NCBI GenBank assembly: GCA_013540605.1
Contig: JABVCK010000003.1
Location: 62,001-126,000, forward strand
From: Bacillota bacterium
GTDB lineage: Bacteria; Bacillota; Clostridia; Ch29
Direction: 5' to 3'
DNA: 64,000 bases
In this document: piece by piece, positions 1 through 64,000 of the stretch
Layout: the number at the start of each line of letters is the position of its first letter
Position numbering within the stretch: the stretch's first letter is position 1
Made by a program: the position numbers and the translations under genes
The notes under the pieces: model-generated
The model's database searches: none
Seen by the model: the letters and a program-made list of their open reading frames with translations, nothing else
What the model was told of the DNA's origin: nothing

Positions 1-54
1 CTTTTCCTCCAGTTCCCAAATCCCTGTTTAACAACCGTCGTCTGTGTTTTGCCT

Positions 55-756
55 TTATGCACTTTCTTCATTCAGTTTCCTGGCCGCCAGCACCGGATTG
101 TTATTAATCGCCTGTCCGTTGGCAACAAGCTGGAAACTGCATCCAAGATATCTGGCCGCTTTCTCGCACATCATCATCCTTGTCATATATATTTTCATGA
201 ACTCCATAATGGATGAGGATGTGTCCATCTCTATTGAATAAATTATTATCCTATCCTGTATATCCACCTCTACCTTGGAACGTTTTATTGCATAATTGAC
301 CCTATCGTGAATGTCATCCGGGTTGTATTTACCGCGGCCAACCCGTGTCCTGTGCGCATCGCTTTTATCAGCAATTATTAGGGCAGCGGCAACCTCATTC
401 ACCACGTTCCCCGTCTCTTCCTCATGATTGCCAATAGCAGAAGTTATCATGCATATTTCATCCAGTTCCATACCCATCTCCATCAGCAGCGGGAACGCAA
501 GGTTAGCCCCTGTCATTCCATGATGCTTGCGGTTTATGCTGTTGCCTATATCGTGAATGTATCCTGCTATTGCAGCAAGTTCCTGGGTTCTTTCCGGGTA
601 CTCAAGCCTGCTTAATATATCCTTTGCTGTCTGGCTTACAAAACCGCAGTGTCGCATGCCATGTTCTGTATATCCTATTGCCTCCATACACTTCGCTGCC
701 CATTTTATCAGCGTACTGAATTTTTCATTCTCTTTTATGTCTTTTAATGTGACCAT
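55..756 (-). CDS. HD-domain phosphohydrolase
   Basis: This 233-residue protein has the HD-superfamily metal-binding pattern: an early histidine in EHGMRHCGFV near residue 33, the HDIGN pair near residue 68, a histidine in the GNHEEE segment near residue 110, and an aspartate in IIADKSDAHR near residue 130. The family hydrolyses phosphomonoesters or phosphodiesters of nucleotides; the substrate here cannot be read from sequence. Residues 1-160 hold the HD core, and the C-terminal third is a helical region I do not recognise. It stands alone, with no gene overlapping either end. The ATG follows a G-rich stretch (GGGGG) about 7 bases upstream. The fold is well supported, the role is not. Confidence 0.8.
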   Translation of the reverse strand: MVTLKDIKENEKFSTLIKWAAKCMEAIGYTEHGMRHCGFVSQTAKDILSRLEYPERTQELAAIAGYIHDIGNSINRKHHGMTGANLAFPLLMEMGMELDEICMITSAIGNHEEETGNVVNEVAAALIIADKSDAHRTRVGRGKYNPDDIHDRVNYAIKRSKVEVDIQDRIIIYSIEMDTSSSIMEFMKIYMTRMMMCEKAARYLGCSFQLVANGQAINNNPVLAARKLNEESA

Positions 757-1006
757 TCAAAAACCCCCAGATTAATTATTTGGTTTTTATATATAATATC
801 ATATTCACCCTATTCAATAAAAGTTAGAACAATAAGATGCGCTATGTTATCGCTGCTGCCGGTGCAATCCGATTGTAAAAAATTCCTTTAAACCGTATAT
901 TTTTATTAGTATGGAATAAATACATGCCTTATTCAGGGATAAAAAATATGCTGTCCAATAAAAACTAAGAAGAGAAAACTCTTGAATTGCTATGAGGAGG
1001 TATCCT

Positions 1007-1573
1007 ATGATTGATGATAGATTTATAATCCAATTACAGGGAAAAAATTTCGTCACCTATGAAGGACTGTTGGACCGGGCGCACCAGCTTGGACTTGAAT
1101 CCATCCAGGTGGATGTGGTACAGACACCGTCCCAGGATAATAACATGACGGCGATATGCCGTGCCACTGCAAAGGCCGGGGAAAAGCTATTCTCCGATTT
1201 TGGCGATGCAAGTCCAACATCCGTAGGCCAAAACCTTGTGCCGCATATACTCCGGATGGCTTCAACCAGGGCCAAGGCAAGGGCATTGCGCGATATGACC
1301 AATATTGGGATTACTGCCATTGAAGAACTAGATTTCAATGAGAAGGAGGATATGGCCGTTACTCCCGATGCTGCCGGAAGAAACACTGAAAAAAAGACGA
1401 CTTCTTCCAGTACTATATCTCCGGATAACTCGCCCCCCACCCGAAGGCAGCTTGATACTATCAAAGACCTGTCGCAAAGCTTGAATATTCCTGTTGATAC
1501 GGATAAACTCAACAAGAAAACGGCCGGCGATCTGATCGCACACCTTTTGGATGAGAAATATAAAAGACACTGA
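1007..1573 (+). CDS. Putative ssDNA-binding or Rad52-like protein
   Basis: The open frame could begin at 992, but that ATG lies inside the ribosome site GAGGAGG (994-1000); the ATG at 1007 is 6 bases downstream and gives 188 residues. The first ~115 residues are a compact domain with a GDASP motif (residues ~67-71) and a segment rich in Arg and Ala (STRAKARALRDMTNIG, residues ~86-101). By memory this resembles short bacterial and phage proteins of the Rad52/DdrA type, which bind single-stranded DNA; I could not search to confirm it. A Ser/Thr-rich linker (~125-145) leads to a short C-terminal helical segment. A perfect 18-bp hairpin begins in the stop codon. It is a single-gene unit. Confidence 0.55.
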   Translation: MIDDRFIIQLQGKNFVTYEGLLDRAHQLGLESIQVDVVQTPSQDNNMTAICRATAKAGEKLFSDFGDASPTSVGQNLVPHILRMASTRAKARALRDMTNIGITAIEELDFNEKEDMAVTPDAAGRNTEKKTTSSSTISPDNSPPTRRQLDTIKDLSQSLNIPVDTDKLNKKTAGDLIAHLLDEKYKRH

Positions 1574-1615
1574 CCCAGAAAGACCGGAGCGATTACTCTC
1601 CGGTCTTTCTGGGTC
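1572..1615 (+). terminator. Perfect 18-bp hairpin at gene end
   Basis: Arms 1572-1589 and 1598-1615 are exact reverse complements with an 8-base loop, and the left arm begins inside the TGA stop codon. The outer part is U-rich in the right arm (TTTCT) but no T-run follows, so it may act as a terminator in either direction or as a 3'-end stabiliser. Confidence 0.6.
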
Positions 1616-1620
1616 CATGA

Positions 1621-1863
1621 TTGTCCAGGCAAATTAAGAGCCCTCTCTATTTGATCTCTATCTCGGTTAGACACAGACTTATCCAGAATAAACATGATGT
1701 TTTCCAGGTTTGATATTTCTGCTTCGATTAACGTCTTCTCTATATTCTCCTTCACAGCACCAATTATTGCACCGTTTGTATCCCCTGTGATTACTGCGGT
1801 AGGAGGTGCTTCTCCATATCCTATGCTCCCATCGTCCGCCTTTACAAGGATAATGGTGTCTTC
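1621..1863 (-). pseudogene. Relic of dipeptide epimerase (enolase superfamily)
   Basis: Reading leftward from 1860, one frame gives a run typical of the N-terminal capping domain of L-Ala-D/L-Glu epimerases: DTIILVKADDGSIGYGEAPP followed by TAVITGDT and a helix ending near ENIMFILDK. In the family this is roughly residues 25-85 of about 350. Just upstream the same frame meets a stop (AEDTI preceded by TAA), and after about 1685 the similarity ends. No catalytic barrel remains, so the gene cannot work. A 12-base direct repeat (TCCAGGCAAATT) lies at 1624-1635 and 1940-1951, flanking the relic. The family call rests on motif recall, not a search. Confidence 0.6.
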
Positions 1864-1969
1864 TGCTTATAAAAGAAATTTTGAAAAATTGAAAATATGC
1901 TCTATATTTTCTATACGTTGCATCTTTATCCTATTATTCTCCAGGCAAATTGAGAACTTCAAACCGTCC

Positions 1970-3352
1970 CTATTTGCTAACGGGTTTCATCTTTGCGGTA
2001 AAATGTCGTAGTATCTTTGGCTCAAATATGAATTCCAGGCCTACTATCCGGTCTCTTCTCTTATAGAGTTCGATCAAAGCATCGGCTACATAATCCATAT
2101 GATTGTCGGTGTATGTTCTTCTCGGTATGGTAAGCCTCAGCAGTTCCATCGGGGATTCCTGCTGTTCGCCGGTCCTTGGGTCCCTTCCGAGAAGGAGCGA
2201 GCCTATCTCAACCCCCCTGACCCCTGCTTCGATATACAGTTCGTTGCATAGTGCCGCCGCAGGGAACTGGTAGTATGGGATATGGGGAAGGAATTTCTTT
2301 GCATCAACGAATACGGCATGCCCCCCCACCGGATATTGTATCGGAATACCGGCATCCATCAACCTCTGCCCCAGGTATTCGACCTGGCCGATCCTGCTTT
2401 CCAGGTAGGGAAGCTCCAGCACCTCCCTCAACCCTCTGGCCATTGCTTCAAGGTCCCTTCCCGCCAGACCGCCATAGGTCGGAAACCCTTCAAACGCAAC
2501 GTTTACTTCCCGCACCCTGTTGAACAGCTCTTCATCATCCTTCAGGGCAATGAAACCACCTATATTGACCAGGGCATCCTTCTTGGCACTCATGGTAAGG
2601 CCTTCGGCGTATGAATACATCTCCCTTACGATCTCCTGAATACTCTTTCCGGAATAGCCCTCTTCCCTCTTCTTAATGAAATACGCGTTTTCCGCAAATC
2701 TCGCCGAGTCCATGAAAACCCTGACACCGTATTTGGAGCATACTTCGCTGACTTCCCTTATATTCTTCATGGAAACCGGCTGGCCACCCGCGGAGTTACA
2801 TGTCACCGTGATCAGCATAAAGGCGATTTTTTCAGCGCCATGATCCTTGATGAAGCTCTCAAGCTTCGCGATATCCACATTGCCCTTGAAGGGGTGATAT
2901 GTTGATGTGTCAAAGGCTTCTTCTATTACAAGGTTTACCGGGATCCCCCCTGACAGGTGAATATGCGCCTCTGTGGTATCGAAGTGCATATTTCCGAGAA
3001 CATACTGGTCCTTGCTTATCAGCTGGCTGAACAGCGATTTTTCTGCACCCCTGCCCTGATGGGTAGGAATCAGGTATTTGCAACCGAATATATCCTGTAT
3101 GGATTTTTCAAGGTTGTAGAAGTTCTTGCTTCCGGCATAGGATTCATCTCCCAGCATGATGCCTGCCCACTGATTATCGCTCATGGCTCCGGTTCCGCTG
3201 TCTGTCAGAAGGTCAATGAACACGTCCTCCGCCTTTAGGGCAAATACATTGTATCCTGCTTCCTGCAGCTTCTGTATTCTCTCTTCCCTTGGTATCAGCC
3301 TTATGGGTTCTACCATTTTAATCCTGTAGGGTTCCGCTTTCCTTGTGGCCAT
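1970..3352 (-). CDS. tnaA: Tryptophanase (tryptophan indole-lyase)
   Basis: This PLP enzyme of 460 residues cleaves L-tryptophan to indole, pyruvate and ammonia. It shows the whole beta-eliminating lyase pattern: [15 protein letters not shown] near residue 50, PTHQGRGAE near 96, [13 protein letters not shown] near 215, and the PLP lysine in MSAKKDA near 258. Tyrosine phenol-lyase is the close alternative. The segment [16 protein letters not shown] near residue 380 matches the tryptophanase version (VEIG), where tyrosine phenol-lyase carries an arginine (MERG), and the AGGHAxFVDAxKxLPHIP stretch also fits tryptophanase. The ATG has an AGGAGG site 8-9 bases upstream. It is transcribed alone, from the sigma-54 promoter at 3394-3409, and lies downstream of its probable activator. 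Confidence 0.9.
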
Positions 3353-3393
3353 ATTTCATCATCCTCCTAAATTTAGTCTCCAGATTTAGTTTA

Positions 3394-3409
3394 TGCAATA
3401 TCCGTACCA
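3394..3409 (-). promoter_or_regulatory. Sigma-54 (-24/-12) promoter of tnaA
   Basis: On the minus strand the sequence TGGTACGGATATTGCA has the invariant GG and GC dinucleotides exactly 12 bases apart, and matches the sigma-54 consensus TGGCACG-N4-TTGCA at all but one defined position. It predicts transcription from about 3383, a leader of about 30 bases and then the AGGAGG site of tnaA. The neighbouring gene encodes a sigma-54 activator, which supports the call. Confidence 0.82.
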
Positions 3410-3537
3410 GCAACCTTTGCGTTCCGTATTTACAGGCATGTACATGAAATAACCACAAAGAACCAGCTCTCGTCCTGATCTTTTTAATACACAAGATCCG
3501 GTTACTGTATCAAATAGCTGCAATGTCCTTAATTGCG

Positions 3538-3554
3538 TGTATTATTATAATACA
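3538..3554. promoter_or_regulatory. Candidate enhancer palindrome, promoter-proximal copy
   Basis: A 17-bp inverted repeat, TGTATTAT-T-ATAATACA, has perfect 8-base arms. It lies about 155-170 bases upstream of the predicted tnaA start, the usual distance for a sigma-54 activator binding site, and is repeated 51 bases further upstream. Confidence 0.6.
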
Positions 3555-3588
3555 ACATTTGAATTTCACTGCTCAAACGTCCTGTATT

Positions 3589-3605
3589 TGTATTATTATG
3601 CTACA
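3589..3605. promoter_or_regulatory. Candidate enhancer palindrome, promoter-distal copy
   Basis: This second 17-bp element matches the copy at 3538-3554 at 15 of 17 positions (AA replaced by GC near the right arm). The centre-to-centre distance is 51 bp, close to five helical turns, so two activator oligomers could lie on the same face. It overlaps the stop codon of the activator gene. Confidence 0.55.
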
Positions 3606-4962
3606 CATCATCAAGGTCATATTTGTCAAGCTTCCGGTATAAAGTAGCCCTTGATATATTAAGGGCCTTTGCTATATCGGTCTTATTCTTATACCTGCTT
3701 ACAGCTTTGGTCAGAACTTCCCTTTCTATTTCCTCCAGGGTGGGGAACCTATCAGCAAAGAAAAGGTTCAGGTTATCCTCTTCTTTTCCGTCTCCGGTTA
3801 GATACCTGGGAAGATCATCAACGTCTATTATGCTGTCTTCATCCATGACCACCGATTGCTCGATAATATTCTCCATCTCCCGCACGTTGCCCGGATAATC
3901 ATAATTCATAAGGACCCGCATTGCGGCCGGGGCAATATCCAGCACTTCTTTTTTCAGGCGTTCGCACGTTTTCCTGGTTATGCTTTTAATAAATATGTGC
4001 AAGTCTTCCTTTCTCTCCCTCAGAGGCTGAAGCTGTATGAGTATTACCCTGAGCCTGTAATACAAATCCTCCCTGAACCTGTTGGTTTCCACCAGGTTTT
4101 TCAGATTTTTATTAGTGGCAGCAATAACCCTTACGTCGGCATGGCGTACCGATGTGCCGCCTATCCTCATAATCTCACCGTTTTGAAGGACTCTAAGCAC
4201 TTTAGGCTGTAATGCTATATGCATATCGCCTATTTCATCAAGGAAGATCGTGCCGCCATCGGCCAGTTCGAACAGCCCGCGCCTGCCTCCCTTTTTTGCA
4301 CCGGTAAAGGCCCCTTCTTCATACCCGAAAAGTTCGCTCTCCAGCAGGTGTTCCGGAATCGCAGCGCAGTTCACAACTACAAAGGGTTTATCCCTCCTGT
4401 CGCTGTGCCTGTGTATATACCTGGCAAACACTTCTTTGCCGGTCCCGCTTTCCCCCTGGATGAGAACGTTGGAACTAACGCCGGAGGCCTTAATGGCAAG
4501 CTGCATAACCCTAAGCATATCCCTGTTGTTACCTACAATTACATCTTTGTCAATCTCGTTTGCCTGGCTGAGTCTCTGGGATAGGTGCGCTATTGTGTTC
4601 TGCGCCTCGTTTAACCGCCTATTGAGCTTGATAATATCGGTAATATCCTGGAAAATCGAAATGGCGCCTATCAGATTCCCCCTCTCCCTTATCGGAACAA
4701 TATTCGATATTACTTCGCTTTTGCCGGTTTTGGTTCTAACCCCGATCATTTCAGAACCGCTCTTTATGACTTCGAGTATATGCGAATCCGGTACAACCGA
4801 ACTTACATGTTTTCCAACCGCGTCTTCCCTGTTGATTCCGGTTATTCTGTTATTGGCCGGGTTCACATAAATAACCGTTCCCCTGTTGTCAACCGCCACA
4901 ATGCCATTATATATAGCGTCAAGAATTTTGCTGGATTTATCCATAAGTTCCTTCATATTCAT
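3601..4962 (-). CDS. Sigma-54-dependent activator with PAS domain
   Basis: This enhancer-binding protein has 453 residues. Residues ~8-115 form a PAS domain (IYNGIVAVDNRGTVIYVNPA), followed by a short helix. The AAA+ domain (~140-375) has Walker A GESGTGKE, the sigma-54 contact loop GAFTGA, Walker B FLDEIGD and an arginine-finger region. The last ~45 residues are a Fis-type helix-turn-helix (NKTDIAKALNISRATLYRKL). Such proteins hydrolyse ATP to open promoters bound by RpoN. The start abuts the yvcK stop (TAAATG), so it is the last gene of murB-side operon PHP-rapZ-yvcK. A second ATG two codons in is an alternative start. It probably controls tnaA just downstream; the PAS ligand is unknown. 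Confidence 0.9.
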   Translation of the reverse strand: MNMKELMDKSSKILDAIYNGIVAVDNRGTVIYVNPANNRITGINREDAVGKHVSSVVPDSHILEVIKSGSEMIGVRTKTGKSEVISNIVPIRERGNLIGAISIFQDITDIIKLNRRLNEAQNTIAHLSQRLSQANEIDKDVIVGNNRDMLRVMQLAIKASGVSSNVLIQGESGTGKEVFARYIHRHSDRRDKPFVVVNCAAIPEHLLESELFGYEEGAFTGAKKGGRRGLFELADGGTIFLDEIGDMHIALQPKVLRVLQNGEIMRIGGTSVRHADVRVIAATNKNLKNLVETNRFREDLYYRLRVILIQLQPLRERKEDLHIFIKSITRKTCERLKKEVLDIAPAAMRVLMNYDYPGNVREMENIIEQSVVMDEDSIIDVDDLPRYLTGDGKEEDNLNLFFADRFPTLEEIEREVLTKAVSRYKNKTDIAKALNISRATLYRKLDKYDLDDV

Positions 4963-6273
4963 TTAAACCACTCTCCCGTTGTGTCTCAGGTTCATCAGAA
5001 GATAATAGTAATCTAAAAGTCCCATCTCATTATTGTTAGCAAGTTTGGCAATCAGGTGGGCGAGCTTTATGGAGTCATGCCTTAAAAAACCCTTCTCAAC
5101 CGAAACAAGGTCTTCGGAAACGATTTTTATTCCCGGCCTTACCCTGTCAATATCCGGCATTACCGGCTGTGACCCGTCCTGGGCGTATCTATCCAGGTAG
5201 GATCTTTCAATCTTCCCGCTATTTGTTATGACATAATCCAGGATTTTACTACCCGCGTGCTCTTCCAGAGCTTTGATATGATCAGACACTGTGAAGCCTG
5301 ATGTTTCACCGGGCTGTGTCATAATATTGCAGACGTATATTTTTACTGCCTTTGAACCGTTGATTGCATTAACTATGTCGCTGGAAAGAAGGTTTGGAAT
5401 AATGCTGGTAAACAGGCTTCCGGGACCCAGTACTATTGCGTCGGCATAGTTTATTGCATCCAGGACTTCCGGAAGGGCCCGGGGGTCTTTAGGTTTGATA
5501 AACACACTCTCAATACCCGATTTGTTCTCAACGACCGAATTGGGTATATTCGACTCACCTCTTACCACCATTCCGTTCTTAAGCTGCGCATAAAGGGTAA
5601 CGTCGTCAAGGGTAAAGGGCAAAACCTTGCCGGTCACGGCAAGCACCTCTGAAATCCGCTTTACTGCCTCCTCAAAGCTGTTGGATATGCCTGTCATGGC
5701 TGCTATAAATAGATTTCCAAAGCTCTGGCCCTTCAAGCTTCCTTTCTTGAACCTGTACTCGAGGAGCTGCTCCATAACGGGCTCTGTATCCGCCAGTGCC
5801 AGGATGCAGTTCCTTATATCTCCGGGTGGCAGGATGCCAAGGTCGGTCCGGAGTACCCCTGAACCTCCCCCATCATCCGCAACCGTTACTACTGCGGTAA
5901 TATTGGAAGTAAAATTTTTCATTCCCCTGAGCAGCACCGAAAGCCCTGTGCCTCCTCCTATGACAACTACCCTGGGTCCTTTCATAAGAATTCTATCGTG
6001 TATTATGTTTCTATTGGAAAGGCTGTTTTCTGAAGCTATGCCGTTGACCTTCCTGAAACCGAGAAAACTTAAAATCAGCCCCCTGAAGGATATATATTCA
6101 AGCACGGTACCCAACCCTATCAGCATGACAGCAGATGCGGTACTGCCGACTTTTAACCCCAAACTGCTCAATACAACAGAAATACCCGCTCCAATCAACG
6201 CAACCCCAATCAATGCTACAAGCAACCATCTTTTTATACCAAGACCCGGCCTAAGCCAATCCCGTACCCTCAT
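4963..6273 (-). CDS. yvcK: YvcK/CofD-like gluconeogenesis factor
   Basis: This 436-residue protein of the CofD-like YvcK family has a glycine-rich nucleotide loop ([18 protein letters not shown] near residue 101) and the DDGGGSG stretch near residue 132. Known YvcK proteins bind UDP-sugars and affect cell shape and carbon metabolism. Unlike the short Bacillus form, it carries an N-terminal extension with two membrane helices (residues ~18-36 and ~45-65), as in many clostridia, so it is probably membrane-anchored. Its start overlaps the rapZ stop by 4 bases, and its stop touches the next start, which indicates translational coupling. Confidence 0.9.
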
Positions 6274-7148
6274 TTGCCTTCATCTCCAATGGCGGCCTTG
6301 TGAACATCCCTGTGGTCTACTATCGCCCTATGGTTTCTGCTTTTCATTTCCTCGCATAGAGCATTCGCTATTATTACGGATCTATGCCTTCCCCCTGTAC
6401 ACCCTACGGCAATAACCAGGTTATTCTTGCCCTCCTGTATATATCTGGGGATAAGGAATTCGATAAGGTCGTTGAGCTTGCTAAGAAATTTCTTGGTGTC
6501 AGGCCACTTCATAACATACTCCTTCACAGCCTTGTTTTCGCCGCTGTAATCCCTCAGGGCTTCATTGTAATACGGATTCGGCAGAAATCTCACGTCAAAT
6601 ACAAGGTCTGCGTCCAATGGAATTCCGTACTTGAAGCCAAATGACACTACGGATATGAGCAGGCCTTCCTTTTTTCCCTCTACCGAAAAAAGACCGGCCA
6701 GTTGCTCTTTGAGCTGTTTTGGCCTTAAGTTTGTGGTATCAATAACGTAATCAGCCTTTATCCTTATCTCTTCCAGCCGCTTGCGTTCCTCTTCTATTCC
6801 TTTTATAACCCTATCGTCCGGTGCCAGGGGATGCCTTCTCCTGCTTTCTTTAAACCTCTTTACAAGGGCTTCATCCGATGCCTCCAGAAACAGAATCTCC
6901 AGACTGACGCCCTCGTCTTCCAGAGCTTCAAGGCTTGAAAGCAATTCATTGAAGAATTCTCCTCCCCTGATATCGATAACCAGGGCTATTTTATCGATCT
7001 TCCCGCGGGTCTGATAGCAGAGCTCTGCAAATTTGGGAATCAACGCGGGGGGCAGGTTGTCGACACAAAAGAACCCCAGATCTTCAAGGCTTCTGATAGC
7101 CTGCGTTTTACCGGCTCCCGAGAGCCCGGTTATGATCACATACCTCAT
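6270..7148 (-). CDS. rapZ: RNase adapter / nucleotide-binding protein RapZ
   Basis: The 292-residue protein has the P-loop GLSGAGKTQ at its N-terminus, VDNLPP near residue 32, and the C-terminal signature [10 protein letters not shown] typical of RapZ (YvcJ). In Bacillus the homologue hydrolyses nucleotides and influences competence; in E. coli it guides RNase E. An in-frame ATG at 7172 is part of the AGAGGAGG ribosome site (7160-7167), so the ATG at 7148 is preferred and matches the family length. It sits between a PHP gene and yvcK, in the conserved Firmicutes order. Confidence 0.92.
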
Positions 7149-7155
7149 CTCTATT

Positions 7156-7890
7156 TTAAACCTCCTCTGCATTTATTATATCCCTGGCGGAAATTCCTGC
7201 CTTAATTGCTATGTCCAGCGCGCTGCTTACCTCACCCACCTTTTCCGGGCTGTGGGCATCACTGCTGAGGACAAACTTTGCTCCATGCTGTTTGGCGATT
7301 CTAACGTAATCCACCGTCATGAAATGATGACTTGCGTTTATTTCAAGGGCTGTCCCATTACGGACGGCCGCATCCGCTATTGCTGCCGTATCTATATCCG
7401 CCTTGGCTCCGGGGTGGGTGATTATCCTGACGGGATATCTTTCAATGGCTTTTATGAGGGCCCTGGTGTTTATCTCCCTTGCGCTCAGAGCAAGCCCTTT
7501 GATCAACCTGCCTGCGAAGTTCTTAAAATGTATATGATAGCCATCCCTAATCGACCCGGGTAGTGCACCAAAATGATATCCGACCAACAGAATGTCCAGC
7601 ATGGGAATAATGCTTTCATCAACATCGATGGTCCCATCAATGGAAACCACATTCGCCTCCACTCCCAGAAGCACATCAATATCGCCGTACCTGTCATTGA
7701 TGCGCCTGACTTCCTCCTTCATTTTCACAAGGGCGTCCTTTCTGATCCCGTATAAAAAGTGACCCGGCCCATGGTCTGTAATGGCAATCTCCCTCAAACC
7801 TTTTTTCCGTGCCGCCTGTACGTTTTCTTCAATAGTCCCCTTGCCGTGGCTAAACCTGGTATGGGTATGGTAATCCGCAAATATTCTCAA
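7156..7890 (-). CDS. PHP-domain phosphoesterase
   Basis: This 244-residue protein has the PHP metal-site motifs: [11 protein letters not shown] at the N-terminus, AITDHGPGH near residue 38, a GVEAN segment near 77, a histidine in [10 protein letters not shown] near 156, and [12 protein letters not shown] near 207. The family hydrolyses phosphoesters with a trinuclear metal centre; the YcdX-like group has no firm substrate. The start is TTG (7888-7890), 8 bases after AAGGAG. It leads the operon with rapZ and yvcK, the usual clostridial arrangement. A second PHP protein of the same size lies at 10397-11122. Confidence 0.88.
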
Positions 7891-7983
7891 AGTTCTGCTC
7901 CTTTCAGTTCTTCACTGGTTCCTTATATAATATTCTACCCCATGTTTAATTCTGATACTATAGGCTGTAGCAATTCTGTACAA

Positions 7984-8004
7984 CAAAAAAGCGCCTCCGG
8001 CGCT
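7984..8004 (-). terminator. Terminator after murB
   Basis: On the minus strand a stem AGCGCC/GGCGCT with a 3-base loop is followed by six or more T residues. It starts 4 bases beyond the murB stop codon and separates murB from the PHP-rapZ-yvcK operon. Confidence 0.8.
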
Positions 8005-8007
8005 CCG

Positions 8008-8937
8008 CTATACTTTTATTCTGCCCATATCTCCCACAACCTTAATCTCCGGCTGCAGTTCCACTCCGAATTTATCCCTGACTTCATCCTTCACATAGTT
8101 GATAAGCGAGATAACATCCTGAGCCGTTGCATTTCCCACATTTACAATAAACCCGCAGTGAAGCTCTGAAACCTGGGCATCTCCTATCCTTTTACCCCTT
8201 AACCCCGCCTGCTCTATCAGCTTGCCTGCGTAATAGCCCTCCGGCCTTTTAAATATACTGCCGGCGCTGGGGAGATGCAAAGGCTGCTTGGATTTTCTGA
8301 GCTGCGTATACTCCCTGATACGCTCATCAATCTGCTTACGGTCACCTTTTTTAAATACCAGTTCGCAGTCCAGTACAATAAGGCCCTCGGCTTGAACCAG
8401 GCTTGACCTGTATCCGAGTTTCAAGCGGGAATTTGAATAAGTCTTAATATCGCCCTCGGGAGTTAAAAGCCTTGCCCATTTCAGAACATCCTTAATCTCT
8501 CCGCCGTATGCACCGGCGTTCATAGCCACTGCTCCGCCGAGAGTCCCGGGAATACCGTGGGCAAACTCAAACCCCTCCAGGCCGGCTTCAATTACATTTT
8601 TGGAAAGAGTGGATAGCAGGATGCCGGCCTGTCCATACACCCTTTCACCATCTATACTGCAGTCCTTCATATTTGCTGCGGTTTTCACTATTACTCCCCT
8701 GTATCCGCTATCCGACACAAGCAGGTTGGTGCCATTACCCATAATAAAATACGGACAGCTGTTTTGTTTGCATATTTCTACAGTTGCTACGATCTCTTCT
8801 ATTGAAGACGGGAACACCATGATATCTGCGGGACCGCCGATTTTAAAGGAAGTATGGTCCTTCATGGGTTCATTGGTCTTTATTTTGCTTGGTGGGATAT
8901 ACTTCTTTAATTGTTCCAAAACCTCCTGTGGGTACAT
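8008..8937 (-). CDS. murB: UDP-N-acetylenolpyruvoylglucosamine reductase
   Basis: MurB (309 residues) makes UDP-N-acetylmuramic acid, using FAD and NADPH, in the cytoplasmic stage of peptidoglycan synthesis. The FAD-binding part shows TSFKIGGPAD near residue 27 and GNGTNLLVSD near residue 67; GIPGTLGGAVAMNAGAYGGEI near 128 is diagnostic. The catalytic serine is in SAGSIFKRP near residue 225, with the final glutamate in LQPEIKVVG. The length fits the shorter type II enzymes. It has its own terminator. Confidence 0.95.
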   Translation of the reverse strand: MYPQEVLEQLKKYIPPSKIKTNEPMKDHTSFKIGGPADIMVFPSSIEEIVATVEICKQNSCPYFIMGNGTNLLVSDSGYRGVIVKTAANMKDCSIDGERVYGQAGILLSTLSKNVIEAGLEGFEFAHGIPGTLGGAVAMNAGAYGGEIKDVLKWARLLTPEGDIKTYSNSRLKLGYRSSLVQAEGLIVLDCELVFKKGDRKQIDERIREYTQLRKSKQPLHLPSAGSIFKRPEGYYAGKLIEQAGLRGKRIGDAQVSELHCGFIVNVGNATAQDVISLINYVKDEVRDKFGVELQPEIKVVGDMGRIKV

Positions 8938-9007
8938 ATCACCACTCCCGGGTACTTCATTTACAAATAAATTCTACAGTATTTTACCCTATTTTACAAC
9001 TCGTATG

Positions 9008-10336
9008 CTAGGGCTGGCCTCTCAGGCTGTCTATTTCGCTTTGGGCACGCTTCAGGGCTTCCTCCGGTGTTTCTTTCCCTAAAACAGCCTGCCTTATATG
9101 GGAGTTCAGTATATCTTCTATATATACCCAGTTATTCATCTTAGGTATTACTTTTATTGTATCCGGCTCAACAAGCGGAGCATAGCTCTCAACCTGATCT
9201 TTTCTCACCGGAATGACATTTCTTCTCCTAATCTCATTGGCGTCGAATCCCTGCACCAGATGGTTAAGAAATCTGATGCACATTTCTCTTTTCCCAGCAT
9301 CCCGCTGGACAAACAGCCCATAGGCGGCAACCCCTTCCGATACCGTTACGGGGATGCCTGTTTTTCCAATCGGGTACTCTGCAATCATGTATTCAAACCC
9401 TTTGCCTTCGTTTTTCATCAGCTCCAGTTTTCCTAAAGCCCACAGCCCTGCAGGGTGTACTGCTACGTTCCGTCTGGAAGCAAACGCCAGCCATGCTTCA
9501 TCCGGTGAACTTACACCGAAATCATCGGGTACGACTCCGTAGTCCCGGGCAAGGGCAACCAGTTTGTTTAACCCTGACAGCGCATCGGGTGTATTGATGG
9601 AATACCTGCCTTCCACATGGTCGTACAGCTCCCAGCCGTCCGAGAGCAGCAATCCGTACAGGTCTGTATAGCCGTTCTGAATAAAGGAATGAAAGCCATA
9701 TATATCTGTTTTGCCGTCACCATTGGTGTCTACGGTCAGCCGCTTCAGGGTCTCAACGAATTCGTCGTAGGTCCACCGTCCATCTGGCGGCGGCTCCACT
9801 TTCAGCTTGTTGAATATCTCCAGGTTCAGCAGCAATACCGGTGAAGCGCCATACAATGGGATGCCCCAGATTCTGTCCCTGTGGATGACCGCTTTAATTG
9901 CGTATTCCATATACTTGCTTCTGACCTCCGGGGTATAGTATTCGTCCAGGGCTTCCAGCAGCCCCGCTTCTGCGTATCCAAAGTTGGTACCCACCGGCGC
10001 AATATCCGGATATGTGCCTGTCTTAACGGCAAGATCCATCTGTATTGAACCCTGCTGCCAGTCCATTTTATGCAGTTCGATGAAAACTCCGGGATTTTTG
10101 CTCTCAAACTCCCTTATCTTTCCCCTTATCCATCCGTAACCGCTGCCCCCTTCCGGGTACGGTCTCGGATAATCCCATACGGTAATAACTCCTCTCCACT
10201 CCTCTTCTGGTTTATTCTTACGGTCTCTTGTTATTTCGATTTCGGTATTGTTCTCAATAACCCTGGGACCGATAATTAGAAATGCGATTATAAGCAGACA
10301 TAAAAAAAGAGTAAAAGGTTTAAATCTATTACCCAT
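9008..10336 (-). CDS. Extracellular sugar-type solute-binding protein, orphan
   Basis: This 442-residue protein belongs to solute-binding protein family 1 (MalE/UgpB-like), with ITVWDYPRPYPEGG near the N-terminus, a GTYPDIAPVG segment, and the DTNGDGKTDIYGF hinge motif near residue 205. The N-terminus is a membrane helix without a lipobox, so it is probably held as a signal-anchor rather than a lipoprotein. The ATG at 10336 follows GGAGG by 8 bases; an upstream TTG at 10351 has none. No permease or ATPase gene is next to it, so any transport partner must be elsewhere. It lies between murB and a PHP gene. Confidence 0.82.
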   Translation of the reverse strand: MGNRFKPFTLFLCLLIIAFLIIGPRVIENNTEIEITRDRKNKPEEEWRGVITVWDYPRPYPEGGSGYGWIRGKIREFESKNPGVFIELHKMDWQQGSIQMDLAVKTGTYPDIAPVGTNFGYAEAGLLEALDEYYTPEVRSKYMEYAIKAVIHRDRIWGIPLYGASPVLLLNLEIFNKLKVEPPPDGRWTYDEFVETLKRLTVDTNGDGKTDIYGFHSFIQNGYTDLYGLLLSDGWELYDHVEGRYSINTPDALSGLNKLVALARDYGVVPDDFGVSSPDEAWLAFASRRNVAVHPAGLWALGKLELMKNEGKGFEYMIAEYPIGKTGIPVTVSEGVAAYGLFVQRDAGKREMCIRFLNHLVQGFDANEIRRRNVIPVRKDQVESYAPLVEPDTIKVIPKMNNWVYIEDILNSHIRQAVLGKETPEEALKRAQSEIDSLRGQP

Positions 10337-10396
10337 TGACCTTACCTCCAAACCTTTTCACTCTATATATATTAATTCAGCTCTGCATATATACAG

Positions 10397-11122
10397 CTAG
10401 AATTCAACTTTCTTGCCCTTCCCACGGAGGAAAGCTCTTAACTTATGCAGGGAAGTATTGATGATCTGCTGCTCGGGTATCCCTGCCGTATCAATCAACT
10501 CAATAACCTTGCCGAATTCTCCGACCGCTGAAGCAAAATGGGCGTCGCTTCCGAGGCTTACCATTATACCCCTTTCTTTAGCCATAACAGCTATTTCCAG
10601 GCAGTTATCGTAACTGCCCTTCCTGCTTGTCACGAAGGAGCTGTTGTTTATCTCCAGCAGGGTCCCTGTGTTATATGCCGCCTCAACAACCCTCTCTTTA
10701 TCTATCGGATATGCGGGGTTGCCCGGGTGAACTATAACATCTACAAGGGGGTTTTCCATGGCCTTGATAATTGCGTTGGTATTATCCTCAATCCCATCCC
10801 CTCTGAAACATACGTCATGAAGCCCGGCCAGTACAATGTCCAGCCTCTTAAGATAATCATCGGGCATATCCAATTCCCCGCCGGGGTTCAGTATGTTTGC
10901 CTCTACGCCTCTGAGCACCAGAACTTCGTCTATTACTCTGGGTAAAGCCCTGAGGTTACCGAAGTGATATAGGTGGGGCCCTCCCGGCATTGCCGGTCCG
11001 TGATCAGCCATTACGATAGCCGCCAGCCCCTTTTCCCGGGCCGCATGCGCCATCTCTGCTATTGTGCTGTAAGCATGCCCGCTGGATATTGTATGGCAGT
11101 GCATATCCAATACCGCTTTCAT
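10397..11122 (-). CDS. PHP-domain phosphoesterase, second copy
   Basis: The 241-residue protein has the PHP motifs LDMHCHTISSGHAYS, MADHGPAMPG, GVEANIL, VIVHPGNPAYP and SLGSDAHFASAVG in the expected order. It belongs to the YcdX-like group of metal-dependent phosphoesterases with unknown substrate. The ATG overlaps the uvrC stop by one base (TAATG), so the two are co-translated. It is similar in length and motif order to the protein at 7156-7890, which suggests an old duplication around murB. Confidence 0.88.
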   Translation of the reverse strand: MKAVLDMHCHTISSGHAYSTIAEMAHAAREKGLAAIVMADHGPAMPGGPHLYHFGNLRALPRVIDEVLVLRGVEANILNPGGELDMPDDYLKRLDIVLAGLHDVCFRGDGIEDNTNAIIKAMENPLVDVIVHPGNPAYPIDKERVVEAAYNTGTLLEINNSSFVTSRKGSYDNCLEIAVMAKERGIMVSLGSDAHFASAVGEFGKVIELIDTAGIPEQQIINTSLHKLRAFLRGKGKKVEF

Positions 11123-12960
11123 TATCCTGTCACCCCTTGTCTGTGAAAGTAATTATATACCTCTTCTGCCGCCTTTATATTCATCCCCTTCACACCGGCC
11201 AGCGCCTCCACACCTGCCTCCTTGATTGCGTCGATGCTTCCGAAGTGCTTCAACAGGGCTTTCCTCCTCTTCTCCCCTATGCCGTCAATCTGGTCAAGCT
11301 GGGACCTGACCTGTCTTGTTCTCCTTAGCGTCCTGTGATAGGTTACAGCAAACCTGTGCGCTTCCTCCTGTATGGCGGCCACCAGTTGAAAGGCCTTCTT
11401 TGCATTGACCAGGGATATTTCCTCTCCGCCCTTTATTATACCTCTTGTCCTGTGGCGGTCGTCCTTAACCATACCGCAAACCTGAACCTTGATTCCCAGC
11501 TCTTCCAGTATCATCTCTGCCGCAGAAACCTGTCCCCTCCCTCCATCGATCAAAATAAGCTGGGGCAGCGCCTCTAAACCGTCATTGACAAATCTTCTAT
11601 AGCGGCGCCTGATGATTTCTCTTATGCTGCTATAATCATCGGGTCCTTGAACCATATTTATCCTATAGCGCCTGTAATCGCTTTTCTTGGGCTTGGCCTC
11701 TTCGAACACGACCATGGAGCCCACAGGGTCCATTCCCTGTATGTTGGATATGTCAAAGGCTTCGATTCTGAAGGGAAACTCCTCCAACCCCAGGGCTGTG
11801 TGCAGTTGATCAAGGGCGTCATACGCTTCTTCCCTTTCCCTTCTAAGCCTGTCACTGTAATTTTTGAGCACCTCGGCAGCATTTTCTGCAGCCATATTCA
11901 CTATTTTCTTCTTATCGCCCTTTAAAGGCACCTTGATTTTCACGCTGCTGCCCTTCTTTTGTCTCAGCCATTGCTCAATAATCAGGGCTTCATCTATGCT
12001 GTTTTGGACCAGGATTTCCTCCGGAACAAAGGCGGTGGCGGAATAAAACCTTTTCACAAACTCAGCCATCAGTTCCTCAGCTTTAATTCCGTCAATTTCC
12101 TCAAGGAAGTAATGCTCTCCCCCCAGCAGTTTGCCGTTTCTGATAAAGAAAACCTGGACGCATGCCCCGTCGCCGTCCCTGGCAAACGCAATCACGTCCT
12201 GGTCCTCCATGCTTGCTGTTATTACCCTTTGCTTTTCAGCAATGGAACGCACCGATGAAATCTGGTCCCTCAGGCGCGCCGCCTTTTCAAAGTCAAGGTT
12301 ATGGGAGGCTTTTTTCATCTCTTCCTCCAGGGCTTGAACGAGTTGCCCGAGCCTGTTGCCAAGGAACAGGCATATCTGCTTTATCATATCCCTGTATTCA
12401 TCCCTGTCAACGTTCCCTTGACAGGGTGCCAGGCACTTTCCTATATGAAAATTCAAACATGGCCTGTCAACCGTACGGCTGCCGCTGACGTTCCTGGTGC
12501 ATGTCCTGATGGGAAAAAGCCTGTTTATTGCTTCTATTGTCTGCTTTATCGCATAGCTGTTCCTATAGGGTCCGAAATACCTTGACCCGTTTTTTTTCAT
12601 GTCCCGGGCTATTATTATCCTGGGATAATCCTCTTCCATGGTCACCCTGATATAGGGGTAGTGCTTGTCATCCTTGAGCAGTATATTGTATTTGGGCCTG
12701 TGTTTTTTTATCATGTTGCATTCAAGTATAAGCGCTTCCAACTCGGTCGCTGTGATCATGTATTCAATATCCTCTATCTGGCTGACCAGCGAACGGGTTT
12801 TCATATCCATGGACCTGCTGCTCTGAAAATACTGCCTGACCCGCTTTTTCAGGTTTTTTGCCTTGCCTACGTATAGAATTGTATCCCTATCATCCTTCAT
12901 AATGTATATCCCCGGCTGGCCGGGAAGCTTATCCAGAATACCGGCTATTTTTTCGTTCAA
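11122..12960 (-). CDS. uvrC: Excinuclease ABC subunit C
   Basis: UvrC (612 residues) makes both incisions in nucleotide excision repair after UvrAB loading. It has an N-terminal GIY-YIG nuclease (PGIYIMKD to LYVGKAKNLKKRV, residues 14-45), a UVR interaction motif near 205-235, the RNase H-like second nuclease (IEAFDISNIQG near 396; LILIDGGRGQVSAA near 465) and C-terminal helix-hairpin-helix repeats (IDGIGEKRRKALLKHFGS). The start is TTG (12958-12960), 6 bases after GAGGTG. It is split from uvrAB by about 10 kb, as is common in Firmicutes. Confidence 0.95.
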   Translation of the reverse strand: MNEKIAGILDKLPGQPGIYIMKDDRDTILYVGKAKNLKKRVRQYFQSSRSMDMKTRSLVSQIEDIEYMITATELEALILECNMIKKHRPKYNILLKDDKHYPYIRVTMEEDYPRIIIARDMKKNGSRYFGPYRNSYAIKQTIEAINRLFPIRTCTRNVSGSRTVDRPCLNFHIGKCLAPCQGNVDRDEYRDMIKQICLFLGNRLGQLVQALEEEMKKASHNLDFEKAARLRDQISSVRSIAEKQRVITASMEDQDVIAFARDGDGACVQVFFIRNGKLLGGEHYFLEEIDGIKAEELMAEFVKRFYSATAFVPEEILVQNSIDEALIIEQWLRQKKGSSVKIKVPLKGDKKKIVNMAAENAAEVLKNYSDRLRREREEAYDALDQLHTALGLEEFPFRIEAFDISNIQGMDPVGSMVVFEEAKPKKSDYRRYRINMVQGPDDYSSIREIIRRRYRRFVNDGLEALPQLILIDGGRGQVSAAEMILEELGIKVQVCGMVKDDRHRTRGIIKGGEEISLVNAKKAFQLVAAIQEEAHRFAVTYHRTLRRTRQVRSQLDQIDGIGEKRRKALLKHFGSIDAIKEAGVEALAGVKGMNIKAAEEVYNYFHRQGVTG

Positions 12961-13010
12961 TCATATCACCTCTGATGCAGTATCCATGCGTTTCCGCAGC
13001 TATATTCCTG

Positions 13011-13039
13011 TTGTATTAACATCCCTCATAATGTATTAT
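13011..13039 (+). promoter_or_regulatory. Promoter of the ECF S-component gene
   Basis: TTGTAT and TATTAT are separated by 17 bases, giving a start near 13046 and a leader of about 32 bases ending in AGGGGGA. The leader is too short for a THF riboswitch. Confidence 0.6.
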
Positions 13040-13077
13040 AGTATAAAGACAATAAAAAACACAGGGGGACATTAACT

Positions 13078-13620
13078 ATGAAAATTTCTACCAAACAGCT
13101 GGTTTTTATGGCGCTTCTTACATCCATAAGCATCATACTTACACGGGTTGCCAGCCTCAGGATCAGTTTTGCCGGTGTTGAAGGAATCAGAATCGGTCTG
13201 GGCGACCTTCCTATAATAATGTCAGGGATGATGCTCGGCCCGCTTTCAGGAGGCCTCGTCGGGGCGGTCAGCGATATCATAGGCTACTTCATAAATCCCA
13301 TGGGCGCCTATATGCCCCACTTCACCTTCGTAAAAGCCCTTACCGGAATTATTCCCGGCATCATGATAGCAATCAACGGCAAAGGCTATAAAAACCCTTT
13401 ATATCTAGGCTGGATAGTGTTCATAACCCAACTGGTAACCTCAACCATACTGACCCCTTATTTTTTGCAGGTAATATTCGGTATACCCATGAAAGTAACG
13501 ATACTGCCCCGGGCTATGGCGCTGATTATGTATACCTTCGCCTTTCCATTCATAATGCACACCCTGTTAAACCGTATGAGCCTCATGAATTTCTGTAGAA
13601 ACACCCTATCTGCAAAATAA
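13078..13620 (+). CDS. ECF transporter S component, folate-type
   Basis: This 180-residue integral membrane protein has about five to six hydrophobic helices. The N-terminal pattern (LVFMALLTSISIILTR) and the GLGDLPIIMSGMMLGPLSGG segment near residue 42 are typical of the FolT family of substrate-binding ECF subunits, which pair with a shared EcfT/EcfAA' module encoded elsewhere. Folate is the likely ligand by family, but the specificity is inferred. The gene is monocistronic, with its own promoter and strong terminator, and is divergent from uvrC. A folate-cycle gene (5-formyl-THF cyclo-ligase) lies 20 kb away. Confidence 0.78.
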   Translation: MKISTKQLVFMALLTSISIILTRVASLRISFAGVEGIRIGLGDLPIIMSGMMLGPLSGGLVGAVSDIIGYFINPMGAYMPHFTFVKALTGIIPGIMIAINGKGYKNPLYLGWIVFITQLVTSTILTPYFLQVIFGIPMKVTILPRAMALIMYTFAFPFIMHTLLNRMSLMNFCRNTLSAK

Positions 13621-13625
13621 ATCCG

Positions 13626-13651
13626 AGACCTGCCGGACGGCAGGTCTTTTT
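13626..13651 (+). terminator. Rho-independent terminator
   Basis: A perfect 9-bp stem (AGACCTGCC/GGCAGGTCT) with a 4-base loop is followed by TTTT, 6 bases after the S-component stop. Confidence 0.9.
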
Positions 13652-13724
13652 ATCGATTCCCTTCAATATCGCGTATACCTTACCAGTTTATGGGCATAAT
13701 CGGAATGGGAAAGGAGAATGCGAT

Positions 13725-14276
13725 ATGTCTAAAAAAACCATTCTGATTGCCATTATCATGCTTTTATTGGCCTCTACCGGTATAAGCGCAGAGGGTCTCG
13801 GGGAAACGATAGAAATTTTCAGGGGCAACATCAGGATCGTTGTGGATAACACGGAGGTTTCCCTTGAGGAGGAACCCTTCATCCACAATGACAGGGTCTA
13901 TGTCCCCCTGCGTTTTGTAAGCAGCGTCCTCGGTAAAGACGTGGACTGGGTACCCGAAGCCAGGGCCGTAATAATCAGCAGCGCCGGCCATTACCGGCCC
14001 CTGGGAGAATGCAGGCCTGACCTCGGGGAGATATTTGTATACGGTGAAGTAAAACGCGTCAGCTATGAAAACTTTTCTGTAGAGATTGAGCAGCACTTTG
14101 ATGACAACAGTATTGAAATAGAAAACCCCCTTTCGTTCAGACAGGATGCCGTCATTGTGTTTCAAGGCGGTTCGGGCAGTGAAAACCTTCATTTCTACCA
14201 GCTCCGTCCCGGAGACACGGGGGGATTCATTCTGAACAGCAGCGGCCAGGTCCGGGGAGCGGTCATAGGGCGGTGA
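13725..14276 (+). CDS. Secreted stalk-domain (Cu-amine-oxidase-N-like) protein
   Basis: The 183-residue protein starts with a signal peptide (KK then a hydrophobic stretch ending near ISA-EG, residue ~22). Residues ~35-85 form one copper-amine-oxidase N-terminal stalk repeat, with the familiar RVYVPLRFVSSVLGKDVDW and an AVIIS ending. The C-terminal ~95 residues form a beta-rich domain I do not recognise. Such stalk domains are common in secreted clostridial proteins and probably bind wall or surface partners. It runs towards the M6 protease gene, and the two coding regions overlap tail to tail by 14 bases. Confidence 0.75.
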   Translation: MSKKTILIAIIMLLLASTGISAEGLGETIEIFRGNIRIVVDNTEVSLEEEPFIHNDRVYVPLRFVSSVLGKDVDWVPEARAVIISSAGHYRPLGECRPDLGEIFVYGEVKRVSYENFSVEIEQHFDDNSIEIENPLSFRQDAVIVFQGGSGSENLHFYQLRPGDTGGFILNSSGQVRGAVIGR

Positions 14277-17200
14277 GCAGATCCAGTACCCGCTTGATAA
14301 ATACAATGGCCTCAGCCCTGGAGGCCTCTCCCCTTGGTACCAGATGAACGGGACGCCTGCCCTGGATTATTCCCTTACCCACCGCAAAGGCGAAGGGCAG
14401 CCTGGCATATTCGGAAATATCGTTCATATCATCGAACCCACGCAGGATTTCTTCAGCCGGGTCCCCGGATACTCTAGTATCAAACCCCTTCTGCTCCAGC
14501 GCCCGAACTATCATTGTTACAATCTCCTGCCTTGTTATTGCAGCGTCGGGCCTGAACACAACATCCTCACTGATAATGTTTGAACTCAAAGCACTTGCTA
14601 ACTCGTTATTATACCAGCTTTCCGCCTCAACATCTTCGAAGGGAAGCCCCCTTTCATCGTACCTGCCCTTCAGTTCCAGCACCCTCACCAGCAGTGCTGT
14701 AAATTCAGCCCTGGTTATTGCGGCATCGGGCTGGAATTCGGTATCGCTCTTGCCCTTTGCTATATGCCTTGCCGCCATTATTTCTATATCATCCTTCGCC
14801 CAGTGGTTAGCAATATCTGCAAAGGTCTTCCTGAATTCCGCAACCGCATAGCAGCTAAAGTGTATAGCGGCAAAAGTAATGGTGCTGTCTTCGGCATTAT
14901 ATCTGCCGCCGACGTACTCCCATTGGTCGGCCGCTTCATTGTAATAATAAGCACCCAACCTATTGATGTCTATTTCGTTCAGGTCAATACCTTCAATGGA
15001 TATTGCAACCATAACCGGCGGGTCAAATTCCTTTACTGCCTCAATCTTATCTCCCGTCACCGTTTCAAGCCTCAGCTCAAACGCAAGGTTGTCAACTATA
15101 TACATATCCTGACCACCGTCGACAGCGTCATACCCCGTCTTTTCCCTGAGCTCTTCTTTATCCAAAGGCTGAACCGTGAGCCTCAGCACCGCTTCATCCC
15201 CCATTTCTTCCAGAACACTGACATTAACCGACAGAGGATGGAACACTGTACTGGTTCTGCCCGCTGTAACTTTTAGCGATTTCTGCCGTTCATTCAGTTT
15301 TTTAAATACTTCGGCCTCGATGGCCATTACCTGCTGCTCCAAATACGCCGGTATATCTACATGGATTTGGTATACGGCCGGGTCTGTGAGTTGGTCATTT
15401 ATACTATCAATGCTCACGTGGATACCGGGCTCGGGCAGCGGACTGAGGCCTCTGCCGCTTCTTCTTTTACCTCCGCCTCCTTCTTCTCCCTCTTCTTCTT
15501 CAATGGGAAGATCATCCACGGTGAAGGTCAGAGTCTTAATGTCCCCTGCCAGAGTCGTTCCAGCGGCAGCTACCCTGACCTTTAACGTTACATTACCGCT
15601 CAAGTCAGGAAGGTTTCCATCGTATCTTGTCCAGGTACTGCCGTCGGTGCTGAATTCCATAGTATTATCCATACCCGTTACTGTGTTTGCGTCGTCATCC
15701 CCAATTACCCCGGGCTCAGCAGGCCCGGAAAGTATATCTATCACCTGTACCTGCCCTGCAGGAATTCTGAAGTCAGCCTTCAGCCTTACCAGAATATCGT
15801 TCTGCGATGTTATAGCCTGGATTTCAGCAGAAGTCAACTCCTGGCTATCCGCAGACACAGCGGTATAGCTTGCTCCGCCGTTCAGACTGTATTCCATATT
15901 TGTTGCGGTGCCCATCAATCTGTCTGCGTTAGGCCCGTCGAAACTGAATTCTACATTGGGTGCGGCGGGTGAAGGTTCTACGGTGGCGGGGATAACTATA
16001 TCCGCTTCAAGGTCATAATACCTTCCGATATCCACCTGTTCCTTGGTAACTATAACCGGTACAACCACATCGGTATCGTAATCCTCTGTGCTGTTCCCCA
16101 CCAACTCGATTCTTAGAACCCTGTCATCCATTCTTGCTACATTGCCCTGTCTAACACCCTCCGGCAGCCTGGATAAGTCCAGCCTAACCGTTGCCCTGTT
16201 GTAAGCCCCGTCATACCTGAACACCCCGTTTGAAAGGTTGATTTCTATCAACCCGCCGTCTTCGCTGCCCTCAATAACCCCTAAAATCTCTGCTTCAATT
16301 GTAGGCACCCCTAGGGTATACGCTGTAATCTCATCGCTCCAGTCACTTAAACTGTTCTCGCCTGTATTCACTGCCCTCACCCTGTAGGTATGCCTGGTAA
16401 AGCCGGACAGGCCGCTGTGAATATACTCATTCACCGGACAGGTTTTTTCTGCCCCGTCCACCATAACGATGTAGCCTGTCGCCCCGTCCACTTCATCCCA
16501 AGTAACGGTTATCCGGTCTGCTGCCGATGCATAGGCGGACAGGTTCGCGGGAACGCGCAAGGTATTCCCGCTGCATGTCGCAAAGCTTCTCCGATCACTC
16601 CATATAATATTTCCGGGATCATCCGTATCACCCGAACCATTTACCGCCGCCACCCGCCAGTAGTATGTTGAGGAATTTGAAAGCTGCCCGGGTGATAACT
16701 TGTAGGTATAACCCTTTCCCCAATAAACCAGGCTGTCGCTGTTGTTTTCTATAGTGTACTCCCGGGTCTCTGCTTCACCGAAGTCTGCGTCGCCGGATAC
16801 CTGCAGAATATAGGACTCTGCCTTATACACAATGTTCCAGGAGAATTCCGGTGTGGTATCGGCAATGATGCCGTCAGAGGGGGCTTTAAGTACAGGCTTA
16901 GCATCCGGGACTTCTTTCATGACCAGGAAATATGCATACGCCATACTGCCCGAAACGCTGATATTCTTTAATTCCACATAGGTAAACTTTCCATCTATAT
17001 TGCTCGAGTTAAACCCATGGGGCACCCCAACAAAATTGTAGTTTTCCGCTCCGCCTGGAAACGGGTCCCCTGCATCCCCGGTGTTTTCCAGGTACCACAG
17101 GTCCCATTTGCCATCCGCCTGCTCCAATTCGATGCCCAGACGGTTTTCATAGGCGTTGACTTTGTTGAAGGGTATAGTCTCATCGATCCAGGCGCTGTCC

Positions 17201-18360
17201 ACATGCCATACAAGGATACCCTCCCCGGGAAGCCCCGCATCGTATCCGATTTTTCTCCTGTATTCCACCAGAAAGTATTCGCCGCACGAGGTGTTTCCTT
17301 TAGGCCAAAGCCTGCGAACACTACTGTACCCATCGGTATTCGCGATCGTCCTTTGTGTTGAAGTATCGGAGCTAGTGTCTATCGGCTCAACCCACCCCAT
17401 ATACTCCCTGCTCCAGGCCGACAGGTTTGCCGGGCAGCTCCCCGGCCTGTCCCCGGGAAGATGGTTCCACGCGCCGAAGCCCATCACGTCCCAGCTTCCA
17501 ACCCCAAAGGTATAACCGTTCGCAAAGCCGTCGGCATCATACAGGTCAGGCAGCCCTATATCATGACCAAACTCGTGGGCCAATACTCCCAGGGGCGAAG
17601 ACTCCGCTATCATCGTATAGCTCTTTGCAGTCTTCCCGGACTGTGTCACCTGTCCTTCCTCTCCTATTTTCCAGTGATGGGACCATATCAGGTCCGGATT
17701 GTTAACATCCTCCTGCCCATCACCGGCGTGTATTATGATGATGTGGTCAATAATGCCGTCCGAATTCGTATCGAAAGGCGCGAAGTCAAATCCGGTGCCG
17801 TCAAGCAGCAGCACCGCTTCCCTTGCCAGTTCGTATATATTCCCATTGGCATCGTCAATACCGCCTCCGTCTTCTCCGTAGTATTTCATGCTGTGGCTGC
17901 TCCGTACCGGGTCTACTACAGTAGCGCTGATGGACATCCCCCTGGCCCCTTCTGAATACTTCGAATTTTTTTCATAGTAGTCTTTAAGGTCTTTGGCAAT
18001 GGCTTCAAAATACCGGACACCGTGTTCATCATCAAAACCGGTATCAATGAAATACACCGGGATTATCAGCAGCTTCTCCACCGCCCCCGGCGCCGGTATC
18101 GCCTGCCTGTCCGGCACTGAGAATTTTTCTGGAGAAAATACCGCATCTTGCGGCTGTGGCGGCAGTTCACCTCCCTTCCTGTCTTTACTGTAAACGCCGG
18201 GATAGGTATTGGGATTTGGCGGCGCGCTTTGTATGCCGGTTAATGCGTTGTCAGTCTTACAGCCGCCTCCTTCTACCAAACCCCACCAAGGATTTTGAGC
18301 GAATACCAGGGAGTAAATCAAAAATAATGAAATAATAACCCTGTTCATGCGGATTTTCAA
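14263..18360 (-). CDS. Secreted M6-type metalloprotease with SLH repeats
   Basis: This is a surface protease of about 1365 residues. A signal peptide (MNRVIISLFLIYSLVFA) leads into an immune-inhibitor-A-like M6 peptidase domain with the zinc motif HEFGHDIGLPDLYD near residue 268. Fibronectin-III-like domains follow (~490-690), then low-homology beta regions, an acidic/Gly linker (EEEEGEEGGGG) and three S-layer-homology repeats (from ~1180, e.g. FADIANHWAKDDIEIMAARHI), which bind pyruvylated wall polymer. The csaB gene at 56155 could supply that pyruvylation. An open frame to 18381 exists; the TTG at 18360, 6 bases from GGAGGG, is a better start, with ATG at 18348 the alternative. Confidence 0.88.
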   Translation of the reverse strand: MKIRMNRVIISLFLIYSLVFAQNPWWGLVEGGGCKTDNALTGIQSAPPNPNTYPGVYSKDRKGGELPPQPQDAVFSPEKFSVPDRQAIPAPGAVEKLLIIPVYFIDTGFDDEHGVRYFEAIAKDLKDYYEKNSKYSEGARGMSISATVVDPVRSSHSMKYYGEDGGGIDDANGNIYELAREAVLLLDGTGFDFAPFDTNSDGIIDHIIIIHAGDGQEDVNNPDLIWSHHWKIGEEGQVTQSGKTAKSYTMIAESSPLGVLAHEFGHDIGLPDLYDADGFANGYTFGVGSWDVMGFGAWNHLPGDRPGSCPANLSAWSREYMGWVEPIDTSSDTSTQRTIANTDGYSSVRRLWPKGNTSCGEYFLVEYRRKIGYDAGLPGEGILVWHVDSAWIDETIPFNKVNAYENRLGIELEQADGKWDLWYLENTGDAGDPFPGGAENYNFVGVPHGFNSSNIDGKFTYVELKNISVSGSMAYAYFLVMKEVPDAKPVLKAPSDGIIADTTPEFSWNIVYKAESYILQVSGDADFGEAETREYTIENNSDSLVYWGKGYTYKLSPGQLSNSSTYYWRVAAVNGSGDTDDPGNIIWSDRRSFATCSGNTLRVPANLSAYASAADRITVTWDEVDGATGYIVMVDGAEKTCPVNEYIHSGLSGFTRHTYRVRAVNTGENSLSDWSDEITAYTLGVPTIEAEILGVIEGSEDGGLIEINLSNGVFRYDGAYNRATVRLDLSRLPEGVRQGNVARMDDRVLRIELVGNSTEDYDTDVVVPVIVTKEQVDIGRYYDLEADIVIPATVEPSPAAPNVEFSFDGPNADRLMGTATNMEYSLNGGASYTAVSADSQELTSAEIQAITSQNDILVRLKADFRIPAGQVQVIDILSGPAEPGVIGDDDANTVTGMDNTMEFSTDGSTWTRYDGNLPDLSGNVTLKVRVAAAGTTLAGDIKTLTFTVDDLPIEEEEGEEGGGGKRRSGRGLSPLPEPGIHVSIDSINDQLTDPAVYQIHVDIPAYLEQQVMAIEAEVFKKLNERQKSLKVTAGRTSTVFHPLSVNVSVLEEMGDEAVLRLTVQPLDKEELREKTGYDAVDGGQDMYIVDNLAFELRLETVTGDKIEAVKEFDPPVMVAISIEGIDLNEIDINRLGAYYYNEAADQWEYVGGRYNAEDSTITFAAIHFSCYAVAEFRKTFADIANHWAKDDIEIMAARHIAKGKSDTEFQPDAAITRAEFTALLVRVLELKGRYDERGLPFEDVEAESWYNNELASALSSNIISEDVVFRPDAAITRQEIVTMIVRALEQKGFDTRVSGDPAEEILRGFDDMNDISEYARLPFAFAVGKGIIQGRRPVHLVPRGEASRAEAIVFIKRVLDLLTAL

Positions 18361-18563
18361 TTCTTTCCCTCCCTCTTGCACTTGCCTGCGTTAATGGTCA
18401 AGCCTTGAGGTCCTATTCTCTCAACAGCCAAGCCTTTGATTATTTTCAACCGGTAATTCCGGAAGTTTTGACATTATTTGTTTCTACATCAGCATATATT
18501 TTCCCTCTTTTTACCTTAATACCTATTATATTTCATATTTTGACAATTATCGCAAATAAAAGA

Positions 18564-18589
18564 GGTTTACCCGTCGAAACAGGTAAACC
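18564..18589 (-). terminator. Hairpin below the hsdR relic
   Basis: GGTTTACC and GGTAAACC form an 8-bp inverted repeat around a 10-base loop. On the minus strand it is followed by TCTTTTATTT, which fits a terminator for leftward transcription from the restriction locus. Confidence 0.6.
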
Positions 18590-18621
18590 CGTTGGTCTAT
18601 GATACAATGAGCGTGTAATAC

Positions 18622-19380
18622 TTACATAACAGGGACAGATAACCTGTCCCTATGTCCCTCCTTTTGCTTCTCTTTTTCATATTCTTCCTGGTATTCAGTG
18701 ATTTCTTCGAACTCTTCATCTATTTTTGGTCTTTCATCTTCCTGCAAATCAAGCTTTGCTATTCTGCTTTCATAGAAAATCTTAACGGTAGTACCGTCCT
18801 CCACCGCCCGGGACATATCGTAAATATCAATATAATCCCCAAATACGGCAGGTGTATTCTTGTCCGACAACTCAACCGGTGTACCGGTAAAGCCTATATA
18901 GGAGGCATTAGGCAGCGCATTCCTCATATATTTTGCATATCCATATTTAATATCCGCTTCCTCTTTTCCGACAGACACATCTGCATTAAAGCCGTACTGT
19001 GAACGGTGAGCTTCGTCAGCCTGTGTCAAGTAAAAACTAAAAATTTTTAATATCTTTTTCTTCTTTTAAAACGGTATATTTGTTTCAATCTTTCAAACAT
19101 TTCAAAAACAACAGGACATACACTTGCAGAGTCAAGATTGTTATTCACATTCTCCAAATCAAATATCCAGACCTTGTCGGTTTTTATGCTTCCATCATCC
19201 CGCCTGTACTGGACATCTACACCGTCTGTAATCATCCTTTGAAAAGCTTTATTGTTCATCAAAAGGCTTGGACTCTGCGGACTTTTTATTTTCCTGAAAG
19301 CTTCCTCCAGAGCATCATGAGGGATCTTTCAGTTTATTCTAAGAAGTGCATCTTTAAGCCTGTCATCCAGGATTACATCT
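18622..19380 (-). pseudogene. hsdR: Type I restriction subunit HsdR, broken
   Basis: Only pieces of the ~1000-residue motor subunit remain. The first piece reads VILDDRLKDALLRIN, then TGA (19329-19331), then KIPHDALEEAFRKI and continues through NKAFQRMITDGVDVQYRRDDG to 19047; this is the N-terminal nuclease-side region. After a large deletion the frame changes and 18622-19029 encodes the DEAH-box region ([36 protein letters not shown]). At least one nonsense codon, one internal deletion and loss of the C-terminal half make it inactive. It follows fic, as in common hsdM-hsdS-fic-hsdR operons. Confidence 0.85.
18631..18651. repeat. GGGACAG/CTGTCCC inverted repeat
   Basis: AGGGACAG and CTGTCCCT face each other across 5 bases. 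Related GGGACA/TGTCCC hairpins lie at 22688-22716 and 60009-60056, and a similar motif lies at 47985-48006. It overlaps the end of the HsdR relic. Confidence 0.6.
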
Positions 19381-20209
19381 TTACTTTACTTATATTTCTT
19401 ACCGCCTGTTCGTTGACGGCCCTGATAAAGAATAAAATCCAGCTATTTCAATCACCATAGCCAGTAATCCTGTTTAAATTGTAATAATATTCTTCTCTTT
19501 TTTCTTCCATGTAGCTGCTGATATAGAATACAGGGTCCGACATGACACCTTTTGTAAAGAGAAACAATGGTATCAGCATCCTGCCTATTCTTCCATTACC
19601 ATCTAAAAAGGGATGAAGAATTTCAAATTGAGCATGGATGATTGCTGCCTGAACAATATAATCCTTGTCATCATCATTCATATATTTCTCCAAGTTACTC
19701 AAGTAATCCGGCAGCTTTTCAGGTGATGGCGGTATAAAAGTAGCATCCTCCATCGTACATCCGGGCTTACCAATCCAGTTTTGTACTTTTCTGAACTCCC
19801 CGGGGCTCTTATTCATTCCTCTTACCGAACTCATTAATATTTCATGAACTTCCTTTATTAACCTTAAGAACAAAGGTATCTCTCCGAATCTCTTTACAGC
19901 ATGGTTCATTGCTGCTCTATAGTTTTTGATCTCCAGTATGTCATTACGTTTGTCCATATCCTTAAACTTGCTTTCATCCGCTTCAAACTCCAGCACTTCC
20001 TGAAAGGTTGCCTGCGTACCTTCAATAACTGAGGATAATACCGCTTCCTGTGTAATCAAGGGTGAAAGGAACACATACTTGTTCTGTATGGAGCCCAGCA
20101 GCCCGTCATACCTGGCTACATTTCTGTTGGCTTCTGAAAGCAAGCTCACAAAGTTGTTGTAATCAAGGTTTTCCAGGGGTAATTGTTGCGGAACGTAAGG
20201 ATTACGCAT
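19373..20209 (-). pseudogene. fic: Fic-family AMP transferase with nonsense codon
   Basis: The frame runs open for 253 residues from the ATG at 20209 to a TGA at 19448-19450. It keeps the Fic core motif HPFLDGNGRIGR and the N-terminal inhibitory motif SSVIEGTQ of class II Fic proteins, which AMPylate target proteins. Past the TGA the same frame continues for 24 codons (SWILFFIRAVNEQ) exactly as Fic proteins do, so TGA replaces the tryptophan of the conserved D-W pair. The rest of the C-terminal domain is deleted and fused to hsdR. The shortened protein keeps all known catalytic residues, so activity is not excluded. A start at 20239 is less likely. Confidence 0.8.
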
Positions 20210-20402
20210 TAGTAAGCACCTCCGGTACACGAATTTCACCTGATATTAGTTTTGGGAGCAGGGTATCTCTTGTTTTTGCTAAACTCTTATTTTCTGAGAA
20301 ATTCATTTTAAGTTTACTTATTATTGGTTGTAGCACATTATGATAACTCATCATTACATCACGAGTGGGATAAACAAATTTTACTCTCTTTAAACCACTC
20401 AC
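20202..20402 (-). pseudogene. hsdS: HsdS specificity subunit, C-terminal remnant
   Basis: About 66 codons survive, ending with the long conserved helix and tail of type I specificity subunits (KSLAKTRDTLLPKLISGEIRVPE). The first target-recognition domain, central helix and most of the second domain are missing. The piece joins directly to the HsdM fragment at about 20400, so one deletion removed the hsdM end and the hsdS beginning. Its stop overlaps the fic start. Confidence 0.8.
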
Positions 20403-21119
20403 AGTAACATGCCCAAGTCCTGTAGTTTGTCCGAGAGTTCTTTATGGGTTCTATCCGCCATATAGCCTAGCTTTCTGGCATCTATAAATAGAACCTCTCC
20501 TCCCCTATCCCTAAGTCCGACAGGACTTTTATTCTTGGCAATAAACCAGAGGCACACAGGTATCTGAGTGGAGTAGAATAACTGTCCTGGAAGTGTCACG
20601 ATACAATCAACCAAATCAGCATTAATTTTGCTTAAGAAATATCATAAACTCTTCCTAGAACATCTTTAGCTCTGCTCTCTGCATCGCCCACCTTAAAGGA
20701 GAATAGGTCTATTAGTTCACCCAACTTTGTCTTATCCAATTCAGGTCTTGCATAATTTTTAGGCAATACATCCTTTAATGTATCGTTGCTTTTTTCAATA
20801 GCAACCATGGCTCATCAATGATCTGCCCGATCGTAGGAAGCTTGGCATTCTTCTTTATATTCTCCCACCTTGCTTCTTTTGGCACCCAAAATATGTTACT
20901 CGCAGTATATTCGTCCACATCCTCAGGATCAGCCAGTTCATCCTTGGATAGTTCTTCATATTTTTCTTCAAAAGCATCCGATATATATTTCAGAAACAAC
21001 AGCCCCAATGCAACATGCTTGTACTCAGCAGCATCCATGTTGTTTCTAAGCTTGTCCGCCATTAACCAAAGATTTTCTTCAAACCCTAGATTTGCTCCGT
21101 TAGTCTTATTTTCTGCCAT
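20399..21119 (-). pseudogene. hsdM: HsdM methylase subunit, frameshifted and deleted
   Basis: Residues 1-104 of HsdM are intact (NLWLMADKLRNNMDAAEYKHVALGLLFLKYISDAF). Near 20815 the frame shifts after GQIIDE. The correct sequence resumes in another frame as [24 protein letters not shown] through [14 protein letters not shown] to about 20640. Then a jump leads to [33 protein letters not shown]. The jump removes the SAM-binding motif and the NPPF catalytic motif, roughly 200 residues, so no methylation is possible. It would have been co-transcribed with the methylase-TRD gene 15 bases upstream. Confidence 0.87.
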
Positions 21120-21133
21120 TTTTATTCCTCCTG

Positions 21134-22570
21134 CTAATCAAGTAATTTATCATACAGAGAATTTCTAACCTTTGTCCAATTTTCCGTTGCAGCCTTAATG
21201 GTCTCCTTATATATGGAAAAATTGTTCATATACTCTTGTGCAATCTGATTTTGTAATTGTAAATCGGGTACCGGAACCTCCATCTCTCCAATATCCCCCG
21301 GGTTGATATTCATTATGGTACTCCCTCGTTGAAAACTCTTCACTAGCCTAGCACCCACAGGGCTTTCAAGAAATATTTTCAGGTATCCCGGAATCACCTC
21401 TTTCTTTAGCCTTATAACAATGATATTGGCAGATGCTATAACCTTCTTTGAAGTTCTAGGGAATATTGCAGCCTTGTTGACTGTACCCCTGCAGGTTATA
21501 ACCACATCTCCCTCTATAAGTTCATACCTTTTTAGCTTCCTTTCCTCTTCATCAATGGTATCCATGGAGTCTAGCAGCACTTCACCATCTTCGAGGTTTG
21601 AAATATTGAGTACAAAGAATTCTCCAGGCTTTACATCATCTTTCATGATGGCTTTCCCTCGGAATATTTCAGCAATTTCCTTCAGCTTTACTTTCCTGAC
21701 TTCGGATTTAACGAATTTATACAACCCATCCTGATCCTCTGTCAGAAAAAGCTCAATTCTCCAGTCTTCATATTTTTGAAACTCATGGGAAGGGACATGC
21801 TTTTGGACAGCTAACTTCAATGTCTCCCCATCAATATCCACACTACCCACTTGTACCATATCAGCCTTTTTATTTGAAACACATATCAAGTATGTTTTAA
21901 TACCGGTATAGGGTCTGAAGATCCCTTCTGGCAGTGAAAAAATAGTGTTAACATTATACTTATCCGTAATAAGCTTTCTGAGGTCCGTCATAGGACCACC
22001 GGTAAAGGTAAACTTTGCAGGAGCTATAAAGTACATCCTGCCAGTCTCATTTATATAATTAAGAAGATTTTCTGCGGCTACCCCTTCCGTTTCCCTTGTC
22101 AGAAAGTCCTCACTTGTCTCTTCCTCATAAAGCTTCCCGCCGAAAGTTGGAACTGCAACGATGACATCAAACCGATCCTGCATTTGCACTTTCCGATAAA
22201 TTGAAATGTTTAAAACCCTGACATTGTTGAAGCTTTCAAAAGCTGTTTGCAGGACCTTATACATATGCCAATTCATTGAAGTGAGGAATATCTCACTGTT
22301 TGAGTACTGCTCTATAAATTGATGCAAGCCATTCAAGTATTTTTCCGCTTCAGCAATAAGAATTTTCCTTCCATCTTCCACGGTAATTAATTCTGAAGTA
22401 AACTTAAGAAGGAAATCCGGAACAAACACTGTCCCCGAGCGGTCATTCCTGTAAGTCTCTATCACATACTGCAATATATCAAGGTTTTTCCCGGCATCAT
22501 AAAGTTCAAGGAAATAATCCCTATCCCCGGGGAAAAACCCCAAGGATTCTTTTTCAGATACCAGCTTCAT
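21134..22570 (-). CDS. Methylase-like domain fused to type I TRD
   Basis: This 478-residue protein joins an N-6 methylase-like region (~1-270) to an HsdS-like target-recognition domain (~290-475: LKEIAEIFRGKAI, ISNLEDGEVLL, YELIEGDVVITCRGTVNKAAIFP). In the methylase part the place of the NPPF/Y catalytic motif reads VIVAVPTFGG, so Asn and one Pro are absent; later methylase-fold strands (YFIAPAKFTFTGG, TIFSLPEGIFRPYTGIKTYLICV) are clear. Upstream, the frame stays open for about 23 codons with no start codon before a stop, which hints at N-terminal loss. It directly precedes the hsdM relic. It may be a DNA-recognition or inactive-methylase protein; no enzymatic role should be assumed. Confidence 0.7.
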   Translation of the reverse strand: MKLVSEKESLGFFPGDRDYFLELYDAGKNLDILQYVIETYRNDRSGTVFVPDFLLKFTSELITVEDGRKILIAEAEKYLNGLHQFIEQYSNSEIFLTSMNWHMYKVLQTAFESFNNVRVLNISIYRKVQMQDRFDVIVAVPTFGGKLYEEETSEDFLTRETEGVAAENLLNYINETGRMYFIAPAKFTFTGGPMTDLRKLITDKYNVNTIFSLPEGIFRPYTGIKTYLICVSNKKADMVQVGSVDIDGETLKLAVQKHVPSHEFQKYEDWRIELFLTEDQDGLYKFVKSEVRKVKLKEIAEIFRGKAIMKDDVKPGEFFVLNISNLEDGEVLLDSMDTIDEEERKLKRYELIEGDVVITCRGTVNKAAIFPRTSKKVIASANIIVIRLKKEVIPGYLKIFLESPVGARLVKSFQRGSTIMNINPGDIGEMEVPVPDLQLQNQIAQEYMNNFSIYKETIKAATENWTKVRNSLYDKLLD

Positions 22571-22687
22571 CGCCTCAAATATTCTATTTTTTAAATTCTT
22601 TTCGTTGATATCAATAACTTTCTCTTGGTTTATATATGGTTGCTAAAGATGCCTTATTCCTTTAGAAATAAGATATCAAATCAAAAG

Positions 22688-22716
22688 AGGACACACCTTC
22701 TTTGAAGGAATGTCCC
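22688..22716 (-). terminator. Imperfect hairpin ending the uvr operon
   Basis: GGACACACCTTC and GAAGGAATGTCC form a stem with an internal CA/AA mismatch. On the minus strand it is followed by TCTTTTGA. The same design (GGACA-CA-CC...GG-AA-TGTCC) appears at 60009-60056, so this is also a member of a dispersed repeat. Confidence 0.55.
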
Positions 22717-22768
22717 CTTGCTATACCCTTACCACTCTGCCTGCTACATAAAAGCAGGTGTCCAAAAT

Positions 22769-22945
22769 TTATGGTAAAGCATAAAAGCATCTTTTCGGTG
22801 AAACAACCTTTTCTTCTTTCGCTAAATCTTTAATTGCTTTATCCACTTCTTTTTTATCCAGTCCGGCCTTTTGGGCAATATCTCCTGCTTTTAAAGGTTC
22901 TGAAGATTCGCCCAAGACTTTTAGTACTGCTTCTTTAGCATTCAT
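22769..22945 (-). CDS. Small winged-helix DNA-binding protein
   Basis: The 58-residue protein begins at the ATG 22945, 8 bases after AAGGAGG. It is a single winged helix-turn-helix: an N-terminal helix ([11 protein letters not shown]), [28 protein letters not shown] as the turn and recognition helices, and a wing ending [13 protein letters not shown]. Such mini-wHTH proteins are known in anaerobes and archaea without a firm role. It overlaps the end of uvrA by 11 bases, so it is coupled to uvrA translation. I infer a regulator or nucleoid factor, with no known target. Confidence 0.75.
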
Positions 22946-25772
22946 GACAGACACCTCCTTTCAGGACCCTCCTTAGAAACTGGCCCGTATAGGAGCACCC
23001 GGTATCCGCAACCTCTTCGGGTGTACCGGTGGCTATTACGGTTCCTCCCCTGTACCCTCCCTCGGGACCGAGGTCTATGATATAATCGGACGTTTTTATT
23101 ACATCAAGGTTGTGTTCAATCACAACCACCGTGTTTCCCCCGTCGGCAAGCCTTGAAAGAACTCCTATGAGCTTGCTGACATCTTCGAAGTGGAGGCCCG
23201 TCGTAGGCTCGTCCAATATATACAGGGTTTTGCCCGTACTGCGTCTGCTCAACTCGGCCGCAAGCTTTATTCTCTGGGCTTCTCCGCCCGATAGCTGCGT
23301 TGAAGGCTGACCAAGACGTATATATCCCAGACCCACATCGTACATGGTCTGCAGTTTCCTCTTTATTGACGGTAGATTGTCGAAAAATTCCAGGGCTTCT
23401 TCCACCGTCATATCAAGTACGTCTGAAATACTCTTGCCCTTGTATTTTACCTGGAGGGTTTCCCTGTTATACCTTTTTCCCTTGCAGAGATCGCAGGGTA
23501 CATATACATCGGGCAGGAAATGCATCTCTATCTTGATTATTCCGTCGCCCCGGCAGGCCTCGCACCTGCCGCCCTTTACGTTGAAACTGAACCTTCCCTT
23601 CTTGTAGCCCCGAGTCCTTGCCTCCGGTGTCCTTGAAAACAGGTCCCTGATATGGTCAAAGACACCCGTATACGTCGCAGGGTTGGATCTGGGCGTCCTT
23701 CCGATCGGCGACTGGTCTATATCGATTATCTTATCTATGTGCTCGATACCGGTTATCCGATCGTGCTCTCCGGGCTTCGCTTTGGAATTGTAGAGCCTCT
23801 GGGCAATGCCCTTGTAGAGTATCTCGTTTACCAGGGTACTTTTTCCTGAGCCTGAAACGCCGGTAACACAGATGAACACACCCAGCGGAAAATCAACGTC
23901 AATGCTCTTCAGGTTATTCTCCCTGGCACCGAGCACCCTAATATGCTTGCCGTTCGGTTTTCTCCTTGTTCCCGGCACTTCTATGCATTTATCGCCCCTG
24001 AGGTACTGCCCGGTTATGGACTCAGGGCATCCTTCGATTTCATCCAGTTCACCGGCAGCAACGACCCAACCTCCATGGATTCCTGCCCCCGGACCAATAT
24101 CCACTATATAATCGGCTGCCCTTATGGTATCCTCGTCGTGTTCCACTACGATAAGGGTATTGCCCAGATCGGTGAGCTTTCTCAGGGTTTCGATCAACCG
24201 GCGGTTATCCCTCTGGTGGAGTCCTATACTGGGCTCGTCCAGAATATAGAGGACGCCCACCAGGCTTGAGCCTATCTGGGTTGCAAGCCTTATCCTCTGG
24301 GCCTCTCCCCCCGAAAGGGTACCGGCTGCCCTGGAAAGGGTCAGATAATCGAGGCCCACATTAACGAGAAAACCCAGTCTCTCCCTGATTTCCTTCAATA
24401 TCTGGTATGCAATAATCTCTTTGTTTCCCTCCAGTTTGAGGTTCTGGAAGAATTCAAGGCTTTCGAGGACCGACATGTTGGTTATATCATTGATGTTCTT
24501 GCCGCCTATCTTTACGGCCAGCACTTCCTTCTTCAGCCTGGCCCCGCTGCATACGGGACACGGGGTCACACTCATGAAGCCCTCTATGTAACTCTTGATA
24601 TAATCCGATTGCGTCTCCTTATACCTTCTCTGCAGGTTATTAATGACCCCTTCAAAGGGTGCATTGTAGGTTCTGCTTCCGTACTTGCCGCTGTAGCTGA
24701 ACCTGAATTTCTGCCCCCTTGACCCGAACAGTATGATGTCCAGCGTCTTCTGGTCAATGTCCCTCATAGGTGTATCGCTGCTGTACCCGCAGCTATTCAG
24801 TATTCCCTCCACCATGCTGTAATACCAGCTGTCCTCCGAATCGGAAATGGCTTCTATCCCGCCTTCCCTGAGGGATTTATTCTTATCGGGTATGATAAGG
24901 TCAGGATCCACCTTCATCAGACTGCCCAGACCATTGCAATTGGGACATGCACCGTAGGGGCTGTTGAACGAAAACATCCTCGGGCTGAGTTCCTCTATGC
25001 TGATGCCGCAGTTTACACAGGCAAAATTCTGGCTGAAGACCATTTCCCCGCCTTCTACCACATCGACAAGGAGTATCCCACCGGACAGCTTAAGACAGGT
25101 TTCAATGGAATCCGCGAGGCGTTTCCCGATGCCCGGCCTTACCACCAGCCTGTCCACCACCACTTCTATGGTATGCTTCCGGTTTTTTTCCAGCTTTATC
25201 TCTTCACCTAAATCCAGTACTTCCCCATCAACACGGGCCCTTACATATCCGCCTTTGCGCATCTCGTCCAGCAGTTTTGCGTATTCTCCCTTCCGGCCCC
25301 TGACCACCGGGGCAAGAAGCTGAATCCTGCTGCCTTCGTCCATAGCCATAATACTGTCTGCCATCTGTTCAACCGTTTGCTGTGTGATCTCCATCCCGCA
25401 TTCGTAGCAGTACGGGGTACCTACCCGCGCAAACAGGAGGCGCAGGTAGTCATAAATCTCGGTAACCGTACCCACCGTTGAGCGGGGATTCCTGCTGGTG
25501 GTCTTCTGGTCTATCGATATGGCCGGTGATAATCCTTCTATATAATCGACATCAGGCTTCTCCATCTGCCCGAGAAACTGGCGGGCGTATGCGGAGAGGG
25601 ATTCAACATACCGGCGCTGACCCTCTGCGTATATTGTGTCGAAGGCCAGGGAAGACTTCCCCGAACCGCTTAATCCTGTCATAACAATGAACCTGTCCCT
25701 CGGCAGCTCAAGGTCAATATTTTTCAGGTTATGTTCCCTGGCACCCTTTATGAATATCCTGTCCTTTGCCAT
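22935..25772 (-). CDS. uvrA: Excinuclease ABC subunit A
   Basis: UvrA (945 residues) is the damage-sensing ATPase of nucleotide excision repair and works as a dimer with UvrB. Both ABC modules are present: Walker [10 protein letters not shown] near residue 33 and GVSGSGKST near 640; ABC signatures [12 protein letters not shown] near 488 and [12 protein letters not shown] near 830; and both zinc modules (CVNCG...CPNCNG near 253-283; CEACRGDG...CDLCKG near 735-765). The length is standard. It follows uvrB by 17 bases in one operon, with a small winged-helix gene overlapping its end. Confidence 0.97.
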
Positions 25773-25789
25773 GTTTTCACCCCTAAGAT

Positions 25790-27775
25790 TCAGTCTGTGC
25801 CGGATTTTTTCTTCAGTTCAAATATCCTATCCCTCAATGCTGCAGCCTTCTCAAAATCAAGCCGTTCCGCAGCCTGTCTCATCTCTTTTTCCATAGCCGC
25901 CAATGCTTCCATTATATCTTCACGGTTATCCAGTACATCGACAAGATTGCTGTAAACCACCCTTTCCTCAGCTGCCCTGGTTGCCTCAATGATGTCCCTG
26001 ACCGCCTTGCTGATGGACTGCGGGGTAATGCCGTGCTCCTCATTATACTGTATTTGTATACCCCTCCTGCGGTTGGTTTCATCTATTGCCCTGCGCATCG
26101 AATTTGTTATGCTGTCTGCGTACATGATAACCTTTCCGTCCACATTACGGGCAGCCCTACCGATGGTCTGTACCAGCGATGTTTCGGACCGCAAAAAACC
26201 TTCCTTGTCGGCGTCAAGTATAGCTACAAGGGATACCTCGGGAAGGTCCAGACCCTCCCTCAGCAGGTTTATCCCCACAAGCACGTCAAAAACTCCAAGC
26301 CGCAGGTCCCGTATTATCTCCATCCTCTCCAGGGTATCTATGTCAGAATGAAGATATCTCACCTTTATGCCAATTTCCTTGAGGTAAGATGTCAGATCCT
26401 CCGCCATCTTTTTGGTCAGCGTTGTGACTAAAACCCTCTGGTTATCCGATACTCTTTTGTTTATCTCGCCAATAAGGTGGTCTACCTGCCCCTGTACGGG
26501 TCTAACCTCAACCATGGGATCTACCAGCCCCGTAGGCCTGATTATCTGTTCTACTATGCGGCTGCTCTTTTTCCTCTCGTATGGTCCGGGGGTAGCGCTC
26601 ACAAAAATCGCCTGGTTAATCATTTTCTCGAACTCCCTGAAGGTCAGCGGCCTGTTATCCAGGGCCGATGGAAGCCTGAAGCCGTATTCCACAAGGGTTT
26701 CTTTCCTTGACCTGTCCCCGTTGTACATTCCCCCGATTTGGGGAATGGTCACGTGGGATTCATCGATGATTACCAGGAAATCTTCAGGAAAATAGTCGAT
26801 AAGGGTATAGGGCCTGCTGCCGGGGGGCCTTCCGCTCAGATGTCTGGAGTAGTTCTCTATGCCTGAGCAGAACCCCATCTCCTCAAGCATCTCAAGGTCG
26901 TATCTCGTTCTTTGCTCCAGCCTCTGCGCTTCCAGCAGCTTGTCCTGGGAGCGGAGTTCCTTCAGCCTGTGCTCCAGTTCATCCTCTATGCTCCTGACTG
27001 CCCTGTCCACTTTTTCCTTGGTTGTGGCAAAGTGCGAGGCGGGAAAGATGGATACATGATTCCTGTATCCGATGATCTCACCGGTCAGGCTGTCTATCTC
27101 CGATATCCGCTCAATTTCGTCACCGAAGAACTCCACCCTTATTGCCCTGTCCGAAGATTCGGCAGGAAACACTTCGATTACGTCTCCCCTTACCCTGAAA
27201 GTCCCCCTTGTGAAGCTTATATCGTTCCTTTCATACTGGATGTCCACAAGTTTTCTGATAATCTCATCCCTGTCCCTGACCATTCCCGGCCGCATGGAGA
27301 TGACAAGGTTATTGTAGTCTATGGGGTCGCCCAGGCCATAAATGCATGATACGCTCGCTACGATTATAACGTCCCGCCGTTCGAACAGCGCCGCGGTGGC
27401 GGAGTGCCTCAGCTTGTCGATCTCCTCGTTTATTGAAGAATCCTTTTCTATGTATGTATCGGTCTGGGGTACATAGGCCTCGGGCTGGTAATAGTCATAA
27501 TAGCTTACAAAGTACTCCACGGCATTCTCCGGGAAAAATTCCCTGAATTCCCCGCAAAGCTGGGCTGCCAGCGTCTTGTTGTGGGCTATGACCAGCGTCG
27601 GCCTCTGAACGTTCTGGATTACATTCGCCATTGTATAGGTCTTACCCGTGCCGGTAGCGCCGAGCAGGGTTTGATACCTGCAGCCCGCCGTAAGCCCTCC
27701 TGTAAGCTCCTCAATAGCATGGGGCTGGTCGCCCCCGGGCTTATACTCGGATACCAGTTTGAATTTACCGTCCAT
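25790..27775 (-). CDS. uvrB: Excinuclease ABC subunit B
   Basis: UvrB (661 residues from ATG 27775) verifies damage and hands over to UvrC. It has Walker A GATGTGKT near residue 37, the DNA-wedging beta-hairpin [12 protein letters not shown] near 92, helicase motifs through [21 protein letters not shown] near 500, and a C-terminal UVR motif ([24 protein letters not shown]). The open frame extends to 27844, but [18 protein letters not shown] is where the family starts; the ribosome site (GGTG) is weak. It heads uvrB-uvrA-wHTH after a 49-base gap from the MATE gene. Confidence 0.96.
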
Positions 27776-27824
27776 CGCATCACCACATCCATTCGGAACA
27801 TTTGTTCGCGTGTATATTATATTA

Positions 27825-29171
27825 TTAAATTGTCTCCAGGTCAATATCCTTCCATTTTCTCCTTAAAAACCTATGGGTGAGAAGGCCGGATTCTACCACA
27901 AATTGCATCAGGGTAGCTATCCACACATAGGTCACTTCAAGGCGAAAGACGTATATAACCATGAATATGAGCGGCAGACGCACAAGCCAATTGCTGGTGG
28001 CAGCCACAATAAAGGCCCCCCTGGTATCGCCCGCGCCCCTCAGGGACGACGCCATTGCCATGCTCAGGGCAATAAACGGCTGCTCAAAGGCCCCTATCTT
28101 AAGACATCTAGCAGCAAGCTTCATAACATCCGGCAGATTGGTAAATACCGAAATTATTACCGTTGGAAAGAGAAAGAAAGCCAGGCCTATCATTGTCATC
28201 AATAATACGCCCATGGCGGTGGACTGCAGGGCGCTTTCCTCCGCCTCGTCCTTCCTGCATGCCCCAAGGTTTTGGCCTACCAGCGTCGATGCAGCTACCG
28301 CAAAGCCGTAACCGGGCATAAAGGATATGCTTTCGGCGGACACCGCGATAGAGTTGGCGGCAAAGGAAACTGCGCCCATACTTGAAATCCATAATGAGGA
28401 CAGCACCCTGCTCCCGCTGTGGGTAAACTCCTCAAGGGATGCAGGTATGCTCAGCTTGAATATTTTTCTTACCAGGTCCTTATCAAAGCTGAACATTTGC
28501 AAGGGCCTCACCCTCACTCCCCCTATACCCGACATAAGCATACCTATGAGTATCAATGAACCGGTGATCTGACCCACAGCCGTTGCTATAGCAGCGCCGG
28601 CAACCTCCAGCCTTGGAAAGCCGAAGTACCCGAATATGAGTACATAATCCCCTACTATGTTAATTATGTTGGCTACTGCGGCGATTATCATCGGAATGGT
28701 GGTATTCCCGGCACCCCTTAGGATGGAACTGCAGACATTGAGTGGAATCATAAACGCAGCGGCCAAGGAGGTTATTCTCATATAGACTATACCCAGCCTC
28801 AGGACTTCCGGGTCCTTTACGAAATGCATCAACAGATTCCTGGACAGCAGGCCTATTGTCAGCGCCACCACCATTCCAATAATGAAGCCCAGGCCAAGCC
28901 CCTGGGATGCGGTTTTCTCAACATCTTCCTTCTGCCCTGAGCCGGTATACCTTGCTACAAGAACCATCGTCCCCACGCCGATACCCGCAAATATAAACGT
29001 GACCGTGAATACAATCTGACCTCCCAGACCCACCGCATTCAGGGCTTCTGCGCTCAACCGCCCCACCATCGCCGTATCGAACACCCATACAATCATATGA
29101 AGGGCCATCTCAAGAATCACCGGCCACGCCAGTATTAATATCCTTTTGCTGAGATTTCTGTTGTTAAACAT
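27825..29171 (-). CDS. MATE-family efflux transporter
   Basis: The 448-residue protein has about 12 hydrophobic helices in two similar halves, typical of MATE exporters ([26 protein letters not shown] at the N-terminus; [35 protein letters not shown] at the start of the second half). These pumps expel cationic compounds using Na+ or H+; the substrate is not predictable. It lies just upstream of uvrB in the same direction, possibly in the same transcript. Confidence 0.92.
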
Positions 29172-29249
29172 ATACCTGTTATCCCCCGTAAGTTATTCTA
29201 TCACTCGGTACTCATTATTTTTTATCTATAGGAAAAATGCAATAATAAT

Positions 29250-29285
29250 GCTATATGGCAGGCAGTATGGAGCCCGCCATATAGC
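29250..29285 (-). terminator. Hairpin after the PDZ membrane protein gene
   Basis: GCTATATGGC and GCCATATAGC form a 10-bp stem. On the minus strand ATTATTATTG follows, a weak U-rich tail. Confidence 0.6.
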
Positions 29286-29316
29286 CCCTTGGTTTCACAG
29301 TTCTACTGCACATTAT

Positions 29317-30567
29317 CTACTCGTCATCCTGGGTATTTCGAAACCTTCTGATCCATCGTTTCAGCGGACTCAGCACCTCCATGGCGGCAACAGGGACATC
29401 TCCATCTCTGGGCACAACAAGAACCCCCAGTTTTCCTACCCCGACAGGATACTGCGTAAACTCATAGGTGGTGCGCTCACCCTTAACTGTAACTGCATCT
29501 ACCCACATATACGTTGGGTAGTAATTGAGTATATCGCCAATATCTGCTTCATTAGCTATCTCTTTGCCGTTTATCCTGTGCAGGATGTCCCCCCGTTTAA
29601 TACCCATCTTTTCTGCAGGGCTTCCGGGCAATACATCCAGTACCCTGATTCCGTTATCCGCAGCCAGGTAAAGGGGTTTACCCTGCTTCTGGGTTTTCCT
29701 GCTTGCAATTATCAAAAGTTCATGCATCAGCGGTCCCACAACGGCAGCAACCCACTGCAGGGGTTTCTGGTACGAGGATAGCACAGAAATTATCAGCAGT
29801 GTTATGCTGTAGCCCAGAAGCTTCACCGCCGAATCCCGGCTTTTGCGCTCCGGGGTTTCGGTTATGGCGATGTCACTGTAGCCCAGTGCAGCCACCACCG
29901 GCAGCATTAAATAGATGACGTCATCGGGTTTGCCCTCTAAGCCCATTGCCTTTAGCATCGGCCACCAGTCAGGCATGGGAATGGTTTCCCCCGGGATAAT
30001 CTGACCGGTCACCGCAGTCATTATGATTATCGGTATGGGCCAGAACCTGACCAGGTTGTAGCCTCCCACCACCCCATACCTTTTATCCTCCATAAATACC
30101 GGTATGCTGTGCTTGCTGCCGTTAAAATATATCAATACGCTTTCAACCAGGTGAAGTATTGCCACTATGGACATGAGGGCTGATACATCTATACTGGGAT
30201 ACCCAAATATGAGACTTGCAAGGGATACGATCCCCCCCGCGTAGGAAAAACACATATACCTGGGGTTGATCATCATAAGCAGTATTGCAATTATCCACAC
30301 GTATATAATTCCCGTATTGTCAAGGGTAACGCCTACAACGACCATTACGGCGCTTCCAATAATGCCTCCGAGCAGCCCGGTAAGGGCCGAGCTTACTACC
30401 CTGTCCTTTACCGAATACTTTGACTTGCCAAGCATCTTCTCTTCCAGTCTGCTGCTTCTCTTATACTGGCTGTACACCAGAAACAGCACCACCCAGAAAA
30501 GGGGATTTATAAAAACGCTTATTATAGATTTAATAACCATAATAGTCAGATCCACGATAGGAAACAC
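29317..30567 (-). CDS. Polytopic membrane protein with C-terminal PDZ
   Basis: This 416-residue protein has about seven to eight membrane helices (residues 1-290) and a cytoplasmic or juxtamembrane PDZ domain (~300-385: GIRVLDVLPGSPAEKMGIKRGDILHRINGKEI). The layout matches the MinJ-like/YvjB-neighbour proteins found beside ctp and ftsEX in Firmicutes; MinJ links DivIVA to MinCD in Bacillus. Function here is inferred from layout and synteny. The start is GTG (30567), 7 bases after GGAGG. It is 52 bases downstream of the ctp protease. Confidence 0.78.
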   Translation of the reverse strand: MFPIVDLTIMVIKSIISVFINPLFWVVLFLVYSQYKRSSRLEEKMLGKSKYSVKDRVVSSALTGLLGGIIGSAVMVVVGVTLDNTGIIYVWIIAILLMMINPRYMCFSYAGGIVSLASLIFGYPSIDVSALMSIVAILHLVESVLIYFNGSKHSIPVFMEDKRYGVVGGYNLVRFWPIPIIIMTAVTGQIIPGETIPMPDWWPMLKAMGLEGKPDDVIYLMLPVVAALGYSDIAITETPERKSRDSAVKLLGYSITLLIISVLSSYQKPLQWVAAVVGPLMHELLIIASRKTQKQGKPLYLAADNGIRVLDVLPGSPAEKMGIKRGDILHRINGKEIANEADIGDILNYYPTYMWVDAVTVKGERTTYEFTQYPVGVGKLGVLVVPRDGDVPVAAMEVLSPLKRWIRRFRNTQDDE

Positions 30568-30619
30568 TCAACCACCTCCAAGAAAGAACCATAGGCCAAA
30601 TTAAGGGCAATCAGGTTTT

Positions 30620-31825
30620 TCATCTTATTCTGCCTTTTATTATTTCTATGGCTTTTGCCATTTGCGGGTCCCTTCCCTGCTTGTATTCTCCCATGACAGC
30701 GTCTTCGGGAAGCTCCACAACATAATCGGGCATAATTCCCTTGCCCTGTATACTCCTGCCCTTAGGTGTATAATACTGTGCAATTGTTACCTTGATGGCA
30801 GTTCCGTCCTTCAGTTCCTGGACCGTCTGTACCAGTGCCTTGCCGAAGGTTTTTGTACCTACAAGAACACCGGTTCCCGAATCCTGCAGAGCGCCTGCAA
30901 GAATTTCGGAGGCACTGGCGCTGCCTCCGTCAACCAGAACCGCCATCGGCAGGCCAATCTCACCGGCGTCGGAGACTTCCTCTTTCCTATTACCCTGCCT
31001 GTCTTCGGTATATACGATAAGACCCTTCCCCATCAGCACATCGGCAATATCCACAACCACATCCAAAAGCCCGCCGGGGTTGCTTCTCAGGTCTATCAGC
31101 AAACCCTTTATGCCGGACTTTGACAGGTCCTTGAGGGCCTTGTTAAAATCATCATAGGTTTTTTCATCGAACGTGGATATCCTTATATATCCTATATCAT
31201 CTTCCAGCACCTGGGATTTAACTGTCTTAAGCCTTATCTCCTCCCGTGTAATGGTAACATCAAAGGGGTTCTCCACACCTTCCCTGATAATTGTCAGTAT
31301 AACCTTGGTCCCCCCGGGGCCTTTCATCATCGAAACAGCTTGCTCCAACTGGTCACCGAACACATCCTTATGGTCAACTTTAAGGATTTTATCGGCGCTT
31401 TTGATCCCGGCCCTTTCGCTCGGAGTGTCTTCAATAGGAGCAACAACGGTAATATATCCATCCTCGCCCTTTTCCACCACCAGCCCTATTCCTTCGTAAG
31501 TTCCCATGGTGTGTGTCATGAAGCTGTCGTACTCTTCCCGATTCATGAATACCGTATATGGATCCTCCAGCGACTCCAGCATCCCCCGTATGGCGCCCTC
31601 CTGCAATTTATCCATATCAATGTCTTTGTAATAGTAGTCCTTTAGAAACTCCTTAATCCCCAAAAGCTTATTCATTTCCTTCAAGTTGTTGTAATCCCTT
31701 GCAGATAAAATTACATTTCCCCCGGGCACAGGAATGGATACAAAATTAATCACACTGACTGTAATCAACACTGTTATAACGACCAAAGCAACTGCCCCTA
31801 TTACTGTCTTGAGCCTGGAAATCAT
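30620..31825 (-). CDS. S41 carboxy-terminal processing protease
   Basis: The 401-residue protease has an N-terminal signal-anchor helix (VIGAVALVVITVLITVSVI), a PDZ domain (~105-185: GIGLVVEKGEDGYITVVAPIEDTPSERAGIK), and the Ser/Lys catalytic core with the serine in GGSASASEILAGALQD near residue 300 and the lysine in TKTFGKALVQ near 325. CtpA/CtpB enzymes cleave exported proteins, some of them sporulation or division regulators. AGGAGG precedes the ATG. It lies between ftsX and the PDZ membrane gene, a conserved cell-division neighbourhood. Confidence 0.92.
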   Translation of the reverse strand: MISRLKTVIGAVALVVITVLITVSVINFVSIPVPGGNVILSARDYNNLKEMNKLLGIKEFLKDYYYKDIDMDKLQEGAIRGMLESLEDPYTVFMNREEYDSFMTHTMGTYEGIGLVVEKGEDGYITVVAPIEDTPSERAGIKSADKILKVDHKDVFGDQLEQAVSMMKGPGGTKVILTIIREGVENPFDVTITREEIRLKTVKSQVLEDDIGYIRISTFDEKTYDDFNKALKDLSKSGIKGLLIDLRSNPGGLLDVVVDIADVLMGKGLIVYTEDRQGNRKEEVSDAGEIGLPMAVLVDGGSASASEILAGALQDSGTGVLVGTKTFGKALVQTVQELKDGTAIKVTIAQYYTPKGRSIQGKGIMPDYVVELPEDAVMGEYKQGRDPQMAKAIEIIKGRIR

Positions 31826-31977
31826 AAACTAGCCTCCTGTATTATTTTCTTCATATAAACAATATACGTAATTATACCGGTTAATATAAGCACGTATTCA
31901 TTATATCACCACATAATTTCTATTTCAAAGCAATATGGAAGACGGTTCAACCCTGAACGCCTAAGCGAAAGGCAAAA

Positions 31978-32015
31978 TTACAGCAGCCTACCCCCTTAAG
32001 GATGGGCTGCTGTAA
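31978..32015 (-). terminator. Terminator after ftsX
   Basis: TTACAGCAGCC and GGCTGCTGTAA form an 11-bp stem around a 16-base loop. On the minus strand TTTTGCC follows. Confidence 0.8.
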
Positions 32016-32035
32016 ATGGATAATATAATGGCTGT

Positions 32036-32944
32036 TCACACGTTGAGAAATTTCCTCAGTGATACTGCGCTTCCTATTATACCTATGAAAACTCCTACTG
32101 CCAGCAGAACCAGCGAAGTATTATACATCGTCTGGTTGAAGGGCGCCAGGCTGCTGGATACTAATATGAAGAAGCTGCCGAAGTTTCTGCCCATAATTGA
32201 ATAGAAGTAATTATACAGGGCTACAAGCATCCCTGAGGATAGCACTGCGCCTATCAACCCGAGCACCAGTCCTTCTATTACAAAGGGCAGCCTGATGAAT
32301 CCGTCTGTAGCACCAACAAACTTCATTATGTTTATCTCTTTTCTTCTTGCAGCAACCGTTAGCTTTATAGTGTTGGATATTATAAAAATTGAAATTAAGG
32401 CGAGGATACCGATGAGTATGCTGCCCACTATTCTTATCATATACGTTGATTTCAACAGCCTGTCGACAACATCCTTGCCGTATGTGACCTCCTCTACCCC
32501 TTCAAAGGCAGATATCTTGCCCGCGGTGTCCCCAATGGTATTGGGGTCTTCGACCTTGACTATATACGAGCTCGGCAGAGGATTATTCTCTCCTTCCAGG
32601 CCTTCCAGCAGGTTATTGTTGTTGCCGAGCTGTTTCTTATACTTCTCAAGGGCTTGCTCCTTGGACTCAAAGGTAATCTCCTTGATGCCCTCCAGCTGCT
32701 TGATCTTTGCTCCGATAGTCTCCACCTGCGAACTATCCAGTTCATCAATCAGAAATACCTTGATCTCCACGCTTGATTCAACGTATTCGGCTATGCTGTT
32801 CACATTTACTATTAAGACAAGGGAAAGGCCGAGCACTAATAATACCGCGGTGACCGAACCTATTGAAGCAAGGCTCATAACCCTGTTTCTCCACAATCCG
32901 ATAAGCCCTTCTTTAAACTGAAGACCGAACGTTCTAATCTTCAA
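32036..32944 (-). CDS. ftsX: Cell-division ABC permease FtsX
   Basis: FtsX (302 residues) has a short cytoplasmic N-terminus, one membrane helix (~24-45), an extracellular domain (~50-165) that in other bacteria activates peptidoglycan hydrolases, and three further helices in the C-terminal half (IVGSILIGILALISIFIISNTIKLTVAARRKEI and after). It pairs with FtsE; its start overlaps the ftsE stop by 11 bases, so translation is coupled. Confidence 0.94.
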   Translation of the reverse strand: MKIRTFGLQFKEGLIGLWRNRVMSLASIGSVTAVLLVLGLSLVLIVNVNSIAEYVESSVEIKVFLIDELDSSQVETIGAKIKQLEGIKEITFESKEQALEKYKKQLGNNNNLLEGLEGENNPLPSSYIVKVEDPNTIGDTAGKISAFEGVEEVTYGKDVVDRLLKSTYMIRIVGSILIGILALISIFIISNTIKLTVAARRKEINIMKFVGATDGFIRLPFVIEGLVLGLIGAVLSSGMLVALYNYFYSIMGRNFGSFFILVSSSLAPFNQTMYNTSLVLLAVGVFIGIIGSAVSLRKFLNV

Positions 32945-33620
32945 GGCCGTACCCTCCTCTCTCCTGGTCTCTTGTTATTCTTCCCTTCTCAAGGGTAACA
33001 ACCCTTTGCCTCATGTAGTTGACAATATCGCGGGCATGGGTAGCCATTATCACCGTAGTACCCCTGTGATTTATCTCCTTCAAAAGTTTCATGATCTCCC
33101 ACGCCGTATCCGGGTCGAGGTTGCCGGTAGGTTCGTCGGCTATAAGTATAGGAGGGTTGTTAACTATAGCCCTGGCAAGGGAAACCCTCTGCTGTTCTCC
33201 ACCGGATAGCTGCGCAGGATACGCACCGGCCTTATCTCCAAGCCCGACCAGCGACAGCACGCGGGGAACCTGTCTGACTATCTCCCTTTTTGAAGATTCT
33301 ACGATCTGCATGGCAAAAGCCACATTCTCAAATACCGTTTTATTGTTCAAAAGCCTGAAATCCTGGAATACTACACCCAGTTTCCTTCTCAGGTGGGGTA
33401 TCTGACGCCTTTTAAGTGTCGCAATATCGATGCCATCGATCATAATTGTACCGCTGGTCGCAACCTGTTCTCTCATCAACAGTTTGATCAGGGTAGATTT
33501 GCCGGCTCCGCTGGGTCCAACAAAAAAAACAAATTCGCCTTTATGTATCTCAATATTGATACCATTAAGGGCAATGGTACCGCTCGGATATTTTTTGGTA
33601 ACTCCGTTCAGTATTATCAT
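32934..33620 (-). CDS. ftsE: Cell-division ATP-binding protein FtsE
   Basis: FtsE (228 residues) has Walker A GPSGAGKST near residue 38, the Q-loop in VVFQDFRLL, ABC signature LSGGEQQRVSLARA near 140 and Walker B ILIADEPTGNLD. With FtsX it transmits ATP hydrolysis across the membrane to wall hydrolases. The ATG at 33620 is 7 bases after GGGAGTG; an in-frame TTG one codon earlier is less likely. It begins the ftsEX unit and is divergent from the cyclo-ligase gene. Confidence 0.95.
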   Translation of the reverse strand: MIILNGVTKKYPSGTIALNGINIEIHKGEFVFFVGPSGAGKSTLIKLLMREQVATSGTIMIDGIDIATLKRRQIPHLRRKLGVVFQDFRLLNNKTVFENVAFAMQIVESSKREIVRQVPRVLSLVGLGDKAGAYPAQLSGGEQQRVSLARAIVNNPPILIADEPTGNLDPDTAWEIMKLLKEINHRGTTVIMATHARDIVNYMRQRVVTLEKGRITRDQERGGYGLED

Positions 33621-33882
33621 CAAGAATCACTCCCATCACTCTGACAATTTCGACGCAAAAGGCGCTAATCCTTCAAGATTTTTCATATTAATGTTTACAT
33701 AATTGTCCCAGTTTTGAGTATAGTACAATTTTTTCAAACAATAAAGGTGAAAATATATCCAACAGATATTTTTGTTGTACAATATAGGTAGTTTTATATG
33801 TTATTATGTTCGCGAATACACCATTTTTTGAGGAGCCTGCGCCTGCATGCCGATAGGCGCGGTTGCCGGTCGGGAGGATGCC

Positions 33883-34473
33883 ATGAAAACTTCTTTAAGA
33901 GAAAAAATCATGAAACTGAGACAGGACCTCGGTCCGGAGGCATCTCACAGATACAGCATGCAAATAGCCCGTAGACTGTTCGATACAGAACTCTACAAAA
34001 AGTCCCATAGCATAATGGCGTATATGTCTTTCAGGAGTGAAGTGGACACTGGCCACATAATCCGGTATTCCCTCAATAGCGGCAAGAGAATAATAATCCC
34101 CATTACCCAGAAAGAAACCAGGACTCTTCTCCTTTCTGAAATCAGAGACCCCGACTCAGAGCTTGTACCTGGCAGCTACGGTATTCTGGAGCCGCTCCCC
34201 GGTCACATGAAACCCTATGCAAAGGAAGACCTTGACCTTATACTTGTCCCTGCGTTAGCCTATGATCCCAGGGGCTTCAGGTTAGGTTACGGTGCCGGTT
34301 ACTATGACAGGTTTTTGTCCGCCCTTAAAAAGCCGGTGCCGACTATCGGCCTTGCCTTTGAAATTCAGGTCCTTACCGAAGTACCCACAGAGGCTACGGA
34401 TATACCCGTTGATTATATCGTCACCGAAAACCGGATTATTAACTGCCTGGATATAAGAGGACATTCCTCCTGA
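33883..34473 (+). CDS. 5-formyltetrahydrofolate cyclo-ligase
   Basis: This 196-residue enzyme converts 5-formyl-THF to 5,10-methenyl-THF with ATP. It has the substrate and ATP motifs AYMSFRSEVDTGHII near residue 45, DLILVPALAYDPRGFRLGYGAGYYDRFL near 130 (the family signature), and a C-terminal PVDYIVTE strand. The ATG at 33883 follows GGGAGG by 5 bases; an upstream in-frame ATG at 33847 has no such site. It is divergent from ftsEX. Good confidence from the signature. Confidence 0.93.
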   Translation: MKTSLREKIMKLRQDLGPEASHRYSMQIARRLFDTELYKKSHSIMAYMSFRSEVDTGHIIRYSLNSGKRIIIPITQKETRTLLLSEIRDPDSELVPGSYGILEPLPGHMKPYAKEDLDLILVPALAYDPRGFRLGYGAGYYDRFLSALKKPVPTIGLAFEIQVLTEVPTEATDIPVDYIVTENRIINCLDIRGHSS

Positions 34474-34960
34474 TATATGCCCTTGATATATGTCTGCTGC
34501 AACCCGGCGACCCTTGCTCGGGACCTGGCGCATCTGGACGGGAAGGGATACAGGATGATGGAGGTCCAGCCTGTAGATATGTTCCCGCATTTACGGCTCA
34601 CGTTGAGAGTGTTGTCTTGATGTCGCGTGTAGAAAATTAAAAAGCCCGAAAAACCGCATAACTACGGGGGTTTCCGGTGTTTTGCCATCCGCAGCAGGAG
34701 TGCTGGCAGGTGGTCAAGATGCCGAGGAACCCCGTTTTTTTGTTTGTGAAGTATTTCGTGGAAACATGTCTACGGCTCTTTGAGCGGTTAGGGGTGTGTT
34801 GATGAAAAAGATGTGATTTGAAAGGAGTTTCGTCGTACAGGGAAACATGTCTACAGCAATTTTTTGCCTTTTTGAAATTGTTTGCGGAGTGCTTCATGAA
34901 AACATGTTAATAACACTTTGAAAGTACGAAGCAGCATAGTAAAAATCTGGATTAACTATA
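34474..34960. other. Non-coding stretch with repeated GGAAACATGTCTAC
   Basis: I find no convincing gene in these ~490 bases. GGAAACATGTCTAC occurs exactly at 34760-34773 and 34841-34854, and a diverged copy (GAAAACATGTTA) lies at 34898-34909. A leftward open frame of 86 codons covers part of it (34637-34897), but it has no clear ribosome site and its repeats follow the DNA repeats, so I do not call it a gene. A weak hairpin lies near 34645-34675. It marks the border of the accessory region. Confidence 0.5.
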
Positions 34961-34964
34961 TTGC

Positions 34965-34993
34965 TTGACAAAGATAAAGTACCATGGTAAAAT
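34965..34993 (+). promoter_or_regulatory. Promoter of the first TetR gene
   Basis: TTGACA (34965-34970) and TAAAAT (34988-34993) are separated by exactly 17 bases. The spacer ends in the perfect palindrome TACCATGGTA (34980-34989), which overlaps the -10 box. Confidence 0.85.
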
Positions 34994-34997
34994 TAGG

Positions 34998-35009
34998 TCG
35001 TACGTACGA
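34998..35009. promoter_or_regulatory. Probable TetR operator
   Basis: TCGTACGTACGA is a perfect 12-bp palindrome lying at the expected transcription start, 21 bases upstream of the TetR start codon. A related half-site (AGTACGAAG) sits at 34923-34931. Autorepression is the simplest reading. Confidence 0.7.
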
Positions 35010-35029
35010 ACAAATAAGGAGATGAAGAA

Positions 35030-35611
35030 ATGAAAAAAAAGATAGAGAAAGCAAAACCTTCTCAGAAAATACTTACGACAGCTTTTGAGTGTTTGTCCAC
35101 AAAAGGCTATGCCAATGTGTCTATGAGAGATATAGCCAACGAAGCCGGTGTTGCTTTGAGTCACTTGACTTATTACTACAAAAATAAAGAAGGTTTATTT
35201 ACCGAAGTTATAAATATGATGATGCATCAATATTTGCATGAAATAGAGGACAGTCTAAAGTCTGCAGCAAGCACAAAAGAAAAGATTGCGTCCCTCGTGA
35301 GATACTTTAAGGAACTAATCAGGGATAAACCAAATCTTTTGCGACTTTTTATTGATTTTACGGCACAGGCTTTATGGCTGCCATCTTTTGGAGAACAAGT
35401 GGACAGCCTTTTTAACAATTTAGCGGAAATTATAGATAAAAACATACTGGCAGACACAGAGATTTGTAAGGGCTTGCAGGAATACTCATCTAAATCCATA
35501 GCCAGGTTAATTCTTGGCGCATTATATGGTGTCTCTATTCAAATAATGCTTGGCTCAGATAAGGAAAGTACTTTTGAATCATTAAATCTGGCGGAAAGTT
35601 TATTAAACTGA
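35030..35611 (+). CDS. TetR-family repressor
   Basis: The 193-residue protein has an N-terminal TetR helix-turn-helix (ILTTAFECLSTKGYANVSMRDIANEAGVALSHLTYYYKNKEGLF, residues ~14-58) and a helical ligand domain. It starts 20 bases after a perfect palindrome in its own promoter, which suggests autoregulation. AAGGAG lies 7-8 bases upstream of the ATG. Downstream genes in the same direction (UbiB tail, HD protein, YidC, second TetR) could form its regulon. The ligand is unknown. Confidence 0.88.
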   Translation: MKKKIEKAKPSQKILTTAFECLSTKGYANVSMRDIANEAGVALSHLTYYYKNKEGLFTEVINMMMHQYLHEIEDSLKSAASTKEKIASLVRYFKELIRDKPNLLRLFIDFTAQALWLPSFGEQVDSLFNNLAEIIDKNILADTEICKGLQEYSSKSIARLILGALYGVSIQIMLGSDKESTFESLNLAESLLN

Positions 35612-35616
35612 TTGCA

Positions 35617-35909
35617 ATGCTGGACATAATGGGCAAAATGGAGGACGAGGACTTTTCCGTTCAATTCGAATTGAGGGAGATTGACAAACTTCAAAAGCGG
35701 TTTGAAAGGATTTTTAACAGAATCTCCTTTAGCGGGGTACTGCTTGCCGTATGCATCATAATCGCCGGAGTCATTAGCGGCTCCGGCTTAAGTGCGGATG
35801 CGGCAATAAGATGTATCTTTTTAACATTACCGTATTGAAAACGGGTCTGGCTATGGCCGCTATTATTGTTTTAGGACTTGTGATTTCTATGTTAAGGTCA
35901 GGGCGTTGA
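35617..35909 (+). pseudogene. ABC1/UbiB-type kinase, C-terminal relic
   Basis: The first 73 codons resemble the tail of ABC1/UbiB family proteins: a coiled helix (ELREIDKLQKRFERIFNRI) and a membrane helix (GVLLAVCIIIAGVISGSG). The frame then ends at 35838, but the next frame from 35811 continues with the second tail helix (VLKTGLAMAAIIVLGLVISMLRSGR) and stops at 35909. This points to a frameshift plus loss of the whole kinase domain. The relic begins 5 bases after the TetR stop, so a deletion probably fused it there. The family call is by pattern recall. Confidence 0.62.
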
Positions 35910-35936
35910 AAAAACATGAGCAAAAGGAGAGCCTCA

Positions 35937-36458
35937 ATGGTCGGTTGGATCATATCAAAGTTAAACTTAAATGCAGATTCATCTGATTATGAAGAATATG
36001 TGGATTGTATTCGCGACTTGATTGACCATGAAATGGTCTGGTCAATGAAAAATTATATACAGCACCGCGACATTGATTGTCTCGAACACAGCCTCTATGT
36101 GTCATATAACAGCTATCTGATATGCAGACGGATGGGGCTTGATTATCGTTCTGCGGCCAGAGGGGGACTTCTTCACGATTTTTTTCTGTACGACTGGCAT
36201 GTCACAAAACCGTACAAGGGACTGCATGGGTTTATGCATCCCCGCATTGCACTGCAAAATGCAAACAAGTATTTTTATTTGAATGAACTGGAAAAAGAAA
36301 TCATACTCAAACACATGTGGCCTTTGACAATAACACCGCCCAAGCATAAAGAAGCTTACGTTGTGGTATTGGCAGACAAATATTGTGCATTCATGGAGAT
36401 TTCCAAATTCGGCAAAAGGAGAAATGTAAACAGACTTCAAAGGCTGTTGTCATATTAA
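35937..36458 (+). CDS. HD-domain protein
   Basis: This 173-residue protein contains HD-type residues: the CLEHSLYVSYNSYLICR helix near 53, LLHDFFLYDWH with the HD pair near 81, and a further histidine in the LHGFMHPRIA and LKHMWPL segments. A conserved aspartate sits in VVLADKYCAFME near residue 148. Similar short HD hydrolases occur in clostridia with unknown substrate. The ATG at 35937 is preferred because AAAAGGAG lies 8 bases upstream; the ATG at 35916 precedes that site. It is followed by yidC 33 bases later. Confidence 0.75.
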   Translation: MVGWIISKLNLNADSSDYEEYVDCIRDLIDHEMVWSMKNYIQHRDIDCLEHSLYVSYNSYLICRRMGLDYRSAARGGLLHDFFLYDWHVTKPYKGLHGFMHPRIALQNANKYFYLNELEKEIILKHMWPLTITPPKHKEAYVVVLADKYCAFMEISKFGKRRNVNRLQRLLSY

Positions 36459-36491
36459 ATTGCTTTCCACAAGAAAAGGATGGAATAAGTT

Positions 36492-37451
36492 ATGTTTGAT
36501 ATTATCGCAATTCCTATGGGATACATCTTGAAATATATCTATGATACAATTGCATTTCAAAATTATGGAATTGCAATCATACTATTTACAGTAGCAGTAA
36601 AATCGCTTTTGCTGCCTTTAACTATAAAGCAGTATCATTCAACCTCCAAAATAAACGAGCTCCAGCCTCAAATGAGGGAAATCCAAGAGAAGTATAAGAA
36701 CGACAAGGAAAAGCTGAACGAAGAACTGATGAAGTTTTATCAGGAGAATAAAGTGAATCCTGCCGGCGGATGCCTCCCTTTACTGATTCAGATGCCCATT
36801 TTGTTTTCCCTGTATTATGTCATTTCGCAGCCATTGAAATACATGGCGGGAAAATCATCAGAGGTAATCGGCAAGCTATATGAAATGATACCGCAAGGCT
36901 CTGACAGGATTGCAAACATGAAGGATCTAAGCATTATCACTTACTTTGGCAGGCATACGGAAGAACTGCAGAAGGTAAACCATATGCTTAAAACTGAAGA
37001 ATTGTTTAACATGGATTTTTTGGGTATTAACCTGGGGGCAATACCTACATGGAGTTTTAGCAATTATTTTAATCCTGACACGGGCGTACATAGCTTTCTT
37101 TTGCTTTTAATTCCAATATTGTCAGTGATCACATCCTATATATCCGTAAAATACTCTATGCATGAGGTCCCTCAGGCAAGCGACAATCAAATGCAGGCAT
37201 CTATGCAAAAGAACATGGCTTTGATATCTCCTGTGATGAGCGGCATTATTTCCTTTACCGTGCCTGCCGGACTGGGTCTTTACTGGATTGTTGGAAATGT
37301 TTATCAAATCGCTCAACAAAAGTTTATGAACACATTTGTTATTAAAAAGCATTTAAATCCGGAAGGGGAAAAGCTGAAGGAAGGGACAAGTACCGATGGT
37401 CAAGTTTCTAAAATACATTGCCGCTCCAAGCGGCATCAAAAAACTGAATAA
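36492..37451 (+). CDS. YidC/Oxa1-family membrane insertase, accessory copy
   Basis: The 319-residue protein has the five-helix Oxa1 core: a first helix with VAVKSLLLPLTIKQYHS near residue 35, the coiled cytoplasmic hairpin (ELQPQMREIQEKYKNDKEKLNEELMKFYQENKVNPAGGCLPLLIQMPI), and the last helices (SGIISFTVPAGLGLYWIVGNVYQIAQQ). In known Gram-positive YidC the groove carries an arginine before xxLLPL; here it is lysine. The gene is not beside rpmH/rnpA, so it is probably a second copy. The last ~25 residues look unusual (GTSTDGQVSKIHCRSKRHQ) and overlap another small open frame, so the C-terminus may have been altered. Confidence 0.88.
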   Translation: MFDIIAIPMGYILKYIYDTIAFQNYGIAIILFTVAVKSLLLPLTIKQYHSTSKINELQPQMREIQEKYKNDKEKLNEELMKFYQENKVNPAGGCLPLLIQMPILFSLYYVISQPLKYMAGKSSEVIGKLYEMIPQGSDRIANMKDLSIITYFGRHTEELQKVNHMLKTEELFNMDFLGINLGAIPTWSFSNYFNPDTGVHSFLLLLIPILSVITSYISVKYSMHEVPQASDNQMQASMQKNMALISPVMSGIISFTVPAGLGLYWIVGNVYQIAQQKFMNTFVIKKHLNPEGEKLKEGTSTDGQVSKIHCRSKRHQKTE

Positions 37452-37569
37452 AGAACGGTTGCTGCAATTGGCCGATAAAGCCAGACGCATTAAAGCTTAT
37501 CAGAGGTTATGTATAGCTTTTTCATCCACAGAGATAAGGAGGGACTTGTCATGCCTGACTCAAATATAA
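37396..37569 (+). CDS. Possible small overlapping gene (57 aa)
   Basis: This frame starts inside the end of yidC and runs into the second TetR gene. It encodes a basic peptide beginning MVKFLKYIAAPSGIKKLNKE, which reads more like a natural protein start than the yidC frame over the same bases. Its ribosome site (AAGGAAGGGACAAG) is partial. It may be the N-terminal relic of a deleted gene or a small basic protein; I do not recognise it. Confidence 0.3.
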   Translation: MVKFLKYIAAPSGIKKLNKERLLQLADKARRIKAYQRLCIAFSSTEIRRDLSCLTQI

Positions 37570-38117
37570 CGAAGCTGGCCCTTGCAAATTCCTTAAAGAA
37601 ACTGATGGTAAAGAAATCCTTTAGCAAAATTTCCGTGAGTGATATTGTCGAGGATTGCGGACTGACAAGACAAGCCTACTATTATCATTTCAAGGATAAA
37701 TATGACCTTATGAATTGGATCTATTACACGGAAACCGCACGTTTTATGAGTTCATATGATACGGTGGATCATTGGACGGACGGCTTGAAGGATTTGTGCT
37801 ATTATATGCGGCAGAATAAGGTGTTTTATATAAATGCTCTTAACACCACCGGGCAAAATTCTTTCCAGGAATATCTGCATGATTATATCAGCGATATTTC
37901 GATGTCTGTAATAGAAAATATGACCGGTTTGGAGTTTGATGATAAAAAATGGCGATTTATTGTTGAATTTATGTCAACAGCTTTTGTGGGTCTTATTGTG
38001 CGCTGGGCCAATAACGGCATGAAAGAAGATCCGGCGGAGTATTTTGCACAAATAAGAAGCATCTTTGACGGAAGCATCCTTCACGAATTAGAGGGAGAAT
38101 TGAGAGAAAAAGCGTGA
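37551..38117 (+). CDS. TetR-family regulator, DhaS-like
   Basis: The 188-residue protein starts at the ATG 37551, 6-7 bases after AAGGAGGG; the frame from 37509 is less likely. The helix-turn-helix reads LKKLMVKKSFSKISVSDIVEDCGLTRQAYYYHFKDKYDLMNWIYYTE, the pattern of the DhaS-like subgroup, with the C-terminal helical domain of that group. DhaS activates dihydroxyacetone kinase in lactic bacteria, but many relatives have other targets. It is the second regulator in the cluster and lies tail to tail with the pseudo-radical-SAM gene. Confidence 0.85.
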   Translation: MPDSNITKLALANSLKKLMVKKSFSKISVSDIVEDCGLTRQAYYYHFKDKYDLMNWIYYTETARFMSSYDTVDHWTDGLKDLCYYMRQNKVFYINALNTTGQNSFQEYLHDYISDISMSVIENMTGLEFDDKKWRFIVEFMSTAFVGLIVRWANNGMKEDPAEYFAQIRSIFDGSILHELEGELREKA

Positions 38118-38217
38118 ATAATCTACAACCGTTGTATTAAATCTTCTGAAGCCTGCCTGCGTATACGTCAATGATGCTTTCATCCTTGTTTTGGTAATGA
38201 TTATAAAGAATCCAAAA

Positions 38218-39285
38218 CTATTTATATAGCCCTTCTTCCAAATTGCCCCGCATAACACATGGCATCACATTTCTTATGATTTCAAAAAGTGAATTGCTGA
38301 AAATATTTTCTACTTTATTGCATTTAAGGTAAGCCTCGCCCATCGAATTTATAATCATATATTCGCCGTTAGCCTGAATTTTTTTACTGATATTCTGCAT
38401 ATCAGTAAACCATTCAAAGGCCAGCAGCGGCAGCCCCGTTTCACCTCTTTCAAAGCAAACATAGTCATACATGGCGTTCCTGCACGAAACAGAAATCCCT
38501 CCATCGGCAATAAACATGCCAAATACGCTGCCAAGGGAAATTGCGGAGTGGATATATTCGGCAGTGGCCAAATTTTCAAAGTTTCTATCATTATAACCTG
38601 TATGAAATCCGTAAAGGCAGCGATTGTCCCTTAAAATATGAAAAGCCCGCGTGCAGTATTCGCTGTTTAGGTCGGTATCCGGCACATGGACTGAAACCAC
38701 AATATTATGGCCTTTCCGGATCCATTCAACGGATTGCGACGTGATGAGTTCAGGAGGCGTTTTCAGAGCAAAAACACACTCTTCAAAACGTCCGGCGATT
38801 TTACAAATGGCGTCAATATCCTTCACTCTTTGAGGACAGAAGATATAGCTGTAAATGCCAAGCTCTCTCCCCTCACGGATAAACGCCTCGGTTCGATCAA
38901 AAAAAGCAGGAACATAGCTCAAGGCATCGAAAATCAAAACCCATGGAAGGGAACAATCTATTGCCGCCTGCCGCTTTTGCAGTTTATTTGCGCCATAGGT
39001 CAAGCTGCTGTACCCCAAATTGATTCCGACTGTTTTTATTGTGCTGATATCGATATTGGCAATCATTCTGGAAACCAGTTTGTTGTATGGATTGCGGACA
39101 TCGGAGATTACTTTTTTGGCTGTGCTGAAAAACCATTTTTGATTTTCGCTTTGTGAAAAAAGCAGACCTAAATCAATCAGGTTTCTGATGCTTCGTTTTG
39201 TGTCTCTCCGCATATCCTCAATGGCTTTGCTGACTGCTATATTAATTGTTTGCCGCATTAACCGGTGATGCAAATCCAAAATCAA
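38218..39285 (-). CDS. Radical-SAM-like pseudoenzyme without cluster cysteines
   Basis: The 355-residue protein is divergent from, and visibly related to, the radical-SAM enzyme at 39474. Matching landmarks include INLGYSS...LQKRQAAIDCSLPWVLIFD (relative: IGYQKQDKLREAYDCNIPWAILMD), EAFIREGRELGIYSYIF (relative: DSIIRQGKEMGVYFYLY) and FEECVFALKT (relative: HKDCVFAAFT). Where the enzyme has CNLKCTGC, this protein reads YVPAFFDRT, so the iron-sulfur cluster cannot form. The C-terminal cysteine clusters are also missing. The frame is intact with no stop, so it is kept as a protein, perhaps as a partner or regulator. The start is TTG (39285), 4 bases after AAAGGAG. Confidence 0.72.
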   Translation of the reverse strand: MILDLHHRLMRQTINIAVSKAIEDMRRDTKRSIRNLIDLGLLFSQSENQKWFFSTAKKVISDVRNPYNKLVSRMIANIDISTIKTVGINLGYSSLTYGANKLQKRQAAIDCSLPWVLIFDALSYVPAFFDRTEAFIREGRELGIYSYIFCPQRVKDIDAICKIAGRFEECVFALKTPPELITSQSVEWIRKGHNIVVSVHVPDTDLNSEYCTRAFHILRDNRCLYGFHTGYNDRNFENLATAEYIHSAISLGSVFGMFIADGGISVSCRNAMYDYVCFERGETGLPLLAFEWFTDMQNISKKIQANGEYMIINSMGEAYLKCNKVENIFSNSLFEIIRNVMPCVMRGNLEEGLYK

Positions 39286-39376
39286 TCAACTCCTTTGCGT
39301 TAATCCTATTGTACAGTATTCCCTTTTGTTATTTTACCTTGAAACAAAAAAGCTCTCTATTGACAGATATACAAAA

Positions 39377-39395
39377 GTGTAAAGTATTTTTACAC
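39377..39395. promoter_or_regulatory. Divergent-promoter operator candidate
   Basis: GTGTAAA-GTATT-TTTACAC is a perfect 7-bp inverted repeat in the 188-base gap between the pseudoenzyme and the radical-SAM gene. A TTGACA box at 39360-39365 leads into it, so a bound regulator would block rightward transcription. The second TetR protein is a candidate binder. Confidence 0.55.
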
Positions 39396-39473
39396 CCTAT
39401 GATTCTGTCTAATTACCGTGATTATTCGATATGTTAAACTCTAAATTAGATTAATTCGGGAGGTAACAAAATC

Positions 39474-40868
39474 ATGAATGAAAGAATCAGCTCAATGGGC
39501 TTGAAGCTGGCATATTTCTATCTGGATTCGAATCCTGATAAAAATATTCCAAAGCTTATGAACTGGGTAGACCGATTTGACAAAGATGATTCTATGAAAG
39601 GTCAGCGTCAGGCAATTCGTAAAATAATTGAGGATAAGAATAACAACTGGTATCAGCTTATCCTGAGCTTATGGAATGACCTTGACGCGGGAGTGAGAAA
39701 GGCATTTTTTAATAACTTTATCATCAACGCCACGGCCATTGGATATCAGAAGCAAGATAAATTGAGAGAAGCGTACGATTGCAACATTCCTTGGGCAATC
39801 CTTATGGACCCTACATCCGCCTGCAATCTCAAATGCACCGGCTGCTGGGCTGCGGATTATGGCAACCAGCTTTCCATGAGCCTTGAAACCTTGGACAGTA
39901 TCATCCGGCAAGGCAAGGAGATGGGCGTGTATTTTTATCTGTATTCCGGCGGTGAGCCGCTTGTCCGCAAAAAGGATATTATCAAGCTTTGCGAAAAGCA
40001 TAAGGACTGCGTATTTGCCGCTTTCACCAATGGTACACTGATCGATGAAGAATTTGCGGATGAAATGCTGCGGGTCAAAAATTTTATTCCCGCCATCAGT
40101 ATCGAGGGCTTTGAGGAAGCTACGGATTCAAGGCGCGGCAAAGGCACCTACAAAGCTGTTATCCGGGCGATGGAGATATTGAAAAAGAAAAAGCTTGCCT
40201 TTGGAACCTCCTGCTGCTACACCAGACATAACACAGAGGTAATCGGAAGTGAGGAATTCTTTGATGATATGATAGAAAAGGGCGCGAAGTTCGCATGGTT
40301 CTTTACATATATGCCGGTAGGCGTCGATTCGCCGTCCGACCTGCTGGTCACCGCCGAACAGCGCGAATTCATGTATCGGCAGATCCGCAAATTCCGTGAA
40401 ACAAAACCCCTGTTTACCTTGGACTTTTGGAATGACGGCGAGTTTGTGGAGGGTTGTATTGCAGGCGGAAGAAGATATCTGCATATCAACGCGGGCGGGG
40501 ACATCGAGCCCTGTGCGTTCATACACTATTCAGACTCGAATATCTATCAAAAGACCTTGCTTGAGGCGCTTAGATCTCCGTTATTTATGCAGTACCACAA
40601 AAACCAACCCTTTAATGAGAATCATCTGCGTCCATGCCCTCTGCTTGACAATCCGGGCCGTCTTTCCAGGATGGTTGAAGTTTCCGGTGCAAAATCCACA
40701 GATATGATGAAGCCGCAAAATGTTCAGGATTTAAGCGCGAAATGTGTGAACGCCGCCGAGAATTGGGCGATAGCCGCCGATAGAATCTGGAGTGAATCCC
40801 ACGCTTGTGCCGGCTGCACTGCCTGTGGTGGAAGCGCGGTAAAGGAAACGATATCCACTTCTGCCTGA
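39474..40868 (+). CDS. Radical-SAM enzyme with SPASM-like C-terminus
   Basis: This 464-residue protein has an N-terminal helical region (~1-105) not found in most radical-SAM proteins, then the core. It has the cluster motif C117-NLK-C121-TG-C124-W, the SAM-binding GGEP (YSGGEPLVRK), and later strands through AISIEGFEEATDSRRG. The C-terminal part has a SPASM-like pattern (EGCIAGGRRYLHINAGGDIEPCAF) and a final C-x2-C-x2-C (CAGCTACGG) for extra clusters. The substrate is unknown. GGGAGG precedes the ATG by 10 bases. A hairpin follows the stop. The divergent gene is its cysteine-less relative. Confidence 0.85.
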   Translation: MNERISSMGLKLAYFYLDSNPDKNIPKLMNWVDRFDKDDSMKGQRQAIRKIIEDKNNNWYQLILSLWNDLDAGVRKAFFNNFIINATAIGYQKQDKLREAYDCNIPWAILMDPTSACNLKCTGCWAADYGNQLSMSLETLDSIIRQGKEMGVYFYLYSGGEPLVRKKDIIKLCEKHKDCVFAAFTNGTLIDEEFADEMLRVKNFIPAISIEGFEEATDSRRGKGTYKAVIRAMEILKKKKLAFGTSCCYTRHNTEVIGSEEFFDDMIEKGAKFAWFFTYMPVGVDSPSDLLVTAEQREFMYRQIRKFRETKPLFTLDFWNDGEFVEGCIAGGRRYLHINAGGDIEPCAFIHYSDSNIYQKTLLEALRSPLFMQYHKNQPFNENHLRPCPLLDNPGRLSRMVEVSGAKSTDMMKPQNVQDLSAKCVNAAENWAIAADRIWSESHACAGCTACGGSAVKETISTSA

Positions 40869-40882
40869 TATGTGGGATGCTG

Positions 40883-40924
40883 CTGCCGGAGAGGCTTTAT
40901 GAATAGCTTCTCCGGCAGTATTTG
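40883..40924 (+). terminator. Terminator after the radical-SAM gene
   Basis: CTGCCGGAGA and TCTCCGGCAG form a perfect 10-bp stem around a 16-base loop, followed by TATTTG, 15 bases past the stop codon. Confidence 0.8.
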
Positions 40925-41059
40925 AGTAATTTTGCCGTGGAACGTTTTGAGTATCAATAAGGCGTGATGAGTACCGCCTTAAGTGATGTATGCTTATAAA
41001 CCCATGCTTTTCATGTACTATAAAAGAGCAGCCTGTATTATTAGGAGTAGTGGAATATC

Positions 41060-41824
41060 ATGATTTTAGTAAAATGGTTTTTATGGTTGATTGCTTATAG
41101 CTTTATAGGATGGATCTATGAATCCATCGTATGTTCCATTGGACAAAGAAAGCTGGTGAACCGCGGGTTTTTAAATGGGCCTGTGTGTCCGGTGTATGGG
41201 TTTGGAGCGTTAGCTTGCATACTTTTTCTGGATCAAAGAACAGACAATGTGTTTATATTGTTCTTTGCCGGAATGCTTTTAACCTGTACGGTGGAATACA
41301 TCACTGCGCTTCTGCTTGAAAAGCTGTTTGATGCAAAATGGTGGGACTATTCGCATCACCGTTTCAACATTCAGGGCCGGGTCTGCCTTTTGGGAGCCGT
41401 GGTTTTTGGTATTCTGACGGTGCTGCTTATCAAGTATATCCATCCGTTTGTCAGCGGACTGATCGACCAATTGCCCGACTGGGCACTGGTCACCTCCTCT
41501 GTTTTCATTTTTATCATTATCATGCTTGATTTATATGTAACCGTACACCATCTTCTGCTTCTCAATGGCAGGTTAAAGGAAATTCAGGCGGCATTAAATG
41601 GTTTCCTGGAACAGTATGCAAAACGTGCCGGAGAACTGAAGGACACCTTGTTTGATAAATTTGAAGAAAACGAGTATTACAGCGAACGCATCAAAAGGCT
41701 GTTTAGGCTGAACCGGTTTCAGAGCATAAGGCTTGCCCGTGCCTTTCCAAAATTAAGGTTTATAAAATATAACGATGCATGGCAAACGCTGAAAAGCATT
41801 TTGCTTAGTAACAACAAGAATTAG
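41060..41824 (+). CDS. CmpB-like (ABC-type IV) membrane protein
   Basis: The 254-residue protein has about five membrane helices in its first 165 residues and a helical, charged C-terminal tail. The start (WFLWLIAYSFIGWIYESIVCSIGQRKLVNRGFLNGPVCPVYGFGA) and the EYITALLLEKLFDAKWWDYSHHRFNIQGRVCL segment are hallmarks of the family annotated as putative ABC-transporter type IV / CmpB. No ABC ATPase is nearby and the family's true function is unknown. AGGAG lies about 12 bases upstream of the ATG, rather far. Confidence 0.82.
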   Translation: MILVKWFLWLIAYSFIGWIYESIVCSIGQRKLVNRGFLNGPVCPVYGFGALACILFLDQRTDNVFILFFAGMLLTCTVEYITALLLEKLFDAKWWDYSHHRFNIQGRVCLLGAVVFGILTVLLIKYIHPFVSGLIDQLPDWALVTSSVFIFIIIMLDLYVTVHHLLLLNGRLKEIQAALNGFLEQYAKRAGELKDTLFDKFEENEYYSERIKRLFRLNRFQSIRLARAFPKLRFIKYNDAWQTLKSILLSNNKN

Positions 41825-42005
41825 TATACCTTGAAGGTAAGTATTGCAGCGCCGAATTTTTCGCTCTGTAAATCAAAGAAAGTCAGAGCGCATTGGCTTT
41901 CCTATTTCACAGACCTACGGATTTCGGTTTTGGGGGTAAGTCGGGATATGTGTCCATCATCTTTCATTTAAAAAAATGTAATTTAACAGGAAGGAGAATG
42001 CATTT

Positions 42006-42680
42006 ATGCTTGGATTGGCTTTAGAAGGAGGCGGTGCAAAGGGTGCTTTCCATATGGGAGCAGTAAAGGCTTTTCTTGACGAAGGGTATGTATTTGATGG
42101 AGTCGCGGGTACATCCATCGGCGCTCTTAATGGAGCTATTATTGCGCAGGGGGATTTTGACCTGGGTTATCAATGGTGGGGAAAAATGGACACCTCTTTG
42201 CTGTTTGATATTGATCAGACACATATACAAAACTTCATGAATAAAAAGATAGATAAAGAGGTTCTCTTTTATCTATCTTCAAAAGTAAAGAATATCGTTG
42301 AAAACAGAGGTTTGGATACAAAAAAGATCCGTGAAACCCTGAAACTTATTATCGATGAAGAAAAACTTCGGCAATCCCATACCGATTTTGGGATTGTTAC
42401 GGTTTCCATGTCGGATTTAAAGCCTCTGGAGCTTTACAAGGAAGATATCCCTTACGGGAAAATGATAGATTACCTGATGGCAAGCGCGAATTTCCCAGCT
42501 TTCAGAATTGAACCCATAGAAGGGAAATTCTATATTGACGGCGGATTCTATGATAACTGCCCTATTAATCTTCTCAGCAGAAAAGGGTATCAGGAAGTAA
42601 TCACTATACGGACTATGGGCATCGGGCGAATAAGGAAAATTGAGGACGAACATGAGAATGAATACAAAAATTCGGCATGA
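42006..42680 (+). CDS. Patatin-like phospholipase
   Basis: The 224-residue protein has the patatin catalytic set: oxyanion loop LALEGGGAKGAFHMGAV at the N-terminus, nucleophile serine in GTSIGALNGA near residue 38, and the dyad aspartate in DGGFYDNCP near residue 178. The family hydrolyses acyl chains from lipids. The C-terminus ends soon after (IRTMGIGRIRKIEDEHENEYKNSA), while relatives usually continue for 50 or more residues, so it may be truncated, though all catalytic residues remain. AAGGAG precedes the ATG. It follows the CmpB-like gene by 181 bases with no clear terminator. Confidence 0.85.
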   Translation: MLGLALEGGGAKGAFHMGAVKAFLDEGYVFDGVAGTSIGALNGAIIAQGDFDLGYQWWGKMDTSLLFDIDQTHIQNFMNKKIDKEVLFYLSSKVKNIVENRGLDTKKIRETLKLIIDEEKLRQSHTDFGIVTVSMSDLKPLELYKEDIPYGKMIDYLMASANFPAFRIEPIEGKFYIDGGFYDNCPINLLSRKGYQEVITIRTMGIGRIRKIEDEHENEYKNSA

Positions 42681-43301
42681 CAACACCTGCATATTTTCTG
42701 CTCATCCTGTGTAAAGCAGGTGCTGCCGTGTAGGTCGGAGATGATATTGTATGGAGCTTACGAAGTACAATATCAAGCCGTTCCTTGCCCCTTCCAACGT
42801 ACACTATAAGAATGAATTCGAAAACTAACATGGAAATTGTGTATGATGTTGGAAATTAACAATAAAAAGGTTGATGACCAATAATAGTTATACGTTGGAC
42901 TTTGAAAACAAAATATGCTGCGTATGTGGAGAAAAAAAGGGCATAAGAAAGCTAAGCCTATGTAATAAGGCTTTTAAAATTTTTCAAAAGGTTTTGTAAA
43001 GCAGGCTATTAAGCAGCTTGCCCGGACATTTCCACAAGTAGTGGAATAATAAGGTTTTTCAATTCCATAATAGTCAAACCAGCACCTGCACTTTATACCT
43101 TTTGGATACAAGCACATGGGTAGGTTGGGGTATTTTGACCCATAACCTGTTAAATGCAGTAAAATATGCGTAATATCAGGGATAGTGGCCACGAATAACC
43201 GGTATGAAATTGTCAAGGAACCAAAATTTATATTCAACCCCTGAGGGTTTTATCAAAAAATCATTTTTCAGGGACACTAAGTATCTTGCTTATTTCTCCA
43301 A
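42681..43301. other. Largely non-coding stretch, possible transposase relic
   Basis: No full gene is visible. A 41-codon Cys-containing frame is listed separately. In the rightward direction around 43045-43170 a broken reading contains TSTWVGWGILTHNLLNAVKY, which resembles the end of transposases (pattern GxLTHNLxK), with stops on both sides. I take this as a weak sign of an old insertion sequence. No terminal inverted repeats were found. Confidence 0.35.
42874..42999 (+). CDS. Possible small Cys-rich peptide (41 aa)
   Basis: The frame encodes 41 residues with a CCVCGEKKG knuckle and one later cysteine, which could bind a metal ion. AAAAGG sits 4-5 bases before the ATG, but short. The region around it looks degraded, so it may be a fragment rather than a gene. 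No family is recognised. Confidence 0.25.
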   Translation: MTNNSYTLDFENKICCVCGEKKGIRKLSLCNKAFKIFQKVL

Positions 43302-43330
43302 TTGACAACCACTTATCCACTGTATAGAAT
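43302..43330 (+). promoter_or_regulatory. Promoter of the 345-aa hypothetical gene
   Basis: TTGACA and TAGAAT are separated by exactly 17 bases, giving a start near 43337 and a leader of about 43 bases. Confidence 0.75.
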
Positions 43331-43379
43331 AATATCACAATAATACTTAAAGATATTTGAATTAAGGAGCGAAATACAT

Positions 43380-44417
43380 ATGTCAAAATCAACAAAACCT
43401 ACAACAAAAGAGTGGCTTGCACTATATGAAGCATCTGTTACATTCAAGAAATCCGCTTGCTGGGAGTGGATGTATGACGATGATATATTTGGAATCCAGG
43501 ATCCAGAAACCGGCGAGATCTCGTTCTGCTGTATAATGGGCAATGCAGGAGAACATTTTGCAGTTGCCGGGTATCTTGGCAATGAAGGTCTTGATGGGAT
43601 ACTAAAAATGCTCTCAGGTGAACTTGAACCTGATGACCCTGATAATATGTTTGTTCAGAAGTGCCTGATGTGTTCCTTTGAAGATAGAACATTGCTTGCA
43701 CCAGAGGATTTAAGAGTAATTAAGAAATTGGGGCTTAAATTCAGAGGCAAGAATGCATGGCCAGTATTCAGACATTATGCGCCTGGCCTTTTCCCGTGGT
43801 TCATAACCGGGCAGCAATGCCGTTTTTTAACGCATATCCTTAACCAAGCATTGGAAGTATCGCTCCGCTGCCGTGAAAGCAAGGATATCCTCGAACACAA
43901 GACCATTCAAACTTATTTTGTAAGGACAAGTAAAAAAACATCAAACGGCGATATTGTCTGGGAAGATAAATATATTGAAATCGAACCTTTCCACCCTGCA
44001 TTTGTATCGTTTCATATTACCGATGAAATACGTGTTCGCAAACTTGCATCAATACAACCTGACAAACGGCTGGCACTTGAAGCAGATACTTTCTATATTC
44101 CCAACCCAGTGAAGGAGAAAGGACGACCCTATTATCCAAAAGTCTGTGCCCTGCTAGACCATCATTCCGGCATGGTACTGTCTTTTGACATGCTTTCCAA
44201 TTTAAGTACGGAAGGTCATAAGTGTATTGAATTGCTTGCAGACTTTATTGAGCATACCGGTAAAAAGCCCTCAAAACTTTTCGTTGCAAGAGAGGAAACC
44301 TACTATCTGTTCCTCGACCTATGTAATCAGATTGATATCACGCTTGAAATGGTTGAACATCTGGAATTTGCTGAAGAAATGCGATTTGGTCTGCTGAATT
44401 TTCCATCTTTCCAATAG
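43380..44417 (+). CDS. Hypothetical protein, DUF6930/7309-like
   Basis: The 345-residue acidic, soluble protein lacks a signal peptide or membrane helix. It looks two-domain: residues ~1-200 (KEWLALYEASVTFKKSACWEWMYDDDIFGIQDPETGEISFCCIMG) and ~210-345 (LEADTFYIPNPVKEKGRPYYPKVCALLDHHSGMVLSFDML, then KPSKLFVAREETYYLFLDLCNQIDI). This layout reminds me of the DUF7309-DUF6930 proteins of unknown function, but I cannot confirm it. It has its own promoter and AAGGAG site. Its neighbours are fragments, so context gives no role. Confidence 0.55.
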   Translation: MSKSTKPTTKEWLALYEASVTFKKSACWEWMYDDDIFGIQDPETGEISFCCIMGNAGEHFAVAGYLGNEGLDGILKMLSGELEPDDPDNMFVQKCLMCSFEDRTLLAPEDLRVIKKLGLKFRGKNAWPVFRHYAPGLFPWFITGQQCRFLTHILNQALEVSLRCRESKDILEHKTIQTYFVRTSKKTSNGDIVWEDKYIEIEPFHPAFVSFHITDEIRVRKLASIQPDKRLALEADTFYIPNPVKEKGRPYYPKVCALLDHHSGMVLSFDMLSNLSTEGHKCIELLADFIEHTGKKPSKLFVAREETYYLFLDLCNQIDITLEMVEHLEFAEEMRFGLLNFPSFQ

Positions 44418-44597
44418 AAAACTCATGATAAATACGCGTTGAAATCTGCAAAAAAGTTGGAAACCCAATATTGTTTCAGATTGGCTAACCTTTACTGTTA
44501 ATAATGATTGTTTACGGCAAACACCGTTCCATGATATATAAAGGGTTAGCCAGAACCTCCTCATGAATTAGACAAAAGAACCTGCCCGTGTCTGTCC

Positions 44598-45323
44598 ATG
44601 CTGAATATGAAGAGTACAAGTCGAGCTGCAGTATATTTTGCAGCTTCACTTGTATTTTTATTGAATAAGGGATTTGTAAAGAAGGTCAGGAGTAACTTAT
44701 ATACATGTGTGAATATTGCAACGGGAGAAGTAATAGCCTCCAAGTACCAAATAGCCTGTGCATGTAATAGCACCGCCTATTTATCACATCACACAGCCTT
44801 TGAATATTATGGCGTGGCAAATCAAGTATATTATGAAGTATATGTGTCCTCGGACACAAGGTTTAGAGATTTTGAATTCGAGGGATTTAACTATAAATAT
44901 ATAGCTCCAAAACTGAGTGATGGTATAATACAGCCCAAAAATACCGAAGGCATAAAAATAACAGACATGGAGCGTACCGTTGTTGACAGTATAAAGGATT
45001 TTGAGAAAATAGGCGGACTTGAAGAATTGTTAAATTGCCTTTCATTAATACATTATCTGGATGCAGAAAAACTAATCAGGTATTTAGATGGCTACAATAC
45101 ACAGGCACTTTATCAAAAAACAGGTTTTATTTTAGAGCATTATATGAATGAGATGCAATTGCCGGAGGACTTTATCGATTACTGCAAAAGCAAAATAGGC
45201 AAAAGTACTCGTTATTTGCTGAAGGAGTTAAGATATACTGGTACCTATAATAGGGAATGGAGATTAATTGTGCCGAAAGGTCTTTTCGATATAACAGAGC
45301 AGGGCGGTGGCGAGCTTGTCTAA
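44598..45323 (+). CDS. AbiEi-family antitoxin, N-terminus shortened
   Basis: This 241-residue protein is the antitoxin and repressor of type IV AbiE systems. After a partial winged helix (LLNKGFVKKVRSNLYTCVN, residues ~22-40) comes the AbiEi core (QIACACNSTAYLSHHTAFEYYGVANQVYYEVYVSS; TDMERTVVDSIKDFEKIGGLEELLNCL). Members normally begin with a complete helix-turn-helix; here only its end is left, and the first ATG has no ribosome site, so the 5' end may be lost. The toxin gene overlaps its stop by 17 bases, as usual, but that toxin is cut short. Confidence 0.78.
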   Translation: MLNMKSTSRAAVYFAASLVFLLNKGFVKKVRSNLYTCVNIATGEVIASKYQIACACNSTAYLSHHTAFEYYGVANQVYYEVYVSSDTRFRDFEFEGFNYKYIAPKLSDGIIQPKNTEGIKITDMERTVVDSIKDFEKIGGLEELLNCLSLIHYLDAEKLIRYLDGYNTQALYQKTGFILEHYMNEMQLPEDFIDYCKSKIGKSTRYLLKELRYTGTYNREWRLIVPKGLFDITEQGGGELV

Positions 45324-45729
45324 TTATGACAAAATATACATTGGCAAAAGAGCAGAGAAATTAGGCTTTGTTCGTGATACGCTGGAAAAGGTGTACCGCT
45401 TGGCAGATATTCTGGAGTATTTGAATACAAATCCTTTACTCAAGGAAAGCCTCGCATTAAAGGGTGGTACTGCAATCAATCTGACTATTTTTAATCTGCC
45501 CAGATTGTCCGTTGATATTGACCCGGATTACTTAAAGGCAGACAGTAAGGAAGAGATGTTAAAAAACAGAGAGATTATCAATTCTACTGTCACAAGATAT
45601 ATGCTTTCACAGGGCTATACACAGAGCCCAAAAACTAAGACGCATCACAGCCTTAATTCATGGGTATATGAGTACATAAATACCGGTGGTAACAAGGACA
45701 TTATCAAGCTGGAAATCAATTATGCATAA
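45307..45729 (+). pseudogene. AbiEii nucleotidyltransferase toxin, truncated
   Basis: The first 140 residues of the toxin remain: an N-terminal helix, the nucleotidyltransferase motif LALKGGTAINL near residue 55, and LSVDIDPDY with the metal-binding aspartates near 75. AbiEii proteins are about 270-320 residues; here the frame ends at TAA (45727-45729) in KLEINYA, and the following bases are antisense to a nitroreductase fragment. The C-terminal half is therefore missing by rearrangement and the toxin is probably inactive. The start is GTG at 45307, with TTG at 45316 possible. Confidence 0.8.
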
Positions 45730-45834
45730 AAGCCTGGTATTTAGCGTATGTTCCTCTTGGCAAGGGTGTAACAATAGGAAAACTGGATAAAATTTATATA
45801 TTGGAATAGTTCTAAACTCTGAATTAGGTTTGCA

Positions 45835-46357
45835 CCAGACACGGTAAAACCAGTCCAAATACCGGCTGTAAGTCTGCGCAGTATCACGTTTATAGAAAGT
45901 AACCCCCATATTCTTGTCTGCTTTATCGTATTCATTTACCACCGTCTCAAGTTCAACAGCTTCTAGCCGACGGTACTCGTTATAATGCACAATCCCCGGA
46001 CCATCCAACCGGCCTCTTGCAATGGCATGGTCCTTATCCGAATATCCGAGGATAAGCGCGATTACAGGGAAACAGTATTTTTGCGGGAAAGGGATGACCC
46101 AGGTATTCGGCAGTATCCTTCAAACGGGTGAAATCCAGGCAGAAAATCAAGGCCTTGCTGCCAACATATTCAAGGTACTCCTTCATTACTGCCTTATCGT
46201 TGACGACGATAATGGAATAGCTTTGCCGTGCTGAAGCATTGGCAGCTCTTACGCTGGCTTTAATTATTGCATCTAGGTCCTCACCGGTTATCTCCCGTGA
46301 AGAAAAATTGCCATGGGTAGAATGCAGGTTATGTATGGTTTTAAAAGTGTCGTTCAT
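45835..46357 (-). pseudogene. Nitroreductase-family gene with internal deletion
   Basis: The N-terminal ~100 residues are clear: FKTIHNLHSTHGNFSSREITGEDLDAIIKASVRAANASARQSYSIIVV, then VGSKALIFCLDFTRLKDTAEYLGHPF. The sequence then jumps, with a frame change, to ALILGYSDKDHAIARGRLDGPGIVHYNEYRRL and the tail YLDWFYRVWCK. About 70-80 residues in the middle are deleted near 46025-46050, removing part of the FMN site. It would have been the second gene of a MarR-hydrolase-nitroreductase operon. The 3' limit is approximate. Confidence 0.78.
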
Positions 46358-47189
46358 ACAAGCTCCTCCTCCAAGTATTCTGCAACCCTGTCCAACCATT
46401 CGCTTACCAGGCAAGTGAATACGTTTGGCTGCTCAATTTGAAGATTGTGTCCAGCGCGGTCTAGAACGGCAAAGGCTGCCCGGGGATAGTGGTCTAACAG
46501 GTCCCACGCGTCTCTGTAGCCGACGCTTGTGTCCTGGCGGCCCATCAGTATGAGTGTTGGCTTATCGAAGCTGCTGCCGGCTTCATCGACATCAAACGAA
46601 AAGGCATAGCCGGTTTCTTTGAAATTTGTCAGAAAGGCTTCGTCAGCCAGCTTAAGCCCCGGTAAGACCTCTTCCCTGAACCGCCGCCAGGTTTCATCGC
46701 TCTGTACAACTGCAATCGATGCATATTGTTCCATTTCATAGAGGTCCAGTTGTGACAGCAGCTTACTGTTTTTCTGAATGACTTTTTTTGCGGAAGCTTT
46801 CGTTTGCTTGAATCCGGGACGATGCAAGGACATATCATCAGGAGACCGTCAACCTAGTTAGGGATTTTTTTAAGGATGCCCCTCGACAGGTAACCTCCAT
46901 AGGATTCACCCGCAAGCAAAAAATTTTCGCCTGGTATGATATGGTCGATGAATTCCAGAACAATATCCAGCATTACATCCGAATTGGCTATCCAATCCGC
47001 AGCTCTTGTTTTTCCCATACCGGGCAGATCAAAATAGATTCTTTTGTAGGCCGTTTTTTCCTTGAAAACTGGCTCCATACAGCCGGACATCAACCTGTGG
47101 TCGGGGGTATAGCCGTGTATCATCACGATAGGCTTTCCCTGACCGATTACCTCATAATGGATTGAGAGTTTGTTTAATTTACATTCCAT
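46354..47189 (-). pseudogene. Alpha/beta hydrolase, broken twice
   Basis: The N-terminal part (to 46854) has HGYTPDHRLM with the oxyanion region and the nucleophile motif GESYGGYLSRG near residue 93. A TAG then stops the frame where relatives read a Leu-Val pair; past it the frame continues VDGLLMICPCIVPDS. A second break is a frameshift in a run of seven A residues near 46790. The C-terminal part (46354-46833) carries KPTLILMGRQDTSVGYRD and the catalytic histidine in AGHNLQIEQP. All catalytic residues exist but in separate frames, so decay is recent. A MarR-type operator precedes it. Confidence 0.85.
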
Positions 47190-47212
47190 TGCTTTATCTC
47201 CTTTTGATTATA

Positions 47213-47226
47213 ATTTGAATTCTAAT
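47213..47226. promoter_or_regulatory. MarR operator before the hydrolase pseudogene
   Basis: ATTTGAATTCTAAT matches the palindrome in the marR promoter (47710-47723) at 13 of 14 positions. It lies 24 bases upstream of the hydrolase start, between a TTGCTG box and a TATAAT-like box. Confidence 0.7.
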
Positions 47227-47242
47227 CATGACAGCAAAAAAA

Positions 47243-47689
47243 TTATTTAAGATTGCCCTTATTTGCATTTATATGAGACAGTACCTTTGTCATCAGAACA
47301 TCCAGCTGCTTCCTCTCCTCTTCGGTAAGGCACTGAAGCGGGTCATAACGCGCCATGTCCTCCGGACCGGATGTGCCTTTCAGTGAGGCTAGCTTCTGCC
47401 TTCCTTCTTCAGTGATGGATATACGTACCTGCTTGGCATTTTCTATGTCCCTTTCCTTCTTTACCCATTTTTCCCGTTCCATGTTTTTAATGATGACTGT
47501 TACAGTAGGTCGGTCACAAAACAGCATATCGGCAATCTGGGAAGGATAAAGAAAATCTTTTCTAGAAAGCTGTCTCAAGACATATTGCTGCTTCAAAGTG
47601 ATTTTATAAGGGACCAGATCCTTCTGCAGCATTCGCGTCCATGTAAGATATGCAATACCCAGCTTAGACATCAGACTCAATTTGCTCAT
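47243..47689 (-). CDS. MarR-family repressor
   Basis: The 148-residue protein has the MarR winged helix (YVLRQLSRKDFLYPSQIADMLFCDRPTVTVIIKNMEREKWVKKERDIENAKQVRISITEEGRQ, residues ~37-100) between dimerisation helices. A perfect 14-bp palindrome covers its transcription start, and a near-identical copy precedes the hydrolase downstream, so it probably represses both. The regulated hydrolase-nitroreductase pair suggests a response to reactive or aromatic compounds, but both targets are now broken. The ribosome site is GGAG 8 bases before ATG. Confidence 0.9.
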   Translation of the reverse strand: MSKLSLMSKLGIAYLTWTRMLQKDLVPYKITLKQQYVLRQLSRKDFLYPSQIADMLFCDRPTVTVIIKNMEREKWVKKERDIENAKQVRISITEEGRQKLASLKGTSGPEDMARYDPLQCLTEEERKQLDVLMTKVLSHINANKGNLK

Positions 47690-47709
47690 AATTCATCTCC
47701 GCCTATATG

Positions 47710-47755
47710 ATTAGAATTCTAATTATAATATAAGCAATATCTTTCTACCTGTCAA
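47710..47755 (-). promoter_or_regulatory. marR promoter with palindromic operator
   Basis: On the minus strand TTGACA (47750-47755) and TATATT (47727-47732) are 17 bases apart. The start falls at the perfect palindrome ATTAGAATTCTAAT (47710-47723), a layout expected for autorepression. Confidence 0.85.
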
Positions 47756-47923
47756 TATTTTCTTTTTTTGAGCCGCCACCATGTAGCATCTATTTGTGCC
47801 GTTTTTCTCATGCCATATAGACAGGTGGACGAACAGGTGACGAATAGAGACGTACCCGGATTGTCAACAAACTCATTGATGCTTTAAAAAAGACATGATA
47901 CAATCGGGCTGGGTGATTAAAAC

Positions 47924-48006
47924 ATGAGCAGACAAGCACGTCAATATAGCCAAAGATGTAAAGAGGGGATAGGCGGTGATGTGGGAGACCTGTCCCCTCG
48001 TCCCCG
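47924..48006 (+). repeat. Possible REP/RAYT element fragment
   Basis: ATGAGCAGACAAGCACGTCA encodes MSRQARQYSQ, like the start of REP-associated Y1 transposases (MPRQARxxS). The next bases instead run into GGGAGACCTGTCCCCTCGTCCCC, similar to the GGGACAGG hairpins elsewhere in the window. I read this as a deleted transposase joined to its flanking repeat. It is only ten residues of similarity, so tentative. Confidence 0.4.
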
Positions 48007-48007
48007 T

Positions 48008-48775
48008 TTATATCAATTCATTAAACAAACTTTCAATATCTGTTGATAAGCCGTTGAATACAAGTGATCTGGCAACATCTCCTTTTTCAAAAATTTTATA
48101 CTTATCAATTTCATAATTATCAAAACCATACACAATAATATTTTCTTGTTTTTGATCAATGATCCAGTATTCCTTCACCCCTGACAACCTGTAGGTATTT
48201 AATTTGTCAATCATATCCTTGCTTCGCGTGCTGTCCGACAGAATTTCAACAACCAAGGTCGGAGTGCCCATGTATTTTCCTTTTTCCGTAACATTATTCT
48301 CCAAATCACATGCTACCAATACATCCGGCTGCATGACATCCGGTTCCTTTATCTCCTTCTTTTTAAAATGCACATCAAAAGGAGCTAAAAACACTCTGCA
48401 TTTTTTACCTTTGAAATATTCGTTAAATATCAGGTACAATCTTCCAAGTATCTCCTGATGCCCAATGCTTGGAGAAGATAATAAATATATTTCGCCATTA
48501 ATCAGTTCCATCCTCAGAGTACTTTTTTCATAAATCTCCATAAACTCTTCATAGGAAACCTTTTTCCCGCCATATTGGTAGTCCAATGCCTTTTCTCTCA
48601 CTGTAAAATACTGCTCGATATCTGTTACATATGGAGTTAACCTGGCTATTTTATTGCCATTCTTTGTTATTACCACATCGTTTTGCTGTTCAACGTAATC
48701 CATATATTTTCCTAAATTTTGTTTAAGTTCGGTTGCGGTTATCACAATGCCTTCCCTATAATTAATCGATTTCAT
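48008..48775 (-). CDS. Phd-type antitoxin domain fused to Uma2 nuclease-like domain
   Basis: The 255-residue protein starts at ATG 48775, 5 bases after GGAGGTG. Residues ~1-52 form a Phd/YefM-like domain (ITATELKQNLGKYMDYVEQQNDVVITKNGNKIARLTPY). Residues ~70-250 form a Uma2 (DUF820) domain of the PD-(D/E)XK fold: RMELINGEIYLLSSPSIGHQEI, then MQPDVLVACDL, TPTLVVEILSDSTRSKDMIDKLNTYRLSGVKEYWIID, with the D...ExL...K residues present. Uma2 proteins are probable nucleases of unknown role. No separate toxin gene is adjacent, so the fusion could regulate itself or act alone. Confidence 0.85.
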   Translation of the reverse strand: MKSINYREGIVITATELKQNLGKYMDYVEQQNDVVITKNGNKIARLTPYVTDIEQYFTVREKALDYQYGGKKVSYEEFMEIYEKSTLRMELINGEIYLLSSPSIGHQEILGRLYLIFNEYFKGKKCRVFLAPFDVHFKKKEIKEPDVMQPDVLVACDLENNVTEKGKYMGTPTLVVEILSDSTRSKDMIDKLNTYRLSGVKEYWIIDQKQENIIVYGFDNYEIDKYKIFEKGDVARSLVFNGLSTDIESLFNELI

Positions 48776-48919
48776 ATAATCACCTCCGGTAATATCATAC
48801 CACTGCGGACGATTTGATACAATATTATGTACGACATTTTTAATTTTAATGTTCAATCTTTTTTATTTTTTTGTATATAATTATCGGTTATTTTGTTCTG
48901 CGTTTGTTTCGTTATCTAA

Positions 48920-49348
48920 GAGCTGCAAATAAGAGATATCCACTTAAAGACGGAAATTAAAATTCGTATCGTTTATACCTTTCTGCGTGACGGGCTGGTA
49001 GATCTGATGAAAGAAGGCTATCCGGAAGAGGAAGCGCTCAAAATTACAATGGATAAATTTGACGAGACAGAGCTAAACAGTAGTTTTGAAGAGTTTATGC
49101 GGAAATTTGACGGTTTTGGCATGGAGGAATACGCATGGATGGAAAAGTGGTATATGGAAAACGGCGAGGCCATCGGCCTTTTCTATGCGGCCTTTCTTGT
49201 CCTGGAGCATACGCTTGGCGCGTTTTTCGGCTATATTAGCGGTCATAGTCTTGTAAGTACATGCATCGGGCTTGCTGTAGGCTGTGGTGCCGGCATAAGT
49301 TTGGGACTTCTAAGTCACGGAATTGTTGTGCTGACCAAAAGGCAATAA
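48920..49348 (+). pseudogene. Membrane protein with permease-prefix-like domain, 5' truncated
   Basis: The frame is open from 48920 but has no ATG until 49007. The codons before that ATG read HLKTEIKIRIVYTFLRDGLVDL, continuing smoothly into MKEGYPEEEALKITMDKFD, which resembles the N-terminal regulatory helices (HAAS/permease-prefix type) of small clostridial membrane proteins. Two membrane helices follow (GLFYAAFLVLEHTLGAFFGYI and LVSTCIGLAVGCGAGISLGLL). A start codon is missing, so the 5' end was probably lost. Translation from 49007 would give 113 residues but no good ribosome site is seen. Confidence 0.45.
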
Positions 49349-49376
49349 CCAGATACTGGAGGTGAAAATATGAGCA

Positions 49377-49589
49377 ATGCTGTCAGGTGGCATAATTGCC
49401 GACAGCAAAATTTCTGAGGCCTTTATTGTAATGCTCCCGTTGACAGTAATCGCACTTTGGTGGGCTACCCGGGTTTATCGCAAGGCGGAAATATTAAAGG
49501 TTCATGTTTCATATGCGAAGTTTAGCGCGAGGACATATGGTGAAGCTAAAGAGTATATCGAAGAGTATTTTGGTAAGACAAATGGATAA
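49377..49589 (+). CDS. Small membrane protein, start uncertain
   Basis: The 70-residue frame has one membrane helix (AFIVMLPLTVIALWWATRVY) and a charged C-terminus. GGAGG at 49358-49362 is ideally placed for the ATG at 49370, but that ATG reads a different frame that stops after 15 codons. The ATG at 49377, in the open frame, is 14 bases away. A one-base indel between the two ATGs would explain this. It probably belonged with the truncated membrane protein just upstream. Confidence 0.4.
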   Translation: MLSGGIIADSKISEAFIVMLPLTVIALWWATRVYRKAEILKVHVSYAKFSARTYGEAKEYIEEYFGKTNG

Positions 49590-49669
49590 AAGAACCGTCG
49601 CTATGTCTGTTAGCAAAACCTGCTGCCATATGGCAGCAGGGCAGCAGGTTCTGCTCTTCTAATCTTCCC

Positions 49670-52087
49670 TTACTTTTCGCTGTCTTCCGCCTTTTCAACC
49701 GTTTTCCTGAAATAGTCGAGTTTTTGCTGCACCTTATTGTATATGGTCCCCTCAGGGTAACTGCCGTCCGAGGCGGCTTCACCGGCCGGCATTCCCGTCA
49801 GAATCTCTATTCCTTCTTCTATGGTTTTAACCGGATATATGTGAAATTTTCCTGATTTAACGGCTTCTATCACTTCATCATCCAGCATAAGATTTTTGAC
49901 GTTCTGATGCGGTATAAGGACACCCTGGTCCCCGGTGATTCCCTTTTCCTTGCATACCCGATAAAAGCCTTCAATCTTCTGGTTAACTCCTCCGATGGGC
50001 TGTATTTCCCCCCTCTGGTTTACCGAACCGGTAACCGCATAGTTTTGTTTTATAGGCACCTCCGCGAGGCTTGAGAGGATAGCGTATAGCTCGGTGCTGG
50101 AAGCGCTGTCCCCGTCAATCCCGCCGTAGGACTGTTCAAAGGCGATGCTCGCCGTTAGGGATAGGGGTGAATCCTGGGCGAACCTTTTCCCCAGGTAGCC
50201 GCTGAGAATGAGCACGCCCTTATCATGTATGCTGCCGCTCATTTTGACTTCCCGCTCGATATTGATTATACCCTTCCGCCCGGCATAGGTGACGGCGGTT
50301 ATCCTCGATGGGCGGCCAAAGGAGTATTCGCCCATGTCAAGCACAGACAGGCCGTTCACCTGGCCAACGACCGCTCCCTCCGTATCTATCAGGATGGTGC
50401 CGTCCTTAATGTATTCCTGGATCTTTTTCTCGTACTTGTTGGAGCGGTATACTTTTTCGCTGATGGCCCTGGTTACGTGAACGTCGGTGACGTATTCGGC
50501 TTTCTCCATGCTGGCCCACGCATCGGCTTCATAAATAATCTCAACCATCTCGTTGAACCTGGTGCTGAGCTTTTCCTGGCTCTCTGCCAGACGGGAACTG
50601 TATTCGACTATCTTTGCAAGGGCAGACCTGTGAAAATGTCTCAGGTTCTGTTCTTTACAGTGCTTGGATACAAAACTGGCGATTTTCTGCAGGTGCTCCC
50701 TATCCTTATCCATTTCCACATCAAAATCAGCTTTTATTTTAAACAGTTTCTTGAAGTCATCGTCCAGGTTGTATAAAAGCTGGTATATGTCGTAACTGCC
50801 TATGATAATTATCTTAAGGTTCAGCGGGATAGCTTTCGGCCTTAAGGATGAGGTGGCAACAGCTCCTACCTGCTCGGCAATGCTTTCAATGGAAACCTCG
50901 CCGGTTTTCAGCGCCCTCTTCAGAGCCTCCCAGGCATACGGACTGGTCAGTATATCGCTGGCCTGGATGATAAGATAGCCGCCGTTGGCTTTGTGCAGCG
51001 CCCCGGGCTTGATTTTGGTGAAATTGGTCGTCAATACCCCCAACTGGTTTTCGTATTCCACCTTACCGATAAGGTTGTAATATGTAGGATTGCTCTCGAT
51101 CACCACCGGCGCGTGGTCCAGTTTAGTGCTGTCCACCAAAAGGTTTATTTTATATTTGAATGTGTTGTCGGCTTTCCGCGTCTTGGACAGCCACGGAATG
51201 TTCAGCGGTGAATCCTCTTCCTTTTCCTTGAAGTCATCGACATTCTCCACTATATCGCTCTGAACCCGGTCCAGATATTCAAGTATTTCTTTGCAGCCGC
51301 ACCCTTCATATTTCTTTTTCATCTGGTCTATGAGGTAACCAACCGCATTCAAAGCAATTTCACCGTCCAGCTCTTTAATTGTAACCTGAGCCTTCTGCTC
51401 CATCTCCTTGATCCTGTTGAATATCTCCACGGCCCTCATTTGAAGCTGGTCGTTCCTTTCCTCTATCTCCTTAAGAGTCTCTTCGTCAAGATTCCTGTAG
51501 TCCTCTTCGCTTATAGGCTTTCCTTCCACCAGCGGTATGCTGACAAAGCCATTAACATTTCTTTTAAACTCGAAGCCGTACTCCTTGGCCGTCTTATTAA
51601 GCTCCTCCATCAGGCCTGTAATCTTCTCCTGAAACTCCTGGAGGATTCTGGTTCTCTTTTTGTTATAATCCTCACCGGAAAATGCTTTGGGGATTGCTTT
51701 TTTGAGCTGGTTTATCAGTTCCTCCATATCATCCTTTATCATGGTTCCGGTCCCGGAGGGCATCGATATGGCCAGAGGCTGGTCAGGGTCATCAAAGTTA
51801 TAGATATAGCACCAATCCTGCGGAACCGGTTTATCCTTTGCCAGCCGCCCCACTATGGACCTGGCATAGCTGTTTCTTCCTGTTCCGTTCAGCCCGGCAA
51901 CGTATATATTATAACCCTGCTTCTCCACCTTTAGGCCAAATTCCATAGCCCTGGTCGCCCTTTCCTGCCCAATAATGCCCTCAAGGGGAGCAATATCTTC
52001 CGTAGTCTCGAACTCGAAGTCATTGTAATCGCATGTACTTTTCAACTGCTCTACCTTTAGTTCTCTGATCTCTGCCATTCTAATCAC
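49670..52087 (-). CDS. Lon-like ATP-dependent protease (AAA_32 type)
   Basis: The 805-residue protein has an N-terminal AAA+ part with a loop GLNGTGRNSYA near residue 64 in place of a standard Walker A (Arg-Asn where Lys is normal), a long coiled-coil insertion (~140-290), the AAA core with EALKRALKTGEVSIES near 390, and a C-terminal Lon protease domain with catalytic Ser in DGDSASSTELYAILSSL near 665 and Lys in GGVNQKIEGF near 710. This is the arrangement of YcbZ/LonB-like proteins. The unusual loop occurs in that group, so it is not necessarily dead. It is monocistronic. Confidence 0.88.
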   Translation of the reverse strand: MIRMAEIRELKVEQLKSTCDYNDFEFETTEDIAPLEGIIGQERATRAMEFGLKVEKQGYNIYVAGLNGTGRNSYARSIVGRLAKDKPVPQDWCYIYNFDDPDQPLAISMPSGTGTMIKDDMEELINQLKKAIPKAFSGEDYNKKRTRILQEFQEKITGLMEELNKTAKEYGFEFKRNVNGFVSIPLVEGKPISEEDYRNLDEETLKEIEERNDQLQMRAVEIFNRIKEMEQKAQVTIKELDGEIALNAVGYLIDQMKKKYEGCGCKEILEYLDRVQSDIVENVDDFKEKEEDSPLNIPWLSKTRKADNTFKYKINLLVDSTKLDHAPVVIESNPTYYNLIGKVEYENQLGVLTTNFTKIKPGALHKANGGYLIIQASDILTSPYAWEALKRALKTGEVSIESIAEQVGAVATSSLRPKAIPLNLKIIIIGSYDIYQLLYNLDDDFKKLFKIKADFDVEMDKDREHLQKIASFVSKHCKEQNLRHFHRSALAKIVEYSSRLAESQEKLSTRFNEMVEIIYEADAWASMEKAEYVTDVHVTRAISEKVYRSNKYEKKIQEYIKDGTILIDTEGAVVGQVNGLSVLDMGEYSFGRPSRITAVTYAGRKGIINIEREVKMSGSIHDKGVLILSGYLGKRFAQDSPLSLTASIAFEQSYGGIDGDSASSTELYAILSSLAEVPIKQNYAVTGSVNQRGEIQPIGGVNQKIEGFYRVCKEKGITGDQGVLIPHQNVKNLMLDDEVIEAVKSGKFHIYPVKTIEEGIEILTGMPAGEAASDGSYPEGTIYNKVQQKLDYFRKTVEKAEDSEK

Positions 52088-52213
52088 CCCTCATTTTATT
52101 TATAGCGCTATCGATACAAACGGCATACCCAGCGGCAGCCCTATGAAATATATAATACCCCCGATAACGGAAAGTTAACACCATTAGTCGTTCAAATCCG
52201 GTCTTTTAAAAAA

Positions 52214-52237
52214 AGAACAGGTCAAATCGCCTGTCCT
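52214..52237 (-). terminator. Terminator after the PrcB-like gene
   Basis: On the minus strand AGGACAGG and CCTGTTCT form an 8-bp stem (one G-U pair) around 8 bases, followed by seven T residues. Confidence 0.88.
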
Positions 52238-52249
52238 GATACATAAAGC

Positions 52250-52711
52250 CTAGAGTTTTATGGGGTATTCAGCTATTTCCAAACCATTGATCATGAATCT
52301 AAACTGGGTATCCATCGGTATGTCAACCAGTTCTGTCTGGACAATGGTGAAAGGATATGTAATAGCCTGGGTCACTGGCTGGCCGGGCTTAGGCTCAATA
52401 TACTCAACCTTGACAACCACCCCAAACCTGTCTTCCCCCAGCATGTGTTTATCTATATCGACAACCTTAACCCCATAGCCCCCTGTCGGTTTTTCCCCTC
52501 TCGTAACTACAATATACACTATATTGTCAACCACGTAAACCGCAGCTTTTTCTTCATCCTTAAAGTTTTCAACCATCTCCTTAATCTGAGGGGGAGCTTC
52601 GAAAACTGTGACTTTTTTATATGCCACATCAACCACCTCCGGCATTTTGCAACATCCATTCAGAATGAGCAGCAGTACTAACAGAAGGATGCATAACCCC
52701 TTTTTCCCCAC
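52250..52711 (-). CDS. PrcB-like lipoprotein
   Basis: The frame opens at 52783, but a GTG at 52711, 9 bases after AGGAGG, gives a 153-residue lipoprotein with a proper signal (GKKGLCILLLVLLLILNGC, lipobox LNGC). Residues ~55-150 resemble the PrcB C-terminal domain (VYIVVTRGEKPTGGYGVKVVDI, then VVVKVEYIEPKPGQPVTQAITYPFTIVQ), known from protease-complex partners in Treponema and common in Firmicutes lipoproteins. It lies downstream of the transketolase genes with a 46-base gap. Its partner is unknown; the Lon-like gene beyond is cytoplasmic. Confidence 0.8.
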   Translation of the reverse strand: MGKKGLCILLLVLLLILNGCCKMPEVVDVAYKKVTVFEAPPQIKEMVENFKDEEKAAVYVVDNIVYIVVTRGEKPTGGYGVKVVDIDKHMLGEDRFGVVVKVEYIEPKPGQPVTQAITYPFTIVQTELVDIPMDTQFRFMINGLEIAEYPIKL

Positions 52712-52757
52712 ACTATTACACCTCCTGTTATAAATTATTAGCTGCTTATCGGGTATA

Positions 52758-53711
52758 TTACTTTTTACCGGTTTTATTTCCAAATAATCGCTTCACTTCC
52801 TCTACGATATTCTTTGCTGTCAGCCCGTATTTCTCAAGAAGGTCTTCCGCTGTCCCGGACTCTCCGAAGGTATCCCTGACGCCTATGCGTTTCATCGGAA
52901 CAGGGATGCTTTCGCACAGCACCTCGGCTACCGCACTCCCCAGACCGCCAATTATGCTGTGCTCCTCCGCCGTTACTATGGCACCGGTTTCACGGGCCGC
53001 CCTTATTATCAACTCCCTGTCTATGGGTTTTATCGTATGAATATCAATAACCCTTACGTTAATCCCACACTCCGCCAATTCTGCCGCCGCATCCACCGCC
53101 ACAGGCACCATGATTCCGGTGGCTATAATTGCTGCATCCTTTCCCTCTCTCACAGTTATACCCTTACCCCACTCAAAGGCGTAGCTCTCTTTATCGAATA
53201 CCGCAGGAACCTTGCTCCTCCCAAGCCTTATGTACACCGGTCCCTTGTACTCGGCTGCAGCCCTTACTGCCGCTTCGGTCTCCACACCGTCCGCAGGACA
53301 AATGACAGTCATGTTAGGTACGGCCCTCATCAATGCAATATCTTCAATACACTGGTGTGAAGCCCCGTCTTCACCAACCGTGAGCCCGGCATGCGTAGCG
53401 GCAATTTTTACGTTCAGCCGGGGATAGGCTACCGAGTTACGTATGGGTTCAAAGGCCCTTCCTGAAGCAAACATCGCAAAGGTGCTGGCAAAGGGTATTT
53501 TGCCGCTGGCTGCAAGTCCGGCAGCCATACCTATAAGATTTTGTTCGGCAATGCCCATGTTGAAAAACCTCTCCGGGAACGCTTCTGCAAACAGGACGGT
53601 TTTCGTTGACTTGGACAAATCCGCGTCAAGAACCACTATCTTGTCATTCTCCCCGCCAAGGGAAACCAAAGTCTTCCCGTAAGCATCTCTGGTTGCTATA
53701 CCGTCACTCAC
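52758..53711 (-). CDS. Transketolase, C-terminal subunit
   Basis: This 317-residue subunit carries the pyrimidine-binding domain (KIVVLDADLSKSTKTV; FNMGIAEQNLIGMAAGLAASGKIPFASTFAMF near residue 50, with the catalytic glutamate in GIAEQN) and the C-terminal transketolase domain (~190-310). With the N-terminal subunit it forms a split transketolase of the pentose phosphate pathway, as in many archaea and clostridia. Its GTG start overlaps the stop of the N-terminal gene by 8 bases (GGTGAGTGAC). Confidence 0.94.
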   Translation of the reverse strand: MSDGIATRDAYGKTLVSLGGENDKIVVLDADLSKSTKTVLFAEAFPERFFNMGIAEQNLIGMAAGLAASGKIPFASTFAMFASGRAFEPIRNSVAYPRLNVKIAATHAGLTVGEDGASHQCIEDIALMRAVPNMTVICPADGVETEAAVRAAAEYKGPVYIRLGRSKVPAVFDKESYAFEWGKGITVREGKDAAIIATGIMVPVAVDAAAELAECGINVRVIDIHTIKPIDRELIIRAARETGAIVTAEEHSIIGGLGSAVAEVLCESIPVPMKRIGVRDTFGESGTAEDLLEKYGLTAKNIVEEVKRLFGNKTGKK

Positions 53712-54543
53712 CGCAGACCACCTCCAGTTCCTTGATGGCGGCGTCAGCTTGTTCCCTGCTCGGGGCCTTGCCGTGCCAATCCACTGCGTTCTCCATATAC
53801 GATATACCCTTTCCCTTTATGGTTTTTGCAATGACAATGGTCGGCTTGCCCTTAACCCTCCGGGCTTCATCGGCCGCATCGATGATTTCACCATAGCTGT
53901 GCCCGTCAATTTCTATCACATTCCACCCAAAGGCCGTCCATTTATCCCTCAGGGGTTCGACTCCCATTACCTGGCTGTTGGCGCCGTCTATCTGCAGCCC
54001 GTTATGGTCCAGAAAAGCAGTCAGGTTGTCGAGCTTATAATGGGCAGCAGCCATTGCGGCTTCCCACACCATACCTTCCTGTACTTCGCCGTCTCCCAGC
54101 AAAACATAAACCCTGTAATCTTTACCATCCAGCTTGCCGGCCATGGCCATACCATTTGCCACCGCAAGGCCCTGTCCCAAAGATCCCGTTGACATATCCA
54201 CGCCGGGCGTACCCTTCATATCAGGGTGTCCCTGCAGCATGCTGTCAATCTTCCTGAAACCCATCAGCTCTTCCTCAGGAAAATAACCCCGAAGCGCAAG
54301 GACGGAATACAACACCGGTGAAGCATGTCCCTTGGACAGAACGAATCTGTCCCTATCCGGCCATCCCGGATTTTCCGGGTCCACTCTCATTATCCTGAAA
54401 TACAGAGAGGCAAGTATCTCAACCGCCGACAATGAACCACCCGGATGTCCCGACTTGGCGGCGCATGTCATCTCAACTATCAGCCTCCTGGATTTCTGCG
54501 AAATTTTCTCCAGTTCCCTAAACCTGTCCTCCAATGCTTTCAT
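53704..54543 (-). CDS. Transketolase, N-terminal (TPP-binding) subunit
   Basis: The 279-residue subunit binds thiamine diphosphate: VEMTCAAKSGHPGGSLSAVEIL near residue 25, RDRFVLSKGHASPVLYSVLA near 60, the GDGEVQEGMVWEAAMAAAHYKLDNLTAFLDHN pyrophosphate motif near 145. ATG 54543 is the family start (MKALEDRF); the ribosome site is close and weak (AAGGGAG). A TTG at 54567 is the alternative. It overlaps the methyltransferase gene end by 26 bases. Confidence 0.94.
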   Translation of the reverse strand: MKALEDRFRELEKISQKSRRLIVEMTCAAKSGHPGGSLSAVEILASLYFRIMRVDPENPGWPDRDRFVLSKGHASPVLYSVLALRGYFPEEELMGFRKIDSMLQGHPDMKGTPGVDMSTGSLGQGLAVANGMAMAGKLDGKDYRVYVLLGDGEVQEGMVWEAAMAAAHYKLDNLTAFLDHNGLQIDGANSQVMGVEPLRDKWTAFGWNVIEIDGHSYGEIIDAADEARRVKGKPTIVIAKTIKGKGISYMENAVDWHGKAPSREQADAAIKELEVVCGE

Positions 54544-55390
54544 CTCCCTTCGCCAATATGCAGACAACCATTTTTACCAGATACTCCCGGAGCAGCGGAT
54601 TCTTCTCAAAACCTTTAAAGACTCCTCTCAGTGGGACCAGTTTATAATACTCAATAGCCAGAGGTACCCTTGATATCAATTCTTCGAATCGTTTGACCGT
54701 CATACCGTTGATATATGAAAAATACTCGTTTCCCCTATCGTCCCTGCTGATGCGGAAATCAATCCTTTTTTCCCCGTCCGGCAGCCCCTTTACCAGGTCC
54801 TTATAGGCTTGAATTAAGGTTTTCTGGCTAAAAAACCTATGAACCCAGGGAATTGCAATGGCGTCCGACAGGTGTGCTCCATAAGGGTGATAGTAGGGAG
54901 GAAAGTTGATATACAGCCTCCCACCGGGCTTCAGCACCCTCCTGCATTCGAGGAGTACTTCATAGGGGTGGTCCACATGCTCCATAGCATCATTCATTAT
55001 TATCGTATCAAAACTGTCTTCCTCGAAGGGCATCTGCCCCGCATCGCCAACGATAAACCTGAACTTGTGCTCAAGTCCCTTTTCCCTTGCCAATTTCAAT
55101 GCCTCTTCTTCATAATACTCAACGGTATCGATTCCATATACCGCATCCGCTCCGCGGGATGCATAATAAAGGGTCTTCCCTCCTGCGCCGCAGCCGATAT
55201 CGAGAACCTTCTTACCCTTGAACATCTCGTTTTCATCGGTTACATCCAGGTAAAATTCTATGGTCCGCCTTCCCATGTCAAACTGCCATTCTGCATAGGA
55301 CAGCTTACCCTCGTTCTGCAGATTAAACGGATGCTGGGGAAGGGGGAAAAACCTGTTAAGCGCTTTACACAAAAAAACGGAAAGGTTCAA
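54518..55390 (-). CDS. SAM-dependent methyltransferase
   Basis: The 290-residue protein has a class I methyltransferase fold: motif I KVLDIGCGAGGKTLYYASRGA near residue 62, an acidic residue in VYGIDTVEYYEEEA, EEDSFDTIIMNDAMEHVDHPYEVLLECRRVLKPGGRLYINFPP (motifs IV-VI). Substrate unknown. It overlaps the preceding WecG-type gene by 4 bases and the following transketolase by up to 26, so it belongs to the envelope-polymer operon, perhaps methylating a sugar or lipid carrier. Confidence 0.87.
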   Translation of the reverse strand: MNLSVFLCKALNRFFPLPQHPFNLQNEGKLSYAEWQFDMGRRTIEFYLDVTDENEMFKGKKVLDIGCGAGGKTLYYASRGADAVYGIDTVEYYEEEALKLAREKGLEHKFRFIVGDAGQMPFEEDSFDTIIMNDAMEHVDHPYEVLLECRRVLKPGGRLYINFPPYYHPYGAHLSDAIAIPWVHRFFSQKTLIQAYKDLVKGLPDGEKRIDFRISRDDRGNEYFSYINGMTVKRFEELISRVPLAIEYYKLVPLRGVFKGFEKNPLLREYLVKMVVCILAKGDESIGGQV

Positions 55391-56139
55391 GCCCTCCTGC
55401 CTCCTTTCCTATCCATTATTACCTTTAATGCAAACTTCGGGAGCGCTGCCATCCTTTTAGCCCTCCACGGCTGAGTAATCAACCTGTAAAACCATTCCAG
55501 TCCCGCTTTCCTAAAAACAGCCGGCGCTCTTTTTACTTCCCCTGCTATCACGTCAAAGCTTCCACCTACTCCCATGGCTATCTTTACCGACAGCTTATCC
55601 CTGTTGCTATAAATCCATTTTTCCTGCTTTGGGCTTCCAAGGGCGACAAAAAGGACATCCGCTCCGGACTCGTTGATTTTTTTCAGTATGTCGGGCACAT
55701 CTTCGTCCCCGAAGTATCCGTGCTGGCACCCTTTCACCATGATTCCCGGAAACCTTTGAAGTATTTTTCCCCCCGCCCTTTGGGCTATCCCTGGATTGCC
55801 CCCCAGTAAAAATATACCCTTCTTCTCCCTTTCAATAACACCCAAAAATTCCATCATCAGATCGTATCCGGCCACTCTTTCCGGAAGGGGTTCACCGTAA
55901 ATCCGGGAAGCATATACCACTCCTATTCCATCGGGTACCACAAGGTCACCATTATCCAGCGCGTGCTTCAACTCCATGTCGTTCAGTGCTGCGGCAATCA
56001 TCTCCGAATTGGGCGTAAAGACCATCCTCAGCACTTCTCCCCCAAGGAACCCTGTTAACCGTTCCAAGGCCTCTGCCATATCCACTTTATCCACTTCAAT
56101 TCCCAGTATTCTTACTCTACCCGAGTTGCCCATACACAA
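55387..56139 (-). CDS. WecG/TagA/CpsF-family glycosyltransferase
   Basis: The 250-residue enzyme belongs to the family that adds N-acetylmannosamine or a related sugar to a lipid-linked primer in teichoic-acid or secondary wall-polymer synthesis. Diagnostic segments are VFTPNSEMIAAALND near residue 40, LVVPDGIGVVYASRIYGEPLPERVAGYDLM near 66 and FVALGSPKQEKWIY near 165. It follows csaB directly (15-base gap), consistent with a wall polymer that is pyruvylated. ATG 56139 or 56133 may be used. Confidence 0.92.
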   Translation of the reverse strand: MCMGNSGRVRILGIEVDKVDMAEALERLTGFLGGEVLRMVFTPNSEMIAAALNDMELKHALDNGDLVVPDGIGVVYASRIYGEPLPERVAGYDLMMEFLGVIEREKKGIFLLGGNPGIAQRAGGKILQRFPGIMVKGCQHGYFGDEDVPDILKKINESGADVLFVALGSPKQEKWIYSNRDKLSVKIAMGVGGSFDVIAGEVKRAPAVFRKAGLEWFYRLITQPWRAKRMAALPKFALKVIMDRKGGRRA

Positions 56140-56154
56140 GCCACCAGCCCTTTA

Positions 56155-57243
56155 TTACTCCAGGAGTTGAAAGACAAGCGTATTGTTAATCTCTGCCTGC
56201 TCCCGCAGTTTTCCTATTCTTTCGTCCAGACACATGCGGATAGTCTCCCTGTTGTTCCAAACCCTTTGTACTTCTATCAGCATATCGCTGAGCTCAACAT
56301 CATCGATTTTCCCTACAGGTTTCATCCCTATTTGAGCCAGAAACCCATCGATTTTCGGGTCATACGACACGCCTATAAGGGGCACGCCCTGTATGGCGGA
56401 AAATATCAATGAATGCAGCCTTACGCCTATCATAAGATCCAATTCACCAACAAGGTCCAGAAGTTCCTTTACTTTAAACCTCTGGTCAACCGAGTATGCG
56501 CCGTTCTTCATGATTGACTTTATCCTCTCAATACAGTCGTTATCCTCCCCATAGTGGAAAGGTATAAACACAACCTGGAACCCCAACTCTTCTATAAGAT
56601 TATCGGCGGTTTTCGCTATTATATGGTTGAACTTCTCTGAATCCTTCCATTCCCTGACCGAGAACCCCACAACCGGCTTATCAGTATCTATGCCGATAGC
56701 TTTCAAAACTTCCGACCCCGTGCCGGTACCGGTTGGCCTCAAGGCTACAACCGGGTCGGCCGTCAGGTGTATTGGAGGTATCTCCACACCCATATTCTTT
56801 AAATCCTTCAGCGACTGCTCATCTCTCACTGTTATTGCGTCAACGGTATTCAATATGTTCCGGGTAAGCCTCCTGTTGCTTTTTTTGGTAATGGGCCCTA
56901 TGCCCTGCCCATAGACCATGACCTTTTTCCTCAGCCGCTTTGCTATGTATATCAACCCCAGATAATACCTTATGCTCTTTTCGCTGGTGATATCCTGGAG
57001 GAGGCCCCCGCCTCCGCTAATAAACAGGTCACAATTCTTTATTGCCATATATATTTCAAAAAAATTCTTCCTGTCCACCGCATTTATGCCATGCCTCGCC
57101 TCCGTAAACGGAGGGTTGGCCGACAGGACAGTAATATCCACACCTTTGCTGACAGAGTTTAAACTATCGACGATCGACGTCAGGATAGACTCATCCCCGA
57201 CATTCCCAAAACCGTAGTACCCGGATATCAATATCCTATACAT
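56155..57243 (-). CDS. csaB: Polysaccharide pyruvyl transferase CsaB
   Basis: CsaB (362 residues) adds pyruvate ketals to wall polysaccharide, creating the binding site for SLH-domain proteins. It shows ILISGYYGFGNVGDESIL at the N-terminus, FISGGGGLLQD near residue 78, MVYGQGIGPI near 112 and the GVRLHSLIFSAIQGVPLIGVSYDPKI motif near 265. ATG 57243 lies 7 bases after GGAGG and overlaps the DUF5693 gene end by 8 bases; the frame to 57279 is less likely. The SLH protease at 14263 is a plausible client. Confidence 0.93.
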   Translation of the reverse strand: MYRILISGYYGFGNVGDESILTSIVDSLNSVSKGVDITVLSANPPFTEARHGINAVDRKNFFEIYMAIKNCDLFISGGGGLLQDITSEKSIRYYLGLIYIAKRLRKKVMVYGQGIGPITKKSNRRLTRNILNTVDAITVRDEQSLKDLKNMGVEIPPIHLTADPVVALRPTGTGTGSEVLKAIGIDTDKPVVGFSVREWKDSEKFNHIIAKTADNLIEELGFQVVFIPFHYGEDNDCIERIKSIMKNGAYSVDQRFKVKELLDLVGELDLMIGVRLHSLIFSAIQGVPLIGVSYDPKIDGFLAQIGMKPVGKIDDVELSDMLIEVQRVWNNRETIRMCLDERIGKLREQAEINNTLVFQLLE

Positions 57244-59260
57244 CCTTTGTCCTCCTACGGGCATTATATATATGGACAACCATCCACAAGAATATTATTC
57301 CGATAATTCCCAAAACAATTCCGATAGCCAGTCCGTAGGCGGTCCTATATGCTGACATGTACAGCGGTGTTCTGAGATGGCTGAAGCTGTTGACCATGGA
57401 TATCTGTCCTATTGCGCCGGCAAGACCCAGGGGAAGAATTATAGACTTGTATTTTTTCAATACCCCTGCAATCATCAAGATCATTGCCGGGTGCGCAACA
57501 AGAAATTCCTTGGTCCTCGGGCGCGCGACCAGAGCCTGCTCCAAAAGTGTTCTTATCTTGACCTCAAGCCCAAAAATTGGCGCTCCGGCAGTATGGCCTG
57601 TCCTGCCAAGATACAAATACCCACCCACCGCTATTATGCCAATCAGTAAAACATACTTAACGGTAATCGGCACATCCAGCAGCGCCTTTATTTCTTTCCA
57701 TATGCTTCCGAACTCATCCCTGCGGTAGCCTATAATTATAAAATACGCTATCACGAATACCGCAAGGGGAATAATATGGGCGATCTTAACCCCCCTAAAA
57801 ACATCCAGCTCCAGGAGATATGCGGTTGAACTCAGCATTGACGCAACGAAGGCCGCTCCAATAAGCGAAATGCCGGAGGCTTTAAGGAGTTCCGCTACGC
57901 TTGCCTTAACAATCCTTGCCAACCCCGCTTCCCCGGTCTGCTCTTCTATTATACGCCTGCAGAGCTGCAATATATAAATCATGGCCAGGGACGGGAACAC
58001 GATTGCGGCTCCCAGAGCAAAAGCCTTATCCGCGAGGGAAGGCATTACATGCAGCATAGCCTGTCCCAGTACCATTCCTACAGCAAACAGGCCGTACAAG
58101 TATGACTTCCTGATCCTGAACATATTATCAAGGAGAAGCAGCGCTCCGGCAATCACCCCGGCCAGTAAAACCAGCATCCTTGTTCTGCCGATATTGAAAT
58201 CTTTCATCGGCACCACTCTGCCAATAACAAATCCCCTGTTCTGTATAACCTCAACAAACTGCTTTATATAGAAAAGATTGGTTTCAAAATTTTCTGCAGG
58301 ACTCATAAACTTTTCCTCTTTGGGGTTAAGATATACGAGCCTGAGATTCCTTTCATCCACAGCCCTGAACCATCTATCCATAACCTCCTTGAAGGATACC
58401 TTGTTCGCCTCCGCTTCGTTCAGGCTGAATACCCTGACGGCTTTATAGTCAGCGAGTTCAATCAAGGAGTTCAGCCCCTTTTGCTCAATGTGCATAAGCT
58501 GTGTCCATGTCTCGATGGGGCCTATGACAATGCCTGTTTCTTTGACCATATTTGCAGTAACCTCTAAATTGTACGGATACCCTAACACCTGTACTCCGTT
58601 AAAAATGACAGAAGTAACAGGATACTCTCGAAACTTCTCAAAGAGAGACCGTATATAGTCAGGGGTCATTTCCATGTAATTAGAAGGGCGTACAGAGATA
58701 TTAAGCCCGAGGTTTTTTGCCTGTTCAAATTTACTGAAATCAAAGCCCAGGGTAAAATCCTCAAGGTCTTCATATCTGCCCGAAAAGGTCAGAACATATG
58801 CACCATCCTTCGACCAGTCTTTGAAGCCGGCCGCCCTGTTCTTTAAAGGTTCCTTTATCCATTCATAGTCCTCGGCGTTATTTGGTATTACTACCACAGT
58901 ACCGGACGGGTCCAGATTTGAATCCATGACCTCTCTAATAACCGGCTCAAGGCTGCCCGTTATCGTATTCTTTTCACTGAGCTCCCACAGGTTCACGATG
59001 GTAATGCGGCCGGATTTTTTTATCTCTTCAAGGCTCTCTTCCTTGATAGCCACAGTTGTTACACCGGCATCCTTAAGGTTCTTCAAGACCTTCTCCATAT
59101 CCATGCCCATGTCATGGCCAAGTTTTTTGTACTTGCCGTAGTCCGCAACCAGTTCTACTTTGTTATACGGCCTTTCGGCATCGGCTCTTTGGTAGATCGT
59201 GAACAGCGATACGGAAAGGGACAATATTAATATGAATAAAATTGGTTTATTCAGTTTCAT
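57236..59260 (-). CDS. DUF5693-family membrane protein
   Basis: The 674-residue protein has an N-terminal signal-anchor, an extracellular alpha/beta domain (~30-340, including GVTTVAIKEESLEEIKKSGR and PVTSVIFNGVQVLGYP) and about eight to nine membrane helices in the C-terminal half. This layout and its position just before csaB match the DUF5693 family of Firmicutes, whose function is unknown but is tied to wall-polymer or S-layer anchoring by synteny. It starts the operon DUF5693-csaB-wecG-methyltransferase-transketolase. Confidence 0.82.
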   Translation of the reverse strand: MKLNKPILFILILSLSVSLFTIYQRADAERPYNKVELVADYGKYKKLGHDMGMDMEKVLKNLKDAGVTTVAIKEESLEEIKKSGRITIVNLWELSEKNTITGSLEPVIREVMDSNLDPSGTVVVIPNNAEDYEWIKEPLKNRAAGFKDWSKDGAYVLTFSGRYEDLEDFTLGFDFSKFEQAKNLGLNISVRPSNYMEMTPDYIRSLFEKFREYPVTSVIFNGVQVLGYPYNLEVTANMVKETGIVIGPIETWTQLMHIEQKGLNSLIELADYKAVRVFSLNEAEANKVSFKEVMDRWFRAVDERNLRLVYLNPKEEKFMSPAENFETNLFYIKQFVEVIQNRGFVIGRVVPMKDFNIGRTRMLVLLAGVIAGALLLLDNMFRIRKSYLYGLFAVGMVLGQAMLHVMPSLADKAFALGAAIVFPSLAMIYILQLCRRIIEEQTGEAGLARIVKASVAELLKASGISLIGAAFVASMLSSTAYLLELDVFRGVKIAHIIPLAVFVIAYFIIIGYRRDEFGSIWKEIKALLDVPITVKYVLLIGIIAVGGYLYLGRTGHTAGAPIFGLEVKIRTLLEQALVARPRTKEFLVAHPAMILMIAGVLKKYKSIILPLGLAGAIGQISMVNSFSHLRTPLYMSAYRTAYGLAIGIVLGIIGIIFLWMVVHIYNARRRTKDV

Positions 59261-59402
59261 GGGTACACTCCTATGCTTGAGTTTTTTCTGATATATTATA
59301 ACACAATCGCGGCTTCATTAAAACTTTAATAGGGCACACATCGCTTGCGAAACATATGACACCTGTACCTATTATTCCAATATAACATGCTAGATGAACA
59401 AC

Positions 59403-59429
59403 AAAAAACCAACCCCTCAGGGTTGGTTT
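59403..59429 (-). terminator. Terminator after coiled-coil gene
   Basis: AAACCAACC and GGTTGGTTT form a 9-bp stem around 6 bases. On the minus strand the stem is followed by TTTTTT, 10 bases past the stop codon at 59439. Confidence 0.9.
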
Positions 59430-59438
59430 AAAAGTATG

Positions 59439-59984
59439 CTATTGTATACTGTACTGTCCTCGTACCATCAGTATACAATCATTAACCGCTTTTAATCCCC
59501 TGCCGTCAGACCTGGGCACCAATAACAGGTGGTTATCCGGAATAACTTCTCCCTGCCTTATATCCCTGGCTCCCGTAACATCAGACAACCCGCCAAGTTC
59601 ACTTTGCACGGCAGTTGCCTTTCCGCCCCTTAGTATTATCTCTGTACCTGCAAAGCCCGTCAGGATCTGCCCTGCGGTTAAATTAACGACCCGCAGTTCT
59701 CCTGTAGTCCCTCCACCCTGTGGCTGAGTGTTTATTCTCTGTTCCAGAGCATCTATCCTTGCCCTATTCTGATCAATGAGGGATTTTGTCTCCTGTTCCT
59801 TCTGTTCAAAGTAGTATTTTAACTGTTCATTTCTCTGTTCCACATAACTCTGGGTGACCAGGGGATCCTCCTGGGAGCCCGGCTGGAAACTGCCTGCAAG
59901 CACAAACTGCCCGGCAGCCAGAATCAAAATCACAATGATCAATCCATAGACGTATACCTTGCTCTGCCTGATTTTTTGCAGCAT
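59439..59984 (-). CDS. Membrane-anchored coiled-coil protein
   Basis: The 181-residue protein has one N-terminal membrane helix (VYVYGLIIVILILAAGQFVLAG), a coiled coil (~45-88: EQRNEQLKYYFEQKEQETKSLIDQNRARIDALEQRI), a Gly-rich break and a beta-rich C-terminal domain (ELRVVNLTAGQILTGFAGTEIILRGGKATAV, then IPDNHLLLVPRSDGRGL). It resembles small exported proteins seen in sporulating clostridia, but I cannot name the family. It is monocistronic with a strong terminator. Confidence 0.7.
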   Translation of the reverse strand: MLQKIRQSKVYVYGLIIVILILAAGQFVLAGSFQPGSQEDPLVTQSYVEQRNEQLKYYFEQKEQETKSLIDQNRARIDALEQRINTQPQGGGTTGELRVVNLTAGQILTGFAGTEIILRGGKATAVQSELGGLSDVTGARDIRQGEVIPDNHLLLVPRSDGRGLKAVNDCILMVRGQYSIQ

Positions 59985-60008
59985 ACTATCCCTCCTCGTC
60001 TAAGGTCA

Positions 60009-60056
60009 GGGGACACACCGCTGCGATGCAGGTATTCCTTGCCGCGGAATGTCCCC
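60009..60056. repeat. GGGGACA/TGTCCCC long hairpin
   Basis: GGGGACA-CA-CCGC and GCGG-AA-TGTCCCC form an inverted repeat around a ~22-base loop. The CA/AA internal mismatch is the same as in the hairpin at 22688-22716, showing a shared repeat family. Confidence 0.6.
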
Positions 60057-60150
60057 AATATAGTTGATTCTATGCTTAGCCAAAAATTCCTGTCGTCTCA
60101 TGTAAATTATTTTGCAATGCAGCTATTTCCTGGGCAATATTGTCACATAA

Positions 60151-60191
60151 TAACGATAAAGGCCACAGGGTTTCTGTGGCCTTTATCGTTA
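60151..60191 (-). terminator. Perfect 18-bp hairpin at the sulfur-fusion gene end
   Basis: Arms 60151-60168 and 60174-60191 are exact reverse complements with a 5-base loop. The stop codon of the gene lies in the hairpin, as at 1572-1615. The right arm on the minus strand ends CCTTTATCGTTA followed by TTATG, a weak U-tail. Confidence 0.75.
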
Positions 60192-62663
60192 TATAAACAG
60201 GTTCACGTTTGATTTTTCAGCCTCGCCCAGGTAGGCCGCTACTCCTCCTACCTCAATGCCGTCAATCAATTCTTCTATCTTTATTCCCATAACATCCATC
60301 GACATATTGCATGCCATTAGCTTTACCCCGCTCTGCCTCGCCTGTACAATCAGCTGTTCAAGCGATGAAATGCCTTTGTCCTTCATTACCTTCCTTATCA
60401 GCTTTGGCCCTATTCCCGCCATATTCATCCTGGACAGCCCCAGCTTTCTGCTGCCCCTTGGCATCATCATCCCGAACATCCTATCCATAAATCCCTTTTG
60501 TGCATTCACATACCGGTCTTTTCTCAGTATATTCAAGCCCCAGAATGTGAAGAACATTGTCACCTTTCTGCCCATTGAAGCGGCGCCGTTTGCGATTACA
60601 AAGGATGCGATCGCCTTATCCAGATCCCCGCTGAAGACCACTATAGTCTTTGAATCCGCGTTTTCAGGAACCGCGCAGGCTCCGGAAACCCTGTCCGACT
60701 CGGTGCAGCCTTTCCTGATATGAGCATAAAAGCTTTTCTCATCTTTCCCGCACTCCAGCAGCGTATTGCCGGTACTGTCGCACCATTGCTTTATATCGTT
60801 TACAAAGCCCGGATCGGTTGCAAGAACCTCCAGTACCTCGCCATCCTCTAACTCCTGTATGGATTTATACACCTGCATTATTGGACCGGGGCAGGACAGC
60901 CCGCACGCGTTAAGCCTGACCCTTCTTGCCTCATCAGCTTTTTGCATGCCGCTGTTTCCCCCTGCTCCGTTCCGGACTGAACCCTTTTCGTCATAACCCT
61001 GGTCATTCAGCTTTCTTTCGGACTGCTTAACCGCGTTGTACAGTTTGAAACCTCCGCTCAGGTTTTTGACGTCCCTGAAGCCCTTCTGGACTAAAATCCT
61101 GCATGCAATGTATGCCCTAAGTCCAATCTGGCAATACACAACAATGCCTTTGTCCTTCGGGAGCTCGTGCAGCCTTTCCCTTAACCTGCTTAAGGGGATG
61201 TGAACGGATCCCTCAATATATCCCATATCTCTTTCTTCCTTGTCCCTTATATCAAGGATAACCGTATTATTCCTGTCCAGGCCGTCAATCTCATCCCAGA
61301 ATATCACATCCGTATCACCCTTCAGGAAATTGGCAGCGGCATATCCGGCCATGTTGACGGGGTCCTTGGCAGAAGAATAGGGCGGGGCATACGCTAGCTC
61401 CAATTCTTCCAGGTCATGCACGGATTTCCCGAACCTCACGGCAGTTGCAATCACGTCTATCCTCTTATCGACCCCTTCGTACCCCACTATCTGCGCTCCG
61501 AGTATCTTTCCTTCCGGAGTATACAAGAGCTTAACGTTCATCGGAAATGCTCCGGGGTAGTATCCTGCATGGGAGTTTGATTCTGTATAGGTTTTCCTGT
61601 ATTGCACGCCCGCTCTTTTAAGCATTTTCTCATTGCTCCCGGTCGAAGCAACGGTTAGGTCGAACACCTTTACGATAGATGTTCCCTGCGTTCCTTTGTA
61701 CTCCTCCGTTCTTCCGCAAATATTGTTGGCGGCAATCCTTCCCTGTTTATTTGCAGGCCCTGCCAGTGGAATAAGCGTGCTGGCCCCGCTGATAAAATCG
61801 GATACTTCTATTGCGTCCCCAACAGCATAGATGTCCGGGTCAGAGGTCTGGAGATATGAGTTTACTAATATGCCTCCCCTTTCGCCTATATCGAGACCGG
61901 CTTCCTTTGCAAGTCTCACGTCCGGCTTCACCCCGATCGCCAGGACTATAATATCGGCCGGAACTCTCCTACCGCTCTGCAGCACCACAAATGTCCTTTC
62001 CCCGTCTTCTTCGAAAGCCTTTACGCCGTCTTTCAGGAGCAGTGTTATACCCTTATCCATAAGATGGCCGTGTACAATTGAGGCCATTTCATAATCTACC
62101 GGTGTCATCACCTGGTCCGCCATTTCCACAATTGTAACCCCGATACCCCTTTCGTGCAGGTTCTCTGCCATCTCAAGCCCTATAAAACCGCCTCCTACCA
62201 CCACAGCGGTTTTTGGCTGCTCCTCATCCACAGCCTTTTTGATCTTATCTGTGTCAGGAATGTTTCTCAGAATATATATGCTTTTTGATTCGATTCCCGG
62301 AATAGGGGGCTTTAATGGCATTGCACCCGGAGAGAGAATGAGCTTGTCGTAGGTCTCATCATACTCGGCTCCGGTCACAGTATTCTTCACCCTTACCTTT
62401 TTTGCCTCCCTGTCAATACTCTGTACCGCGCTGTTCACCCTGACGTCTATATTAAACCTTTCTTTCATCTTCTCCGGTGTCTGCACAAGCAAAGCGTCCC
62501 TTTGTTCAATGGCTCCTCCAATATAGTAAGGAAGTCCGCAATTAGCAAAGGATATATGCTCACCCTTTTCAAACATTATAATTTCCGCTTCTTCACTTAT
62601 TCTTCTCAACCTGGCTGCTGCACTGGCGCCGCCTGCGACACCTCCAACAATCAGAACCTTCAT
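60189..62663 (-). CDS. CoA-disulfide reductase-rhodanese-TusA-DsrE2 fusion
   Basis: The 824-residue protein joins four sulfur-handling units. Residues ~1-440 are a CoA-disulfide reductase-type flavoprotein (FAD loop GGVAGGASAAARLRR; active-site cysteine in SFANCGLPYYIGG). Residues ~460-555 are a rhodanese domain (persulfide cysteine in VVYCQIGLRAY). Residues ~585-660 are a TusA/SirA domain (NACGLSCPGPIMQVYKSI), and ~675-824 a DsrE2-like domain (VFSGDLDKAIASFVIANGAASMG; cysteine in KLMACNMSMDVMG). It probably reduces or relays persulfide or polysulfide. ATG 62663 has GGAGG 8 bases upstream. It has its own regulated promoter. Confidence 0.9.
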   Translation of the reverse strand: MKVLIVGGVAGGASAAARLRRISEEAEIIMFEKGEHISFANCGLPYYIGGAIEQRDALLVQTPEKMKERFNIDVRVNSAVQSIDREAKKVRVKNTVTGAEYDETYDKLILSPGAMPLKPPIPGIESKSIYILRNIPDTDKIKKAVDEEQPKTAVVVGGGFIGLEMAENLHERGIGVTIVEMADQVMTPVDYEMASIVHGHLMDKGITLLLKDGVKAFEEDGERTFVVLQSGRRVPADIIVLAIGVKPDVRLAKEAGLDIGERGGILVNSYLQTSDPDIYAVGDAIEVSDFISGASTLIPLAGPANKQGRIAANNICGRTEEYKGTQGTSIVKVFDLTVASTGSNEKMLKRAGVQYRKTYTESNSHAGYYPGAFPMNVKLLYTPEGKILGAQIVGYEGVDKRIDVIATAVRFGKSVHDLEELELAYAPPYSSAKDPVNMAGYAAANFLKGDTDVIFWDEIDGLDRNNTVILDIRDKEERDMGYIEGSVHIPLSRLRERLHELPKDKGIVVYCQIGLRAYIACRILVQKGFRDVKNLSGGFKLYNAVKQSERKLNDQGYDEKGSVRNGAGGNSGMQKADEARRVRLNACGLSCPGPIMQVYKSIQELEDGEVLEVLATDPGFVNDIKQWCDSTGNTLLECGKDEKSFYAHIRKGCTESDRVSGACAVPENADSKTIVVFSGDLDKAIASFVIANGAASMGRKVTMFFTFWGLNILRKDRYVNAQKGFMDRMFGMMMPRGSRKLGLSRMNMAGIGPKLIRKVMKDKGISSLEQLIVQARQSGVKLMACNMSMDVMGIKIEELIDGIEVGGVAAYLGEAEKSNVNLFI

Positions 62664-62687
62664 ACTAATACCTCCCGTCATTATCCC

Positions 62688-62702
62688 ACCCCCTATGGGG
62701 AG
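62688..62702. promoter_or_regulatory. CsoR/CstR-type operator
   Basis: ACCCCCTATGGGGAG, with TAT between C4 and G4 tracts, has the A/T-flanked G/C-tract form used by CsoR/RcnR/CstR-family repressors. It lies just after the expected transcription start of the sulfur-fusion gene, whose upstream neighbour encodes such a repressor. Confidence 0.7.
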
Positions 62703-62715
62703 GGGCTGTATGTTA

Positions 62716-62744
62716 ATTATATAACAGGGCCATACATAAATCAA
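62716..62744 (-). promoter_or_regulatory. Promoter of the sulfur-fusion gene
   Basis: On the minus strand TTGATT (62739-62744) and TATAAT (62716-62721) are 17 bases apart. The start falls near 62709, directly before the operator-like palindrome. Confidence 0.85.
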
Positions 62745-62761
62745 CCCTGTTTCCAATCAAA

Positions 62762-63031
62762 TTATTTCATAAATTTAATAATTGTAGCGACTATTTTTTC
62801 CAGCTTTTCCCTTGAACTATCGTCCTTCATATCCTCAAAAAGACAATCCACAGTATGCTCTTCCAGTATCATAAGCCCTGTCTTTTCTATTGATGACCGG
62901 ACTGCAGCAATCTGGAGCAATACTTCCTCGCAGCTCTTCCCTTCTTCCAGCATTTTTTCTATACCGCTTATATGGCCCTTTATTGTCTTAAGCCTGTTAA
63001 GAACCTCACTTTTTACTAAATCCTTTGACAT
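62762..63031 (-). CDS. CsoR/CstR-family (DUF156) repressor
   Basis: The 89-residue, all-helical protein belongs to the CsoR/RcnR/FrmR/CstR family (NRLKTIKGHISGIEKMLEEGKSCEEVLLQIAAVRSSI). Potential sensing residues are Cys34, His59 and Cys63 (H-x3-C), the set used for Cu(I) by CsoR; persulfide-sensing CstR normally keeps the two cysteines without that histidine. Context points the other way, since the adjacent target encodes persulfide enzymes. It therefore could sense copper, persulfide or both. The operator lies between it and its target. Confidence 0.9.
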   Translation of the reverse strand: MSKDLVKSEVLNRLKTIKGHISGIEKMLEEGKSCEEVLLQIAAVRSSIEKTGLMILEEHTVDCLFEDMKDDSSREKLEKIVATIIKFMK

Positions 63032-63112
63032 TTTATCCGGCTGCCTCCGGAATCAGGCGGAAATTCCCGCAGCCGCTCCCCTCCTATTCTTCTTCTATCT
63101 ATTAAAAATAAA

Positions 63113-63135
63113 AGCTCAGGTCAGAACCTGAAGCT
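63113..63135 (-). terminator. Terminator after mazEF
   Basis: AGCTTCAGGT and ACCTGAGCT form a stem with one bulge. On the minus strand TTTTATTTTT follows. Confidence 0.8.
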
Positions 63136-63141
63136 GAATCT

Positions 63142-63501
63142 CTAGAAATCTATAAGTCCAAAGCTGATTTTTAACGCTTCATTAACCTTATCCATCATAT
63201 CATCGTCAAAATGCCCTATCTTTTCACGAAGACGCCGTTTGTCTATAGTCCTAACCTGCTCAAGAAGAACGACAGAATCCTTGTTAAGACCATATTCGGC
63301 AGCATTAATTTCTATGTGGGTTGGTAGTTTTGCCTTGTTAATCTGGGAAGTAATAGCAGAAACGATGGTTGTGGGACTGTATTTATTGCCTACATCGTTT
63401 TGTATTACTAATACCGGGCGCACGCCGCCCTGCTCCGAGCCTATTACAGGGCTTAGATCAGCATAGAATATATCTCCCCTTCTTATTTGCACATCATTCA
63501 C
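63142..63501 (-). CDS. MazF/NdoA endoribonuclease toxin
   Basis: The 119-residue toxin is a PemK/MazF-fold mRNA interferase. It has [31 protein letters not shown] at the N-terminus with the catalytic arginine in GGVRPVLV near residue 28, the [10 protein letters not shown] strand near 45 with the catalytic threonine/serine, and [14 protein letters not shown] near 79. Homologues in Bacillus cut UACAU. It overlaps its antitoxin gene by 8 bases and is followed by a terminator. Length and motifs are standard, so it is probably active. Confidence 0.95.
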
Positions 63502-63778
63502 CCTCCGCTAGCTTGCCCTCATAGCTGCCAAAGGAAAGAGTGTCTTCGATTAAGCTGTGTTCCGCCAAAGCAAGATTGAGATTCGCCATTTCTATATATC
63601 CTTTTTTTAGCTGTTCTCTTATCTCCATCTTTTTTCTTTCCCTTATATATAGCTTCATAGCCTCCCTTATGAATTCGCTTCTATTCTTCTTTTCAAGGCC
63701 TACTACAGCATCAACTTCCTTCAACAAGCTGTCCGGCAGGCTAACGATTATCCTCTTCGATTCTGCCACCTCAGGCAC
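63494..63778 (-). CDS. MazE/EndoAI-type ribbon-helix-helix antitoxin
   Basis: The 94-residue protein has an N-terminal ribbon-helix-helix ([38 protein letters not shown]) that binds DNA and forms dimers, and a C-terminal tail that blocks the toxin. It belongs to the EndoAI group of MazF antitoxins in Firmicutes. It is the first gene of the pair, after a strong promoter, and downstream of alanine racemase, the classic order. Confidence 0.93.
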
Positions 63779-63866
63779 CTCCTAATATAAACGGCGTCCA
63801 GCAGGCAAAACTAACTCGGGTGGACGTATGTAGGGCAATTATAATATTGAGCAAAATATATACACC

Positions 63867-63896
63867 ATTATATACTATTCAATATAAGTGTGTCAA
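63867..63896 (-). promoter_or_regulatory. mazEF promoter
   Basis: On the minus strand TTGACA (63891-63896) and TATAAT (63867-63872) are both perfect boxes, 18 bases apart. The start falls about 80 bases before the mazE ATG. Confidence 0.85.
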
Positions 63897-63917
63897 TATT
63901 ACTAGTTTTTTATGCAT

Positions 63918-64000
63918 TTACCTGCCTACACCAATTCGATATTTCACAATTTTACCATCCTTTATATAAACCCTGGGCACCCTTTTGCTAATCATACATA
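63918..64000 (-). CDS. alr: Alanine racemase, last codons (partial)
   Basis: The last 26 codons plus TAA (63918-63920) read MISKRVPRVYIKDGKIVKYRIGVGR on the minus strand. The ISxRVPRVY motif is the usual end of alanine racemase, which makes D-alanine for the cell wall. The gene continues beyond the right edge. The alr-mazEF order common in Firmicutes supports the call. Confidence 0.8.
   Translation of the reverse strand, partial: CMISKRVPRVYIKDGKIVKYRIGVGR

Follow-up and report, generated by a model that had tools for sequence, protein, structure and literature searches.

The window, by which we mean the whole 64,000-nucleotide stretch of DNA that was analyzed, carries a csoR-like repressor gene and, next to it on the same strand, a gene for a four-domain sulfur enzyme. 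The features of the locus are listed below, with the basis of each in brackets.

60150–60192, strand not assigned: perfect 19-bp inverted repeat with a 5-base loop over the fusion stop codon, a probable terminator (sequence)
60189–62663, minus strand: CoADR-rhodanese-TusA-DsrE2 fusion gene, 824 aa from the ATG at 62663 (Pfam, solved homologues, catalytic cysteines)
62683–62707, minus strand: predicted bipartite C/G-tract operator (kept in every one of the five family genomes that have the gene)
62716–62744, minus strand: fusion promoter, TTGATT (62744–62739), 17 bases, TATAAT (62721–62716) (conserved in five family genomes)
62723–62749, minus strand: inverted repeat CAGGG-N15-CCCTG around the −35 (exact matches; conserved in relatives)
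62762–63031, minus strand: csoR-like gene for a DUF156 repressor of 89 aa (PF02583; alignment to solved CsoR, InrS and CstR chains)
63115–63132, minus strand: terminator-like hairpin between mazF and csoR (sequence prediction)
63142–63501, minus strand: mazF-like gene (Pfam; synteny)
63494–63778, minus strand: ribbon-helix-helix antitoxin gene (Pfam; synteny)

Elsewhere in the window, at 57236–59260, a large DUF5693 membrane protein is encoded beside polysaccharide pyruvyl transferase-like and WecG/TagA-like glycosyltransferase-like genes, in an order conserved across the family.

The Pfam profiles for Pyr_redox_2 and its dimerisation domain, rhodanese, TusA and DsrE_2 all match the fusion above their cut-offs, and every domain has kept the expected cysteine (C42, C511, C591 within CPxP, and C785). 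The sequence-only reading of this DNA, which had placed CoA-disulfide reductase, rhodanese, TusA and DsrE2 in one chain, was thus correct. The list of open reading frames gave an 855-aa version beginning at a TTG upstream of the promoter; we rejected this start, as the promoter and operator would then fall inside the reading frame, and placed the true start at the ATG at 62663, since that codon and the promoter–operator are conserved in relatives. The ATG lies 98 bases from csoR, and with its own promoter and operator in the gap and the 19-bp inverted repeat at its end, the fusion looks like a single-gene transcript. Homologues were found in Clostridia, Bacilli, Bacteroidales and Spirochaetes. 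The same four domains form one chain in BF638R_0572 of Bacteroides fragilis, which, unlike the window fusion, has no DUF156 repressor and is under the MarR-type regulator BmoR, rising 50-fold in its absence (PMC6158253). CoAPR and Npsr (CoADR-rhodanese) share the first two domains and the catalytic cysteine pair (C42/C508 in CoAPR, C42/C511 in the window) but lack TusA and DsrE2; a two-domain form of this kind occurs under the same operator in two family genomes, G001 and G002.

The promoter proposed from the letters alone, TTGATT-17-TATAAT, stands, being conserved in five family genomes. The C4-TAT-G4 palindrome taken for the operator, CCCCTATGGGG at 62690–62700 on the plus strand, is likewise present and conserved, but it forms only the central part of a longer, bipartite operator, AGCCCCTCCCCATAGGGGGTGGGAT, which runs from 62707 to 62683 on the minus strand and begins about nine bases downstream of the −10. 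When all six family genomes were searched with the bipartite pattern, noncoding matches lay solely at promoters of the fusion or its two-domain form. We rejected a chance occurrence because the operator is found in all five genomes with the gene and every other match falls inside coding sequence. Looser searches returned mostly coding or unrelated sites, together with the copA promoters of G002 and G003. The CAGGG-N15-CCCTG repeat is present at the fusion promoter in the window, G001, G002, G004 and G005; in G001 both arms have changed together, to CAGAG/CTCTG. A second regulator may bind it. A wider role for it was rejected, as its exact matches are confined to fusion promoters.

As the C/G palindrome falls at the 5′ end of the transcript, is able to pair and drew a terminator-like call on the plus strand, it might act as an RNA hairpin and not as an operator. 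We regard this as extremely unlikely: the sites remain runs of C and of G with no switch to A–U pairs, the loops and bulges differ in size, the sites occur together with csoR, and the palindrome has no match in Rfam.

The family comparison covered six genomes, the whole of the order in the set used. An orthologue of csoR is present in each, 71–75% identical and always behind alr-mazEF, the mazF-like and ribbon-helix-helix antitoxin genes being constantly upstream and, in the window, separated from csoR by the terminator-like hairpin. No bipartite operator of the fusion type was found upstream of csoR itself. The fusion adjoins csoR in two of the six genomes; the full fusion in G005 and the two-domain forms in G001 and G002 lie away from it, and G003 keeps csoR near alr-mazEF with no fusion detected. 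The same promoter and bipartite operator nevertheless precede the fusion or the two-domain form in five of the five genomes with the gene, including the three where csoR is elsewhere. This conservation bears out the earlier pairing of repressor and fusion, and judged from the sequences the link is real.

Of the three DUF156 proteins of the source genome, one is a CsoR immediately upstream of CopA and another is unlinked, and the fusion operator could in principle be read by one of these two while the adjacent csoR controls something else. The csoR without a detected fusion in G003 and the separation of the two genes in three relatives would fit such an arrangement. Against it, the copA operators (TATACCCC-N3-GGGGTATA or CATACCCTACAGGAGTATAG) are built differently from the fusion operator, csoR adjoins the fusion in two genera as well as in Fusibacter-like operons, and the window type falls in one clade with fusion-linked repressors (below); we consider this alternative quite improbable. 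In G003 (L027, L242), copA carries the TATACCCC-N3-GGGGTATA operator.

Beyond the family, we retrieved 80 fusion-encoding loci from a named collection. In seven of these, from Fusibacter and similar clostridia, csoR lies at most 200 bases downstream of the fusion, a glutaredoxin gene stands before the fusion, and a C4-6/G4-6 site is found still farther upstream, just behind the −10 of the operon, placed similarly to the window operator. With Exiguobacterium excluded, an operator-like site was present in the upstream kilobase of 9 of 10 loci with csoR vs. 2 of 55 without, the loci being related and not independent. Exiguobacterium has a YrkD-like csoR near the fusion and G-tract sites of another form. 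In several other clostridia (L132–L136 and L192; Pfam checked for L135), an ArsR-family gene lies directly upstream of the fusion in the place of csoR, and the same enzyme therefore appears under different regulator families. One fusion-linked csoR (L158, 10454–10711) has lost the second cysteine (NYAKEA), with an operator-like CCCCCCCATATAAGGG before its fusion; this may represent either one-cysteine sensing or decay.

The window repressor matches PF02583 at E = 1.2e-24 (86.9 bits against a cut-off of 22.8) and has the conserved cysteine at position X (C34), which places it in the DUF156 (CsoR/RcnR) family. In the published fingerprint of this family, W-X-Y-Z-(A-B-C) (PMC4235346, PMC7055735), the second-shell residues Tyr35 (A) and Glu81 (B) of Mycobacterium tuberculosis (Mtb) CsoR form hydrogen bonds to the copper-binding His and link the binding of copper to release from DNA. 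We read positions A/XYZ/B from one alignment for all compared sets. Residues C34, H59 and C63 of the window repressor align with C36, H61 and C65 of Mtb CsoR; the Cys-His-Cys copper set named earlier is thus present, as in the Cu(I)-sensing CsoRs of M. tuberculosis and Geobacillus, which also have a similar C/G-tract operator. Unlike them, the window repressor lacks the second-shell Tyr and Glu, having Ser33 and Lys79 (S/CHC/K), and lacks linkage to a copper pump: it accompanies the sulfur fusion, while copA has a CsoR of its own.

All 13 CopA-linked CsoRs, 12 clostridial and the genome's own, are Y/CHC/E, in a sample that was drawn from best hits and may favor canonical forms, with loci that are not independent. 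In the six orthologues of the window type, A is S or T, the ligands are CHC, and B is K, R, S or G, with His59 retained in all six. Among 22 fusion-linked homologues elsewhere, none has Tyr at A, and position Y is His in 5, Gln in 2, Tyr in 2 and Asn in 13; the Gln forms (L140, Fusibacter tunisiensis, and L142) still have the operator. As most Fusibacter-like forms have Glu at B, only position A separates the copper-linked from the fusion-linked sets. For the tree, columns A, Y, Z and B were left out; it uses 71 columns, and several of its branches are long. In it, clostridial fusion-linked forms and the window type make up one group (22 rows, SH-aLRT 96), 12 of the 13 copper-linked forms make up another (SH-aLRT 95), and the window type tentatively falls in a different supported group from CstR, SpCstR itself being a long branch. 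On this tree, position Y must have changed four or more times within the fusion-linked forms and their orthologues. Copper regulation by association was rejected, as no CopA homologue or other metal pump was found in the flanks of any fusion-linked csoR.

These comparisons bear on what the repressor senses. That a Cys-His-Cys set may go with another metal is known from InrS, which shares these ligands and the absence of Tyr at A with the window repressor but controls nickel efflux, has an N-terminal His (W), and falls on a different branch; it senses Ni, and the fingerprint was extended to positions A-B-C (PMC7055735, PMC4235346). The window repressor might likewise be a plain sensor of copper (or of Ni or Zn) whose target happens to be a sulfur enzyme, for example where metal stress disturbs thiol pools. 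Its ligands would suit such a role, and two Cys-His-Cys homologues that group with InrS (L077 and L080; Pro or Ala at A, Lys at B) have a P-type ATPase with roughly 40% identity to CopA close by and are themselves possibly nickel, cobalt or zinc sensors, so that residues alone do not exclude another metal. We nevertheless find a plain metal sensor very unlikely, given that fusion-linked csoR loci lack a metal pump, that the target is sulfur-related throughout the clade, and that the ligand His is lost in several members and one Cys in L158. Nor do His59 homologues all regulate copper pumps: seven His59-type repressors, including that of the window, accompany the sulfur fusion, at loci where no copper ATPase was found. 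A further clostridial DUF156 group (L067–L075, L079, L083, L090 and others) has Cys-Tyr-Cys at X-Y-Z, often with Cys at A, and commonly lies near hisS-aspS, thioredoxin and glyA genes.

The sequence-only reading had suggested a repressor answering to both copper and persulfide, which would leave DNA on Cu(I) binding at C34′-H59-C63 and on persulfidation of the same cysteines. The complete X-Y-Z set, kept in six of six family orthologues, and the resemblance of the operator to that of Mtb CsoR, given as GTAGCCCACCCCCAGTGGGGTGGATAC in PMC10318464, speak for it. We nevertheless judge a dual sensor unlikely and do not uphold the suggestion: DUF156 operators are G-tract based regardless of effector, the second-shell Tyr and Glu are absent, the genome has a dedicated CsoR at copA, and sulfur-linked homologues have replaced His59 by Gln, Tyr or Asn. 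Also improbable in our view is a clostridial DUF156 clade parallel to CstR in which a full Cu(I) site is wired to persulfide chemistry involving those very residues, so that the protein reports both signals or copper directly tunes persulfide sensing. As for the other suggestion, that ligand rules are incomplete, Cys-His-Cys alone indeed does not mean copper, but this was already known from InrS (PMC7055735, PMC4235346). Going by the residues and contexts compared, copper is probably not the signal of the repressor.

The nearest counterparts in function are CstR and YrkD of Staphylococcus, Enterococcus and Bacillus, which share with the window repressor the DUF156 fold, two cysteines 29 residues apart (C34 and C63 here, at X and Z and able to bridge subunits), and, as predictions here, a G/C-tract operator and control of persulfide-handling genes (CoA-persulfide reductase, rhodanese, TusA and DsrE). 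They appear to lie on a different branch of the tree; the window repressor has a bipartite operator and a single fusion gene as target; SpCstR and the YrkD-like forms of Exiguobacterium have Asn in place of His59. CoAPR, the CoA-persulfide reductase equivalent to the first two domains of the fusion, is under CstR control in E. faecalis (PMC9405070). YrkD, a CstR homologue that elemental sulfur frees from DNA, governs a cluster that includes dsrE, tusA and rhodanese genes (PMC9918477). TTHA1953 of Thermus thermophilus is similarly a thiol-controlled DUF156 repressor of sulfur genes whose targets lie away from its own gene; unlike the window repressor it controls Sox genes, and its lack of response to NaHS in vitro (PMC10318464) counts against the explanation that we favor.

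We consider it likely that the window repressor is a persulfide- or polysulfide-responsive DUF156 repressor that acts in the manner of CstR, belongs to a separate, mostly clostridial clade, and has inherited a His59 that is not essential. The anatomy of the locus, the conservation of the operator, the clade and the variability of the ligands are read from sequence; the effector, the disulfide chemistry and the flow of sulfur we infer. In the reduced state, the repressor would sit on the bipartite C/G operator behind the −10 and block transcription of the fusion. Persulfide would join C34 to C63′ of the neighboring subunit as a di- or trisulfide, and the repressor would leave the DNA and allow the CoADR-rhodanese-TusA-DsrE2 protein to be made. 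The enzyme may then take up sulfane sulfur via its rhodanese, TusA and DsrE2 cysteines and reduce CoA-persulfide to CoA and H2S, clearing sulfane sulfur. His59 would be the remnant of an inherited metal site, at which binding of Cu(I) in vitro may persist. Weighing against this explanation are the csoR without a detectable fusion in G003, the retention of His59 in all six family orthologues, and the Glu at B in most Fusibacter-like forms.

Parts of this picture are already known: the four-domain fusion (BF638R_0572), DUF156 proteins controlling sulfur genes (CstR, YrkD and TTHA1953), and a Cys-His-Cys set that is not diagnostic (InrS). New here are a clostridial DUF156 clade that appears distinct from both copper CsoR and CstR, its operator, and the swapping of regulators at the fusion gene; we found no paper on a clostridial, sulfur-linked Cys-His-Cys CsoR clade with a bipartite operator in a literature search that excluded the main CstR survey (Fakhoury 2021, PMC8643695). 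DUF156 repressors are often named copper-sensing from Cys-His-Cys, and in the sets compared this rule mislabels the sulfur-tied clostridial clade. The Tyr immediately preceding the first Cys tells every CopA-linked protein compared from every fusion-linked one, whereas the His does not. As the second shell of Tyr and Glu is missing, we predict that copper may bind the window repressor but should not switch it. At the level of the enzyme, bacteria differ in the regulator that stands beside or above this one sulfur fusion, which may be of the DUF156, ArsR-family or MarR kind.
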